Source: Candidatus Kuenenia stuttgartensis (GTDB lineage: Bacteria; Pseudomonadota; Alphaproteobacteria; SMXS01). Taken from it: DNA of 64,000 nt. The DNA lies in NCBI GenBank assembly GCA_943329845.2, contig CALQFM020000008.1, positions 1 through 64,000 on the forward strand, in the 5' to 3' direction. Within the stretch, counting starts at the first letter, position 1. Each line of letters starts with the position of its first letter. Below are positions 1 to 64,000 of the stretch, piece after piece. The translations under genes were made by a program, and so were the position numbers. The notes below the pieces were generated by a model that saw nothing but the letters and a program-made list of their open reading frames with translations, was not told the origin of the DNA and did not search any database.

Positions 1-132
1 AAGCTGTTGCTACGAAAGGCAGCCGAACGATCCGTCGAGGCAACCTGGCGCCGCGTCGGCAACCTGCTCGACGCATTCCCTGCGCACGAATGCGCCAACT
101 ACTTCAGAAACTCCGGATACGCTTCAACCTAA
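1..132 (+). mobile_element. IS630-family transposase, C-terminal fragment
   Basis: The window opens inside a plus-strand frame of 43 codons ending in TAA at 130-132. Its last residues include ANYFRNSGYAST, preceded by a stretch with EATWRRVGNLLDAFP. From memory this is the typical C-terminal end of IS630-family DDE transposases, which cut and paste at TA dinucleotides. The 5' part lies outside the window, so completeness cannot be judged. The stop codon lies 12 bp before the end of the converging flavoprotein gene, so the element's terminal repeat must be very short or reach into that gene's 3' end. Confidence 0.8.
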
Positions 133-144
133 ATGAAAACGAGT

Positions 145-1602
145 CTAGCTGTTCAGCGTCGCCCGCGCCGCGTTCCTTCCGGCGACCCGCCCGTAATACG
201 ACCCCGGCCCAAGACTCAACCCGCTGGCGTAGCCCTTGCCGTCCTGGGGAATGCTCGAGACGCAGGCGCCGGCCGCGTAGAAGCCGGGAATGATCTTGCC
301 GTCGGCGTCCAGCACCTCGCTCTCGGCAGTGGTGCGCAGGCCGCCCAGGGTCAGGTAGCGGTAGCTGGTCGCGGTGTAGGACAGGTCGAATGCCGCGTAG
401 GGCGGCTTGTCCAGCGGCTTCACCCAATCGGGATGCTTGTTCCACAGCGGATCGGAACCCTGCGCCGCGGCCGCGTTGTACTGGGCCATGGTCTTTTGCA
501 GCGAGCCAAGCGGCAGCTTCAGGCCGGCCTCCATCTCGGCGACGGTGTCGAAACCGTCGATCAGCCGCTTCTGGATCTCCGGATAGGCGAACACCTCGGA
601 ATCGACGATCAGGTAGGCGGTGGCGCCGGGCTGCTCGGCGATGTGCTCGGCGGTGCGGCCGTGATAGCTGTCCTCGGCCACGAAGCGCTCGCCGCGCGTG
701 TTCACCACGATGCCCTTGATCAGCTGACCCGGCGGATAGAACGACGACGTGGCGATGGTGCCGCTCATGGCCTGGGTCGCCGCGCCCGCCGACAGGCCCA
801 GCATCAGCGCCGCGCCGTCATTGTTGGGAATACCCAGCGCTTCGGCAGCCTCGGGAAGTTGCGGCACATATTGGCGCATCAGCTCCTTGTTCATGCCGAA
901 GCCGCCCGCGGCCAGGATCACCGCGCGCCGGGCGCGCAGATGGATCATGCCCGACGTCTGGCGCACCTTGACGCCCACGATGCGGCCGGCATCGTCGCGG
1001 ACCAGCGCCTTCACCTCGCTGTCGGCCTCGACCCGCACGCCCTCCTCGGCGCAACGGGCGATCAGCGCGTTCATCGCCAGCGCGCCGCCGCCGTCGCCGA
1101 CCTTGGCCACCTTGTGGCCGCGCGGCACCGGCGTGGCGAAGGTGTAGTAGGGCCACGCCTTCTCGTTGCCGGTCGAGGCGAGGCAGTCGCTGGTCGGCGC
1201 GATCACCGCCTTTTCCTTGTAATAGGTCCGCTCGAACGGCACGCCCTGGGTTTCCAGCCAGTCGAAATGGTCGGCCGCGTCATCGCAGAAGCGGCGAACG
1301 ATGGTGGCGTCCGGCGCGCCGGTGCTGGCCATCAGGAACTTGAACATGTCCTCGGCGGTGTCGTCGTAGCCCACGGCCTTCTGCACGGCGGTGCCGCCGC
1401 CCAGATAGAAGATGCCGGCCGACAGCGCGCTTGCGCCGCCGCCGCCGCTTGCCCGCTCGATCACCAGCACGTCGGCGCCGGCGCGGCGCGCCTCCAGCGC
1501 GGCGCAGGCGCCCGCGATGCCGTAGCCGATGACGATGACGTCGGCGGTGTCGTCCCACGCGCCGACCTTGTCGGCGCGCAGCAGTTCCGGTGTGGTGACC
1601 AT
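145..1602 (-). CDS. FAD-dependent oxidoreductase, fumarate reductase / KstD-like
   Basis: A 485-residue flavoprotein of the FAD_binding_2 family, which covers fumarate reductase flavoproteins and 3-ketosteroid dehydrogenases. The N-terminal Rossmann motif VIVIGYGIAGACAA follows a stretch of about 20 residues. The C-terminal FAD region includes YLTLGGLRTTAESEVLDADG and GFYAAGAC. No transmembrane segment or haem-binding domain is present, so it is probably a soluble dehydrogenase that needs an outside electron partner. The ATG at 1602 has GAGGA just upstream. It is the last gene of a three-gene minus-strand operon, 31 bp after the OYE-type gene. The substrate is unknown; steroid-like or enone compounds are only a family-level guess. 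An IS630 end lies 12 bp beyond its stop and may have changed the last residues. Confidence 0.85.
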   Translation of the reverse strand: MVTTPELLRADKVGAWDDTADVIVIGYGIAGACAALEARRAGADVLVIERASGGGGASALSAGIFYLGGGTAVQKAVGYDDTAEDMFKFLMASTGAPDATIVRRFCDDAADHFDWLETQGVPFERTYYKEKAVIAPTSDCLASTGNEKAWPYYTFATPVPRGHKVAKVGDGGGALAMNALIARCAEEGVRVEADSEVKALVRDDAGRIVGVKVRQTSGMIHLRARRAVILAAGGFGMNKELMRQYVPQLPEAAEALGIPNNDGAALMLGLSAGAATQAMSGTIATSSFYPPGQLIKGIVVNTRGERFVAEDSYHGRTAEHIAEQPGATAYLIVDSEVFAYPEIQKRLIDGFDTVAEMEAGLKLPLGSLQKTMAQYNAAAAQGSDPLWNKHPDWVKPLDKPPYAAFDLSYTATSYRYLTLGGLRTTAESEVLDADGKIIPGFYAAGACVSSIPQDGKGYASGLSLGPGSYYGRVAGRNAARATLNS

Positions 1603-1633
1603 GTGATTCCTCGTTCCTTGTCCCTGGAAAAAT

Positions 1634-3589
1634 CTACACCGTGCGGCCGGCGCGGTCGCCCTCGCGGTAGGCCTCGAGGGCCGAGCGCGGTGCGACCACA
1701 TCGCCTGCCAGTTTCGTCGGCGCATAGCGGGCAAACACTTCCCACAGTTCGTCGCGCGGGGTGGGACTGCTGCCGGCGACGATGAAGTCGAAGCCCTGGG
1801 GCGAGATGGCGCCGCTGAAGGCGTGCCTGAGGTGCGCCTCGCCATCCTGGACGCGCGCCACCACGGTCGTGGGCAGCACGTCGATGCCCAGGCCCGGCAA
1901 GCTCTGCAGGTATTCGTATTGGTGGGAGGCGCCGATATTGACGCCGAAATGCAGATACGGCGTGGCGACGGTGACCTTGCTGCCCCGCTTGGCGAGCGAC
2001 TCCATGACCAGCGCGGTCTCATAGTTGGCCCGCACGTCGACCATGAGCGCCCGCGTGCCGGTGAGGTCGAATTTCACCTCGTTGAACAATCCTTGCGCGG
2101 CGGCGTCGGATGAGATGACCGGGATCGAGCCGTCGCTCTCGGCGCCCAGGTCGCTGGTCGACACGGCGCCGGTCGCCATGATGATCGCATCCGGCTTGAA
2201 GTCGCGAACAAAGGCTTCGTCCGCCAAAGTCTGCAGCAGGATCCTGACCGGCAGGAGTGACAGCTCCTGCTCGATCCAGTTCACCGAGGTCAGCAGGTTG
2301 GCGGCATCGCCCATGGGCGCCACCAGGTTCAACCGGCCGCCGAGACGCGAGCCGGCTTCGACCAGCGTCACATCATGGCCGCGCCTGGCCGCGATCTCGG
2401 CCGCCTTGATGCCCGCCGGACCGCCGCCCACCACCAGCACGCGCTTGGGTCCCTCGATCGGGACGTCCAGCTTCTTGAAGCGGTTCTCCTCACCTACTTC
2501 CGGGTTGTGGAAGCAGGTGATGGGATAGCGAGCGCGGTCATAGCAGCCCTGGTTTGACCCGGTGCAGGTGCGGATGCGGTGGCCGATGCCGTGCCACAGC
2601 TTCTTCACCAGGTCCGGATCGGCGATCTGGGCGCGGGTCATGCCGACCAGGTCGCAGTCGCCCGCCTGCAGCGCCCGTTCAGCCAGGTCGGGCGTCGGGA
2701 TCTTGCCGACACCGACGACAGGCACTCTGGCGCCGATCGCGTCGCGCAGGTTGCGGGTCAGCGGCAGCCATTCGCCGAACGTGTGGCGATAGGAACCGAT
2801 CGCCCGGGCATAGTCGACGCCGCCCGAGCCCTCGGAATGGTTGAGGTAGTCGAACAGTCCGGTGCCGGTCACCTCATTGGCGATCTCTGCCAGCCGGTCG
2901 ATCCCCACGCCGCCGTCTTCCGGCTTGATGAAGTCGTCGACCGAGATGCGGAAGCCCATGGCCTTGTCCGGGCCGATGGCGTCGCGCACCCGCTGCGCCA
3001 GCGTCTTCACGAAATAGAGGTGCTCGCCCCACCTGTCGTCGCGACGGTTGGCGCGCGGCGTGAACGATTGCTGGATCAGGTAGCCGTGAGTGCCGTGCAG
3101 TTCGACGCCGTCGAGACCGTTGTCGACGACGATCTTCGCCGTGCGGGCGAACGCGTCGATCACCTCCTCGATCTCCGCGTCGCTCATCTTGTGCGACACC
3201 TCGCCCGCCAGCGATGTGGTGCCGGAGAAGCCCCACAGCGGCGTCCAGTCGTCGCGCGGGTCCGATTTCTGCTGCACGCCGAAATGGAACAACTGCTGGA
3301 TGATTTTCGCGCCGTGCCGGTGCACGCGCGTGCTCATCTGCTGGTATTTCTTCGCGATGTCCTCGGCCTCGTAGACATAGTGGCCGGGAATCTGGCTGGA
3401 ATGGTGGACATGCATGGCGGTGAGGATGATCAGGCCCGTGCCGCCCTCCGACCGCCGCTCCTGGTAGGCCATGTAGCGCTCGCCGGTGTTGCCGGCCTGC
3501 CAGAAGTCGGTGTAGGCGGCATGGGCGGTCGAAACCACGCGGTTGCGCAGTTCGATGGGTCCCAGCTTGATCGGCGTCAGCATTTTCAT
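1634..3589 (-). CDS. FadH/OYE-type flavin-iron-sulfur oxidoreductase
   Basis: A 651-residue enzyme built like 2,4-dienoyl-CoA reductase and trimethylamine dehydrogenase. It has an FMN-binding TIM barrel (residues about 1-335), an iron-sulfur segment, then an FAD/NAD(P)-binding domain starting at RVLVVGGGPAG near residue 400. The barrel carries the OYE motif HGTHGYL followed by FTPRANRRDDRWG. The cluster motif reads C342-T-G-S345-N-Q-G-C349 with the last Cys at 359. The second ligand, normally Cys, is Ser here, and the last spacing is nine residues rather than about eleven. The ATG at 3589 has GGAGA six bases upstream, so I prefer it to longer frames. The gene lies 19 bp after the MftD-like gene. 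It probably reduces an activated C=C bond; the substrate is unknown. Confidence 0.85.
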   Translation of the reverse strand: MKMLTPIKLGPIELRNRVVSTAHAAYTDFWQAGNTGERYMAYQERRSEGGTGLIILTAMHVHHSSQIPGHYVYEAEDIAKKYQQMSTRVHRHGAKIIQQLFHFGVQQKSDPRDDWTPLWGFSGTTSLAGEVSHKMSDAEIEEVIDAFARTAKIVVDNGLDGVELHGTHGYLIQQSFTPRANRRDDRWGEHLYFVKTLAQRVRDAIGPDKAMGFRISVDDFIKPEDGGVGIDRLAEIANEVTGTGLFDYLNHSEGSGGVDYARAIGSYRHTFGEWLPLTRNLRDAIGARVPVVGVGKIPTPDLAERALQAGDCDLVGMTRAQIADPDLVKKLWHGIGHRIRTCTGSNQGCYDRARYPITCFHNPEVGEENRFKKLDVPIEGPKRVLVVGGGPAGIKAAEIAARRGHDVTLVEAGSRLGGRLNLVAPMGDAANLLTSVNWIEQELSLLPVRILLQTLADEAFVRDFKPDAIIMATGAVSTSDLGAESDGSIPVISSDAAAQGLFNEVKFDLTGTRALMVDVRANYETALVMESLAKRGSKVTVATPYLHFGVNIGASHQYEYLQSLPGLGIDVLPTTVVARVQDGEAHLRHAFSGAISPQGFDFIVAGSSPTPRDELWEVFARYAPTKLAGDVVAPRSALEAYREGDRAGRTV

Positions 3590-3608
3590 GGTCGTTCTCC
3601 CCGTTGTG

Positions 3609-4739
3609 TCAGCACAGGATCGCCGGCGAGGCGTCCCTGACGCGCGCAAGCCCGGTCAGGCCTACGCTGATGTCCAGTTCCTTGCGGATGATGTCGAGCG
3701 CCTTGGACACGCCCGCCTCGCCCGCGGCGCCTAGGCCATAGAGATGGGCGCGGCCGACCAGGCAGGCCTTCGCGCCCAGCGCCATCGCCTTCAGCACGTC
3801 CTGGCCGCTGCGAATGCCACCGTCCAGCAGCACCTCGGCGCGGTCGCCGACGGCTTCGACGACGGCGGGAAGGGCGGCGATGGTCGAACTCGATGCGTCG
3901 AGCATATTGCCGCCATGGTTGGACACGCTGATGCCGTCGGCACCGGCGGCAATAGCGAGCTGTGCGTCTTCCGGGTTCATCACGCCCTTGACCAGCAGCT
4001 TGCCCGGCCAGATGCCGCGCAGCCACTCCACGTCCTTCCAGGTGGCAGACGCATCCAGCAGCGTGACGATGTTGGCGATCTCGGGCTCGGCCATGTGCGG
4101 CACGAAGTTCCCGAACCGGATCGGCATGGCGCCCAATGTCTTCAGCGCCCAGCGAGGATGCCGCGCATAGGTCAGGATGCTGGCTGGCGTATAGCGCGGC
4201 GGCAGCCGGGCGTGGCGGCCGCGGATGGACCGGTTCATCTGCGACAGGATCGGCCAGGTCATGGTCAGCACCAGCACCGGACAGCCGGCGTCGCGGGCCC
4301 TCTCCACGATGTCCCGCATGATCCCGCGGTCGCTCAGCATGCAGATCTGGAACCAGAAGCCGTCCAGCTCCCGCCGCAGATCCTCGATGGACTTGATGGC
4401 CATCATGCCGAGGGTGAACGGGATGCCGGCGGCGCGTGCCGCCCGTGCCGCCATCAACTCGCCGCCATCGCCGCCGGGTACCATGCCGCTCATACCGGTG
4501 GGCGAGATGACCAGCGGCATGGAGAGGGACTGCCCCAGCACCGTCGCCGACAGGTCGCGGGCGCTGATGTCTTTCATGACCCGCTGGCGCAGCCGCAACG
4601 CTCGAAAGTCGTCCACATTGGCTTTTAGCGTCTCGCTCTCGAACGCACCGCCGTCCAGCCATTCGAAGACGGGCGCGGGGATGCGCTGGCGGGCGATCAG
4701 CCGCAGGTCGCCGATGCTCGCGACATGGTCCAGATTCAT
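3609..4739 (-). CDS. FMN-dependent alpha-hydroxy-acid dehydrogenase family, MftD-like
   Basis: A 376-residue TIM-barrel FMN enzyme of the lactate/glycolate oxidase superfamily. The active-site His is kept in SVSNHGGNMLD (H275), but the substrate-carboxylate Arg of true 2-hydroxyacid oxidases (usual motif SNHGGRQLD) is Asn278. From memory, the mycofactocin maturase MftD has SNHGGNNLD here. The surrounding residues (ALPAVVEAVGDRAEVLLDGG, ASPAIL near the end) also look more like MftD than LldD. Automated annotation would probably say lactate dehydrogenase, which the missing Arg argues against. I chose ATG 4739, with GGGGA upstream; a TTG at 4766 would add nine residues. It is first in an operon with an OYE-type enzyme and an FAD enzyme, divergent from a TetR gene. 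No mftA, mftB or mftC is visible. Confidence 0.8.
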   Translation of the reverse strand: MNLDHVASIGDLRLIARQRIPAPVFEWLDGGAFESETLKANVDDFRALRLRQRVMKDISARDLSATVLGQSLSMPLVISPTGMSGMVPGGDGGELMAARAARAAGIPFTLGMMAIKSIEDLRRELDGFWFQICMLSDRGIMRDIVERARDAGCPVLVLTMTWPILSQMNRSIRGRHARLPPRYTPASILTYARHPRWALKTLGAMPIRFGNFVPHMAEPEIANIVTLLDASATWKDVEWLRGIWPGKLLVKGVMNPEDAQLAIAAGADGISVSNHGGNMLDASSSTIAALPAVVEAVGDRAEVLLDGGIRSGQDVLKAMALGAKACLVGRAHLYGLGAAGEAGVSKALDIIRKELDISVGLTGLARVRDASPAILC

Positions 4740-4766
4740 CGCTTCCCCGTTCGGTCCGCCCACCAA

Positions 4767-4797
4767 ACTTCCGGGCGCTTAAGATACGCCCGGAAGT
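4767..4797. promoter_or_regulatory. 11-bp inverted repeat upstream of the MftD-like operon
   Basis: ACTTCCGGGCG at 4767-4777 is the exact reverse complement of CGCCCGGAAGT at 4787-4797, with a 9-nt spacer. It lies 28-58 bp upstream of the MftD-like ATG and within the divergent promoter region shared with the TetR gene. It could be a repressor operator or a hairpin in the 5' leader. There is no U tract, so it is not a classical terminator. Confidence 0.5.
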
Positions 4798-4833
4798 ATG
4801 CTAAACGGCTTGGTGGACCATAATATAAGACGG

Positions 4834-4847
4834 ATGTTGTATAACAT
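4834..4847. promoter_or_regulatory. AT-rich dyad, candidate TetR operator
   Basis: ATGTT-GTAT-AACAT forms a dyad with 5-bp perfect arms. It sits in an AT-rich pocket (TAATATAA at 4820-4827) within otherwise GC-rich DNA, 30 bp before the preferred GTG of the TetR gene. The position and shape fit an autoregulatory operator. This is inference; no close relative was compared. Confidence 0.4.
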
Positions 4848-4876
4848 ACATCTTGTTTCCTCCGGCGGGATGCAAA

Positions 4877-5476
4877 GTGCCTTTAGACGTAGATCAGGAC
4901 CAGCGGCGCGAGGATGTCGCGCGGGTCGCGGCCAAGCTGGTCGCGGAACGCGGCATGGCGGCCGTCACCTTTCGCAACCTGGCGAGCGAGATGAGCTGCA
5001 GCACCACCGCGATCAGCCACTATTTCGACAGCCGGAACGCGATCCTGGCCGAGACTTACCGGTTCGTCGTGGCGCGGGCGTCCGCGCGGCGCGTCCCGCC
5101 CCCTGGCGCCGATGCGCGCGCCAGGCTGGCGTCCATCGACCAGATCCTGCCGCTCGACAGGCAGAATTGGGACGACTGGGTCGTTTGGCTCTGCTTCTGG
5201 ACCGAGGCGCTGTTCAATCCGGAACTGGCGCGGCTGCAGAAGGAGTATTCGCGCGACGGCAGGCGCATCATCGAGGAGCTGCTGCAATCGTTGGGCTGTC
5301 GCTCGGAGATGGCCCACGACCTGTCGCAGAAAGTGATGACCACAATCTACGGCATTGCCATCCAGGCGGCATTCGACAGCGAGTTCTGGACGCCCGCGGC
5401 GCAGCGCGCCGCGCTGGACGAGGTGCTGCAGCCGGTGCTCGCCCTGATCGACGGGGGTTCGCCCGCTACTCCTTGA
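4877..5476 (+). CDS. TetR/AcrR-family transcriptional regulator
   Basis: A 199-residue repressor-type protein. Residues about 10-60 form the TetR helix-turn-helix (VTFRNLASEMSCSTTAISHY, followed by FDSRNAIL). The C-terminal region has the Trp-rich pattern DDWVVWLCFWTEALFNPELA, like the BetI-type ligand domain. No start has a strong ribosome-binding site. I chose GTG 4877, with GGCGGGA upstream; a TTG at 4853 would add eight residues ahead of the usual TetR start. It is divergent from the MftD/OYE/flavoprotein operon and probably controls it. The ligand is unknown. Its 3' end overlaps the convergent SH3 gene by 11 bp. Confidence 0.85.
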   Translation: MPLDVDQDQRREDVARVAAKLVAERGMAAVTFRNLASEMSCSTTAISHYFDSRNAILAETYRFVVARASARRVPPPGADARARLASIDQILPLDRQNWDDWVVWLCFWTEALFNPELARLQKEYSRDGRRIIEELLQSLGCRSEMAHDLSQKVMTTIYGIAIQAAFDSEFWTPAAQRAALDEVLQPVLALIDGGSPATP

Positions 5477-5990
5477 AGATCTCGTGCGGGTAGGCGCCCC
5501 AGAGGCTCGATTTGCGCAGCCAGCCCTTGGAGCCGTCCACTTCCAGCTCGCACCATTCCCTGCGGCATTCGTCGAGCATGCCCTGTACGCCCTTCTTGGC
5601 ATAGAGCACGGGCGCGGCGTCGTCGTCGGGCTCGCGGCGCAGGGTGGCGACGGCCACGGTGACGATGGCGCCACGCTTGCTCGACACCATGTGCTTGAGC
5701 ACCCAGCCCTCGGTGCCGTCGACGTCGCGCACCTTCCGCCACAGCTCGTATTCGGCGATGATCTCGACCGGCATGCCGCGGCGGCTGTAGACCCAGTCGA
5801 TGGGATAGCGGCTGCCTGGGCCGACGCGCATGTTGATCTTGCCCGATGACAGGGTGACGAACCGTGGCAGCGGCAGGCCGGTGACGCCGCCGGCGCCGGC
5901 CTCTTCCTCGTCGGGCTGCGCCCATGCCGGCGCAGCGGGAAGGGTGGCCGCGAGGCACAGCGCGATCAGGAGTCTCGCAACGGTCTTCAA
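5466..5990 (-). CDS. exported protein with two bacterial SH3 domains
   Basis: A 174-residue protein. A signal peptide of about 24 residues ends in PAAPAWA. Two SH3-like repeats follow: one around KINMRVGPGSRYPIDWVY with EGWVLKHM, the other around VATLRREPDDDAAPVLY with KGWLRKSSLWG. Such domains usually bind cell-wall peptides in the periplasm. No ATG precedes the signal peptide in this frame. I use TTG 5990, which gives a normal signal peptide; an upstream GTG at V-H-G-D would add nine residues. It is divergent from the D-glycerate dehydrogenase gene, a pairing I recall as common in alphaproteobacteria. No catalytic domain is seen. Confidence 0.8.
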   Translation of the reverse strand: MKTVARLLIALCLAATLPAAPAWAQPDEEEAGAGGVTGLPLPRFVTLSSGKINMRVGPGSRYPIDWVYSRRGMPVEIIAEYELWRKVRDVDGTEGWVLKHMVSSKRGAIVTVAVATLRREPDDDAAPVLYAKKGVQGMLDECRREWCELEVDGSKGWLRKSSLWGAYPHEIFKE

Positions 5991-6179
5991 ACGGATGGCC
6001 TGCCTATCCCCATGCACCGTCAAAGGTTTATGCCGCCCTTGGGAATCGGTCAAGCGGGCAAGGCCGGCCGAGGCCTTGCAGGTTTGAAACCGGAGGGTAC
6101 ATCTGCTAGACACAGCCGGAGGGAAGGGGCCAGAATCCCTCGATATCCGACCGTTTCCATCGCCGTGGAGGGCGCCTCG

Positions 6180-7166
6180 ATGACGTACAGAAAGACCAAG
6201 GTCATCGTCACCCGAAAGCTGCCCGATCCGATCGAGACGCGGCTGATGGAACTGTTCGACGTCCGCCTCAACCTCGACGACAAGCCGTTCACCCATGCCG
6301 AACTGATCGCCGCCGCCAAGGACGCGGACGTGCTTGTGCCGACCGTCACCGACCGCATCGACGCCGGCGTTCTGGTGCAGGCCAACCCGGACCTGCGGCT
6401 GATCGCCAATTTCGGCACCGGCGTCGACCATATCGACCTGGCCACCGCCCGCCAGCGCGGCATCACCGTCACCAACACGCCCGGCGTGCTGACCGAGGAC
6501 ACCGCCGACATGACCCTGGCGCTGATACTGGCCGTGCCGCGCCGCCTGTCGGAAGGCGAGCGCCTGCTGCGCAGCGGTGACTGGGGCGGCTGGGCACCGA
6601 CCGGCATGCTGGGCCACCGCATCTGGGGCAAGCGCCTCGGCATCGTCGGCATGGGCCGCATCGGCTCGGCCGTCGCCCGCCGCGCCAGGGCGTTCGGCAT
6701 GCAGATCCACTACCACAACCGCAATCGCGTCCACGAGGAAACCGAGCGCGAGCTGGAGGCGACCTACTGGGAAAGCCTCGACCAGATGCTGGCGCGCATG
6801 GACATCGTCTCGGTGAACTGCCCGCACACGCCCGCCACCTTCCACCTGCTGTCGGCAAGACGCCTGGCGCTGCTGCGGCCGCATGCCTACATCGTCAATA
6901 CGGCGCGCGGCGAGGTGATCGACGAGAACGCGCTGATCCGCATGCTGCGCAACAAGGAGCTGGCCGGCGCCGGCCTCGACGTGTTCGAGCACGAGCCGGC
7001 GGTGAACCCCAAGCTGCTCGCCATGGACAATGTGGTGCTGCTGCCGCACATGGGCTCGGCCACCATCGAGGGCCGCATCGACATGGGCGAGAAGGTCATC
7101 ATCAACATCAAGACCTTCGTCGACGGCCACGCCCCGCCCGACCGCGTGCTGGAAGGGCTGCTTTAA
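6180..7166 (+). CDS. D-glycerate dehydrogenase / hydroxypyruvate reductase
   Basis: A 328-residue member of the D-isomer-specific 2-hydroxyacid dehydrogenases, which reduce hydroxypyruvate or glyoxylate with NAD(P)H in the cytoplasm. The cofactor domain has LGIVGMGRIGSAVARRA. The catalytic triad is visible: Arg in NTARGEV, Glu in LDVFEHEP, His in LLPHMGSAT. The ATG at 6180 has GGAGGG seven bases upstream, so I reject the longer upstream frame. Its stop overlaps the convergent PIN toxin stop by 3 bp. Whether glyoxylate or hydroxypyruvate is preferred cannot be told from sequence. Confidence 0.9.
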   Translation: MTYRKTKVIVTRKLPDPIETRLMELFDVRLNLDDKPFTHAELIAAAKDADVLVPTVTDRIDAGVLVQANPDLRLIANFGTGVDHIDLATARQRGITVTNTPGVLTEDTADMTLALILAVPRRLSEGERLLRSGDWGGWAPTGMLGHRIWGKRLGIVGMGRIGSAVARRARAFGMQIHYHNRNRVHEETERELEATYWESLDQMLARMDIVSVNCPHTPATFHLLSARRLALLRPHAYIVNTARGEVIDENALIRMLRNKELAGAGLDVFEHEPAVNPKLLAMDNVVLLPHMGSATIEGRIDMGEKVIINIKTFVDGHAPPDRVLEGLL

Positions 7167-7585
7167 GAATCGGCCAAATCTGCGAGCGCGAGGGGTTGTG
7201 GAATACCGGAGGCCGCGGTCCACTTCGCGAGCAGCCGCATGTCATCCGTCACCAGCGGCGCGTTCTGGCGCAGGGATAGAGCCAGATAGAGGCAGTCATA
7301 TATCGCATGGTCGAAAGACTGGGCGATGATGAGAGCGGCTTCGGCCAGAGCCTCGTCTGATATGTAGTTCACTGGTACAGCCCGAATGAGCGACAGGTTG
7401 CTCACCGCTTCCTCGGGTGCCAGGTCTCCAACGCGAGACTTCCGCCACAGGGCATTCGCGCATTCGGCCAGCATCAGGCCGGGAGCGAACATGGTGGAGC
7501 CAGCCAATCGTCTGGCGTTCTCGCTCTTATTCTCCTGGATTGCCCATTTGAGGGCCACGCTGGCGTCGACGACGAACTGCGTCAC
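7163..7585 (-). CDS. PIN-domain ribonuclease toxin, VapC/FitB type
   Basis: A 140-residue PIN-domain protein. The four acidic metal-binding residues are in place: D7 (VVDASVALKW), E41 (LAECANALW), D97 (YDCLYLAL) and D115 (VTDDMRLL). Family members cleave RNA, often tRNA or rRNA, unless bound by their antitoxin. The GTG start overlaps the antitoxin stop by four bases, which indicates translational coupling. The length is normal for the family and the catalytic set is intact, so the toxin should be active. Confidence 0.9.
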   Translation of the reverse strand: MTQFVVDASVALKWAIQENKSENARRLAGSTMFAPGLMLAECANALWRKSRVGDLAPEEAVSNLSLIRAVPVNYISDEALAEAALIIAQSFDHAIYDCLYLALSLRQNAPLVTDDMRLLAKWTAASGIPQPLALADLADS

Positions 7586-7815
7586 CGGCGGGAATCCCGG
7601 TCTTGTCTGACCAGATCCGTGCTGTCTGTCTTCTGTGGACGGGTCCTCGCGCGCGCGGCATCGAGGGCGGCCCATATCTCTGCGTCTTCCGGCCCCAGCA
7701 CGGCCGCCAGTATCCGCCGTACCTCCTCCTCCCGCGATACTCCGTTCTTTGCGGCGCGCACGGAAAGGCGCCTGGCAAGGGCGTCGTCGAAATTTCGGAC
7801 GGTCAAGGTGGCCAT
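7582..7815 (-). CDS. FitA-like ribbon-helix-helix antitoxin
   Basis: A 77-residue protein starting MATLTVRNFDDALARRLSVR, a FitA-type ribbon-helix-helix DNA-binding domain. Its helix region ends NGVSREEEVRRIL, and the acidic/Lys-rich tail probably wraps the toxin. Antitoxins of this class bind palindromes in their own promoter with the toxin as co-repressor. A perfect 14-bp palindrome lies 18 bp upstream of the start. The frame could begin 24 codons earlier, but ATG 7815 places the conserved N-terminus correctly. Confidence 0.9.
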   Translation of the reverse strand: MATLTVRNFDDALARRLSVRAAKNGVSREEEVRRILAAVLGPEDAEIWAALDAARARTRPQKTDSTDLVRQDRDSRR

Positions 7816-7832
7816 GATTGATCCTTCGCTAG

Positions 7833-7846
7833 CATTGACGTCAATG
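7833..7846. promoter_or_regulatory. perfect 14-bp palindrome, candidate toxin-antitoxin operator
   Basis: CATTGACGTCAATG is its own reverse complement. It lies 18-31 bp upstream of the antitoxin ATG, where the promoter -10 region would be expected. RHH antitoxins bind short palindromes like this, so autoregulation is likely. There is no direct proof from sequence. Confidence 0.6.
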
Positions 7847-7855
7847 ATAACGAAA

Positions 7856-7872
7856 TGTAAGGCGACCTTACA
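7856..7872. repeat. 7-bp inverted repeat at the end of the DsrE gene
   Basis: TGTAAGG-CGA-CCTTACA forms a perfect 7-bp dyad that overlaps the stop end of the DsrE gene and lies 10 bp upstream of the 14-bp palindrome. It could be a second RHH binding site or a short hairpin ending the DsrE transcript. No T-run follows it on the minus strand. Confidence 0.4.
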
Positions 7873-8251
7873 CGAAAACCATATCACCGTTTGCCGATGC
7901 GTCGCTGAGGAAGCTGACCGCGCCTGCCACTTCCAGATTGAGGTCGGTCCGCAACTGCGCGGGCTTCATCTCGCACAGGGCCAGCGCCGTCTCGCAGACC
8001 AGCAGGCGGGCACCGAGGTCGCGGCAGGCGGTCAGCAGTTCCTCGAAGCCGGCGACGCGCAGGGCCTTCACCCGGTGGTCCTCGTCGGGCAACCGCCAGT
8101 TCTTCGCCAACGCCTGGACCGACGTGCCGGCGAACAGGATGGTGACCGGCTTGCCGATGGCGGCCGCCGCGCTCGCCAGCACCAGCGCATAATGCATGCG
8201 GGAATAGTCGCCAGAGTGGATGACGAGCGAGAGCTTGTCGATGCCGCTCAT
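7868..8251 (-). CDS. DsrE-family protein
   Basis: A 127-residue protein of the DsrE/TusD-like fold. Characteristic stretches are LSLVIHSGDYSRMHYALVLA near the N-terminus and ARLLVCETALALCEM, with two Cys. Family members carry sulfur or act as small redox or ligand-binding proteins in the cytoplasm. ATG 8251 overlaps the moeB stop by four bases, so it is translationally coupled to a sulfur-transfer-type adenylyltransferase and lies in the same run as cysK. That context favours a sulfur-relay role, but this is inference. Confidence 0.75.
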   Translation of the reverse strand: MSGIDKLSLVIHSGDYSRMHYALVLASAAAAIGKPVTILFAGTSVQALAKNWRLPDEDHRVKALRVAGFEELLTACRDLGARLLVCETALALCEMKPAQLRTDLNLEVAGAVSFLSDASANGDMVFV

Positions 8252-9038
8252 GCCGCGTGAGCCGTCAGGTCGTGGATCGTGGCGTGCTCGCCGCACAGGG
8301 CGCAGCCGGGATCGCGGCGGAGCTTGAGGGTGCGGAAGCGCGCGTCGAGCGCATCGTAGATCGTCAGGCGCCCGGTCATGGACTGGCCGATGCCGGTGAT
8401 CTCCTTGATCACCTCGACGGCCTGGAGCGAGCCCATCACGCCCGCCAGCGCGCCGATCACGCCCGCCTCGGCGCAGCTCGGCACCGTGCCAGGCGGCGGC
8501 CGCTCCGGGAACACGCAGCGATAGCAGGGATTGTCGCCCTCGAACGCCCGGTAGGTGGAAAGCTGGCCCTCGAACTGGCCGATGGCCGCCGACACCAGCG
8601 GTACACGGGCCAGGTAGCAGGCGTCGTTGACCAGGAAGCGGGTTTCGAAATTGTCGCTGCCGTCGGCAACCAGGTCATAGCCCGAGACCAGCGCGAGCGC
8701 GTTGGCCGCGTTCAGCCGCTCGTGGTGCAGGACGATGTTCACGTCCGGGTTGAGCGCGCCCAACGCCTCGGCCGCGCTGCTGGTCTTGGGCCGGCCGATG
8801 TCGTCGGTCCGGTGCAGGATCTGCCGCTGCAGATTGGACAGCGACACGGTGTCGTCGTCGACGATCCCCAGGGTGCCGACGCCGGCCGCGGCCAGATACA
8901 TCAGCAGCGGCGACCCCAGACCGCCCGCGCCGACCACCAGAACCTTCGCGGCCAGCAGCTTCTGCTGCCCGGCGCCGCCGACCTCCTTCAGGATGATATG
9001 GCGGGCGTAGCGCTCGATCTGGTCGTCGCTGAAGTCCA

Positions 9039-9039
<1 letters not shown>
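8248..9039 (-). CDS. moeB: MoeB/ThiF-family adenylyltransferase
   Basis: A 263-residue E1-like enzyme that adenylates the C-terminal Gly of a ubiquitin-fold sulfur carrier (MoaD or ThiS). The nucleotide-binding motif VLVVGAGGLGSPLL is followed by the Arg-rich segment SNLQRQILH and by GSDNFETRFLVND. Two CxxC pairs (CYRC and CALC) make the structural zinc site. The start overlaps the cysK stop by one base (TGATG), so the two are co-translated. MoeB and ThiF cannot be separated by sequence alone; with no thi genes nearby, molybdopterin synthesis is the simpler guess. Confidence 0.88.
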
Positions 9040-10004
<965 letters not shown>

Positions 10005-10066
10005 GTGGCGCTCCTTGTTAGTTCCGGAATTCAGGTTCTGTTCGGCTTCCGGGCGGCGAAAGCGCT

Positions 10067-10519
10067 CTAGATGGTGAAGTCGAGGCGGTCCTTGGACTCG
10101 CGCGGCACGCCGGTCCCCGCGGCTTCGCTGCACAGATCCTCGACGGTCACCGAATCGAGCCGCTCCATCATGTCCTGCTGGATGGAGTCGAGCAACGGGG
10201 CGATGATCCGCTTGCCCATGGCGGACTCGGACTCATAGCCGGTGCCGCCCTCGTCCTCCATCGCCGCGATGACCCGGACGATCTCGCCCACCGACACGCG
10301 CCGGCGCTCGCGGGCCAGCAGGTAGCCGCCACGCGGGCCGCGCACGCCCTTCAGGATGCCGGCGCGCACCAGCTGCTGCATGACCTGCTCCAGGTAGCGC
10401 TGCGGGATGCCCTGGCGAGCCGTGATCTCCTTGGATTGCACCGGCTCCGCACGGGCGTTGTAGGCGATGTCGACCACCGCCTCGAGCGCATAGAGGGTTT
10501 TTCGCGAGAGCTTCAGCAC
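10067..10519 (-). CDS. Rrf2-family transcriptional regulator without FeS cysteines
   Basis: A 150-residue Rrf2 protein. The winged-helix N-terminus has [20 protein letters not shown] and the wing [13 protein letters not shown]. In IscR and NsrR three Cys follow at about residues 90-105. Here that loop has none, and the only Cys is near residue 130 (VEDLCSEA). The protein therefore should not hold an IscR-type cluster. The neighbouring cysK suggests a CymR-like role in sulfur metabolism, where CysK acts as partner in Gram-positive bacteria; this is inference. It starts with GTG three bases after the dut stop, with AAGGG upstream. Confidence 0.85.
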
Positions 10520-10522
10520 CGA

Positions 10523-10969
10523 TCAACCCTTGCCGGTCGACCCGAAGCCGCCGGCGCCGCGCGCCGTCTCGGTCAGTTCTTCCTCGCGGAACTCGGCCTG
10601 CACCACGGGCGCGACGATCATCTGGGCAATCCGGTCGCCGCGGCGGATGGTGAACGGTTCCGGACCCAGGTTGATCAGGATCACGCCGATCTCGCCGCGG
10701 TAGTCGGCGTCGATGGTGCCCGGGGTGTTGAGCACGGTGACGCCCTGCTTGAGCGCAAGGCCCGAACGCGGCCGCACCTGCGCCTCGTAGCCTTCCGGCA
10801 GGCCGATGGCGATGCCCGTCGGGACCAGCATGCGCCCGCCCGGCGCGAGGGTGACGTCCTCGCCGACGGCGGCGGTCAGGTCGGCGCCCGCGGCCTGGCT
10901 GGTCTGGTACGCCGGCAGGGGAAGGCCTTCCGCGTGCGGCAGGCGGCGGATCGAGACGGAAACGCGCAT
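10523..10969 (-). CDS. dut: dUTP diphosphatase
   Basis: A 148-residue trimeric dUTPase, which hydrolyses dUTP to dUMP and pyrophosphate and keeps uracil out of DNA. The five family motifs are present: [40 protein letters not shown] and the C-terminal GAGGFGSTG that closes the active site. ATG 10969 overlaps the coaBC stop by one base (TGATG). The coaBC-dut order is a common bacterial arrangement. Confidence 0.95.
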
Positions 10970-12192
10970 CAGACGGTTGGCTCCCCAAGATGGTCGGCAA
11001 TGCGGCGGGCAAGGCGATCGGCGACCGCGGTCTTGCTTGCCGGCGGCCAGTTCTCGACCGTATCGGCGGTCACAAGATGCACCGTGTTGTCGTCGCCACC
11101 CATGATGCCGGTGGCGGGCGACACGTCATTGGCGACGATCCAGTCGCAGTGCTTCTTCGCCCGCTTGGCCTGCGCATAGGCGATCACGTTCTGGGTCTCG
11201 GCGGCGAAGCCGACGACCAGGCGCGGCCGGTCGTTGGCGCGGGCCGACAGGCCGGCCAGGATGTCTGGGTTCTCGACCAGCTTCAGGGTCGGCGGGCCGC
11301 CGCCGTTCTTCTTGATCTTCTGGCGGCTGTCGTCGGCCATGCGCCAGTCTGCGACGGCGGCGACGCATACCGCCACGTCGGCAGGGAGCGCGGCTTCGCA
11401 GGCGGCCAGCATCTCGCGGGCCGATTCGACCCGAACGGTGAAAACGTGAGCCGGATCGGGCAGGGATGTCGGGCCCGAAACCAGGGTGGTGTCGGCACCC
11501 AGCGCCGCCAGCGCCTGGGCGATGGCGTAGCCCTGCTTGCCCGAACTGCGGTTGGCGATGTAGCGCACCGGGTCGATGGCCTCGTGGGTCGGGCCGGCGG
11601 TCACCAGCGCGCGTCTTCCGGCGAGCGGGCGGTCGCTGGCGCGGGCATTGGCCGAAAAGAACGTCTCGACGGCGGCGACGATGTCCATCACCTCGGCGAG
11701 GCGGCCGTCGCCGATCTCGCCGCAGGCCAGGTCGCCGCTGCCCGGGCCGACCCGCAGGATGCCGTCGCCTTCCAGGGTGCGCAGGTTGCGCTGGGTCGCC
11801 GGATGCAGCCACATCTGCACGTTCATGGACGGCGCGATCATCACCGGCTTGTCGGTGGCAAGCAGCGCGGTGGTGGCCAGGTCGCGGGCGATGCCGTGCG
11901 CCATGCTCGCCATCAGGTCGGCGGTGGCCGGCGCGACCAACACCAGGTCGGCCTCGCGTGACAGGCGGATGTGGCCCATCTCGGCCTCGTCTGTCAGCGA
12001 GAACAACTCGGTGTACGCCTTCTCGCCGGTCAGGCTGGCGACCGACAGGGGCGTGATGAATTCGCTCCCGGCCCTGGTCATGATAGCGCGGACGCGCACG
12101 CCCCGCTCGCGCAGGCGGCGGATCAGGTCGAGCGCCTTGTAGGCGGCGATGCCGCCGCCGATGATCAGGAGGACTCGCTTGTCTTGCAGCAT
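10969..12192 (-). CDS. coaBC: bifunctional phosphopantothenoylcysteine decarboxylase / synthetase
   Basis: A 407-residue CoA-biosynthesis enzyme. The N-terminal CoaC half is an FMN-dependent decarboxylase, with [16 protein letters not shown], the active-site His in [13 protein letters not shown], and PSMNVQMW. The C-terminal CoaB half starts near residue 195 and joins 4'-phosphopantothenate to Cys; it has [23 protein letters not shown] and the KxxK-like KIKKNGG. The length is normal. It heads the coaBC-dut-rrf2 run, 70 bp after ubiB. Confidence 0.95.
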
Positions 12193-12262
12193 GTTGGCGC
12201 CAATTCACGGTCCGGAAGTGTAGTTACGCTAGGTATCACATTCCGGCATTACAACAAGTAGT

Positions 12263-13819
12263 TTAGTTGAGAATTATTATCAACAGAGCAAGCAGCGCGG
12301 CGATCACCCACAGCGCCGCGCCTTGGCTGCGCAGGTGCCGGCTCTGCGATTCGCCGATCAGCCGCGCGGTTTCCGGGTGCAGCACGATGCCTTCGCCGGT
12401 CACAACGGCGGCGCGCTTCTCCAGTTCGTCGGCGATCAGCGGCAGGTAGCGCAGCAGCGACAGGGCGGACTCGGCCGTCTCGCGGATATAGGCGTCGGGC
12501 CCCATGTTGTCGGCGAGCCACCCCTGTACCACGGGCGGCGACACCTCCCACATGTTGATCTCGGGGTCCATGTACATCGCCAGGCCCTCGGCCATCACCA
12601 TGGTCTTCTGCAGCAGCAGCAACTGGGGCTGGGTGCGCATCTCGAAGGTGGCGGTGATCTGGAACAGCTGGGCGAGCAGCCTGCCGAACGAAATGTCGCG
12701 CATCCGCCGTCCGGCGATCGGCTCGCCGATGGCGCGCAGGGCCTGGGCGAAGCTGTTGATGTTCTTGGTGCGCGGCACGTAACCCGCCTCGAAATGCACC
12801 TCGGCGATGCGGCGGTAGTTGCCGGTGTGGAAGCCGCGCAGAATCTCGGCCAGGTAACGGCGCGACTTGCGGTCCAGCCGGCCCATGATGCCGAAGTCGA
12901 CCGCGACCAGATTGCCGTCCGGGTCGACGAACAGATTGCCCTGGTGCAAATCGGCATGGAAGAAGCCGTCGCGCATCACCTGCAGCAGGAACACCCGCAC
13001 CAGCACCGCGGCCACCGCGCTCATGTCGACGCCGGCGGCCGCCAGGCCGTCGCGGTCGCCCAGAGGCGTGCCGTCGATCCACTCGGTGGTCAGCACCCGC
13101 TCGGACGTGGTCGGCCACATCACGCGCGGCACGCGGAAGCCCGGCTCGCCTTCCATGTTCTCGCGCAGCTCGCCAGCGGCGGCCGCCTCGTAGCGCAGGT
13201 CCATCTCCAGCGCGACGGTCTCGGCGAAGGTTTGCGCCACCTCGACCGGCCGCAGGCGCCGCGTGTCCGGCACGCGCCGCTCCATCAGCCGGGCGAACCA
13301 GAAGAACGTCGCCAGGTCACGGCGGAACGCCTCGCGCACGCCGGGGCGCAGCACCTTTACCGCCACCTTCACGCCGTCGGCGGTCACGGCCTTGTGCACC
13401 TGGGCGATGCTGGCGGCGGCAACCGCGGCGTCGTCGAACTCGGAGAACAACACGTCGACCGGCTGACCCAGATCGGCGGCGATGATCGCCCGCGCTTCGG
13501 CGCCGGGGAAGGGCGGCAGCCGGTCCTGCAGCCGGGTCAGCGCCTCGGCCACGTCGTCGCCGGCGATATCGGGACGGGTCGCCAGCGCCTGGCCAAGCTT
13601 GATGAAGGTGGGGCCCAGTTCCTCCAACGCATGCGCCAGCCGCTCGCCGGGCGGGATCGGCGCGTTCACGCGCCGCCGATTGAACACGGTCAGCATGTTC
13701 AGCGACGCGCGCATGCCCGGCGGCATGGCCAGCAGGTCGAGCGGGAACATGGCGTCGTGCCGCGCCAGTGTGCGGGCGATCTTGAACAGTCTCAGGAAGT
13801 GGCCTGCGGCGGCGAACAT
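12263..13819 (-). CDS. ubiB: UbiB, atypical kinase needed for ubiquinone biosynthesis
   Basis: A 518-residue ABC1/ADCK family protein that supports the Ubi hydroxylation complex at the inner membrane. The diagnostic KxGQ motif is in PTFIKLGQALATRPD near residue 76. The kinase-like core has VAVKVLRPG, FHADLHQGN and VAVDFGIMG. The last 20 residues are hydrophobic (ALWVIAALLALLIIIL), giving a membrane anchor. ATG 13819 lies 10 bp after the ubiE stop. Confidence 0.95.
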   Translation of the reverse strand: MFAAAGHFLRLFKIARTLARHDAMFPLDLLAMPPGMRASLNMLTVFNRRRVNAPIPPGERLAHALEELGPTFIKLGQALATRPDIAGDDVAEALTRLQDRLPPFPGAEARAIIAADLGQPVDVLFSEFDDAAVAAASIAQVHKAVTADGVKVAVKVLRPGVREAFRRDLATFFWFARLMERRVPDTRRLRPVEVAQTFAETVALEMDLRYEAAAAGELRENMEGEPGFRVPRVMWPTTSERVLTTEWIDGTPLGDRDGLAAAGVDMSAVAAVLVRVFLLQVMRDGFFHADLHQGNLFVDPDGNLVAVDFGIMGRLDRKSRRYLAEILRGFHTGNYRRIAEVHFEAGYVPRTKNINSFAQALRAIGEPIAGRRMRDISFGRLLAQLFQITATFEMRTQPQLLLLQKTMVMAEGLAMYMDPEINMWEVSPPVVQGWLADNMGPDAYIRETAESALSLLRYLPLIADELEKRAAVVTGEGIVLHPETARLIGESQSRHLRSQGAALWVIAALLALLIIILN

Positions 13820-13829
13820 CGGCGCCGGA

Positions 13830-14642
13830 TCAGACGCGCCAGGCCGAATGCAGGGCGACGATGCCGCCCGACAGGGCGCGCACCGAGACGCGCGAGAAGC
13901 CAGCCGCCTCGATCATTCCGCCGAAGGTTTCGCGGTCCGGGAAGCGCCTGATGCTCTCGACCAGGTAGCGGTAGGACTCCGCGTCGCCTGCGATCAGCCG
14001 GCCCAGTTGGGGCACGATGTTGAGGGAGTAGAAGTCGTAGCCCTGCTTCAGCAACGGCATGTCCACGTTGGAGAATTCCAGGCAGAGGAAACGGCCGCCG
14101 GGTTTCAGCACCCGCCGTGCTTCGCGCAACGCCGCCGGGATGTCGGTCACGTTGCGGATGCCGAAGGCGATGGTGTAGGCGTCGTAGGCGCAATCGTCGA
14201 AGGGCAGCGCTTCGGCGTTGCCCACCATCCAGTCCAGGTTGTCGAGCCGCCCGGCGTTCACCGCCCGGTCGCGGCCCACATTCAGCATGGCCTCGTTGAT
14301 GTCGCAGACGGTGACGGCGGCGGGTGTCCTGCCCTCGGGGACGTCGCGGTTGGCCTTGTCGAGAACGCGGAAGGCGATATCGCCGGTGCCGCCTGCCACG
14401 TCGAGCACGCGCATGCCCGGGCGCGGGCGCAACCAGTCGATCATGGCCGACTTCCAAAGCCGGTGGACACCGCCGCTCATGGCGTCGTTCATCATGTCGT
14501 AGCGGGTCGCCACGGAATCGAACACGCCGCGCACCAGCGCGGTCTTTTCCGTGGGGCTCACGTCGCGAAAGCCGAAGCTGGCGCCGCGGTCAGCGTCCGT
14601 GGACCCGGAAAGGGCTGTGTTTTCGCCGTGATCCTCTATCAT
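13830..14642 (-). CDS. ubiE: demethylmenaquinone / ubiquinone C-methyltransferase
   Basis: A 270-residue class I methyltransferase that C-methylates the ubiquinone ring using S-adenosylmethionine. The N-terminal signature [20 protein letters not shown] is followed by [15 protein letters not shown] (SAM motif I) and FGIRNVTD. I chose ATG 14642, with TAAGG eight bases upstream; a GTG three codons earlier is possible. It is divergent from mutM and is the first gene of the ubiE-ubiB run. Confidence 0.95.
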
Positions 14643-14698
14643 GCGGCGCACCTTACCCCACCCGCCTGACGGCTACCAGAAACGTTACAGCGCATCCC

Positions 14699-15556
14699 AT
14701 GCCCGAATTGCCCGAGGTTGAAACGGTTTGCCGCGGCCTGCGCACGGCCATGGAAGGCCGCGTCCTGACGCAGGTGACCGCCCGCCGGCCCGACCTGCGC
14801 TTTCCGTTGCCGCCCGATTTCGCCGACCGGCTGCGGGGACGCCGGATCGAACGCATCGACCGCCGTGCCAAATATATCGTGGTTCATCTCGACGATGGCC
14901 AGGTGCTGATCATGCATCTGGGCATGTCAGGCCGCATGAACCTGTGGGCCCCGCAGAGTGGTAAGGATTCCAGTGGGGGCGAACCGCCGCCGCTCGCCAC
15001 CCACGACCATGTGATCTTCGAGGTGGGCAACGGCAGCCGCGTGGTGTTCCACGACCCGCGCCGCTTCGGCTTCATGGCGCTGACGCGAGAGGACGAGCTG
15101 GCGTCCCACCCCTATTTCGTCCATCTGGGTCCGGAGCCGCTCGGCGACGGCTTCACGCCCGATTCCCTGTCCAAAGCGCTCGACGGCAAGCGTACGCCCA
15201 TCAAGGCCGCGCTCCTCGACCAGCGCGTGGTCGCCGGCCTCGGGAACATCTATGTCTGCGAGGCATTGCACATGTCTGGAATATCTCCGCGCCGACTTGC
15301 CTGTTCCGTGTCGGGGCAGCGCGCGGAGAGGCTGGTGCCCGCTATCCGGGACGTGCTCGAGAGGGCCATCCAGGCCGGCGGGTCGAGCTTGCGCGATTAC
15401 GCCCAGGTCGACGGCGAACTGGGCTATTTCCAGCACTCCTGGAAGGCATACGGACGCGAAGGCGAGCCATGCGGACAGCCTGGCTGTACCGGCACCATCT
15501 CGCGCATCGTCCAGAGCGGCCGTTCCACCTTCTTCTGCAACAAGCATCAGCGGTAG
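14699..15556 (+). CDS. mutM: formamidopyrimidine-DNA glycosylase
   Basis: A 285-residue bifunctional glycosylase/AP lyase that removes 8-oxoguanine. It starts [14 protein letters not shown], so Pro2 and Glu3 (P1/E2 of the mature enzyme) are present. The catalytic Lys is in [10 protein letters not shown]. The DNA-binding loop and [14 protein letters not shown] are normal. The C-terminal zinc finger reads C-GQPG-C ... FFCNKHQR, with His where many relatives have the fourth Cys (CxxCQ), so the site would be C3H. ATG 14699 fixes the essential N-terminal Pro. It is divergent from ubiE, and the enoyl-CoA hydratase gene follows 83 bp downstream. Confidence 0.95.
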
Positions 15557-15639
15557 CGCCCGACCGCTTGCATGCCGTGCCAAGCTCTGCCAAAACGCTG
15601 GCCTGCCCTATGACGGCACATAATTCCCGGAGGAAGCCC

Positions 15640-16416
15640 ATGGCGTACGAAACCATCAATTTCGAGGTGCGCGGCAAGGTCGCGCTGATCACCCTCAACC
15701 GGCCCAAGGCGCTCAACGCCCTGTGCGGCCAGCTCATGGACGAGCTGACCGACGCACTTCACGGAATCGAGAAGAACCAGGACATCGGCTGCACCGTCAT
15801 CACCGGCAGCGAGCGGGCCTTCGCGGCCGGCGCCGACATCACCGAGATGAAGGACAAGAACTACATCGATGTGTTCACCGATGATTTCATCACCAGCAAC
15901 TGGGAAACGGTCACCCGCACCCGCAAGCCGGTGATCGCGGCGGTCGCCGGCTTCGCGCTTGGCGGCGGCTGCGAGCTGGCCATGATGTGCGACTTCATCA
16001 TCGCCGCCGAGAGCGCCAAGTTCGGCCAGCCCGAGATCAAGCTGGGCGTCATCCCCGGCTCGGGCGGCACCCAGCGCCTGACCCGCTTCGTCGGCAAGTC
16101 GAAGGCCATGGACATGTGCCTGACCGGCCGCATGATGGATGCCCAGGAGGCCGAGCGCTCGGGTCTGGTCAGCCGGATCGTGCCGAACGAGCAGCTGATC
16201 GACGAGGCGCTGAAGGCCGCCGCCATCATTGCCGATATGTCGCGCCCGTCGGTGATCGTCGCCAAGGAGGCGATCAACCGGGCCTACGAGACCACTCTGT
16301 CGGAAGGCGTCCGATTCGAGCGCCGCACGTTCCACGCGCTTTTCGCCTTCGACGACCAGAAGGAAGGCATGGCCGCGTTCGTGGAAAAGCGCCCCGCGCA
16401 GTTCAAGAATCGCTAG
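15640..16416 (+). CDS. enoyl-CoA hydratase
   Basis: A 258-residue crotonase that adds water to 2-enoyl-CoA in fatty acid or phenylacetate degradation. The oxyanion-hole segment [12 protein letters not shown] and [12 protein letters not shown] are standard. Both catalytic Glu regions are present (CELAMMCDF and [19 protein letters not shown]), so it should be a true hydratase rather than an isomerase-type paralogue. ATG 15640 has GGAGGA six bases upstream. The position between fpg and rpsT is a pattern I recall from alphaproteobacteria. Confidence 0.93.
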
Positions 16417-16422
16417 GAACGG

Positions 16423-16452
16423 CGCGCCGGGAAGGCCTTCCTCCCCGGCGCG
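16423..16452 (+). terminator. GC-rich hairpin after the enoyl-CoA hydratase gene
   Basis: CGCGCCGGG (16423-16431) pairs perfectly with CCCGGCGCG (16444-16452) across a 12-nt loop, starting 7 bp after the stop codon and ending 10 bp before the rpsT -35 box. No T-run follows, so it may end transcription only weakly or act as a 3' stabilising stem. Confidence 0.45.
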
Positions 16453-16461
16453 ATCCAATGG

Positions 16462-16490
16462 TTGACGGGTGGGGGCTCAGGCCTTATAAG
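16462..16490 (+). promoter_or_regulatory. sigma-70 type promoter of rpsT
   Basis: TTGACG (16462-16467) and TATAAG (16485-16490) are separated by 17 bp, close to the housekeeping consensus. The predicted transcript start near 16497 leaves a leader of about 34 nt before the rpsT ATG. This is the clearest promoter I can see in the window. Confidence 0.75.
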
Positions 16491-16530
16491 CCGCGCCCTG
16501 TTCGTGATTTAGCGTTGAGACGGAACACAC

Positions 16531-16797
16531 ATGGCCAATTCGCCGCAGGCGCGTAAGCGCATTCGCCAGACCGAGCGTCGCACCGACGTGAACCGCGCCC
16601 GCCGCGGCCGCATCCGCACGTTCATCAAGGGCGTCGAGAAGGCCCTTGAATCGGGCGACGCCACCGCCGCCGCCGAGGCGCTCAAGATCGCCGAACCGGA
16701 GATCATGCGCGGCGTCTCCAAGGGCGTGCTCGCCAAGAACACCGCCTCACGGAAGATCTCCCGCCTGAATGCGCGCGTCCGCTCGCTGAAGGCCTGA
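16531..16797 (+). CDS. rpsT: 30S ribosomal protein S20
   Basis: An 88-residue, Lys/Arg-rich protein that binds 16S rRNA early in 30S assembly. It starts [13 protein letters not shown] and contains [16 protein letters not shown] and [16 protein letters not shown], both typical of S20. It has its own strong promoter. rpsT close to dnaA is usual in alphaproteobacteria. Confidence 0.97.
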
Positions 16798-17169
16798 TCC
16801 CCGACTCGACGCCGGGCCGATCTGGTCCGGCGTGCCTATGCCCGGGATCCGTTTTCCCCTGCCATGCCGAGGGCCGCAACCCGCCAGACCTATATCTGGT
16901 AGGCGGCTTAACACAATGTACATAGAGCCGTCACAAATCGGCGAGTAGTCCACGGCGGCTGTTGCCAATGTCGTGTAATTTGCTACTCTCCTCCCCAGAT
17001 TCGAAGGTGGGCGGATCTCTGCAAGTAACAAATATGTAACAAAAAGGCTATACTTCTAGCCTTTGCGGGGATCGTCTTTACTTCTTCTTACGAAGACTCG
17101 ACGATGATCTGGTTCTAATTCAGAGAGTCGGCGTGTTGCCACGAGGGAAAGCGGGAGGATTGGTCGGGA
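16798..17169. other. 372-bp intergenic region between rpsT and the rhodanese-dnaA genes
   Basis: No gene is seen here. The second half is less GC-rich than its surroundings. It holds a direct repeat GTAACAAA at 17025-17032 and 17036-17043 (11-bp period) and an 8-bp perfect inverted repeat, AAAGGCTA at 17043-17050 with TAGCCTTT at 17057-17064. Read on the minus strand, that hairpin is followed by TTTTTG. A weak promoter-like pair, TTGCCA (16962-16967) and TACTCT (16984-16989), has a 16-bp spacer. I found no convincing DnaA box, so I do not call an origin. A weak 7-bp stem (16809-16815 with 16827-16833) follows rpsT. Confidence 0.5.
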
Positions 17170-17589
17170 ATGTCTGATTACGCGGGCGATTTGTCTCCGC
17201 AGGACGCATGGAATCTGCTGGAATCCGAGCCTTCCGCGCTTCTGGTCGACGTTCGCACCCGTGCGGAATGGACCTATGTGGGTGTCGCCGACCTGTCACC
17301 GCTCAGTAAAAAACCGGTCTTCATCGAGTGGCAGTCGTTTCCCGAAGGCCAGCGCAACGATCGATTCGCCGACGAGGTCGAGGCCATCAAGCCAGGCCAT
17401 GACACGCCGGTCCTGTTCCTGTGCCGGTCGGGCGCGCGCTCGGCGGCGGCGGCCCGGCTGATGACCCAGAAGGGCTACACGCGCTGCTACAACATTTCCG
17501 AGGGATTCGAGGGAGATCCCGACGCTGACCGGCATCGAGGCCGGGTGAATGGCTGGAAAGTACGCGGCCTCCCCTGGACCCAGAACTGA
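17170..17589 (+). CDS. rhodanese-like domain protein
   Basis: A 139-residue single-domain rhodanese. ALLVDVRTRAEW opens the fold, and the active-site loop is C85-RSGARS in FLCRSGARSAAAA. Such proteins move sulfane sulfur or sense thiol redox state in the cytoplasm. The catalytic Cys is present, so it is likely active. It lies 11 bp upstream of the dnaA GTG, so dnaA is probably transcribed with it. A physiological sulfur acceptor cannot be named. Confidence 0.9.
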   Translation: MSDYAGDLSPQDAWNLLESEPSALLVDVRTRAEWTYVGVADLSPLSKKPVFIEWQSFPEGQRNDRFADEVEAIKPGHDTPVLFLCRSGARSAAAARLMTQKGYTRCYNISEGFEGDPDADRHRGRVNGWKVRGLPWTQN

Positions 17590-17600
17590 AGAGTCCGAAA

Positions 17601-19046
17601 GTGACCAGTGAAACCCACCGACTCGGGGGGATACATAATGATGCGGCCAACCCGTCCATGATGACACCCTGGCAGGAAGCGTGGCAGCGGATTCGCGCCA
17701 AACTGCGCACCGAGTTCGGCGACGCCACCTTCGACAGCTGGCTGAAGCCGCTCGGCGTGCTGCGGGCCGAAGGTTCCAAGGTGCTGATCACGGTGCCGAC
17801 ACGCTTCATGTGCGATTGGGTGAAGACCCATTATCTCAGCCGCATCATCGACCACTGGCGCCAGGAAACCGGCGCCATGATCGATGTGGAGCTGGTGGTC
17901 AGCGTTCAGGCGCCGTTGCCTGGGCCGATCGCCGTCGTGGCGGTGCCCGTGGCAAAGCCGAACGGCCGTCCGGCCCGACCCGATGGGCATGGCGACGAGC
18001 TGGACCCCGCGGGCGATACCTACAGCGCCCCGCTCGATCCCCGCTTCACCTTCGACAGCTTCGTGGTCGGCAAATCCAACGAACTCGCCCACGCCGCCGC
18101 CCGGCGCGTCGCCAGCAGCGCCAAGGTCCAGTTCAACCCGTTGTTCCTCTATGGCGGCGTCGGCCTGGGCAAGACCCACCTGATGCACGCCATCGCCGCC
18201 GAGATCCGCGCCCGCAATCCGGAGCGCAAGGTGCTGTACATGTCGGCGGAAAAGTTCATGTACCAGTTCATCCGGGCGCTCCGGTACAAGGACACCATGG
18301 CGTTCAAGGAGCAGTTCCGCTCGGTCGACGTGCTGATGATCGATGACGTCCAGTTCATCGCCAACAAGGACAGCACCCAGGAAGAGTTTTTCCACACCTT
18401 CAACGCCGTGATCGACCAGCACCGCCAGGTCATCATCTCGGGAGACCGTTCGCCGTCGGACCTGGAGGGCATCGAGGACCGCATCAAATCGCGCCTCGGC
18501 TGGGGCCTCGTCGCCGACGTGCATCCGACCGACTACGAGCTGCGTGTCGGCATCCTGCAGTCCAAGCTCGAGGCCATGGGCCGGGACGACCTGCCCAAGG
18601 AAGTGACCGAGTTCCTGGCGCGCAAGATCGTCTCGAACGTGCGCGAGCTCGAGGGCGCGCTCAACCGGGTCACCGCCTATTCGGATCTGGTAGGCCGTCC
18701 GGTCACCCTGGAGATGACCCAGGAAGTGCTGCAGGACCTGATCCGCTCCAACGACCGGCGGGTGTCCATCGCCGAGATCCAGCGCCATGTGGCCGAGTAT
18801 TTCAACGTCCGCCTGTCCGACCTGCTGTCGGCGCGCCGGGCCCGCGCTGTCGCCCGGCCACGGCAGGTGGCCATGTATCTGTCCAAGCAGCTCACCTCGC
18901 GCAGCCTGCCCGAGATCGGCCGCAAATTCGGCGGCCGTGACCATACCACGGTGATGCATGCAGTGCGCCGGATCGAGGAGCTTCGGGAAACCGACAGCGG
19001 CCTGGACCAGGACATCGAAAACCTCCGCCGCACCCTGGAAACCTGA
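17601..19046 (+). CDS. dnaA: chromosomal replication initiator DnaA
   Basis: A 481-residue AAA+ initiator that binds DnaA boxes and opens oriC. Domain I starts around [14 protein letters not shown]. The Walker A motif is [11 protein letters not shown], Walker B is LMIDDVQFI, and sensor and arginine-finger residues lie in [19 protein letters not shown]. The C-terminal DNA-binding signature is [15 protein letters not shown]. The GTG at 17601 is 11 bp after the rhodanese stop. ATGs at 17658 and 17661 lack a ribosome-binding site but would still keep the whole of domain I. Confidence 0.97.
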
Positions 19047-19076
19047 GCGTTTCAGCCTAGTTGAATGATGGCGTGG

Positions 19077-19100
19077 AATGGGGTCCGGTACCCCATTTTT
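19077..19100 (+). terminator. rho-independent terminator after dnaA
   Basis: AATGGGGT (19077-19084) pairs perfectly with ACCCCATT (19090-19097) across a 5-nt loop and runs into TTT, giving five T in a row at 19096-19100. It starts 30 bp after the dnaA stop. This implies that dnaN has its own promoter in the remaining 165 bp. Confidence 0.75.
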
Positions 19101-19266
19101 CGTGTCATTGCGGCCTTCGTCTGCTAAAGTCTCGGTCCGGTTGAACGCTGTCTCAGGGGGGCGATTTCCGGGTCCGGGCGGCAGCCGCTGGGCTGTCCCG
19201 AAAAGCATAAGTAAGACAGGGGCTTATTAGCCTCCGTACCGTAGGTTCAACCATAGCCAAGAGCCC

Positions 19267-20382
19267 ATGAAACTCACCATCGAACGCGCGGCGCTCCTGC
19301 GGTCGCTAGGCCACGTGCAAAGTGTCGTCGAACGGCGCACCACCATCCCCATCCTGTCCAACATGCTGCTGGAGGCCGCGGACGGGCGGCTCAACCTGAC
19401 GGCCACCGATCTGGACCTGGCCGTGGTGGAATCCGTCACCGCCGACGTGACCGCACCGGGCGCGATCACCACGCCCGCACATACGCTTTACGACATCGTC
19501 CGCAAGCTGCCTGAAGGCTCCCAGGTCGAGCTTGAATACCGGGGCGGCGAGCAGCGCCTGACGCTCAGCGCGGGCCGCTCACGGTTCGTGCTGGCCTGCC
19601 TGCCGCGCGAGGATTTCCCGGTGATGGCCGAGGACGCGCTGCCGCACCGCTTCAGCCTGCCGGTCGCCGACCTGAAGAAGCTGATCGACAAGACCCGCTT
19701 CGCCATCAGCACCGAGGAAACCCGCTTCTACCTGAACGGCATCTACCTGCATGTGGCCGATGGCAAGGAGCCCACGCTGGTGGGCGTGGCCACCGACGGC
19801 CACCGCCTCGCCCGCGTCCGGCTGCCCATGCCGTTGGGCGCCGCCGGCATGCCCGGCGTGATCGTGCCGCGCAAGACCGTGCAGGAAGTGCGCAAGCTGC
19901 TCGACGAGGCCGAAGGCTCGGTGCAGGTCAGCCTGTCCGACAGCAAGATCCGCTTCGACTTCGCCGACGCGGTCCTCACGTCAAAGCTGATCGATGGCAC
20001 CTTCCCGGACTATGTCCGCGTGATCCCGGCCAATAACGAGCGGCTGCTCGAGGTGGACGCCAGGTTGTTCGCCGAGGCCATCGACCGCGTCTCGACCATT
20101 TCCAGCGAGAAGTCGCGGGCGGTGAAGCTGATCATCGACACCGACAAGGTGACGCTCGCCGTCAACAGCCCCGACAGTGGCTCGGCCACCGAGGAACTGG
20201 CCGCCGGCTATTCGTCCGAGGCCATGGAGATCGGTTTCAACGCGCGCTACGTCCTCGACATCATGAGCCAGGTGGAAGGCGACACGGTGCGCGTGTCCTT
20301 CGCCGACGCGGCCGCGCCGACGCTGGTGCAGGACGGCGGCGACGAAACCGCGCTCTATGTGCTGATGCCGATGCGCGTCTGA
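19267..20382 (+). CDS. dnaN: DNA polymerase III beta subunit (sliding clamp)
   Basis: A 371-residue clamp protein that dimerises around DNA and tethers the polymerase. It starts MKLTIERAALLRSLGHVQSV and has the standard SNMLLEA, GSQVELEY and TDGHRLARVRL stretches. The C-terminus ends YVLMPMRV, the conserved strand of domain III that forms part of the clamp-binding pocket. It is 22 bp upstream of recF. Confidence 0.97.
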   Translation: MKLTIERAALLRSLGHVQSVVERRTTIPILSNMLLEAADGRLNLTATDLDLAVVESVTADVTAPGAITTPAHTLYDIVRKLPEGSQVELEYRGGEQRLTLSAGRSRFVLACLPREDFPVMAEDALPHRFSLPVADLKKLIDKTRFAISTEETRFYLNGIYLHVADGKEPTLVGVATDGHRLARVRLPMPLGAAGMPGVIVPRKTVQEVRKLLDEAEGSVQVSLSDSKIRFDFADAVLTSKLIDGTFPDYVRVIPANNERLLEVDARLFAEAIDRVSTISSEKSRAVKLIIDTDKVTLAVNSPDSGSATEELAAGYSSEAMEIGFNARYVLDIMSQVEGDTVRVSFADAAAPTLVQDGGDETALYVLMPMRV

Positions 20383-20404
20383 CGCGGTCGCATCCGGGAA
20401 AAGA

Positions 20405-24026
<3,622 letters not shown>

Positions 24027-24128
24027 GCAGCGCTGCTTTTTTCTCTGCCGGTTGGCGCGGCCCGCGCTATGATCGCGGACGCCGGACGGTATCCGGCAAC
24101 CGCGTCATTTCGTCACCCGAGAGAATCC

Positions 24129-25220
24129 GTGAAGTCTTATTGCCGCACATTCCTGTGCCTCGCGATGTTTGCCCTGCCCGCCGCGGCCGCCGCCGATCCC
24201 ATCCCGGTCGAGGATTTTGCCGCCGACGCGTCGATCTGGAGCCCGGCGATTTCGCCCGACGGCAAGCAGATCGCCTATTTCACCTACAAGGACGGCGACG
24301 ACTATCTGGTCACGTACCGGCTGGAGAACGATACGCTGACACTGATTGGCGAGCAGAAATCGGGCGACCAGGTCGACTTCAACTGGGTGGCGTGGAAGTC
24401 GTCAGACCGACTGCTGGTCAGCGTCACGACCTACAGCAAGATGCGGTATTTCGGATCGGAGCGTTTTCCGTTCCGGCGTCTGCTGTCCTATGCCAAGGAC
24501 GGCAGCGACATCAAGCTGCTGCTCGACGTCAGGCGCCTCAAATGGTTCCGCTTCCGCTTCGACGACGTTATTTCGTTCCTGCCCGACGATCCGGACCACA
24601 TCATCATCGGCTTCAGCGACGAGGGCGACTTCCAGTCCAACGCCTACAAGATCAACATTTTGACCGGCGAGAAGGAACTGCTGCAGAAGCCGGAGAAGAA
24701 CCAGTATGTCCGCGACTGGTACGCCGACTGGAACGGCACGGTCCGCTACGCCTATGGCTGGGACAAGAAGAAGGAGCGGCTGATGCTGATCCGCAAGGCG
24801 GACGGCCAGTGGATCAGCCTGACCAAGAACGATCTGTTTGAGGACGGCCGCTTCCGGCCGCTGGGGTTCAGCTTCGACGAGCGGTACGTCTATGTCATGT
24901 CGTCGCACGTCAACGGCCGCGACGCCGTCTTCCGATTCGACCTGGAATCCGGCGAGCTGGCGGGCAAGGTCTACGAGAACGATAGGGTCGATATCGAAGG
25001 CCTGGTGGTGTCGCGGGCGCAGCACAAGGTACTTGCCGTCGGCTATGTCGACGACACGCCGAAGCTGCACTACCTCGACGAGGATTACAGGAAGCTGCAC
25101 GAGAGTATCGATGCGGTCCTGCCCGGACGGGTCAACCAGATCGTCTCCAGCAGTGCCGACGAGCAATACGCCATCATCGGCTCGTCGAGCGACCGGGATG
25201 CCGGCCGCTACTATCTCTAA
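24129..25220 (+). pseudogene. S9-family peptidase, N-terminal part before an in-frame stop
   Basis: A 363-residue frame holding a signal peptide that ends near FALPAAAAA and the beta-propeller half of a prolyl-oligopeptidase-type (S9) peptidase, for example DASIWSPAISPDGKQIAYFT. It stops at TAA 25218-25220 after GRYYL. The codons after the TAA stay in the same frame and continue the domain without a gap: GRYYL-stop-DMTQNPRRMVEF. One base change from a Tyr codon (TAC or TAT) to TAA explains this. Start GTG 24129 has GAGAG upstream and gives a sensible signal peptide. The protein would act in the periplasm if read as one chain. Confidence 0.75.
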
Positions 25221-25223
25221 GAC

Positions 25224-26099
25224 ATGACGCAGAATCCCCGGCGGATGGTCGAGTTCGGCCGGATCTATCCCAAGCTGCCGCTGGAGAAGATGGCCCGCAT
25301 GAAGCCGGTCAGCTATGAGGCCCGCGACAGCCTGACGATCCCGGCCTACCTGACCCTGTCCGAAGGCTGGAGCGGACCTGGCCCGGCGGTGATCATGCCC
25401 CATGGCGGACCTTGGGTGCGCGACACGCTGTCGTTCGACATGTGGGTACAGTTCCTGGCCAGCCGCGGCTATGCGGTGCTGCAGCCGAATTACCGGGGCT
25501 CCTCTGGCTATGGCGACCGCTACGAGTCCCTGGGCTACGGCAAGTGGGGGCGCACCATGCAGGACGACCTGACCGATGGCGTGAAGTGGCTGGTGGCCGA
25601 GGGCATCGCCGATCCGAACCGGGTCTGCATCGTCGGCGGCTCCTATGGCGGCTATGCCGCGCTGATGGGCGCCATCCGCACGCCAGACACCTACAAATGC
25701 GCCGCCGCGTTCGCACCGGTCACCGACATCAAGCGGTTCCTGAGGGACCACGGCGATTATGTCGAGGACAGCTACGACTACCAGCGGGTCGCTGGCAGCC
25801 TCGACAAGGACGAACTGGAGCAGATCTCCCCGCTCCGGCGTGCCAAGGAAGTGGCGCTGCCGCTGCTGCTGGCGCACGGGACCGCCGACGACGTGGTCCC
25901 GGTCGAGCATTCGAGGGAACTTGCCGAGAAGCTCAAGGGATTGGACAAGCCGGTCAAATATCTCGAGATGGCGGACGAAAACCATCACATGGAGAAGTCG
26001 GCCGACCGGCTGTTGTGGTTCAAGGAGCTGGAAGCGTTCCTCGCCGAGCATATCGGCACGCCCTCGGCGGAAGCCGCCGCTGCCGCGCCTGCCCAATAG
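25224..26099 (+). pseudogene. S9-family peptidase, C-terminal catalytic part
   Basis: A 291-residue frame, in phase with the upstream part and separated only by TAA-GAC. It holds the alpha/beta-hydrolase catalytic domain with nucleophile GGSYGGYAAL, Asp in HGTADDVVP and His in DENHHMEK. It has an ATG at 25224 but no good ribosome-binding site. Made alone it would lack both the signal peptide and the propeller that gates the active site. All catalytic residues are kept, so the break is recent, is an assembly error, or is read through. Confidence 0.75.
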
Positions 26100-26327
26100 C
26101 TCCCCGTCACCGCCCACATTACGAAGCGGCAACAATTTTTTGTCGGCAGGCGCCGATGCCGCTTTCGGTACGACAGGGCCGTGCTATATCCACTCGTGCT
26201 TCGACAGGAACGGTTAACAAGGATACTGAACCAGGCGACCCGCAGGTTCGCACCCAGCCGCCCTTTTTCCGTCACCATTCCCTTGCATAAGCTGCGCCCG
26301 CATTCGCGCCGGACAGCCCGCTGATCC

Positions 26328-28166
26328 ATGGCAAACACGAAGAATCCCAGCCCGCCGCGCAAGACCCCGCCCAAGAACCCGGCGCCGCCCCGCAAAGGCG
26401 GCAGCTGGCAGCGTACCCTGCTGGCCTGGCTGCTGGCGACCGCCGCCGGCATCGCGGGCGTCCTGCTGCTGATCGCCGTCTGGTGGGTCGTCGACCTGCC
26501 CGACGTGGACAAGACCCTGGCGCAGAAGCGGCCGCCCGCCGTCACCATTCTGGACCGGCATGGCGCGCAGATCGCGGCCTATGGCGGCGTCGGCGGCGAA
26601 TGGGTGCCGCGCAGGCGCATCCCCGTCAACGTGGTGAAGGCGGTGCTGGCGATCGAGGACCGGCGGTTCTACACCCATGAGGGCGTGGATTTCTGGGGCG
26701 TGGTGCGCGCCGTCGTAGTCAATATCCGCAGCGGCGACGTCAAGCAGGGCGGCTCGACCCTGACCCAGCAGCTTGCCAAGAACCTGTTCCTGACCCCCGA
26801 CAAGACCGCCAAGCGCAAGATCCAGGAGGCCATGCTGGCCTATGCGCTGGAACGCCGGCTCAGCAAGGACCAGATCCTCGAGCAGTATCTCAACCGGGTG
26901 TATTTCGGCGCCGGCGCCTATGGCGTCGAGGCCGCCTCGCGGCGCTATTTCGCCAAGGAGGTGCAGGACGTGACCCTGCCCGAGGCCGCCATGCTGGCCG
27001 GCCTACTCAAGGCGCCGTCGAAATACTCGCCGCTCAACGACCCCAAGGCCGCGGCCGCGCGCACCCGGCAGGTGCTCGACGCCATGGTGGACGCCGGCTT
27101 CCTCACCGAGGGCCGGCGCCGCAACATCGCCATACCCCAGGTCGCCTCGCGCTCGGCCGGCGACAGTGCCCGCTACTTCACCGACTGGGTGATGACCGAG
27201 CTGCCGCAATATGTGGGCGAGCCGACCAGCGATCTCACCGTGCGCACCACCTTCGAGCCGGGCCTGCAGTTCTCGGCGCAGCAGGCGCTGACCGACGGAC
27301 TGGAGAAGGGCGGCGCCGACGGCAAGGTTAGCCAGGGCGCCATCGTGGTGATGACGCCGGCGGGCGAGGTGCGTGCCATGGTCGGTGGCCGCGACTACCA
27401 GCAGAGCGAGTTCAACCGCGCGGTGCGGGCGCTGCGCCAGCCGGGCTCGGCGTTCAAGCTGTTCGTCTACCTGGCCGGCTTCGAGGCGGGCTACGATCCC
27501 AACTCGGTGATGCGCGATTCCCCGGTCATCCTGGACGGGTGGCAGCCGCAGAACTACTCCGAGGAATTCCGCGGGCCGGTCACCCTGCGCACCGCCTTCG
27601 CCGATTCCATCAACACGGTGGCGGTCAAGCTGGCCAACGCCGCCGACCAGTCGACGGTGGTGGAAGCGGCCCGTCGCCTCGGCATCACCACGCCGCTCAG
27701 CACCCTGCCCAGCGTCTCGCTCGGCGTCACCGAAGTGCGGCTGATCGAGCTGACCGGCGCCTATGCCGCCATCGCCAATGGCGGCTATGAGGCGCGGCCC
27801 TACGCCATTCTGGAGGTCCGCGACGCCGACGGCGACAAGGTCTACAAGCGCAAGCAGAACCGGGGGCGTGTCGTCGCCCAGCAGCAGGTCGAGCAGCTCG
27901 ACGAGCTGATGCGCGCCGTGGTGTCCTACGGGACCGGCGGCAACGCCCGCCTGCCCAACCGCGTCGCCGCCGGCAAGACCGGCACCAGCCAGGAATGGCG
28001 CAACGCCTGGTTCGTGGGCTACACCGACAAATATGTCGCCGGCGTGTGGCTCGGCAACGATGACAACTCGCCGATGAACCATGTGGCGGGCGGCGGCATG
28101 CCGGCGAAGATCTGGCGCGACCTGATGGTCCGCGCCGACAAGGTGAAGCAGAGCGAGGCCGACTGA
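26328..28166 (+). CDS. class A penicillin-binding protein, PBP1A family
   Basis: A 612-residue bifunctional peptidoglycan synthase. A short Pro-rich cytoplasmic tail is followed by one membrane segment (residues about 28-55). The glycosyltransferase domain has AIEDRRFYTHEGVDFWG with the catalytic Glu, and GGSTLTQQLAKN. The transpeptidase domain has SAFK (PGSAFKLF), SIN (ADSINTV) and KTG (AGKTGTSQEW). All active-site motifs are intact. It is shorter than E. coli PBP1a, lacking long insert domains. It stands alone, 228 bp after the broken peptidase gene. Confidence 0.92.
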   Translation: MANTKNPSPPRKTPPKNPAPPRKGGSWQRTLLAWLLATAAGIAGVLLLIAVWWVVDLPDVDKTLAQKRPPAVTILDRHGAQIAAYGGVGGEWVPRRRIPVNVVKAVLAIEDRRFYTHEGVDFWGVVRAVVVNIRSGDVKQGGSTLTQQLAKNLFLTPDKTAKRKIQEAMLAYALERRLSKDQILEQYLNRVYFGAGAYGVEAASRRYFAKEVQDVTLPEAAMLAGLLKAPSKYSPLNDPKAAAARTRQVLDAMVDAGFLTEGRRRNIAIPQVASRSAGDSARYFTDWVMTELPQYVGEPTSDLTVRTTFEPGLQFSAQQALTDGLEKGGADGKVSQGAIVVMTPAGEVRAMVGGRDYQQSEFNRAVRALRQPGSAFKLFVYLAGFEAGYDPNSVMRDSPVILDGWQPQNYSEEFRGPVTLRTAFADSINTVAVKLANAADQSTVVEAARRLGITTPLSTLPSVSLGVTEVRLIELTGAYAAIANGGYEARPYAILEVRDADGDKVYKRKQNRGRVVAQQQVEQLDELMRAVVSYGTGGNARLPNRVAAGKTGTSQEWRNAWFVGYTDKYVAGVWLGNDDNSPMNHVAGGGMPAKIWRDLMVRADKVKQSEAD

Positions 28167-28229
28167 GCCTGTTGCGCCGTTCACCCCGATAACAGACAGT
28201 GCGGAGTTCAACGGCTTCCGGACGAGGCG

Positions 28230-29222
28230 ATGACGGATTTCGAGCGGAGCGTATTGAGCCTGCCGGCTTCGGCGGCGCCCGCGCTGATGGTCGTCATCGA
28301 CACCGAGGAGGAGTTCGACTGGACCGGCCCGTTCGGCCGCACCAGCCATTCGGTCGAGGCGCTCGACGATCTGGGCCGCGCCCAGGAGCTCTTCGAGGGC
28401 TTCGGCATTGTCCCGGTCTATGCCGTCGACTATCCGATTGCCGACAACCCGGACCCTGCAGCCGCGCTGCGCGGCTGGATCGCGGCGGGCAGGGCGGTGC
28501 TCGCCGCCCAGCTCCATGGCTGGGTGACCCCGCCCTTCGAGGAAGCCATCAGCCGCCGGAACTCCTACCAGGGCAACCTGCCACCGGCGCTGGAGCGCGC
28601 CAAGCTCGAGGCGCTTGTCGCCCGCGTCACCGACAGCTTCGGCGTGCGGCCGGTGATCCACAAGGCCGGGCGCTATGGCATCGGCCCGTCCACGCCCGGC
28701 ATCATCGCCGGGCTGGGATTCGAAATCGACCTGAGCATCTGCCCGAGTTTCGACGGCCGTCGTGACGGCGGGCCCGACCACACGCGTTATTCGGCCGACC
28801 CGTTCCGCTTCGGGCCGGGCGGCGGCCTGCTCGAGCTGCCGTCGACCGCCGGCTATTGCGGCGTGCTCGCGCCGATCGGCAACCCGCTGCACGGGCTCGT
28901 GGCGTCGCCGCCGCTGGAGCGGGCGCGCTTGAAGGCGGCGTTCTCGCGGCTGGGCCTGCTGGAGCGCATCCGGCTGTCGCCCGAAGGCTATTCGCTGGCC
29001 GACCTGAAGCGGCTCACACGCAAGCTGCTGGCGGACGGCACGCGGGTGCTGACCTTCAGCTTCCACAGCCCGTCGTTGAGGCCGGGATGCACGCCCTATG
29101 TGAGAACCGAGGCCGACCGGGCGCGGTTGCTGGACACGTGCCGGGGGTATTTCGAGTTCTTCAGGAACGAGGTCGGCGGGCGCTTCACGACGCCGTTCCA
29201 GGTGCGGGACGAACTCGGCTAA
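28230..29222 (+). CDS. polysaccharide deacetylase-like protein, WalW type
   Basis: A 330-residue protein starting with the acidic motif [15 protein letters not shown], as in WalW-type proteins of exopolysaccharide loci, a class I recall from sphingomonads. The rest resembles the NodB/polysaccharide deacetylase barrel ([33 protein letters not shown]). No signal peptide is visible, so it may act in the cytoplasm. No other polysaccharide genes lie nearby, so the substrate is unknown. Its stop overlaps the convergent YcgN-family stop by two bases. Confidence 0.75.
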
Positions 29223-29659
29223 AGCTCCCAGTCGACCAGATGCATGAACAGGTCGTCGGCGTCGCGCTCCGAGACCGCCTTGCCGCGCACCGAGATGCCG
29301 GCCTGGTGGACGGTATCGGGATCGCCGGAGACCAGCGGGTGCCACCATTCCAGGTCCTTGCCCTCATGCAGCCGCCGGTAGGCGCAGCTTCGCGGCATCC
29401 AGTTGAACATGGCCACGTTCTCGGGCGTCAGCACCTGGCAGTCGGGCACCAGCCGGCGGCGTTCGCTGTACTTGGTGCAGCTGCAGGCCTCGGTGTCGAG
29501 CAGGCGGCAGCAGACATTGGTCTGCATGATCTCGCCCGTGTCCTCGTCCTCCAGCTTGTGCAGGCAGCAGCGGGCGCAGCCGTCGCACAGGGATTCCCAT
29601 TCCTCCCGGTTCATCTCGGCGAGAGTCTTGGTTTTCCAGAACGGCAGGGCGTCGCTCAT
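29219..29659 (-). CDS. YcgN-family cysteine cluster protein
   Basis: A 146-residue protein of the UPF0260 (YcgN) family. It has [20 protein letters not shown] near the start, and Cys clusters [17 protein letters not shown] and ACSCTKY that probably bind metal. The C-terminal [20 protein letters not shown] is typical. The biochemical role is not known. The ATG overlaps the SCO stop by four bases, so it is coupled to a copper-delivery gene. That context fits a metal-linked role but proves nothing. Confidence 0.88.
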
Positions 29660-30255
29660 GCGCTGCCGGGGTCCAGCAGGTCCCTGAGCGCCTTCTCGAT
29701 GACCGCGGACGAGCTGTTCGGGTCCAGATGCCTGATATACCGGCCCTCGCAGTCCATCAGGTAGACATAGCCGGAATGGTTCATGGTGTAGGCGTCGGGC
29801 GCGTCGGCCGGCACCTCGCGGGCATAGTAGACGCGGTAGGCACCGGCCGCCTTGGCCACTTGCTCGGCGCTGCCGCTCAGGCCGATGAAGGACGGGTGGA
29901 AGCTCGTCAGGTATTTGCCGACGACGTCGGGCGTGTCGCGTTCCGGGTCGATGGTGATGAACACCGGCGTGAACCTGTCCGCGTCCTTCCCCAGTGTATC
30001 GAGCGCGCCGCTGATGTTCTGCAGCTCGGTGGGGCAGATGTCGGGGCAGAAGGTGAAGCCGAAATAGACGATGCGGTACTTTCCCTTCAGCGTCTCGTTG
30101 GTGACCGCCTTGCCGGACGGGTCGGTCAGTTCGAACGCGCCGCCGATGGGGACGGCGGCGTCGCCCTTCACTTTGCACGCCGTCTCGCCGCAGCCGGACA
30201 GCGGTACGGCGCCGGCGAGCAGCAGGGCGAGGGCGATGGGGATCAGCAGGCGCAT
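29656..30255 (-). CDS. SCO1/SenC-family copper protein
   Basis: A 199-residue thioredoxin-fold protein that delivers copper to cytochrome c oxidase (Cu-A) or handles thiols in the periplasm. The lipobox VPLSGC (C22) predicts a membrane-anchored lipoprotein. The copper motif CPDIC (C70 and C74) and the distal His in [11 protein letters not shown] are present. I chose ATG 30255; the frame could reach a GTG at 30342, but that would bury the signal peptide. No oxidase subunit gene lies in the window. Confidence 0.92.
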
Positions 30256-30314
30256 GCGGCCGGGTTCCAAAGCGGGTCGGGTTGGTTTAGGGTCGGCACA
30301 GGTCGTGGCCAGCG

Positions 30315-30328
30315 CCCTATATATAGGG
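30315..30328. promoter_or_regulatory. perfect 14-bp palindrome in a divergent promoter region
   Basis: CCCTATATATAGGG is self-complementary and lies 60 bp upstream of the SCO start and 31 bp upstream of the ankyrin-protein start. Its TATATATA core could serve as the -10 box for both directions, or the dyad could be an operator. I cannot choose between these. Confidence 0.45.
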
Positions 30329-30358
30329 TGCTTCGCCAACACGGAAGGATGACGGGCA

Positions 30359-31024
30359 ATGACGGGTTACTGGGGGCGCCTCGGCGGCAGGCTGATCGTG
30401 ACGGTCGCCGTGCTGTGCGTGTCGGCCGGCGCGGCCATGGCGCAGATGACGCCGGATGCCGAGTTCATCCGAAGTATCCGCAAAAGCGACTACAGCAAGG
30501 TGCTTCCCTATCTGGTCAACGGCGGCAATGTGAACGGGCGCGAATTCGACAGCACACCGGCGCTGATGGTGGCGGTCGAGATCGGCGACGCCAGCCTGGT
30601 CAAGACGTTCCTGGAATTCAAGGCCAACCCGGACCTGTCCAACCGGACGACAGGCGAGACCGCGCTGATGCGCGCCGCCACCCAGAACGAGCTCACCTGC
30701 GCCCAGTTGCTGGTCTACTACAAGGCCGACATCGACGCGCCCGACAAGCAGGGCGAGACGGCGCTGATCAAGGCGGTGCGCGCCAAGTCCGAGGACATCG
30801 TTGCGCTGCTCGTCAGCGTCGGCGCCGACGTGAACCTGGCGGACTATACCGGCATGTCGCCGATCGACCACGCGCGCCGCATCGGCAACCCGCGCATCAT
30901 CAAGATCCTGGAAACGCCCCCGCCCGCGCCTGTGGCGCCGGTCGCGCCGGTGACACCGGTTCTCGAAGTGCCGCCCGAAAAGCCCGAGGCGCCGGCGCCC
31001 GTATCGGCGCCGCCCACGAAGTAG
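30359..31024 (+). CDS. exported ankyrin-repeat protein
   Basis: A 221-residue protein. A signal peptide of about 29 residues ends SAGAAMAQ. About four ankyrin repeats follow (residues about 35-180), for example TTGETALMRAATQNELTCAQLLVYY and QGETALIKAVRAKSEDIVALLVSVGAD in part. The C-terminal 35 residues are Pro/Ala/Val-rich (APVAPVAPVTP), a flexible tail. It is probably a periplasmic scaffold. The phosphatase gene begins eight bases after its stop, so they are co-transcribed. Confidence 0.85.
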   Translation: MTGYWGRLGGRLIVTVAVLCVSAGAAMAQMTPDAEFIRSIRKSDYSKVLPYLVNGGNVNGREFDSTPALMVAVEIGDASLVKTFLEFKANPDLSNRTTGETALMRAATQNELTCAQLLVYYKADIDAPDKQGETALIKAVRAKSEDIVALLVSVGADVNLADYTGMSPIDHARRIGNPRIIKILETPPPAPVAPVAPVTPVLEVPPEKPEAPAPVSAPPTK

Positions 31025-31032
31025 GCGCGGCC

Positions 31033-31806
31033 GTGTTCGGGTTGTTCAAGAAGCGGCGCAAGTTCTGCCAGGTTCCCGAGCGAACCTGTGTCTACGCCAT
31101 CGGCGACATCCACGGCCGGGCCGACCTGCTGGAGATGGTGCTGGAAAAGATCCAGGTTCACGCCGCGCGCTATGACGGCTTTCGCAAGGTGCTGATCACG
31201 CTCGGCGACTATGTGGACCGGGGCGCCGACAGCAAGGGCGTCATCGACCGGCTGCTCGCGCCGCCCGCCGGGTTCGAAACCGTTTGCCTGATGGGCAACC
31301 ACGAGGACCTCATGCTGCGGTTCCTCAGCCAGCCCGCCGATGGCGGCGTGTGGTTCCAGAACGGCGGCGAGGCCACGATGGAAAGCTACGGCTTGCCTGT
31401 CGATGGCTGGGACGTGGACCGCGCCAAGGACCTTCGCGACGCGCTGGCCCGCGCCCTGCCGCCCGCCCATGTTGCCTTCCTGCGCGGGCTGGCGATGCAG
31501 CACACCGAGGGCGACTATGTCTTCGTGCATGCGGGCGTGAAGCCCGGCGTGCCGCTACGCCGTCAGGATCCGGAAGATCTGATGTGGATCAGGGACGAAT
31601 TCCTGCGCTCGACCCGGGATCACGGCAAGGTAGTGGTCCACGGCCATTCGGTCGCGTTCAAGCCCGAGGAGTTTCCGTCGTCAGACCGGCCGAGTCGCAT
31701 CGGCATTGATACGGGCGCCTATGCGACAGAACAGCTCACATGCCTGGCGCTGGTCGGCGCCATGCGGTCATGGATCCATACCGAGCAGGATCCGCGTTTC
31801 GCCTGA
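31033..31806 (+). CDS. serine/threonine-type metallophosphatase
   Basis: A 257-residue calcineurin-like phosphoesterase of the bacterial PPP group. Metal and phosphate ligands are in GDIHGRADLLE, GDYVDRGADS and GNHEDLML, with later His in FVHAGVKPG and VVHGHSV. No signal peptide is present, so it is cytoplasmic. The GTG start at 31033 is eight bases after the ankyrin gene. Substrate (protein or diadenosine polyphosphate) cannot be decided from sequence. Confidence 0.88.
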   Translation: MFGLFKKRRKFCQVPERTCVYAIGDIHGRADLLEMVLEKIQVHAARYDGFRKVLITLGDYVDRGADSKGVIDRLLAPPAGFETVCLMGNHEDLMLRFLSQPADGGVWFQNGGEATMESYGLPVDGWDVDRAKDLRDALARALPPAHVAFLRGLAMQHTEGDYVFVHAGVKPGVPLRRQDPEDLMWIRDEFLRSTRDHGKVVVHGHSVAFKPEEFPSSDRPSRIGIDTGAYATEQLTCLALVGAMRSWIHTEQDPRFA

Positions 31807-31814
31807 GCGGTAAC

Positions 31815-31991
31815 TCAGTGGTGGTGGTCGTGGCCGTGATCGTGGCCGTGAGCCGCGCCGGTCGTCCACTTCTCTTCCATTTCCTTGTGGCGCTTCATCC
31901 ACCCGGCGAACAGATAGGACATCGCGCCCATCACCACGAAGGTGAACAGCATGAAGGCGATGAGCAGCGGCAGCTGATCCGGATTGTGCAT
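31815..31991 (-). CDS. 58-residue membrane protein with His-rich tail
   Basis: A small gene with an excellent ribosome-binding site (AGGAGT seven bases before ATG 31991). Residues about 8-30 form one hydrophobic helix (LPLLIAFMLFTFVVMGAMSY), followed by a basic/acidic stretch KRHKEMEEKW. The last residues are HGHDHGHDHHH, a typical metal-binding tail facing the cytoplasm or periplasm. I do not recognise a named family. It may bind Ni, Zn, Co or Cu. It stands alone between the convergent phosphatase and the DUF924 gene. Confidence 0.75.
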   Translation of the reverse strand: MHNPDQLPLLIAFMLFTFVVMGAMSYLFAGWMKRHKEMEEKWTTGAAHGHDHGHDHHH

Positions 31992-32079
31992 CGTTGGGAC
32001 TCCTGTCGGCTTTTCCCGGTTTATATCTCCGGCCCCACCCGCGGCCAAGCGGTTTCGGCCCAAAACCCTGTGCCGCGGA

Positions 32080-32667
32080 TCAGACCTTCGTACCAAACGT
32101 CTCGCCGCCTGCCGCGAGCCATGCTTCTTCCTCGGGCGTGCTCGCCCGGCCGAGGATGGCGTTGCGGTGGGGGAAGCGACCGAAGCGGGCGATGATCTCC
32201 TGGTGCCTCTCGGCGTAGCGGGTTGCCGGCGCCTCGCCGGTGCCCCGGAACAGCGCCACCGACCGGGCCTGGGCCTCGTTGTCCTCGGCGTGCTCGAACG
32301 GCAGGTAGAAGAACTTTCGCCACACCGGCGGCACCGCCTGGTCGAAGCCACGCGACAGTGCAAGCCGCGCCACCACCAGCGCCTTGCCGTCGGTGGCGAA
32401 GGCGCGGGGCTGGCCGCGGAACATGTTGCGCGGAAACTGGTCGAGCAGCACGGTCAGCGCCAGCGCGCCCTCGGCCGACTCGGACCAGCCGTCGAGCTCG
32501 CCCCGGGCGGCGCGCTCCCAGGCGCCCATGAAGTGCCGCCTGATGGTGTCGTCGAAGACGGGATCGGGCACGAACCACGCCTGGAGGTCGCGTCCCTCGG
32601 GGTGCGATTGATCCGGACGGCTGTCCGAAGCGAACCAGAAGCCTAGTACATCGTTTACGCTCGTCAC
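32080..32667 (-). CDS. DUF924-family protein
   Basis: A 195-residue protein of the DUF924 family, a helical TPR-like fold with no proven activity. Hallmarks are DVLGFWFA at the start, LLDQFPRNMFRGQPRAFATD, and FYLPFEHAED. The GTG start at 32667 has GAGGTGA seven bases upstream. The reading frame is complete and of usual length. The neighbouring genes give no clue to function. Confidence 0.9.
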   Translation of the reverse strand: MTSVNDVLGFWFASDSRPDQSHPEGRDLQAWFVPDPVFDDTIRRHFMGAWERAARGELDGWSESAEGALALTVLLDQFPRNMFRGQPRAFATDGKALVVARLALSRGFDQAVPPVWRKFFYLPFEHAEDNEAQARSVALFRGTGEAPATRYAERHQEIIARFGRFPHRNAILGRASTPEEEAWLAAGGETFGTKV

Positions 32668-32768
32668 GGCACATCACCTCACTGGAATGGGCGCGGGACC
32701 GGATTACCGACAACATTGCCAAATGTCCGCCAAGTCGTTGATACTGCGGTCTACGGTCGGGAGGGTAT

Positions 32769-33917
32769 ATGGGGCAGAGCGCGGCCATCGGCAATCAGCC
32801 GAGGATTTCGCAGGATCGGACTGACGGCAGCGCCACGCTTCAGGCCGGTGGCGCGTGGGTTGCCACCAATTCGCCGCCGCTGTTCGAGAGTCTCAAGGCG
32901 CTATCCTTCCACAAGGACGAGCCCATTCTCGTCGACCTCAACCGAATCGACCGGCTCGACACCGCGGGCGCCTGGCTGCTGTACCGCACGGTGCGCGACC
33001 TGCGCGCGGCCGGCCACGACGTGGAATACAGGGGCGGCACCGAAGAGCAGATGTCGCTGATCGAACAGGCGACGGCCCACGACGCACTGTGCCTGATCGA
33101 GCCGCCCGAGCCGAATGTCGCCATCCGCATGCTGGAGGACATCGGCGCCTCGGTGATGCGGGTCGGCGGCCAGGCGACGGCGTCGCTGGCATTCGTCGGC
33201 CTGCTGATGGAGACGCTGTGGCGCTACACCTCGAAGCCGCAACGCTTCCGGTTGACCGCCACGGTCAAGCAGATGGAGCTGATCGGCCTCAACGCCATGC
33301 CCATTGTCGGGCTGATCTCGTTCCTGATCGGCATCGTCATCGCTCATCAGGGCGCCTACCAGCTCAGGCTGTTCGGCGCCGAGATCTTCACCGTCAACCT
33401 GGTGGTAACGGCGGTGCTGCGGGAATTCGGAATCCTGCTGTCGGCGATCATCATTGCCGGCCGCTCCGGCAGCGCGTTCACCGCCGAAATCGGCTCGATG
33501 AAGATGAACGAGGAAATCGATGCGATGGACACGCTGGCCATCTCGCCGATGGATACGCTGGTCGTGCCCCGCTTCATCGCCCTCGTCGTCATGATGCCGC
33601 TGCTGACCTTCTACGCCGATGTCGTCGGCCTGCTGGGCGGCGGGCTGATCAGCTGGCTGTCGCTGGGCATCGAGCCCATGCAGTTCCTCGAGCGCACCCA
33701 CGACGTCATCCTGGGCTGGGACCTGGGCGTCGGCCTGATCAAGGCGCCCATCTTCGGGGCGTTGATCGCCCTGATCGGCTGCTACGAAGGTCTTGCCACC
33801 GAGGGAAGTGCCGAAAGTGTCGGCCATCACACCACCAAGTCGGTGGTCGAATCGATCTTCATGATCATCGTGCTCGACGCGTTCTTTTCGATCTTCTTCA
33901 CGACGATCGGTGTGTGA
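32769..33917 (+). CDS. MlaE-type ABC permease with N-terminal STAS domain
   Basis: A 382-residue inner-membrane permease of the Mla/MCE phospholipid transport class. Residues about 25-125 form a STAS/MlaB-like domain (DEPILVDLNRIDRLDTAGAW); the rest is the MlaE permease with several membrane helices and the conserved AGRSGSAFTAEIGSMKMNEE loop. In E. coli MlaB and MlaE are separate proteins; here they are one chain. ATG 32769 follows GGGAGGG. Its stop overlaps the next ATG by one base. Confidence 0.92.
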   Translation: MGQSAAIGNQPRISQDRTDGSATLQAGGAWVATNSPPLFESLKALSFHKDEPILVDLNRIDRLDTAGAWLLYRTVRDLRAAGHDVEYRGGTEEQMSLIEQATAHDALCLIEPPEPNVAIRMLEDIGASVMRVGGQATASLAFVGLLMETLWRYTSKPQRFRLTATVKQMELIGLNAMPIVGLISFLIGIVIAHQGAYQLRLFGAEIFTVNLVVTAVLREFGILLSAIIIAGRSGSAFTAEIGSMKMNEEIDAMDTLAISPMDTLVVPRFIALVVMMPLLTFYADVVGLLGGGLISWLSLGIEPMQFLERTHDVILGWDLGVGLIKAPIFGALIALIGCYEGLATEGSAESVGHHTTKSVVESIFMIIVLDAFFSIFFTTIGV

Positions 33918-34750
33918 TGGTCGCCGAGGATCTGGAACGGCTGCATCGACAATCACCGGAGGAAGCCCGGCAGTCGACGCTGAAGGACGTCGCCATCGCC
34001 ATCCGCGGGCTCGAGGTCGGCTTCGGCGGGTCACCGATCATCCAGGATCTCGACCTCGACATCTATCGCGGAGAGGTGATCGGCATCGTTGGCGGCTCGG
34101 GCACCGGCAAGTCGGTGCTGATGCGCACCGTGATCGGCCTCAACAAGGCGCAGGCCGGATCGGTCTGGGCATTCGGCGAGGACTTCCTCACCCTGTCGTA
34201 TTTCGAGCAGCGGCGCATCGAGAAGCGCTGGGGCGTGCTGTTCCAGCAGGGCGCGCTGTTCAGCGCGCTTACCGTGGCCCAGAACGTCCAGGTGCCCATG
34301 CGCGAGCACATCCGCGGCATGCCGCAGGAGCTGATGGACGAGATCGCCTCCATGAAGCTCTCCATGGTGGGGCTGCCGCCCGACGCGGCGCCCAAGCTGC
34401 CGTCCGAGCTGTCGGGCGGCATGAAGAAGCGCGCAGGCATTGCCCGCGCCATCGCGCTCGATCCCGAAATCCTGTTCCTTGACGAACCGACCGCCGGCCT
34501 CGACCCGATTGGCGCCGCGGCATTCGACGATCTCATCGCCCATCTGCGCAAGACGCTGGGCCTTACCGTGGTGATGATCACCCACGATCTCGACTCGCTC
34601 GTTACGGTCTGCGACCGGATTGCGGTGCTCGCGGACAAGCGTGTAAAACTGGTGGGGACGATCGACGACATGCTGGAAAGCGACCATCCCTGGATTCGCG
34701 AGTATTTTCACGGTCCGCGGTCCCGGGCCGCAGGCGTCGGAAAAAGATAG
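33917..34750 (+). CDS. MlaF-type ABC transporter ATP-binding protein
   Basis: A 277-residue ATPase that powers the MlaE permease. Walker A is VGGSGTGKSVLM, the signature is LSGGMKKRAGIARA, Walker B is ILFLDEPTAGLDP, and the switch His is in MITHDLDS. A stretch of about 25 residues precedes the usual start. The ATG at 33917 overlaps the permease stop (TGATG). Confidence 0.94.
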   Translation: MVAEDLERLHRQSPEEARQSTLKDVAIAIRGLEVGFGGSPIIQDLDLDIYRGEVIGIVGGSGTGKSVLMRTVIGLNKAQAGSVWAFGEDFLTLSYFEQRRIEKRWGVLFQQGALFSALTVAQNVQVPMREHIRGMPQELMDEIASMKLSMVGLPPDAAPKLPSELSGGMKKRAGIARAIALDPEILFLDEPTAGLDPIGAAAFDDLIAHLRKTLGLTVVMITHDLDSLVTVCDRIAVLADKRVKLVGTIDDMLESDHPWIREYFHGPRSRAAGVGKR

Positions 34751-34759
34751 GCCATCAAC

Positions 34760-35698
34760 ATGGAAACCCGCGCACATCACGTTCTCATGGGTGCCGTCGT
34801 CCTGGCCCTGTCGATCGGCCTGGTCGCGTTCTTCTTCTGGGCGGCGAAGGCCGATTTCAACAAGGACTACAATCACTTCAACATCTACTTCGACACGCCG
34901 GTCACCGGCCTCGCCAAATCGGGCGAGGTGCGGTTCAACGGCCTGCTGGTCGGCGAGGTGCGCAATATCTCGGTCGATCCGGTCAAGACCAGCCGCATCA
35001 AGGTGACCATCCGTGTGTTGTCCAACACGCCGGTCACCACCGACACGGTCGCCACCCTGGAGGTGATGGGCTTCACCGGCGTCTCGTTCGTGCAGCTCAT
35101 CAACGAGGACAAGGACAACAAGCCCGGGCAGCCGCTGACCACGCCCGAGGGCGAGGAATATCCGATCATCCCGTCGCGCATCACCGGCCTGCAGGGCGTG
35201 TTCAAGACGGCGCCCGAGGTGCTTGCATCGGCGATCCGCGCCCTCGACCAGGCCGCCAAGCTGATCAGCGATGAGAATATCGGCAAGGTTTCGGCGATCC
35301 TGGGCAATCTGGAGAGCGTCTCCGGCGCCGTCGCCGAGAACAACGCGGACATCAAGGTGGCGATCATCCAGGCGCGCGAGGCCATGGAGCGGATCAACCG
35401 CCTCGCCGGCAACCTGGAGAACCTCTCCGCCAACGACCTGCCCGCCGCGCTGGCCGATTTCCGCCAGACAGCGAAGAACTTCGAGCAGCTCAGCAAGAAC
35501 CTGGACGCCATGGTCAGCGAGAACCGCCCGGCAGTCTCCAACTTCGCCTCGACCGCGCTGCCCGAGATCGGTCAGTTCGCCATCGAGGCCAAGCGCGCCG
35601 CCGCATCGCTCAACCGCGTGCTGGAGAAGCTCGAGGACAGCCCGACCGAATTCATCTTCCCGCCAAAGACGCCCCAGATCGAGGCACCCAAACAATGA
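34760..35698 (+). CDS. MCE/MlaD-family lipid-binding protein
   Basis: A 312-residue protein with one N-terminal membrane anchor (residues about 8-29) and an MCE domain (FNIYFDTPVTGLAKSGEVRF ... GFTGVSFVQL, residues about 38-115). A long helical/coiled region follows, ending with a Pro-rich tail. MlaD-type proteins form hexameric rings that shuttle lipids between permease and periplasm. The long helical tail is more like MCE proteins that span towards the outer membrane than E. coli MlaD, which is much shorter. Confidence 0.9.
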   Translation: METRAHHVLMGAVVLALSIGLVAFFFWAAKADFNKDYNHFNIYFDTPVTGLAKSGEVRFNGLLVGEVRNISVDPVKTSRIKVTIRVLSNTPVTTDTVATLEVMGFTGVSFVQLINEDKDNKPGQPLTTPEGEEYPIIPSRITGLQGVFKTAPEVLASAIRALDQAAKLISDENIGKVSAILGNLESVSGAVAENNADIKVAIIQAREAMERINRLAGNLENLSANDLPAALADFRQTAKNFEQLSKNLDAMVSENRPAVSNFASTALPEIGQFAIEAKRAAASLNRVLEKLEDSPTEFIFPPKTPQIEAPKQ

Positions 35699-36327
35699 TG
35701 CCGCTCCGCAACACGGGCCGCCTGGCGGCCATCGTCCTGATCACCGCGCTGCTCGGCGCCTGCGGCGGGCTGATCAAGCTGCCCAATGACGGCCCGGCGC
35801 CCGGCCTCTACAATCTGACGGCGCCCGAAACCATCGACGCGCAGGGCTCCAGGTCGTTGCTGCTGGTCGAGGATCCGACCTCGGCCAACGGCCTCGACAC
35901 CACCCTGATCGCGCGGCGGTCGTCGCCAAACGAGCTGCAGTTCTTCGCCGGCGCGCGCTGGGCGGCGCGTCCGGCGGCGATGGTCCAGAACGTGCTGGTC
36001 GAGTCGTTTGAACGCGCGGGCCAGACGGTCACCCAGGCCCGCGGCGGCGCCGTGGCACCTGCCGGCTTCGAGCTGCAGGTGCAGATCCGCGACTTCCAGG
36101 CCGAGTATTTCCAGGGGGCGACGACGCCTCAGATCAGGGTGCGGCTGGCGCTCACCCTGGTCAGACTTGGCCCCGTCGCCGTGGTCGGCCAGAAGGTTGT
36201 CGAAGCCAAGGTCCAGGCGACGTCGCCCAATGTCGACCCGGTCATCGCCGCCTTCGACCAGGCGGTCCATGACGCGCTGACCGACAGCGTGCAGTGGACG
36301 ACGGCCGAACTCGCCCGCGCCAAGTAG
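35695..36327 (+). CDS. ABC-type transport auxiliary lipoprotein, PqiC-like
   Basis: A 210-residue lipoprotein with lipobox LLGAC at about residues 20-24. The body (GLYNLTAPETID, LLLVEDPTSANGLDT, WAARPAAMVQNVLVESFE) matches the MCE-associated auxiliary lipoproteins (PqiC/YmbA type), which sit in the outer membrane and receive lipids from MCE rings. The ATG overlaps the MlaD stop by four bases, so it is the last gene of this four-gene operon. No MlaC-type carrier gene is present. Confidence 0.85.
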   Translation: MMPLRNTGRLAAIVLITALLGACGGLIKLPNDGPAPGLYNLTAPETIDAQGSRSLLLVEDPTSANGLDTTLIARRSSPNELQFFAGARWAARPAAMVQNVLVESFERAGQTVTQARGGAVAPAGFELQVQIRDFQAEYFQGATTPQIRVRLALTLVRLGPVAVVGQKVVEAKVQATSPNVDPVIAAFDQAVHDALTDSVQWTTAELARAK

Positions 36328-36463
36328 CGTCACCTGCCGTCTTTGCCGTGGGGCAGACCCGTGCTAGGGTCAGCCCCGGCGGGGGACCTTCGGCCGCACC
36401 ATCGGCGGTCAGGCAGGAAACCCGTTCAGGAGTGCGAGCGTTTAAGCTTCTGGAGAGAACCGG

Positions 36464-37168
36464 ATGCGCTTAAGAGCCCCCTTCGCGACGAGCCTGATCG
36501 CTGCCGCCATGACTGTCGCCGCACCGTCGACGGCGAGTCTGAATTCGCCCGCGACCGAAGCCGGCGTGCCGCAGGACGGCAGCATCGAGTTCGCCGTGTT
36601 CCGCAAGGGCGCGCAGATCGGCACCCACAAGATCGGCTTCCGGGCCAAGGACGACCGGCTTCAGGTCGAGGTGAGCTCGGCGCTGAAGGTCGAAATGGTG
36701 TTCGTGACCGTCTATCGTTACAAGCACCAGGCGACCGAGCTATGGTCGGGTGACCGGATGGTGGCGTTCGAAAGCGCGACCAAGCAGAACGGCAAGGAAT
36801 GGGTGGTCGACGCCCATGTGGCGGGCGACGACAAGCTGGTCGTGAAGGCCAACGACCAGCAGCGGGTGCTGCCGGACACCCTGCCGCCGACCAGCTACTG
36901 GCGTCCTGAAATGATGGCCACCTCGCGCTGGTTCAATACCCAGTATGGCTCGCCCATCGACGTCAATATCGTGCCTGTCGGCGTCGAGCAGGTCGAAGCG
37001 GTAGGCGCGACGGTCGCGGCGCACCGCTACAAGGTGACCGGTGTCATCGCCGAGACCGGCAAGCCCGTCAACCTGGACCTGTGGTACGGCGAAACCGGGG
37101 AGCTCGTGAAGATGCAGTTCGTCGCCGCTGCCGACGGCTCGCTGATCGAATTCAACCGCATCAGCTAG
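36464..37168 (+). CDS. exported DUF6134-family protein
   Basis: A 234-residue protein with an N-terminal signal peptide ending near APSTAS. The body includes SIEFAVFRKGAQIGTHKIGF and LWYGETGELVKMQF, the DUF6134 pattern as I recall it: a beta-rich protein like periplasmic lipid-binding folds. ATG 36464 has GGAGAG upstream. It lies 50 bp before the photolyase gene on the same strand and so belongs to the same singlet-oxygen-type locus. Biochemical function is unknown. Confidence 0.75.
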   Translation: MRLRAPFATSLIAAAMTVAAPSTASLNSPATEAGVPQDGSIEFAVFRKGAQIGTHKIGFRAKDDRLQVEVSSALKVEMVFVTVYRYKHQATELWSGDRMVAFESATKQNGKEWVVDAHVAGDDKLVVKANDQQRVLPDTLPPTSYWRPEMMATSRWFNTQYGSPIDVNIVPVGVEQVEAVGATVAAHRYKVTGVIAETGKPVNLDLWYGETGELVKMQFVAAADGSLIEFNRIS

Positions 37169-37218
37169 CGATTCCCGCTTCCCGTGATCCGCGCCCGCAC
37201 GCCGGGCGTACAGGGTTC

Positions 37219-38652
37219 ATGTCCGCATCCTCGCCTCTTATCGTCCTGTTCCGGTCGGACCTGCGTCTCGCGGATCACCCTGCGCTCGCCGCGGCGGCGC
37301 GCAGCGGCAGGCCGGTCATCCCGGTCTACGTGTTTGACGAGGGCAACCGCCACGCCATGCCGGGCGCGGCCAGCCGCTGGTGGCTGCACCACAGCCTCGA
37401 GCGGCTCTCGGAGTCGCTCGGCGCGCTGGGATCGCGGCTGATCCTGCGACGCGGCAACGCGTCCCGCATCCTGCCCGAACTGGTCCGCGAGACAGGCGCT
37501 GGCGGAATTCTCGCCAGCCGGTCCCACGAACCGCGGCAGCGGGCGGTCGAAAGGCTGATTGCCGAGGCAGGGGTGGAACTGAAGCTGTTCGCCGGCAATC
37601 ATCTGTTCGAGCCGGGAACGCTGCTGACCCAAAACGGCGGCCCCTACCGGGTGTTCACGCCGTTCCACAAGGCTTGCCTCGATGCGCAGGCGCCGGCCGC
37701 GCCGATGCCTGCCCCCAGCGCGCTGGCCGCGCCGGACCACTGGCCCGCCGGCGACACGCTCGCCGCCTGGAACCTGCTGCCCGCCGTACCGGACTGGGCC
37801 GCCGGCCTGCGCGAGAGCTGGACCCCGGGCGAGGCGGCGGCGGCGCAACGCCTCGATGCCTTTCTCGATCGGACGGCCGCGGATTACAACAAAGCCCGCG
37901 ACCTGCCCGCCGAAGACGGCACATCTCGGCTATCGCCCTACCTGCATTTCGGCGAGATCAGCGCCCGCCAGATATGGCATGCGGCGATCCATCATTCCGA
38001 GGCCGGCGGCGCTGGCGTGGCGGCATTCCTGCGCGAGCTGATGTGGCGCGAGTTCTCGTGCCACCTGCTGCAACATTTCCCCGAAATGACCCACCGTCCG
38101 CTGCGCCGCCAGTTCGAGGCGTTCCCCTGGGACCACGATGACAGTGCCCTGCGCGCCTGGCAGCGCGGGGCGACCGGATACCCCATCGTCGATGCGGGTA
38201 TGCGGCAGCTCTGGCATACCGGATGGATGCACAACCGTGTCCGCATGATCGCCGCGTCGTTTCTGGTCAAGGATCTGCGGCTTGACTGGCGGCTCGGCGC
38301 GGCCTGGTTCCTCGACACGCTGGTCGACGCGGACGCCGCCAATAATTCGTGCGGCTGGCAATGGGTCGCCGGCTGTGGTACTGATGCGGCTCCATATTTT
38401 CGGGTTTTCAACCCGGCGCTGCAGGCGCGGAAGTTCGATCCAGAAGGGTGTTTCGTGCGTCGCTGGATACCGGAACTGGGCAATGTTCCGGATGCGTACG
38501 TTACGGAGCCTTGGACAATGACGCCCGCTCGCCGGGGAACGATGGGTTTGAGGCTTGGGCAGTCTTATCCGGATCGTATCGTTGACCATGCCGAGGCGCG
38601 TAAACTGGCGCTGGCCGCGTATGGCCGGATGAGCGACGAAATTGCCGTTTGA
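37219..38652 (+). CDS. phrB: deoxyribodipyrimidine photolyase
   Basis: A 477-residue class I photolyase that uses blue light and reduced FAD to split cyclobutane pyrimidine dimers. The N-terminal antenna domain starts LIVLFRSDLRLADHPAL. The FAD-binding domain shows ATGYPIVDAGMRQLW, WMHNRVRMI, ANNSCGWQWVAGCG and APYFRVFNP. The length and motifs are complete. It is followed 10 bp later by the flavin amine-oxidase-like gene and is part of a likely four-gene operon. A related cryptochrome role cannot be excluded. Confidence 0.92.
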   Translation: MSASSPLIVLFRSDLRLADHPALAAAARSGRPVIPVYVFDEGNRHAMPGAASRWWLHHSLERLSESLGALGSRLILRRGNASRILPELVRETGAGGILASRSHEPRQRAVERLIAEAGVELKLFAGNHLFEPGTLLTQNGGPYRVFTPFHKACLDAQAPAAPMPAPSALAAPDHWPAGDTLAAWNLLPAVPDWAAGLRESWTPGEAAAAQRLDAFLDRTAADYNKARDLPAEDGTSRLSPYLHFGEISARQIWHAAIHHSEAGGAGVAAFLRELMWREFSCHLLQHFPEMTHRPLRRQFEAFPWDHDDSALRAWQRGATGYPIVDAGMRQLWHTGWMHNRVRMIAASFLVKDLRLDWRLGAAWFLDTLVDADAANNSCGWQWVAGCGTDAAPYFRVFNPALQARKFDPEGCFVRRWIPELGNVPDAYVTEPWTMTPARRGTMGLRLGQSYPDRIVDHAEARKLALAAYGRMSDEIAV

Positions 38653-38662
38653 ATTGAGACAT

Positions 38663-40015
38663 ATGACAAGCACGGGCCAGCCACACAACATCATCGCCAT
38701 CAAGCAGGCGCCGCAGCCGCATCAGCGCATTGCCGTCATCGGCTCCGGAGCGGCAGGCCTCGGCGCAGCGTGGGCGCTGTCGAAGCGCCACCGGGTCACG
38801 CTCTACGAGGCCGACAATCGCCTGGGGGGCCACAGCCACACCATGACCGCGCCGACGGCGGTGGGCGACGTGCCCGTGGATACCGGTTTCATCGTCTACA
38901 ACGAGGTGAACTACCCGAACCTCGTGTCCATGTTCTCCCATCTCGGTGTCGCCACATCGGGCAGCGACATGTCGTTCGCGGTGTCGATCCGCGACGGCCA
39001 GCTCGAATACTCCGGCACCGGCTTGGCCGGCCTGTTCGCCCAGCGCCGCAACGTGGCGCGGCCGCTTTACTGGCGCATGGTCTGGGACGTGCTGCGCTTC
39101 TACCGGGAAATGCCGCTGTTGCTCGAGCGCGAGGATCTGGAAAGCATCACCCTCGGCAAGCTGCTCGACCGTCAGGGCTATTCGAAATATTTCCGCTTCA
39201 ATCACCTGTACCCGATGGCGGCGGCGATCTGGTCCATGCCGGTCCACAAGATCGAGGAATTTCCCGCCGCAACCTTCATCCGGTTCTACCAGCAGCACGG
39301 GCTGCTGACCGTGAACGGCCGCCCGCGCTGGCGTACCGTCACCGGTGGCAGCCAGTCCTATGTGCGCGCCATCCTCGACGATTTCGGCGGTGACGTGCGC
39401 TCCGGCCATGCGGTCCGCGAAGTGACGCGCGAGGCGTCGGGCGTACGGGTCAAGACCGACGCGGACGAGGGCACGATCTACGACCAGGTGGTGATCGCCG
39501 CCCATGCCGACCAGACCTTCGCGATGCTGCCCGCGCCCACGGTGCAGGAGCACTCGGTGCTCGGCACCTTCGATTACGAGAAGAACGCCGTCATCCTGCA
39601 CCGGGACAGCACGCTGATGCCCAGGCGGCGCCACGTTTGGTCGAGCTGGAACTACCTGTCGAGCGGCGCCGAGGATGTGGAGGGCCGGTTGTCGGTCACC
39701 TACTGGATGAACCGTCTTCAGGGCATCGATCCGCGCGTGCCGCTGTTCGTCACCCTGAACCCGTTGCACGAACCGCGCGACGAGGCGGTCATCGCCCGTC
39801 TCACCTACGACCATCCGTCGTTCGACGGCAAGGCGCTCGCCGCGCAGAAGCGGCTCCCCGAGATCCAGGGCGCCGACCGGATCTGGTATTGCGGCAGCTA
39901 TTCCGGCTACGGCTTCCACGAGGATGCCTTCACCTCCGGCCTCAACGTCGCGATAGCGCTGGGAGCCCAGCTGCCCTGGCTTGCCGACCGGCCCGCCGAA
40001 GCGGCGGTGGCCTGA
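38663..40015 (+). CDS. FAD-dependent amine-oxidase-like protein
   Basis: A 450-residue flavoprotein. After about 20 residues comes the dinucleotide motif IAVIGSGAAGLGAAWAL, then YEADNRLGGHSHTM. The C-terminal part has WYCGSYSGYGFHEDAF, typical of this NAD/FAD-binding group found beside DUF1365 and Cfa genes. In Rhodobacter sphaeroides I recall a homologue (RSP1091) needed for furan fatty acid formation and for the singlet oxygen response. I chose ATG 38663; a TTG at 38642 overlaps the photolyase. Probably membrane-associated lipid oxidation. Confidence 0.85.
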   Translation: MTSTGQPHNIIAIKQAPQPHQRIAVIGSGAAGLGAAWALSKRHRVTLYEADNRLGGHSHTMTAPTAVGDVPVDTGFIVYNEVNYPNLVSMFSHLGVATSGSDMSFAVSIRDGQLEYSGTGLAGLFAQRRNVARPLYWRMVWDVLRFYREMPLLLEREDLESITLGKLLDRQGYSKYFRFNHLYPMAAAIWSMPVHKIEEFPAATFIRFYQQHGLLTVNGRPRWRTVTGGSQSYVRAILDDFGGDVRSGHAVREVTREASGVRVKTDADEGTIYDQVVIAAHADQTFAMLPAPTVQEHSVLGTFDYEKNAVILHRDSTLMPRRRHVWSSWNYLSSGAEDVEGRLSVTYWMNRLQGIDPRVPLFVTLNPLHEPRDEAVIARLTYDHPSFDGKALAAQKRLPEIQGADRIWYCGSYSGYGFHEDAFTSGLNVAIALGAQLPWLADRPAEAAVA

Positions 40016-40022
40016 ACCGGTC

Positions 40023-40820
40023 ATGCGCTCGGCATTGTATGAATCGACGGTGATGCACCACCGCGTGCGTCCGTTCCGCCACCGCTTCACCTACCGGGTG
40101 TTCTCGTTGCTGCTCGACCTGGACGAGATCGGCGAGCTGGGCCGGAAACTCTGGCTGTTCTCGCACAACCGCTTCAACCTGTTCAGCTTCCGCGACCGGG
40201 ATTTCGGCGACGGCGGCGCGCCCCGGGCCTGGGTCGAGCGCGCGCTGGCCGAGAAGGGCCACGATTTTGCGGTGGGCCGGATCGCCCTGCTGTGCTTCCC
40301 GCGGGTGCTGGGCTACGTGTTCAACCCGCTCAGCGTCTATTACGTCCATGATACGCAGGGGGCGCTGCGCGCCATTCTTTACGAGGTCACCAATACCCAC
40401 CGCGACCGCCATTCCTACCTGTTGCCGGTGACCGGCGACGGCGGCACCATCCGCCAGGAATGCGACAAGAACCTCTACGTCTCGCCATTCATCGGCATGG
40501 AGGCGCGCTACCACTTCAAGCTCGGCGAACCCGGCGAAACTCTTGCCGTCGCCATCCGCGAGGAAACGCCGGAAGGCAACGTCCTGTTCGCCGCCCTGTC
40601 GGGGGTGCGCAAGCCGCTGACAGATGGCATACTGGCGCGAATGTTTATCCGGCATCCCTTGATGACGCTGAAGGTTATCGGCGGTATCCACTGGGAGGCA
40701 TTGAAGCTCTGGCGCAAGGGCGCACGGGTTTTTCGCCACCCGCCGCCGCCCGATACGGAGGTTTCAGGCGAACAGGTAGCGGGGCGTGTCCATGAACCAG
40801 TTTATGCTGCCGGACCGTAG
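40023..40820 (+). CDS. DUF1365-family protein
   Basis: A 265-residue protein of the DUF1365 family. The conserved core is MHHRVRPFRHRFTYRVFSLL at the start, RVLGYVFNPLSVYYV and the later ECDKNLYVSPF. Such genes nearly always sit between the FAD protein and a cyclopropane fatty acid synthase-like gene, as here. The role is in lipid modification by association; the activity is not known. ATG 40023 lies seven bases after the previous stop; the end overlaps cfa by 29 bp. Confidence 0.87.
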   Translation: MRSALYESTVMHHRVRPFRHRFTYRVFSLLLDLDEIGELGRKLWLFSHNRFNLFSFRDRDFGDGGAPRAWVERALAEKGHDFAVGRIALLCFPRVLGYVFNPLSVYYVHDTQGALRAILYEVTNTHRDRHSYLLPVTGDGGTIRQECDKNLYVSPFIGMEARYHFKLGEPGETLAVAIREETPEGNVLFAALSGVRKPLTDGILARMFIRHPLMTLKVIGGIHWEALKLWRKGARVFRHPPPPDTEVSGEQVAGRVHEPVYAAGP

Positions 40821-42069
40821 TCCGGCCGGGCGCATCGCCGCCCAGGGGCTCGGGTTGCCGCGCATGGCGCTGGGCGGGATCGGCCGCCTGCTCAGCCGCG
40901 CCGGGGAGGCGCAGCTCTTCGCCTTCATCGACCGCCACCTGGAAGCCGGCATCCTCACCGTCGAGGTGCCGTCGGGCGAACGCCGTACCTTCAGCGGCGC
41001 GGCGCCCGGGCCCGAGGCGGACCTGCATTTCCGTGACTGGGACGCGCTGAAGCGCCTGTTCGGCGCCGGCAGCGTGGGATTCGCCGATTCCTATATCGCC
41101 GGTCACTGGGAAACCACCGACCTCGCCGCGCTGATCGAGCTGGCGGCCCGCAACCGCCTGGGCGCCCGTCGCGAGATCCAGGGCCACAAGCTGTCACAGG
41201 CGCTGCAGCGGCTGGCGCACTCGGTGCGGCCCAACTCGCGAAAGGGCAGCCGGCGCAACATCGCTGCCCATTACGACCTGGGCAACGAGTTCTACACCTC
41301 CTGGCTCGACGATACGGTCACCTATTCCTCGGGCGTGTTCCCGACCGAGGACACGACGCTCGAGGAAGCCCAGCACCACAAGTACCGCCGCCTGCTCGAC
41401 ATGATCGACCCGAAGCCGGGCGAGCGGCTGCTGGAAATCGGCTGCGGCTGGGGTGGTTTCGCCGAGTTCGCGGCGCGCGAGCGCGGCGTCGACGTCACCT
41501 CCATCACCATCTCCCAGGAACAGCACCGCTATGCCAGCGAGCGCATCCAGCGCGCCGGCCTTGGCAACCAGGTGTCGGTCCAGCTCGTCGACTACCGCGA
41601 CGTGCAGGGCAAGTTCGATCATCTGGCGTCGATCGAGATGTTCGAGGCCGTGGGCGAGAAATACTGGCCGGCGTTCTTCGACAAGGTGGCCCAGACCGTG
41701 CGCCCGGGCGGCCGCGCCGCGCTGCAGGTCATCACGATCCGCGACGACGCCTACGAATCCTACCGGCGCCGGCCCGACTTCATCCAGACCCACATCTTTC
41801 CCGGCGGCATGCTGCCGTCGCTCAAGGTGTTCCGCGAGCAGGTGGGGCGGGCCGGATTGAAGGTGCTGAACGAAGCGTTCTATGCCGACCACTACGCCCG
41901 CACCTTGCGGCTGTGGCGGGAGCGGTTCGAGACCGCCGCCGAAGGCCTGCGCTTCGACGGCCTGGACGACCGGTTCCGCCGGCTTTGGCGTTACTACCTG
42001 GCCTATTGCGAAGGCGGCTTCCGCGCAAAGACCATCGACGTCATGCAGGTCTCGCTGACGCGGGAGTAG
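40792..42069 (+). CDS. cyclopropane-fatty-acyl-phospholipid synthase family methyltransferase
   Basis: A 425-residue SAM-dependent enzyme that methylates or cyclopropanates double bonds of membrane phospholipid chains. The SAM motif is LLEIGCGWGGFAEFA; NIAAHYDLGNEFYTSWLDDT and FIQTHIFPGGMLPS are family hallmarks. It might make cyclopropane or 11-methyl/furan fatty acid precursors; sequence alone does not tell. I chose ATG 40792 with GGGG eight bases upstream; GTG 40786 is possible. Its stop lies one base from the convergent chrR stop. Confidence 0.9.
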   Translation: MNQFMLPDRSPAGRIAAQGLGLPRMALGGIGRLLSRAGEAQLFAFIDRHLEAGILTVEVPSGERRTFSGAAPGPEADLHFRDWDALKRLFGAGSVGFADSYIAGHWETTDLAALIELAARNRLGARREIQGHKLSQALQRLAHSVRPNSRKGSRRNIAAHYDLGNEFYTSWLDDTVTYSSGVFPTEDTTLEEAQHHKYRRLLDMIDPKPGERLLEIGCGWGGFAEFAARERGVDVTSITISQEQHRYASERIQRAGLGNQVSVQLVDYRDVQGKFDHLASIEMFEAVGEKYWPAFFDKVAQTVRPGGRAALQVITIRDDAYESYRRRPDFIQTHIFPGGMLPSLKVFREQVGRAGLKVLNEAFYADHYARTLRLWRERFETAAEGLRFDGLDDRFRRLWRYYLAYCEGGFRAKTIDVMQVSLTRE

Positions 42070-42070
42070 C

Positions 42071-42721
42071 CTAGAATCTGACCTTCGGATTGATGAACCG
42101 GCCCATCAGGCCGGTAAAGTGCATCGGCGCGTCCAGCACCGTGAGGCACAGGCAATCCTCGCCCTTGTCGGCGATCGGCCTGTGGCGCACCGAGCCGTCG
42201 CAGATCTGGAACGAGCCGGCGCGGTATTGCCCCGTCTCGTCATGGAACGAGCCTGACAGCACCACCGTATATTCCAGGCCTTCGTGCGTATGGTGCAGAA
42301 CACCATGCCCACCCCGGACGTGCAGCAGCGTCGCCCGGTAGCGACGGTCGGCCACGGGCAGCACCGCCTCGCGTACGTTGTTGCCCCACCGCTCCCACTG
42401 CAGGCCGTCCAGCCCCTTGGGGACATAGCGCCATAGTGGCGCGGGCAGCAAGCGGCGGGTCTCGGCGTCGAGCGGTGGCGAGGCGAACCCGGTCCACGCC
42501 GGGGCGCCGTCGAGCCGGTCGAGCGTCGCGGCCAGCAGGTCCTCGGACACCGCTTCCGGCTCGACACCGGCGAAAAGGGCGCCGCCCGTCGCTTCGAGCA
42601 GGCGCATTTCGGCGCGCGCGGCCGGGTCCAGGGCCAGCTTGGTTGCGGCGGCGAGGGCGGGGCCTTCCGGCAGCGCGCCGCTCGCATAGTCCATCAGCAG
42701 CAGGTCCAGGTCGGCGGTCAT
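42071..42721 (-). CDS. chrR: ChrR-family anti-sigma factor lacking the N-terminal zinc site
   Basis: A 216-residue anti-sigma protein with a C-terminal cupin. The cupin metal ligands are kept: H144-x-H146, E150 and H180, in HHTHEGLEYT and SVRHRP. In R. sphaeroides ChrR the N-terminal sigma-binding domain holds zinc through two His and a CxxC (from memory H6, H31, C35, C38). Here residues 1-130 contain no His or Cys at all; the matching stretch reads ATKLALDPAARAEM. The domain still has DYASGALPEG, so it is recognisably homologous. It is coupled to rpoE by a 4-base overlap. Confidence 0.9.
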   Translation of the reverse strand: MTADLDLLLMDYASGALPEGPALAAATKLALDPAARAEMRLLEATGGALFAGVEPEAVSEDLLAATLDRLDGAPAWTGFASPPLDAETRRLLPAPLWRYVPKGLDGLQWERWGNNVREAVLPVADRRYRATLLHVRGGHGVLHHTHEGLEYTVVLSGSFHDETGQYRAGSFQICDGSVRHRPIADKGEDCLCLTVLDAPMHFTGLMGRFINPKVRF

Positions 42722-43365
42722 GGCAGGTGCTCCCCGATCATGCCGCGCAGCCGGGCCAGCGCGAGCCGGATGCGCGACTTGACCGTGCCCAGCGGCAGGC
42801 CCAGCTCGACCGAGATGACGCCGTGGGACTTGTCCTCGAAGAATGCCAGCATCAGCACCTGACGCTGGTCGGCGGGCAGCAGGGCGATGGAGCCGCGCAG
42901 GTCGGCCGATGCCTGCGCCAGCGCCATTCGTGCGTCGGGCGAGGGTTCGTCATCGATGGCGATGTCGAGCGGATCGATTTCGGGCCGCACCTGCCGCCGC
43001 AGCATGTCGATCCTCTTGTTGCGGGCGATGGTGAATATCCAGGTCGACAGCGCGGCGCGCGCCGGATCGAACTGCTCGGCCTTGTTCCAGACGGTAATCA
43101 TGGCTTCCTGGACGATTTCCTCGGCGGTTTCGGGGTCGGCGCCGCCGCGCATCATGAATGCCTTCAGGCGCGGCGCGAAATGCTGGAACAGCTCGATGAA
43201 GGCACCGCGGTCCCGTTGGCAGGCGATCCGGCCCACAAGCGCTTCGAGACGCCTGGCCTGTTCCGGAGACGTGACGGTCCGTTGTTGCATACGTCTTTTA
43301 CTTCCCGTGCGTCGCCAGGGTGCGGGCGCCGGGCCGATGGTAGAGATTGCGGCTTGTTGTGTCAT
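42718..43365 (-). CDS. rpoE: ECF sigma factor RpoE (ChrR-partner type)
   Basis: A 215-residue extracytoplasmic-function sigma factor. Region 2 is FIELFQHFAPRLKAFMMRGG with ETAEEIVQEAMITVW and TWIFTIARNKRIDMLRR; region 4 is LLPADQRQVLMLAFF with GLPLGTVKSRIRLALARLR. The neighbouring chrR identifies the group that responds to singlet oxygen. I chose ATG 43365 because GGAGG lies five bases upstream; an internal ATG at 43290 would give a 190-residue protein of more usual length. It is divergent from mscS. Confidence 0.92.
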   Translation of the reverse strand: MTQQAAISTIGPAPAPWRRTGSKRRMQQRTVTSPEQARRLEALVGRIACQRDRGAFIELFQHFAPRLKAFMMRGGADPETAEEIVQEAMITVWNKAEQFDPARAALSTWIFTIARNKRIDMLRRQVRPEIDPLDIAIDDEPSPDARMALAQASADLRGSIALLPADQRQVLMLAFFEDKSHGVISVELGLPLGTVKSRIRLALARLRGMIGEHLP

Positions 43366-43382
43366 CTGTGCCTCCACGCCGT

Positions 43383-43412
43383 GTGATACGTGCATGGCGG
43401 CCCGGCGGATCA
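43383..43412 (-). promoter_or_regulatory. candidate ECF-type promoter of rpoE-chrR
   Basis: On the minus strand TGATCC (43412-43407) is followed after 18 bp by TATCAC (43388-43383). TGATCC is the -35 box I recall for Rhodobacter RpoE, so autoregulation is plausible. The leader before ATG 43365 would be only about 11 nt, close to the ribosome-binding site, which lowers confidence; it would fit better if ATG 43290 were the real start. Confidence 0.3.
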
Positions 43413-43479
43413 AAGCGCACCTTTTCGGCCTCGCGGACGTTATGTCCTGTCGATCCGAATACGCATTGGAAGGCTGGGA

Positions 43480-44634
43480 ATGGACCGGGTGCATGATTTC
43501 TGGACGCTGACGGTGGACGTGTGGAACCACGGCCTTCTCGGCACCACCGTGGGCGACATCCTGATCGCCATCGCCATCGTGGTGCTCGCGGTGTTCGTGC
43601 GGCGGCTGTTCTCGCACATCGTCATCGCCAATCTGAGGCGGGCGACCGCGCGCACCCAGAACCGCTTCGACGACGTGGTGCTGGAGGCGATCGCGCCGCC
43701 GCTGCGGCTGGTGCCGGTGATCCTCGGACTTTACCTGGCGTTCCGCTTCCTCGATCCGTCGCCGAAATACTGGGTGACGCTCGAGTTGATCATCCGGTCG
43801 CTGGTCGCGTTCACCATTTTCTGGGCGATCCACCGTGCCATCCTGCCGCTCAGCCGGGTGATCCGGCCGCTGCAGGACGTGCTGGGCGCGGCAACGGTCG
43901 ACTGGGTGGTCAAGGCCCTGCGCCTAGTCATCGCCTTCATCGGCGCCGCCATCGTTCTCGAGATGTGGGGCATCCAGGTGGGTCCGCTGCTCGCGGGCCT
44001 CGGCCTGTTCGGCGTCGCCGTGGCGCTGGGCGCGCAGGATCTGTTCAAGAACCTGATCGCCGGCATGGCGATTCTCAGCGAGAAGCGTTTCAACAAGGGC
44101 GAAATCGTCTCTGTCGACGGGCTGGAGGGCACGGTGGAGACCATCGGCTTCCGCTCGACCTCGATCCGCCGCGGCGACAAGGCGCCGGTGTTCCTGCCAA
44201 ACTCGAAACTGGCCGACGGCGCCGTCGCCAACCTCAGCCGTTTCACCGCGCGGCAGATCAACTGGAAGATCAGCCTGGATCATCGCGTGACCGTGGCCGA
44301 GCTCCGCGCCGTCCGGCAGGAGATCGAGGACTATATCAGGGGTGGCGATGCGTTCTCGAAGGACGGCATCGTCGTGCGGATCGACAGCCTGACCACGTCC
44401 AGCATCGAGATGACCGTGCAGTGCTTCACCGCCACGCCTGACGCCGGCAAATGGCAGCTCGCCAAGGAAGAGCTGGCGCTGCGCATCAAGGAGATCGTCG
44501 AGGAGGAAGGCGCCGGCTTCGCGTCGCCCACCCAGGCGCTGACGCTCACCACCGCCCGGCCGATCGTGGACGAGGAGGAGGACTTGCCGGCGGGCCGCCA
44601 GACGCCGCCGCAGCGGAACCCCGCGCCGAATTGA
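43480..44634 (+). CDS. MscS-family mechanosensitive ion channel
   Basis: A 384-residue membrane protein. About four or five hydrophobic helices fill residues 20-190, including the pore-lining helix GPLLAGLGLFGVAVALGAQD with its Gly/Ala pattern, then the beta domain NKGEIVSVDGLEGTVETIG with FLPNSKLADG. The acidic C-terminal tail is hydrophilic. It opens under membrane tension to release solutes. ATG 43480 follows GGGA. It is divergent from rpoE and its stop is next to the convergent dipeptidase stop. Confidence 0.92.
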   Translation: MDRVHDFWTLTVDVWNHGLLGTTVGDILIAIAIVVLAVFVRRLFSHIVIANLRRATARTQNRFDDVVLEAIAPPLRLVPVILGLYLAFRFLDPSPKYWVTLELIIRSLVAFTIFWAIHRAILPLSRVIRPLQDVLGAATVDWVVKALRLVIAFIGAAIVLEMWGIQVGPLLAGLGLFGVAVALGAQDLFKNLIAGMAILSEKRFNKGEIVSVDGLEGTVETIGFRSTSIRRGDKAPVFLPNSKLADGAVANLSRFTARQINWKISLDHRVTVAELRAVRQEIEDYIRGGDAFSKDGIVVRIDSLTTSSIEMTVQCFTATPDAGKWQLAKEELALRIKEIVEEEGAGFASPTQALTLTTARPIVDEEEDLPAGRQTPPQRNPAPN

Positions 44635-45966
44635 TCACTTCGAAGCGGCTGCCGCCTCCACCGCGCGCCACACGCGCAGCAGGTTGCCTCCCCACAGCCT
44701 GGCGATGTCCGCTTCCACATAGCCGCGCTTGAGCAGCTCGGCGGTGACGTTGCCGGTTTCCGAGGCGTCTTCCCAGCCGGCGATGCCGCCGCCGCCGCCG
44801 AAGTCGGAGGCGATGCCCACATGGTCGATGCCGACCAGCTTTACGGCGTAATCGATGTGATCCACCAGGTCGCTGACGCCGGCGCGGCCGTATTGGGCGT
44901 GCAGCGCCTTCAGCCGCGCCATGTAGGTCTTGCGCTGCTCGTCGGTGATCGCCTTCCACGCGGCCGGCGTGGTCAGGCCCAGTTCCTCGCGCAGCTGTTT
45001 CGTGGCGGCTGTTTTCTCGGGTTTCGGCGCGCGCAGATAGGCGTCGAACGCCACCACCTGGACCACGCCGCCCCTGGCGGCCAGTGCCTGCAACGCCTTG
45101 TCGCTGAGGTTGCGCGGAATGTCGTAGACGCCGCGCAGCGCCGAATGGGACGCGATCACCGGCGCCTTCGACGCCTCGATCGCCTGCAGCGTGGTCGCCT
45201 CCGAGCTGTGCGAGACGTCGACCATCACGCCCAGCCGGTTCATCTCGGCGATGGCCGCGCGCCCCATGCCGGTCAGGCCGCCATGGACTTCCTTCGACGC
45301 CTGGTCGAGCTGGCCCTGCAGGTTGGCGCTGTCGGCCAGGTGGTTGTCGCCCGAATGGGTCAGCGACATGTAGCGGGCGCCGCGCCGGTAAAACTCGGCG
45401 ATCTTCGAGGTGTCCGGCCCGGCCGGATAGAGATTTTCCACGCCGATGCACGACGCCAGCTTGCCTGCGCCGACGATGCGCTCCACGTCGGCCGGCGAGT
45501 AGGCCATCTCGATCTTTTCGGGATACTGCTCGGCCTGCCGGTGGATGGCGTCGAATTTCTGCACCGCCTGCTTGTACGCCTCGGCGTAACCCTCCGGCGT
45601 TTCCGGGCCCTGGCCCACATAGACGATGAAGAAGCCGGCATCGAGCTTGCCGTCGGCCATTTTCGGCAGATCCACCTGCATGTCGCCCTTCACGCCGGGA
45701 TCGTTCTTCGGCGTGGCGTAGTCGGCGGGAATGTCGATGTGGGTGTCGAGCGTCAGGATGCGCGCATGGATGTCGGCGGCTTCATCCGCGAAGGCGGGCG
45801 CGGACAACGCCACCATCATCGCCACCACGCCAACCAACCCTCTCCCTCTGGGAGAGGGCAGGGTGAGGGGCGTTGCCGATGCAAGGCTGCGGCGGAGCGT
45901 ATGACGGGCATCGCCCCTCACCCTGACCCTCTCCCAGAGGGAGAGGGAACCTGTGGCGATGCGCAT
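44635..45966 (-). CDS. membrane dipeptidase (renal dipeptidase family) with repeat-interrupted leader
   Basis: A 443-residue frame of the M19 dipeptidase family. Zinc ligands are visible: HxD in TLDTHIDIP, Glu in IGVENLYPAG, His in VDVSHSS and IASHSALRG, Asp in GIASDFGG. ATG 45966 has GAGGGG seven bases upstream and starts MRIATG. Residues 7-43 are then encoded by a palindromic repeat pair (SLSLWERVRVRG ... TLPSPRGRG), after which the hydrophobic core LVGVVAMMVALSAPAFA resumes. The repeat thus splits an old signal peptide. A GTG at 45828 would bypass the insert and give 397 residues. Confidence 0.85.
   Translation of the reverse strand: MRIATGSLSLWERVRVRGDARHTLRRSLASATPLTLPSPRGRGLVGVVAMMVALSAPAFADEAADIHARILTLDTHIDIPADYATPKNDPGVKGDMQVDLPKMADGKLDAGFFIVYVGQGPETPEGYAEAYKQAVQKFDAIHRQAEQYPEKIEMAYSPADVERIVGAGKLASCIGVENLYPAGPDTSKIAEFYRRGARYMSLTHSGDNHLADSANLQGQLDQASKEVHGGLTGMGRAAIAEMNRLGVMVDVSHSSEATTLQAIEASKAPVIASHSALRGVYDIPRNLSDKALQALAARGGVVQVVAFDAYLRAPKPEKTAATKQLREELGLTTPAAWKAITDEQRKTYMARLKALHAQYGRAGVSDLVDHIDYAVKLVGIDHVGIASDFGGGGGIAGWEDASETGNVTAELLKRGYVEADIARLWGGNLLRVWRAVEAAAASK
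45838..45947. repeat. inverted pair of palindromic repeats (REPIN-like)
   Basis: Unit 1 (45838-45872, 35 bp) starts CCCTCTCCCTCTGGGAGAGG and continues with CAGGGTGAGGGGCG or close to it. Unit 2 (45912-45947, 36 bp) is its reverse complement except for one extra base. The units are 39 bp apart and each contains a hairpin-forming core. The layout, two inverted REP units making a 110-bp element, matches REPINs. The frame stays open through the insert and adds 37 residues to the dipeptidase leader. Confidence 0.8.
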
Positions 45967-46055
45967 CCTGTTTCCCCTCATGCCAATGTTCCGACGCTAT
46001 CGCCGCGCCCGGCCGCGCGCAACGTGTTAGGCTATACAAAACAACGGGGACAGCC

Positions 46056-47075
46056 ATGGACGGCAACACCAACCGCAACTGGGTGCTGGCGCGCCGGCCC
46101 GAAGGCGACGATTTCGAGAGCGCGCTGGAGTTCCACCTTCACGGCAACATCCCGACGCCGGCCGATGGCCAGGTGCTGGTGAAGGCGCTCTACCTATCGA
46201 TGGACGCGGGCACCCGCATGTGGATGGGGCCGCGCACCGATGGCTATCAACCTCCTGTGCCGGTCGGCACGCCGATGGCCGGCATGATGATCGGCGAGGT
46301 GGTGGAGTCGCGGCACAAGGATTTCGCCATCGGCGACCGGCTACGCACCTTCGGCCACTGGGCCGACTATTCGCTGGCCAGCGAGCAGTCGGGCCTGTTC
46401 CAGAAGCTGCCGGTGGAGGACGACATCGACCTGCCGGCCTACCTGGCCATGGGCGGCCCCAATGGCTGGACCGCCTATGCTGGCATCGTCGACGTGGGCA
46501 AGGCCAAGAAGGGCGAGACCGTCGTGGTCTCGGCCGCCGCGGGCGCCACGGGATCGCTGGCCGGGCAGGTAGCGCGCAATCTGGGTTGCAGGGTCATCGG
46601 CCTCACCAGCCGCGAGGACAAGTGCCGCTGGCTGACCGAGGAGCTGGGCTTCGACCACGCCATCAACTACCGCCAGCAGAACCTGTCGCACGAATTGAAC
46701 GTGCTGTGCCCGGGCGGCGTCGACGTCTATTTCGACAATGTGGGCGGCGCGGTGCTGGATACGATCATGGGCCACATGGCCATGTATGCCCGCATCGCCA
46801 TCTGCGGCCTAGTGTCGCAATACGCCGACACGGAAAAGAAGCCCGGCCCGAGCAATTTCGACCAGCTGCTGATGAAGCGCGCCACGGTGCAGGGCTTCTT
46901 CTCGCCCGACTTTTTCAGCCAGTGCGGCGAGATCGAGAAGACGCTGATGGACTGGCACCGCGCCGGCAAGTTCACCTACAACGTCGAGCTGGTCGATGGC
47001 CTCGAGAACACGCTGAAAGCCTATCACCGCCTGTTCGACGGCTCGAACATGGGCAAGGTGATGGTGAGGGTTTAG
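46056..47075 (+). CDS. NADP-dependent medium-chain oxidoreductase (CurA / LTB4 dehydrogenase type)
   Basis: A 339-residue zinc-free medium-chain reductase that reduces alpha,beta-unsaturated ketones with NADPH. It starts NRNWVLARRPEGDDF and has the nucleotide motif SAAAGATGSLAGQVA, then DVYFDNVGGAVLD. None of the zinc-binding Cys of alcohol dehydrogenases is present. ATG 46056 has GGGGA upstream. It stands alone, divergent from the dipeptidase. Confidence 0.92.
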   Translation: MDGNTNRNWVLARRPEGDDFESALEFHLHGNIPTPADGQVLVKALYLSMDAGTRMWMGPRTDGYQPPVPVGTPMAGMMIGEVVESRHKDFAIGDRLRTFGHWADYSLASEQSGLFQKLPVEDDIDLPAYLAMGGPNGWTAYAGIVDVGKAKKGETVVVSAAAGATGSLAGQVARNLGCRVIGLTSREDKCRWLTEELGFDHAINYRQQNLSHELNVLCPGGVDVYFDNVGGAVLDTIMGHMAMYARIAICGLVSQYADTEKKPGPSNFDQLLMKRATVQGFFSPDFFSQCGEIEKTLMDWHRAGKFTYNVELVDGLENTLKAYHRLFDGSNMGKVMVRV

Positions 47076-47082
47076 CTGCCGA

Positions 47083-47607
47083 TTAGCCCGGCCCGATTTC
47101 CCGTCCCGCCGCCACGGCCTCTTCCGTCGCCTTGCGCATCTTCTGGCCGTCATAGCCGATGCGCTTGACCGGGGTCACTTTCAGGACGCGGCGGTTGGGG
47201 GTGTCGTTCAGCTTCACGAACAGCTTCTGGGCTTCCTCGTCGCCGCCGCGCAGGCGCTTGGCGAGCAGCGGCAGGAACCAGTCGATGGTGGCCTGGTCCT
47301 TGAACACCTCGCAGGTGCCCTTGTAGGTCAGCGCCCGGCTGGCGAGGGTGCTGGTGCCCTTGCTGGTGATGGCGATGGACACGCGCGGGTCGCGCTCGAC
47401 GGCCTGCACGCGCACCCGGAGCGAGGACACCGACAGCCAGAAACAGCCCTTCTCGAAGATGTAGGACATGATCACGCCCACGGGCCAGCCTTCCTTGGTC
47501 GACCACATAAAGGTGCATTCGTTCTGCGCCGCGATAAGCTCGCGCTCGGCGTCCTCGTCCAGGGTGTAGCCGCCGACATAGTCGTAGTTGAAAGGCTTCT
47601 CGCTCAT
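47083..47607 (-). CDS. pyridoxamine 5'-phosphate oxidase-family protein
   Basis: A 174-residue split-barrel flavin- or F420-binding type protein. It has ECTFMWSTKEGWPVGVIMSYI and RVRVQAVERDPRVSIAITSK, as in general-stress-type PNPOx-like proteins rather than true PdxH. ATG 47607 follows GGAGAG. The likely role is reduction of an unknown small molecule or binding of FMN/haem. It is convergent with the reductase gene. Confidence 0.8.
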   Translation of the reverse strand: MSEKPFNYDYVGGYTLDEDAERELIAAQNECTFMWSTKEGWPVGVIMSYIFEKGCFWLSVSSLRVRVQAVERDPRVSIAITSKGTSTLASRALTYKGTCEVFKDQATIDWFLPLLAKRLRGGDEEAQKLFVKLNDTPNRRVLKVTPVKRIGYDGQKMRKATEEAVAAGREIGPG

Positions 47608-47712
47608 GGTTCTCTCCCCTTGGTCGTGGAGAGTGTACCGGCTGTCGGGCTTCCCGTGCCATCCCTGAGTCGCCATTTCCGCGCCGCCGCCGCCATATGG
47701 TTCCCTGGCGCC

Positions 47713-47973
47713 TCAGTCTCCGCTTCGAAAATCGTCGAGGACGCGGGCGTCGTCCAGCATGGGCTCGCGGCGGTCTTCCCAGGTGGCGCTGTCTGCGATC
47801 ATCTCGTGGGCAGCTTCCGCCCCGATGCCGAAGATCAGGGCGACCAGGGCGCGTGCATCGCCGAAGTCGTCGGCGGCTGCCCGGATGATCGCGAGGACCT
47901 CTTCGGTTTCCGCCCCGTCCGCGAGCATGTCGCGCAAGGCGCGCACCAGATCGGCGCGCTGGGCTTCATCCAT
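47713..47973 (-). CDS. small hypothetical protein downstream of gltD
   Basis: An 86-residue acidic, mainly helical protein (MDEAQRADLVRALRDML ... ATWEDRREPMLDDARVLDDF). I do not recognise a family. ATG 47973 lies 6 bp after the gltD stop with no clear ribosome-binding site, so it would depend on coupling to gltD. No membrane helix or Cys is present. It may be real because the frame is compact and ends normally. Confidence 0.55.
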   Translation of the reverse strand: MDEAQRADLVRALRDMLADGAETEEVLAIIRAAADDFGDARALVALIFGIGAEAAHEMIADSATWEDRREPMLDDARVLDDFRSGD

Positions 47974-47979
47974 GGTGGA

Positions 47980-49398
47980 TCAGCGCGGCAGCTCGGTCGA
48001 GCCCATCAGGTAGAGGTCCACGGCGCGGGCGGCCTGGCGGCCTTCGCGGATCGCCCAGACGACCAGCGACTGGCCGCGGCGCATGTCGCCGGCGGCGAAC
48101 ACCTTCCCGACCGACGACTGGTAGCGCACCGTGTCGGCGCCCACGTTGCCGCGCGGGTCGAGCGCCACGCCCAGCTGCTTCAGCATTCCCTCGTGCACCG
48201 GGCTGACGAAGCCCATGGCGAGCAGCACAAGGTCGGCCGCGATGCGGAACTCGGTGCCCGGGATGGGCTGCAGGCGATCGTCGACCCGGATGCAGTTCAG
48301 TCCGGTCACATGGCCGTTCTCGCCCTCGAAGCTCACCGTGTTCACCGCGAAGTCGCGGGCGGCGCCCTCGGCCTGCGACGACGAGGTGCGCATCTTCATC
48401 GGCCAGTTCGGCCATACCAGCGGCTTGTTCTCGCGCTCGGGCGGCTGCGGCATGATCTCGATCTGGGTCACCGACAGGGCGCCCTGGCGGAAGCTGGTGC
48501 CGATGCAGTCGGAGCCGGTGTCGCCGCCGCCGATGACGACCACATGCTTGCCGCCGGCCAGGATCTCCTTGACGTTACCGACGGGCTCGCTGCTTACGCG
48601 GCGGTTCTGCTGCGGCAGGAAGTCCATGGCGAACTCGATGCCGTCCAGCTCGCGGCCGGGAACCGGCAGGTCGCGGGCCTTCTCGGCGCCGCCGGTCAGC
48701 AGCACCGCGTCGAACTTCTTCATCAGGTCGTTGGCATCGATGTCGACGCCCACATGCACGCCGGTCTCGAACCTGACGCCCTCGGCCTCCATCTGCGCCA
48801 CGCGGCGGTCGATGATGTGCTTTTCCATCTTGAAGTCGGGGATGCCGTAACGGAGCAGGCCGCCGACCTTGCGGGCCTTCTCGTAAAGCGTCACGTCATG
48901 GCCGACGCGCGCGAGTTGCTGGGCGGCCGCCATGCCCGCCGGGCCGGAGCCGACGACCGCGACCTTCTTGCCGGTGCGGTAGGGCGCCGGGCGCGGCAGA
49001 ACCCAGCCTTCCTGGAAGGCCCGGTCGATGATCGCGCATTCGATGGTCTTGATGGTAACCGGCTTGTCGTCGATGTTCAGCGTGCACGACGCCTCGCATG
49101 GCGCCGGGCAGATGCGGCCGGTGAACTCGGGGAAGTTGTTGGTGGAATCCAGCGTGATGAACGCCTCCTTCCACTCGTTGCGGTACACCAGGTCGTTGAA
49201 GTCGGGGATGATGTTGTTGACCGGGCAGCCGTTGTGACAGAACGGAATGCCGCAATCCATGCAGCGCGCGGCCTGCTTGTTCAGGTCCTCGGGCGGCAGC
49301 GGGATGACGAAGTCGTTGTAGTGCTTCACCCGCTCCTCGACCGGGGCGTATTTGCGGTCGACGCGGTCGAATTCCTTGAAGCCGGTCGGCTTGCCCAT
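47980..49398 (-). CDS. gltD: glutamate synthase small (beta) subunit
   Basis: A 472-residue flavoprotein that passes electrons from NADPH to the large subunit. The N-terminal iron-sulfur Cys groups are [16 protein letters not shown] and CPAPCEASC. Two dinucleotide motifs follow: [17 protein letters not shown] and [13 protein letters not shown]. The C-terminus has [20 protein letters not shown]. The ATG at 49398 lies one base after the gltB stop, so they are coupled. Confidence 0.95.
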
Positions 49399-49399
49399 G

Positions 49400-54064
<4,665 letters not shown>

Positions 54065-54423
54065 CCTGGGGTGTCTCCCTTCAGGCCGCGAAAATGCCTC
54101 GTGGCCGTCTTGCGGGGTCACGGGGCGTTCTCCGGTCTTTTCTTAAAGGCCGTTAAGAGTACCGATTCGCCGGGAGTTACCAAAGCCCCAGATTTCCTTG
54201 GCTGCCATGCGTCAGCCGTATCGGAACATGGGGCTGCAGGAGCTTCCGGCAATCCTGCGCCATTCAACCGGCGAAACCGCCGATTTATATCAGCATTACT
54301 TACCTTTTTTCCCAAGGCTCGGCAACCAGTTTATCTATCGGTCCGGGGCCTCGCGGGTTACACTCCGGGGCCCTGGAAATGGCGGTTTCAAGGCGGGAAA
54401 CGGCGCGTATGGGAGAGGACGCG
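54065..54423. other. 359-bp divergent region between gltB and the P450 gene
   Basis: No gene is called here. An AT-rich dyad CTTAA-AGGCCG-TTAAG (54142-54157) lies about 80 bp upstream of gltB. The TTAA halves, 6 bp apart, faintly resemble a CtrA-type site, but the usual spacing is 7. A pyrimidine-rich stretch TTACTTACCTTTTTTCCC lies around 54297-54314. Open frames in this stretch look like shadows. Confidence 0.4.
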
Positions 54424-55698
54424 ATGACGGACCTGACGACCCTCAACCTCCTGGATCGGGACACGCTGGAATGCCCGTTTCCGGCCTACCGGGCACTGCG
54501 CGAGCAGGCCCCGGTCTACCGTATCCCGCAGACCGGCTACTTCATCGTCACCCGCTACGACCTGGTGATGGAGGCGGTGCGCAATACCGAAGTGTTCTCC
54601 AGCCAGATCAACCAGGGCGCCTCGGGCAGCATGGGCGCCTATCCCGAGGTGGTCGAACTGTACGAGCGGGAGGGCGTGCCGTTCGCCAGCACGCTCATCT
54701 CGGCCGATCCGCCGGTGCACACCCGCTACCGCAACCTGGTCAACCGCGCGTTCACCGCCGGACGCGTGCGCGGCATGCAGGGATACATCCAGCAGATCGT
54801 CGACGAGCTGATCGACGATTTCATCGACAGGGGCGAGGTCGAGTTCGTCGCCGAGTTCGCCATCAAGCTGCCGATCTACATCATCGCCGACCAGCTCGGC
54901 GTGCCGCGCCGCGACATGCAGAAGTTCAAGGACTGGTCGGACGCGTCGATCCCCATCGGCCTCGACATCGGTGCCGACGCCGAGCTGGCGCGGATGAAAC
55001 TGGTGATCGAGTTCCAGCGCTATTTCCTCGAGCGCATCGAGGAACGCCGCAGGGAACCTCAGGACGACATCCTCAGCGACCTGGTCAACGCCCGGCTGGA
55101 GGAGGAGGGCAATCCTGATGGCCGGCCGCTCAACGGCTCCGAGCTGCTGTCGATCATCCAGCAGCTGCTGGTGGCCGGCAACGAGACCACCACCAACGCG
55201 TTCGCCGCCGGCATGGTGCTGCTGCTCGACAATCCCGACCAGCTCGCCCAGCTCAAGTCTGGCGACGACAAGCTGATGCGCACCTTCTGCGAGGAAGTGC
55301 TGCGCCTGGAATCGCCGGTGGCCGGCCTGTTCCGGGTGACCACGCGCGACACGGTGCTGGGCGGCCACGAGATTCCCGCCGGCTCGCTGGTCAATCTGCG
55401 CTGGGCCGCCGCAAACCGGGACGAGAAGGTTTTCACGGATCCCGACGCGCTCGACGTCTGCCGCCGCAACGCCGGCGCCCAGATCGCCTTCGGCGTCGGC
55501 GTCCACTTCTGCGTCGGCGCCATGCTGGCGCGCGAGGAGATGTTCCTCGGCTTTCGCACCCTGCTGCGCCGGCTCGCCAACATCCGCCTCGTCGATGGCC
55601 AGGAACCGCTGGAGCACCACGCCAACTTCATCCTGCGCGGCCTGAAGCAGTTGCGGCTGGCGTTCGACCGGGCGGAGGTCTCGCGGGCCGCCGAATGA
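54424..55698 (+). CDS. cytochrome P450
   Basis: A 424-residue soluble bacterial P450. The I-helix motif is LLVAGNETTTNAF, the K-helix ExxR is in EEVLRLESPVAG, and the haem loop is AFGVGVHFCVGAMLARE with the axial Cys. No membrane anchor is present. ATG 54424 has GAGAGG five bases upstream. No ferredoxin or reductase gene is adjacent, so electron partners must be encoded elsewhere. Substrate is unknown. The stop overlaps the next ATG by four bases. Confidence 0.93.
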   Translation: MTDLTTLNLLDRDTLECPFPAYRALREQAPVYRIPQTGYFIVTRYDLVMEAVRNTEVFSSQINQGASGSMGAYPEVVELYEREGVPFASTLISADPPVHTRYRNLVNRAFTAGRVRGMQGYIQQIVDELIDDFIDRGEVEFVAEFAIKLPIYIIADQLGVPRRDMQKFKDWSDASIPIGLDIGADAELARMKLVIEFQRYFLERIEERRREPQDDILSDLVNARLEEEGNPDGRPLNGSELLSIIQQLLVAGNETTTNAFAAGMVLLLDNPDQLAQLKSGDDKLMRTFCEEVLRLESPVAGLFRVTTRDTVLGGHEIPAGSLVNLRWAAANRDEKVFTDPDALDVCRRNAGAQIAFGVGVHFCVGAMLAREEMFLGFRTLLRRLANIRLVDGQEPLEHHANFILRGLKQLRLAFDRAEVSRAAE

Positions 55699-56519
55699 CC
55701 GGGATCGAGGAGAACGAGGCACGGCTGCGCGAGATCGGAGCGGCGGACGGCGACACGATGCCGCTCGCCGAGGCCGCGCTGCTGCTCGCCGCCCTCGACC
55801 ATCCCGGCCGGGAGGTCGGGCCCTATCTGCGCCACCTGGATGACCTGGCCGCCAGCCTGCTGAACCGACGGATCCCGGGTGCCGCCGACCGGAGCGACGC
55901 GCTGTCGACGGTGATCCATATCGAGCACGGCTATGGCGGCGACCGCGAGACCTATGACGACATGGTCAACGCCAACCTGATGTCGGTGATCGACCGCAGG
56001 AAAGGCCTGCCCGTGGCGCTTGCCATCCTCTACATCGAGACCGCGCGCCGCGCCGGCTGGCAGGCCTGGGGCCTGGATTTCCCCGGCCACTTCGTGCTGC
56101 GCCTCGACGGCGAATCCGACCGGGTGATCATCGACCCGTTCCACGCCGGCGTCACCGTCGAGCCGCCGGCCCTGCGCCAGATGCTGAAGACCTATGTGGG
56201 CCCCGACGCCGAGCTCGAGCCGAAATACTACGAGCCCATGCCCGACCGCGCGGTGCTGCTGCGCCTGCTGAACAACATCCGCGGCCGCGCCCTGCAGGGC
56301 GGCAACAATGCCCGCGGCCTGCAGATCATGCAGCGCATGCTGCTGATCGCCCCGGCGGATGCAAGGCTCTGGCTGGAAAGCGCCGCCATCCAGGCCAAGT
56401 CAGGCCAGCTGAAGGGCGCGCGGGAAGCGGTGGAGACGTGCCTCGGTTTGAAGCCCGAGACGGCGATCACACAGCAGGCACAGAAGCTGATGGAAACGCT
56501 GCGTCGCGATCTGAACTGA
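55695..56519 (+). CDS. SirB1-family transglutaminase-like protein
   Basis: A 274-residue protein with the SirB1 / transglut_core2 domain (DRRKGLPVALAILYIETARR, GLDFPGHFVLRL, VIIDPFHAG) and a C-terminal TPR-like helical region (MQRMLLIAPADARLWLESAA). The usual catalytic Cys of transglutaminases is absent from this part, so it is probably not a peptidase. The ATGA overlap makes it co-translated with the P450. Function is not known. Confidence 0.87.
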   Translation: MTGIEENEARLREIGAADGDTMPLAEAALLLAALDHPGREVGPYLRHLDDLAASLLNRRIPGAADRSDALSTVIHIEHGYGGDRETYDDMVNANLMSVIDRRKGLPVALAILYIETARRAGWQAWGLDFPGHFVLRLDGESDRVIIDPFHAGVTVEPPALRQMLKTYVGPDAELEPKYYEPMPDRAVLLRLLNNIRGRALQGGNNARGLQIMQRMLLIAPADARLWLESAAIQAKSGQLKGAREAVETCLGLKPETAITQQAQKLMETLRRDLN

Positions 56520-56736
56520 TCAGCCTGCTGGTTTCTCGCTCCCGGTATGCAGTCCGGGCCCGGGTTCGACCCGAGTCGTCGATTTTTCATCCAGCGAGAT
56601 CTTGAATCTCCGCTTTGGCACCCGAAGTAGGGTTTAACCCCTGGTCCGGGCCCCTCTGGCGGGATGCTGTCGGCGCTCCCGCGATGTCGGACCACTACCC
56701 GATATCGCAAGCCGGCAGATGCAAGGGAGGCCCCTC

Positions 56737-57735
56737 TTGGACCTAGAATTCCTGATTGTCGACTGGCTCGGCAAGCCGCTCTGGATGTGGCTGGCCTTCG
56801 TGGGCATCGTCATCAGCCTGCTCACGCTCGACCTCGGCGTCCTCCACCGGAACAACCGTGAAATCGGCGTGCGCGAAAGCCTGGTCATGTCAGCCGGCTA
56901 TATCGGCCTTGGCCTCGCTTTCGGCGGCTGGGTCTGGTGGTATCTGGGCGCCGAACCCGGCATGAACTACCTCACCGGGTTTCTGGTCGAGAAGACCTTG
57001 GCGATGGACAACGTGTTCGTCATCGCCATGATCTTCAGCTTCTTCGCGATCCCCCGCGCCTATCAGCACCGGGTGCTGTTCTGGGGCATTCTGGGCGTGA
57101 TCGTGCTGCGGGCGATCATGATCGGGTTTGGCGCGGCGATCGTCTCGGAGTTCTCCTGGGTCCTTTACGTGTTCGCCGCCTTCCTGGTCCTGACCGGCAT
57201 CAAGATGCTGGCGTTCGAGGAGAAGCCCCGCTCGATAGCCGACAATCCCCTGCTGAAGATGTTCCGGAGGCGGTTCAACGTCACCGACGAACTGCACGGC
57301 CAGCGATTTCTCGTCAAGCTGCCGCAGCCGGCGACCGGCAAGCTGGTCTGGTTCGCCACGCCGCTGTTCATGGCGCTGGTTCTGATCGAGATCGCGGACG
57401 TCATCTTCGCCGTGGATTCGGTGCCGGCGATCTTCGCCATCACCACGGATCCGTTCATCGTCTACACCTCCAACATCTTCGCCATTCTGGGCCTGCGCGC
57501 CTTGTACTTCGCCCTGGCGGCGATCGTTGACCGGTTCCACTACCTCAAGACCGCCCTGGCGGTGTTGCTGATCTTCATCGGCGGAAAGGTGTTCGTCGCC
57601 GATCTGGCCGGACTCGAGAAGTTCCCGCCGACCCTATCCCTGGTCATCACCCTCGCGATCCTCGCGGCGGGCGTCGCCTATTCGCTGTGGCGCACGCGCA
57701 AACCGGCCGCCGGCACCCTGCCGGGACGGCCGTGA
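56737..57735 (+). CDS. TerC/Alx-family membrane protein
   Basis: A 332-residue protein with about eight or nine membrane helices. Acidic residues in the membrane (LDLGVLHR near the start, TLAMDNVFVIAMIF, IEIADVIFAVDSVPAI) are the TerC hallmarks and probably bind Mn or Ca. Such proteins export manganese or load it on secreted proteins. I chose TTG 56737 because GGGAGG lies six bases upstream; ATG 56719 lacks one. The tellurite name is historical. A TerB-like gene follows 137 bp later. Confidence 0.9.
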   Translation: MDLEFLIVDWLGKPLWMWLAFVGIVISLLTLDLGVLHRNNREIGVRESLVMSAGYIGLGLAFGGWVWWYLGAEPGMNYLTGFLVEKTLAMDNVFVIAMIFSFFAIPRAYQHRVLFWGILGVIVLRAIMIGFGAAIVSEFSWVLYVFAAFLVLTGIKMLAFEEKPRSIADNPLLKMFRRRFNVTDELHGQRFLVKLPQPATGKLVWFATPLFMALVLIEIADVIFAVDSVPAIFAITTDPFIVYTSNIFAILGLRALYFALAAIVDRFHYLKTALAVLLIFIGGKVFVADLAGLEKFPPTLSLVITLAILAAGVAYSLWRTRKPAAGTLPGRP

Positions 57736-57872
57736 GGGACAAGACCACGGCTCAGCAGGTTGTGGCTGTCGGCGCGGCCGCCCAACCGGCAGGCGGCGGC
57801 CGTTTACCGGCAGACAGCGAGCGAAAGACATCGCGGGGCGATGGAGCCCCGAACAAGCAGAAAGGACTGAAC

Positions 57873-58340
57873 ATGCCGTATCGACGTTCACTCGAAAGAT
57901 TCTCGAACAGGACCTGGGAAGAGTTCAATGACGAGGTTCACAGGGCACGCAGCGAGCACCTCATGGAAGGGATCATCGCCGGCTGTGCCATCGTGGCCTA
58001 TGCCGATGGATGGGTCACCCAGGACGAGCGCAGCCGCATGCTCGCACTGATCCGCGGTTTCGAACCCATCGCCATATTCGGCCTCGATGACGTGCTGGCG
58101 ACATTCGAAGCACTCAGTGACCGCTTCGTCAGCGACCATGACCGGGCCGAGCGCGAATCCCTCGAGGCGGTAGCCAAGCTGCGGGGCGCCCAGCGCTACC
58201 CGGCGCTCCTGGTGGAGACGTGCTGCGCGATCGCGGCCGCCGACGGCGGATTCGACGCCGAGGAGCGCGCTGCGGCGATCCGGATCTGCGGCGTACTCGG
58301 ACTCGACCCCGCGGACTTCAACATCGCGGACGCACCATGA
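57873..58340 (+). CDS. TerB-family protein
   Basis: A 155-residue all-helical TerB-type protein. Two similar acidic loops, VAYADGWVTQDERSRML and IAAADGGFDAEERAAA, are typical metal-binding loops of TerB. It starts at ATG 57873 with AAGGA seven bases upstream. TerC and TerB proteins are often found together and may form a membrane-linked metal-stress complex. No other ter genes lie nearby. Confidence 0.85.
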   Translation: MPYRRSLERFSNRTWEEFNDEVHRARSEHLMEGIIAGCAIVAYADGWVTQDERSRMLALIRGFEPIAIFGLDDVLATFEALSDRFVSDHDRAERESLEAVAKLRGAQRYPALLVETCCAIAAADGGFDAEERAAAIRICGVLGLDPADFNIADAP

Positions 58341-58474
58341 CCCGGACCATCGGTCCAACCAAGGCCGCCATCAGGTGCGCCATCGCCAGCATTCTCGCCT
58401 GAACGGTCACGGAACCAACCCGCTATCCGCGTCATTCACCGCTCGCTACACTGCGGGGCAAGGGTGGGTTTGGC

Positions 58475-60992
58475 GTGAGCGGGACGCAGCAGGGATCGGA
58501 CGGCATGGCCGCGCTCATCGGTGCCTACGACTGGGCGCGGACGCCGCTCGGCGCGCCGGAAAGTTGGCCGGCGCCGCTGAAGACCATGGCCGGGCTGATG
58601 CACGAGTCGCGCCAGCCCATGTTCATGGCCTGGGGGCCGGCACGCATCTGGCTGTATAACGACGCATTCGCGCCGATCCTGGGGCGCAAGCATCCCGACG
58701 CCCTCGGTCAGCCGAGCGCGCTGCTATGGAGCCAGGCGTGGGCGGATCTGGGGCCGCTGTTCGACCGGGTGTTCGCCGGCGAGGCCGTCCATATGAAGGA
58801 CATCAACCTGCGGCTCGACCGGCAGGGCCGGCTCGAGGAAGCGCATTTCTCGTTCTCCTACACGCCAGTGCGGGGCGAGGATGGCGCCGTGGCCGGGCGG
58901 TTCGGGGTCTGCGTCGAGACCACGTCGCAGGTCGTCGCCGAGCGCCGCCGCAAGCTGCTCGAGCTCACCGACCGGTTCCGCGACAAGGACGACCTGGCCG
59001 AGCTCTCCTATGCGGCCGGCGAAATCCTGGGGCAGGCGCTGGGCGTGGACCGCGCCGGCTACGGCACCGTCCCCGGTCGCGGAGACCATCACCATCGAGC
59101 GCGACTGGAACGCGCCGGGCATCTCCAGCCTGGCCGGTGTGCTGCATTTCCGCGACTACGGCTCCTATATCGAGGACCTGAAGCGCGGCGACACGGTGGT
59201 GTTCGCCGACGCCGAGACCGACCCGCGCACCGCCGCCACCGCCGCCGCGCTCAAGGCCATCAGCGCCCAGTCGGTCGTCAACATGCCGGTTACCGAGCAT
59301 GGCGGCCTGGTGGCGCTGCTCTATCTCAATCATTCCACCGCCCGGGAATGGACCGAGGACGAGCTGGCGCTGATCCGGGACGTGGCCGACCGTACCCGCA
59401 CGGTGATCGAGCGCCGCCGCGCCGAGCAGGAGCTGCGCGCGCTGGCCGCATCGCTGGAGCATCAGGTGGAGGAACGCACCGCCGAGCGGGACCGGGCATG
59501 GCGGAACTCGCGCGGCCTGCTGGTGATTGTCGGTATGGACGGCGTCCTGCGCGCCGCCAACCCGGCCTGGAAGGCCATATTGGGCTATGATCCGGCCGAA
59601 ATCCCCGGCCGCCCTTACCACGACCTTGCCTGGCGCGACGACTTGCCCGACGTGGACGCGGCGTTCGCCGCCGCATCGGACGGCCAGCATGCGGCCTTCG
59701 ACATCAGGCTGCGCCACGCCGACGGTACGCCGCGCTGGATCTCGTGGCAGACCGCGCTCGAGGGCGACCTCATCTATTGCCATGGCCGCGACGTCACGCT
59801 CGAGAAGGAACAGGCCGAGGCGTTGCGCCTGGCCGAGGAGCAGCTTCGGCAGGCGCAGAAGATGGAGGCGGTGGGCCAACTTACCGGTGGTCTCGCCCAC
59901 GACTTCAACAATCTGCTGACCGGCATCTCCGGCAGCCTGGAGTTGCTGGGCACCCGCGTCGCCCAGGGCCGCTTCGGCGAGATCGAACGCTACGTGGCCG
60001 CCGCCCAGGGTTCGGCGAAGCGGGCGGCGGCGCTCACCCACCGGCTGCTGGCGTTCTCGCGCCGCCAGACGCTCGATCCCCGCGCGCTCAACGTCAACCG
60101 GCTGATCGCCGGGATGGAGGAACTGGTCCGCCGAACCGTGGGACCCGAGATCGCGGTGGAGGTGGTGTGCGCGGGCGGCCTGTGGACCACCTTCGCCGAT
60201 ACCAACCAGCTCGAGAACGCGCTGCTCAATCTGTGTATCAACGCGCGCGACGCCATGCCGGAAGGCGGCCGGCTGACCATCGAGACCGCCAACCGCTGGC
60301 TCGATGCCCGCGCCGCCCGCGAGCGCGACCTCCCGCCGGGCCAGTACGTCTCGCTCTGCGTGAGCGACACCGGCACCGGCATGACGCCCGAGGTGATCGC
60401 CCGGGCCTTCGACCCGTTCTACACCACCAAGCCGCTTGGCGCGGGCACCGGGCTGGGCCTTTCGATGATCTATGGCTTCGCCCGCCAGTCCGGGGGTCAG
60501 GCGCGGATCTATTCGGAGGTAGGCCACGGCTCCATGGTCTGCATCTACCTGCCCCGCCACATGGGCGAGGCGATGCCCGACGACTCCGGCGATCCCGAGG
60601 CGCACGCCCTCCCCGCCGGCGACGGCGAGACCGTTCTTGTCGTCGACGACGAGCCGACGGTGCGCATGCTGGTGATCGAGGTGCTGGAGGAGCTCGGCTA
60701 CCGTTCGCTGGAGGCGATCGACGGCGCCACGGCGCTGAAGGTTCTGGACTCCGATGCCCGGATCGACCTGCTGGTCACCGACGTGGGCCTGCCGGGCGGC
60801 ATGAATGGCCGGCAGGTCGCCGACATGGGCCGTCATCTGCGCCCGGGGCTCAAGGTGCTGTTCATCACCGGCTATGCCGAAAATGCCGCCATCGGCAACG
60901 GCCATCTGGATCCGGGCATGGAAGTGCTCACCAAGCCGTTCGCCATGGACGACCTGGCCGCGCGCATCAGGGAGCTGGTTGCCCGGACATAA
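58475..60992 (+). pseudogene. hybrid sensor histidine kinase with +1 frameshift in the GAF domain
   Basis: The first frame runs from GTG 58475 and the second ends at 60992. A PAS-like domain (RIWLYNDAFAPILGRKHPDALG) comes first, then a GAF domain. At C-run 59071-59074 the protein sense moves to the next frame: GYGTV continues as PVAETITIERDW only if one C is dropped. After that come another PAS, the phospho-acceptor [16 protein letters not shown], ATPase motifs (NLCINARDAM, DTGTGMTPEV, GAGTGLGLSMIYGFA) and a receiver domain with Asp in LLVTDVGLPGG. About 838 residues if repaired. A sequencing error in CCCC is equally possible. Confidence 0.8.
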
Positions 60993-61029
60993 TCCGCCGC
61001 GGACGCTGCTTGTACTGGGAGGTAGGGCT

Positions 61030-61512
61030 TTGGACGACGGTTCATCGGTGTCGGATCATCCAATCCTGCTGCTCATTCCCGTCGGCATGCTGGTGGTCTT
61101 TGTGCTGATCTGGCTGCTGGTCACCGCTGCACTGGCGCTCGCGTCGGGCTGGTTCCGGCTCGCCAAGGCCTATCCGGACCGGGCGGAAGAGCCGATGCTG
61201 CATCTGCAGGCGCAGTCCGGCCTGATGGGGCCGGGCATCAACCTGCGCGGCGTGCTGCAGCTGAGCGTGTGCCCGTCCGGCCTGCGGCTGGGCATCGCCC
61301 GGATACTGGGGCCGTTCAGCCACGATTTCCTGGTGCCGTGGGGCGACATCTCGGTCAGCCGCCGCAAGGCGCTGGTCTGGCACCTCGCCCGGCTTCAGTT
61401 TGGCACGCCGCAGATCGGCGTGCTCACGCTGCGCGCCAGCATCGCCGACAGACTTGCGCAGGCGGCCGGAGACCGATGGCCTGAGAGCGTCCCGCCTCAG
61501 CCGGAAACATAG
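61030..61512 (+). CDS. hypothetical membrane protein
   Basis: A 160-residue protein with one strong membrane helix (ILLLIPVGMLVVFVLIWLLV) near the N-terminus and a soluble C-terminal part (GPFSHDFLVPWGDISVSRRK) that looks like a small beta-rich domain. The start is TTG 61030 with GGAGG seven bases upstream, a clear ribosome-binding site. I recognise no family. It lies 37 bp after the kinase gene and may share its transcript. Confidence 0.7.
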   Translation: MDDGSSVSDHPILLLIPVGMLVVFVLIWLLVTAALALASGWFRLAKAYPDRAEEPMLHLQAQSGLMGPGINLRGVLQLSVCPSGLRLGIARILGPFSHDFLVPWGDISVSRRKALVWHLARLQFGTPQIGVLTLRASIADRLAQAAGDRWPESVPPQPET

Positions 61513-61661
61513 CGCCAGGCAGCGGTCCACGAGCGTCGAAAGACGGACCAGGATACCGGAACATACGGGAACACCAAGCGTTTCGGGTGCGGCGCTGGCT
61601 GGCAGCGGCGTTCCGTGCAATCATGTCGAAACGCATTTGACGTACCGCGCCGCTGGCGTTA

Positions 61662-62816
61662 GTGCAGTCATCGTGCCGTTATTGGGGGGTTGCGATTCAG
61701 CAGATCGCCGCATTGCCGTACAGGGCCACATCGGCCGCGCTCGACGCGCCCGTGAGCGTGCTCTTGGTCACGTCCATGGAGACGAAGCGATGGGTGCTGC
61801 CCAAGGGCAACCTGGTGAAGGGCCTGTCCGCCCATGCCTCGGCCGCGCACGAGGCCGAGGAGGAAGCGGGCGTGCTGGGCGCCGCGTGCCCGACATCGAT
61901 CGGCTCCTACCGTTATCGCAAGCGGCGCAGCAACGGCGCCTCGCTGATGGTCGACGTGGACGTGTTTCCCATCGCCGTCACCAACGAGCTGGATGAGTGG
62001 AAGGAGCAGGACCGCCGCGAGCGCCGCTGGTTCTCGCTGGTCGAAGCCGCCGACGCCGTGGACGAACCCGACCTGAAGGGCATCATCCGCAGCTTCAGGG
62101 CAAGCGAAGTCAACCGCGCCATCAAAGCCGGGCGCCGGGCCAGCGTCAGGGACGTGGGAAGAGGATTCCGGATGTTCCACTGGTTCCAGGCGCTGCTGCC
62201 GCGCCAGGGGAACTTTTTCGCGCTGTTCGAAGCGCATGCCCGTACGCTCACCGCCGGCAGCGACGCGCTGGTCCGGCTGCTGCAGGGCGGCCCGGGCATG
62301 CCGGACCACATCCGCGAGATCAACGAGCGCGAGCATGAGGCCGACGACATCATCCGCGAGGTGATGCAGACGGTGCGCCGCACCTTCCTGACCCCGTTCG
62401 ACCGCAGCGCCATCATCAGCCTGATCAGTTCCATGGACGACGCCATCGACCAGATGCAGCAGACCGCCCAGGCGATCAGCCTCTACGAGGTTAAGGAATT
62501 CGATCAGGAAATGAAGGACATCGCCGCGATCATCGTCGATGCCTCGGGGCTGATTTCCGAGGCGCTGCCGCTGCTGCGCGACATCGGCGACAACGGTGTG
62601 CGGCTGCATGAGCTGACCGAGCGGCTGGTGAAGATCGAAGGCCAGTCCGACGAGATCTACGCTGCCGGCCTGAAGGCGTCGTTCAAGACCCACGGCCAGA
62701 CCAACACGCTGCGCTTTATCGTGGCGCGCGAGATCTACAGCCACCTGGAGCGCGTGGTCGACCGGTTCGAGGATGTGGCGAACGAGATCGACGGACTCGT
62801 GATCGATCACGCCTGA
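61662..62816 (+). CDS. NUDIX hydrolase fused in frame to DUF47 (PhoU-like)
   Basis: A single 384-codon frame. Residues about 1-155 are a NUDIX domain: VLPKGNLVKGLSAHASAAHE then AEEEAGVLG. The box departs from the consensus (first Glu replaced by Leu, Arg by His), as in diphosphoinositol-type relatives. Residues 171-384 are a DUF47 protein, usually a phosphate-uptake regulator (MFHWFQALLPRQGNFFALFE). ATG 62172 is the canonical DUF47 start and has AGAGGA seven bases upstream, so it can be made alone. The stop expected between the two domains is missing. Start GTG 61662 is uncertain. Confidence 0.7.
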   Translation: MQSSCRYWGVAIQQIAALPYRATSAALDAPVSVLLVTSMETKRWVLPKGNLVKGLSAHASAAHEAEEEAGVLGAACPTSIGSYRYRKRRSNGASLMVDVDVFPIAVTNELDEWKEQDRRERRWFSLVEAADAVDEPDLKGIIRSFRASEVNRAIKAGRRASVRDVGRGFRMFHWFQALLPRQGNFFALFEAHARTLTAGSDALVRLLQGGPGMPDHIREINEREHEADDIIREVMQTVRRTFLTPFDRSAIISLISSMDDAIDQMQQTAQAISLYEVKEFDQEMKDIAAIIVDASGLISEALPLLRDIGDNGVRLHELTERLVKIEGQSDEIYAAGLKASFKTHGQTNTLRFIVAREIYSHLERVVDRFEDVANEIDGLVIDHA

Positions 62817-63820
62817 TGACCACCACGATCATCGCCATGCCGTTCCTGGTCGGGCTGATCGCGCTGGCGCTGGCGTTCGACTTCCTCAACGGCCTGCATG
62901 ACGCGGCCAATTCCATCGCCACCGTGGTGTCGACGCGGCTGCTGTCCCCGGTTCAGGCGGTGGTGTTCGCGGCTTTCTTCAACTTCGCGGCCTATTTCAT
63001 CTTCGGCCTGAAGGTGGCCGAGACCATCGGCAAGGGGATCATCGACAAGGACATCGTCGATCCGCAGGTGATCTTCGGCGCGCTGGTCGGTGCCATGTTC
63101 TGGAACGTGGTGACGTGGTGGCGCGGCACCCCGTCGTCCTCGAGCCACGCGCTGATCGGCGGGTTGGTCGGCGCCGGCGTGGCGCGGGCCGGGCTCGACG
63201 GCATCGTCTGGCCCGGCGTGATCAAGACCGCCTCGGCCATCCTGCTGTCGCCCATGATGGGTCTGGTCCTGTCCATGTTTTTGATCCTGGCGACGTCCTG
63301 GCTGTTCATGCGTGCCACCGCGCGGTCAGCAGAGGGCATGTTCCGCAAGCTGCATCTGGTGTCCTCGGCTGCCTACTCGGTCGGGCACGGCGCCAACGAT
63401 GCCCAGAAGACCATGGGCATCATCACCGTGCTGCTCTATTCGCAGGGCATGCTGCAGGGCGAGTTCCACGTGCCCCACTGGGTGGTGCTGAGCAGCTACG
63501 TGGCGATCTCGCTGGGTACCCTGTCGGGCGGCTGGCAGATCATCCGGACCATGGGTACGCGCATCACCAGACTGTCGCATCACCAGGGTTTCTGCGCCTC
63601 GGCCGGCGGCTCGGTCATGCTGTTCGCCGCCGCGGCCCTCGGCATCCCGGTGTCGACGACCCACACCATCACCGGCTGCGTCGTCGGCGTCGGCGCGGCG
63701 CGGCGCGCGTCGGCGGTGCGTTGGGGCGTGGCCGGCCGCATCGTCGTCGCCTGGCTGGTCACGATCCCCGCCTCGGCGGCCGTCGGCGCGTCGTTCTACA
63801 TGCTGACGAGACTGTTCTAG
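62816..63820 (+). CDS. low-affinity inorganic phosphate transporter (Pit)
   Basis: A 334-residue membrane protein of the PHO4/Pit family that imports phosphate by proton symport. The two duplicated signatures are visible: FLNGLHDAANSIATVVSTR near residue 24 and SVGHGANDAQKTMGI near 190. About ten membrane helices. The ATG overlaps the DUF47 stop (TGATG), so the regulator and transporter are coupled, as is typical for this pair. Confidence 0.93.
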   Translation: MTTTIIAMPFLVGLIALALAFDFLNGLHDAANSIATVVSTRLLSPVQAVVFAAFFNFAAYFIFGLKVAETIGKGIIDKDIVDPQVIFGALVGAMFWNVVTWWRGTPSSSSHALIGGLVGAGVARAGLDGIVWPGVIKTASAILLSPMMGLVLSMFLILATSWLFMRATARSAEGMFRKLHLVSSAAYSVGHGANDAQKTMGIITVLLYSQGMLQGEFHVPHWVVLSSYVAISLGTLSGGWQIIRTMGTRITRLSHHQGFCASAGGSVMLFAAAALGIPVSTTHTITGCVVGVGAARRASAVRWGVAGRIVVAWLVTIPASAAVGASFYMLTRLF

Positions 63821-64000
63821 GTCTGGATCTTCGGCGGCAGCGGAAACAGCGTCACGAAGCGGTTGGCGATGGTCCTGTAGCCGTCCACCTCCAGCGCGCC
63901 GTCGGCCTCCAGCACGGCCAGCGGCACGCCGGCATAGACCGCGCCCGCCACGGCGGGCGCTGTGCCGGTGAATACCGCATCTGCATTCTCGATGGGCGCA
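63817..64000 (-). CDS. C-terminal end of a probable HxlR-family regulator with SCP2-like domain
   Basis: The last 60 codons of a minus-strand gene that runs off the window. The sequence (VFTGTAPAVAGAVYAGVPLA ... RFVTLFPLPPKIQT) resembles the C-terminal sterol-carrier-like half of HxlR-type winged-helix regulators in alphaproteobacteria, from memory. The stop overlaps the pit stop by three bases. The DNA-binding domain is not visible, so the call is tentative. Confidence 0.55.
   Translation of the reverse strand, partial: APIENADAVFTGTAPAVAGAVYAGVPLAVLEADGALEVDGYRTIANRFVTLFPLPPKIQT

Follow-up and report, generated by a model that had tools for sequence, protein, structure and literature searches.

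The window, by which we mean the whole 64-kb stretch of DNA analyzed here, carries an rpoE-chrR gene pair on its minus strand and, on its plus strand, a putative RpoE operon that converges on chrR. The features on which our argument draws are as follows.

37185..37210, plus strand: TGATCC-N16-CGTA promoter upstream of the photolyase operon, predicted by motif scan
37219..38652, plus strand: DNA photolyase/cryptochrome gene, which opens the putative RpoE operon
38642..40015, plus strand: gene for a FAD/NAD-binding amine-oxidase-like protein, UfaD (RSP1091)-like (PMC7380195), start codon unsure
39981..40820, plus strand: gene for a DUF1365 protein, UfaO (RSP1090)-like (PMC7380195)
40786..42069, plus strand: gene for a cyclopropane-fatty-acid-synthase-like methyltransferase (Cfa/UfaM-like), convergent with chrR
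42071..42721, minus strand: chrR, encoding a ChrR-family anti-sigma factor of 216 aa, assigned from the open reading frame, profile and PDB matches
42182..42292, minus strand: cupin metal site H144, H146, E150, H180, located by alignment
42617..42640, minus strand: codons for K28-L-A-L-D32-P-A-A35, where the H-xxx-C-xx-C segment has degenerated (K, D and A in place of H31, C35 and C38), located by alignment
42713..42715, minus strand: codon of A3, the counterpart by alignment of zinc ligand H6 in R. sphaeroides ChrR
42718..43365, minus strand: rpoE, encoding an ECF11-type sigma factor of 215 aa, with a GGAGG ribosome site and a 4-nt overlap with chrR (ATGA)
43387..43412, minus strand: TGATCC-N16-CGTA promoter upstream of rpoE-chrR (autoregulation), conserved in same-genus loci

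The chrR reading frame begins at an ATG that overlaps the rpoE stop codon as ATGA. Its product scored 184.6 bits against the ChrR family profile TIGR02451 (curated cut-off 124.5) and was above the cut-off for the cupin-like domain PF12973, with ChrR of R. sphaeroides as its closest solved relative in the PDB (2z2s_B, E = 1e-37). When aligned to the R. sphaeroides protein, whose ligand positions are reviewed in PMC6852236, the window's ChrR has all four zinc ligands of the anti-sigma domain replaced (H6, H31, C35 and C38 by A3, K28, D32 and A35), and all four cupin ligands present (H141, H143, E147 and H177 as H144, H146, E150 and H180). The only histidines of the 216-aa protein are at positions 134, 139, 143, 144, 146, 160, 180, and 201, and the only cysteines at 174, 190, and 192. 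The initial annotation had described residues 1–130 as free of His and Cys, the H-xxx-C-xx-C region as reading K-L-A-L-D-P-A-A, and the cupin site at H144, H146, E150, and H180 as intact, all of which was borne out, with the stretch lacking both residues extending to position 133 and the degenerate segment running from K28 to A35. Judged by its sequence, the protein is a ChrR by the family test, yet it fails the motif that defines ZAS, the zinc-binding anti-sigma family, H/C-x(23-26)-H-xxx-C-xx-C, at A3, K28, D32, and A35. A search of the window's genome for a second chrR copy with a zinc site found none, the window's gene encoding the only ChrR detected there.

The neighboring sigma factor matched R. 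sphaeroides RpoE best among PDB entries (2q1z_A, E = 3.9e-47; runner-up 6e-19). The motif TGATCC-N16-CGTA, which is the published promoter consensus of its sigma group (PMC5507510, PMC4336711), occurs at exactly two sites in the 64 kb, one upstream of rpoE-chrR and one upstream of the photolyase operon, and two sites were found in 0 of 100 shuffles. Across the whole genome, a scan returned five exact sites, the three outside the window being without convincing gene context. The ATG of the photolyase gene lies 8 bases past the CGTA -10 element (37185–37219), and given this short gap the operon message may be leaderless. The operon runs from the photolyase through the FAD protein and the DUF1365 protein to the CFA-type methyltransferase. 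In R. sphaeroides, RSP1090 and RSP1091 serve furan-fatty-acid synthesis and are required for singlet-oxygen-triggered ChrR proteolysis (PMC7380195, PMC3818230). The chrR and DUF1365 genes also face each other, about 2–3 kb apart, in the remaining genomes of the family in which chrR is complete. By sequence, promoters, and gene order, rpoE-chrR is an intact ECF11 circuit.

The absence of the zinc site is shared by the window's family. Eight sequences from two genera could be read, namely the window's, six from genomes of the same genus and one from a second genus; in a third genus (G008), which stands outside the eight, ChrR is split across contig ends and its anti-sigma domain is unreadable. 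The alignment showed all four ligands absent in each of the eight, with A, T, L, or M at H6, K, Q, or M at H31, D at C35, and A at C38. Because eight species agree in this state, a sequencing or frame error was ruled out. None of these close relatives bears the His/Cys set, and the loss of the zinc site from the sigma-binding domain, as first noticed in the window's protein, is thus a conserved trait of the family. All eight also keep the 4-nt overlap between rpoE and chrR. The anti-sigma domain is under purifying selection, like the cupin domain, with dN/dS values among five genus members (Nei-Gojobori) of 0.14–0.65 and a median of about 0.27, as compared to a median of about 0.26 for the cupin domain in the same five members. 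Conservation at its non-ligand positions is similar to that of zinc ChrRs.

A class-wide search, in which 149 of 387 genomes had a ChrR above cut-off, was combined with a search among relatives and a scan of named genomes to give 162 ChrR sequences, the R. sphaeroides reference included. All 162 have the full cupin HHEH set, whereas H31-C35-C38 is complete in 118, with both Cys absent in 37 and one absent in 7. On the tree of this set, made with the zinc-ligand columns left out, the 37 zinc-less ChrRs need 16 parsimony state changes, and strongly supported branches force at least six. When only ChrRs with an adjacent ECF sigma factor were considered (131, of which 23 are zinc-less, plus the reference), the full, cupin-only, and sigma-factor trees each required 11 changes. 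One common origin of all zinc-less ChrRs was ruled out on a 47-row tree, where a single zinc-less clade was rejected (p-AU 0.0008) and bootstrap trees needed 8–9 changes. These trees indicate that the zinc-less state arose several times in Alphaproteobacterial ChrR. The trees are unrooted, and we infer that the changes were losses from the fact that most rows have the zinc site. The window's family grouped with the zinc-bearing L009, L102, and L117 in the large tree (support 96), a grouping unsupported in smaller trees, and its branching point within ChrR is placed weakly.

The initial annotation had suggested that sensing and sigma binding may be uncoupled from zinc in this lineage. The anti-sigma-domain zinc does appear to have been dispensed with, but its absence has several origins among Alphaproteobacterial ChrRs and is not specific to one lineage. 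An uncoupling of sensing from zinc goes too far: given that the cupin ligands are invariant, the cupin metal was probably retained in the window's ChrR, with only the anti-sigma-domain zinc dispensed with. That sigma binding proceeds without zinc is suggested by selection, operon context, and predicted fold.

Several features of the wider set deserve mention. Seven ChrRs retain a single zinc Cys (L151, L155, L032, L070, L028, L137, and L164) and are possible intermediates of loss. An adjacent ECF sigma gene is missing from 14 of 37 zinc-less ChrRs versus 9 of 117 zinc ChrRs (Fisher p = 4e-5, kinship ignored). These 14 are L033–L036, L120, L125, L142, L150, L144, L145, L149, L153, L165, and L029; in those of their genomes that were tried, an ECF11-like sigma factor is present elsewhere. 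At the two such loci that were read (L034 and L142), ChrR adjoins a cysteine-synthase-like gene, and in L034 it also adjoins an SDR-CFA-DUF1365-FAD cluster. Within the cupin C-x-C pair, the second Cys (R. sphaeroides C189) is A, V, or S in L156, L158, L161, L162, L024, L028, and L030, the first Cys being retained in the rows printed. Both cysteines of this pair are reportedly dispensable, which a variable second Cys fits.

We found no reaction-center genes in the window's genome. Loss of phototrophy was nevertheless rejected as a general rule explaining zinc loss, as reaction-center genes (PF00124) are present in G007, G037, G131, and G136, whose ChrRs lack both Cys. G007 belongs to the same family as the window's genome, and its ChrR has M/K/D/A at the ligand positions. 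Phototrophs in the set comprise about 14 with the zinc site, four without both Cys, and one without one Cys; zinc-less ChrRs are thus about as common among them as in the set at large, and a missing zinc site does not go along with missing photosynthesis.

What may have replaced the zinc is suggested by the predicted fold. The AlphaFold2 model of the window's ChrR (mean pLDDT 79), a metal-free model built from only eight aligned sequences, places the helices of the anti-sigma domain at residues 3–13, 19–31, 33–49, and 60–71, with D32 exactly between the second and the third. Among PDB structures it came closest to ChrR as solved in 2q1z and 2z2s (TM-score on target 0.76–0.78). Of the 37 zinc-less ChrRs, 28 have Asp, Ser, or Asn at the C35 position, frequently with Pro next, and across the other zinc-less lineages the residue there is D, S, N, R, K, E, or L. 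Asp, Ser, and Asn are typical helix N-cap residues. ChrR, with zinc, and RseA, without it, share the same helical bundle, a fold that either zinc or protein-protein packing can stabilize (PMC6852236). By this analogy, and on the model, a helix cap at D32 together with packing may stand in for the zinc clip.

Taken together, sequence and model make it likely (probability about 0.8) that the window encodes a working RpoE-ChrR-type ECF11 pair whose anti-sigma domain needs no zinc to fold or to retain its sigma factor, which would leave the cupin as the one known sensor. The zinc-free domain would hold RpoE, while helix packing and the capping of helix III by D32 (by Asp, Ser, or Asn in other zinc-less ChrRs) would replace the zinc tie of helices I–III. 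Singlet oxygen would act via the cupin and UfaD/UfaO-dependent proteolysis of ChrR, instead of zinc-thiolate oxidation, and the freed RpoE would turn on rpoE-chrR and the photolyase/furan-fatty-acid operon. Of this scheme, zinc-free folding and sigma binding, capping by D32, and cupin-based sensing are the steps that we infer.

According to Newman 2001, as cited in PMC6852236, R. sphaeroides ChrR must bind zinc at the anti-sigma-domain ligands to inhibit its sigma factor, and zinc-free binding would therefore require compensation such as that proposed above. The same finding is what speaks for a degenerate anti-sigma domain that no longer holds RpoE, leaving the sigma factor constitutive or otherwise controlled. 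We consider such degeneration quite improbable, given the purifying selection on the domain, the translational overlap with rpoE in all eight family members, non-ligand positions conserved as in zinc ChrRs, and the presence of zinc-less ChrRs in phototrophs. It is very improbable that the domain instead binds metal through other residues, whether Asp or Glu or ligands contributed by the cupin domain or RpoE. Acidic residues can bind zinc, and D32 occupies the C35 position throughout the family; however, the other three positions hold A/T/L/M, K/Q/M, and A in a region (residues 1–133) devoid of His and Cys, and the variable residue at the C35 position in other zinc-less lineages suits capping better than ligation.

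A different role for the cupin, in ligand binding or as an enzyme, with the protein sensing a signal other than singlet oxygen, would be compatible with zinc-free sigma binding. Such a role would fit cupin ligands that are invariant whatever the state of the anti-sigma domain, the lack of a photosynthetic reaction center in the window's genome, and the zinc-less ChrRs without a sigma gene. It nonetheless seems unlikely to us, as the local target genes, for photolyase and furan fatty acids, belong to the singlet-oxygen regulon, and as G007, in the same family and with the same zinc-less ChrR, has reaction-center genes. The zinc finger proposed as a singlet-oxygen sensor appears to have been discarded repeatedly and independently, even in phototrophs, and the cupin site never. 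On a bolder reading, to which we give an even chance, the anti-sigma-domain zinc would therefore be a replaceable structural clip, and the cupin, with fatty-acid-triggered proteolysis, would be what truly senses singlet oxygen in this sigma group and would suffice for it.

The window's pair resembles RpoE-ChrR of R. sphaeroides (ECF11; 2q1z, 2z2s) in domain order, cupin ligands, sigma partner, and promoter consensus, as well as in its UfaD/UfaO-type neighbor genes, there needed for singlet-oxygen-triggered ChrR turnover (PMC3818230, PMC7380195). In contrast to that system, all four zinc ligands of the anti-sigma domain are replaced, and the photolyase and CFA genes share one operon that converges on chrR. 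About 28% of soluble class I anti-sigma domains have no zinc motif, and zinc-less class I domains are included in the mixed groups AS19-1, AS27, and AS33-2 (PMC7406223). RsiW of B. subtilis does not depend on zinc to bind its sigma factor (PMC7406223) yet keeps the zinc motif, which is gone from the window's ChrR. A class I anti-sigma fold without zinc, predicted here, is also found in RseA of E. coli and RskA of M. tuberculosis. RseA and RskA are membrane proteins under other control, whereas the window's protein carries the ChrR cupin and has no predicted membrane part. While zinc-less class I domains were already known, zinc-less ChrRs, their repeated origin, and the contrast with an invariant cupin appear to be new; our literature search, with most subscription papers beyond reach, found no report of any of the three.

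Two views of singlet-oxygen sensing have been put forward, one in which a reactive Zn(Cys)2(His)2 site of the anti-sigma domain becomes oxidized (PMC6432622, from work on model peptides) and one that relies on the cupin together with triggered proteolysis (see the review PMC6852236, according to which it is not known what part the anti-sigma-domain zinc plays in the response). Zinc-less ChrRs would offer zinc-independent anti-sigma modules for laboratory gene circuits. With all else in place, and some of them in phototrophs, they also represent a natural test of the disputed role of this zinc: if they still respond to singlet oxygen, zinc-thiolate oxidation would not be required.
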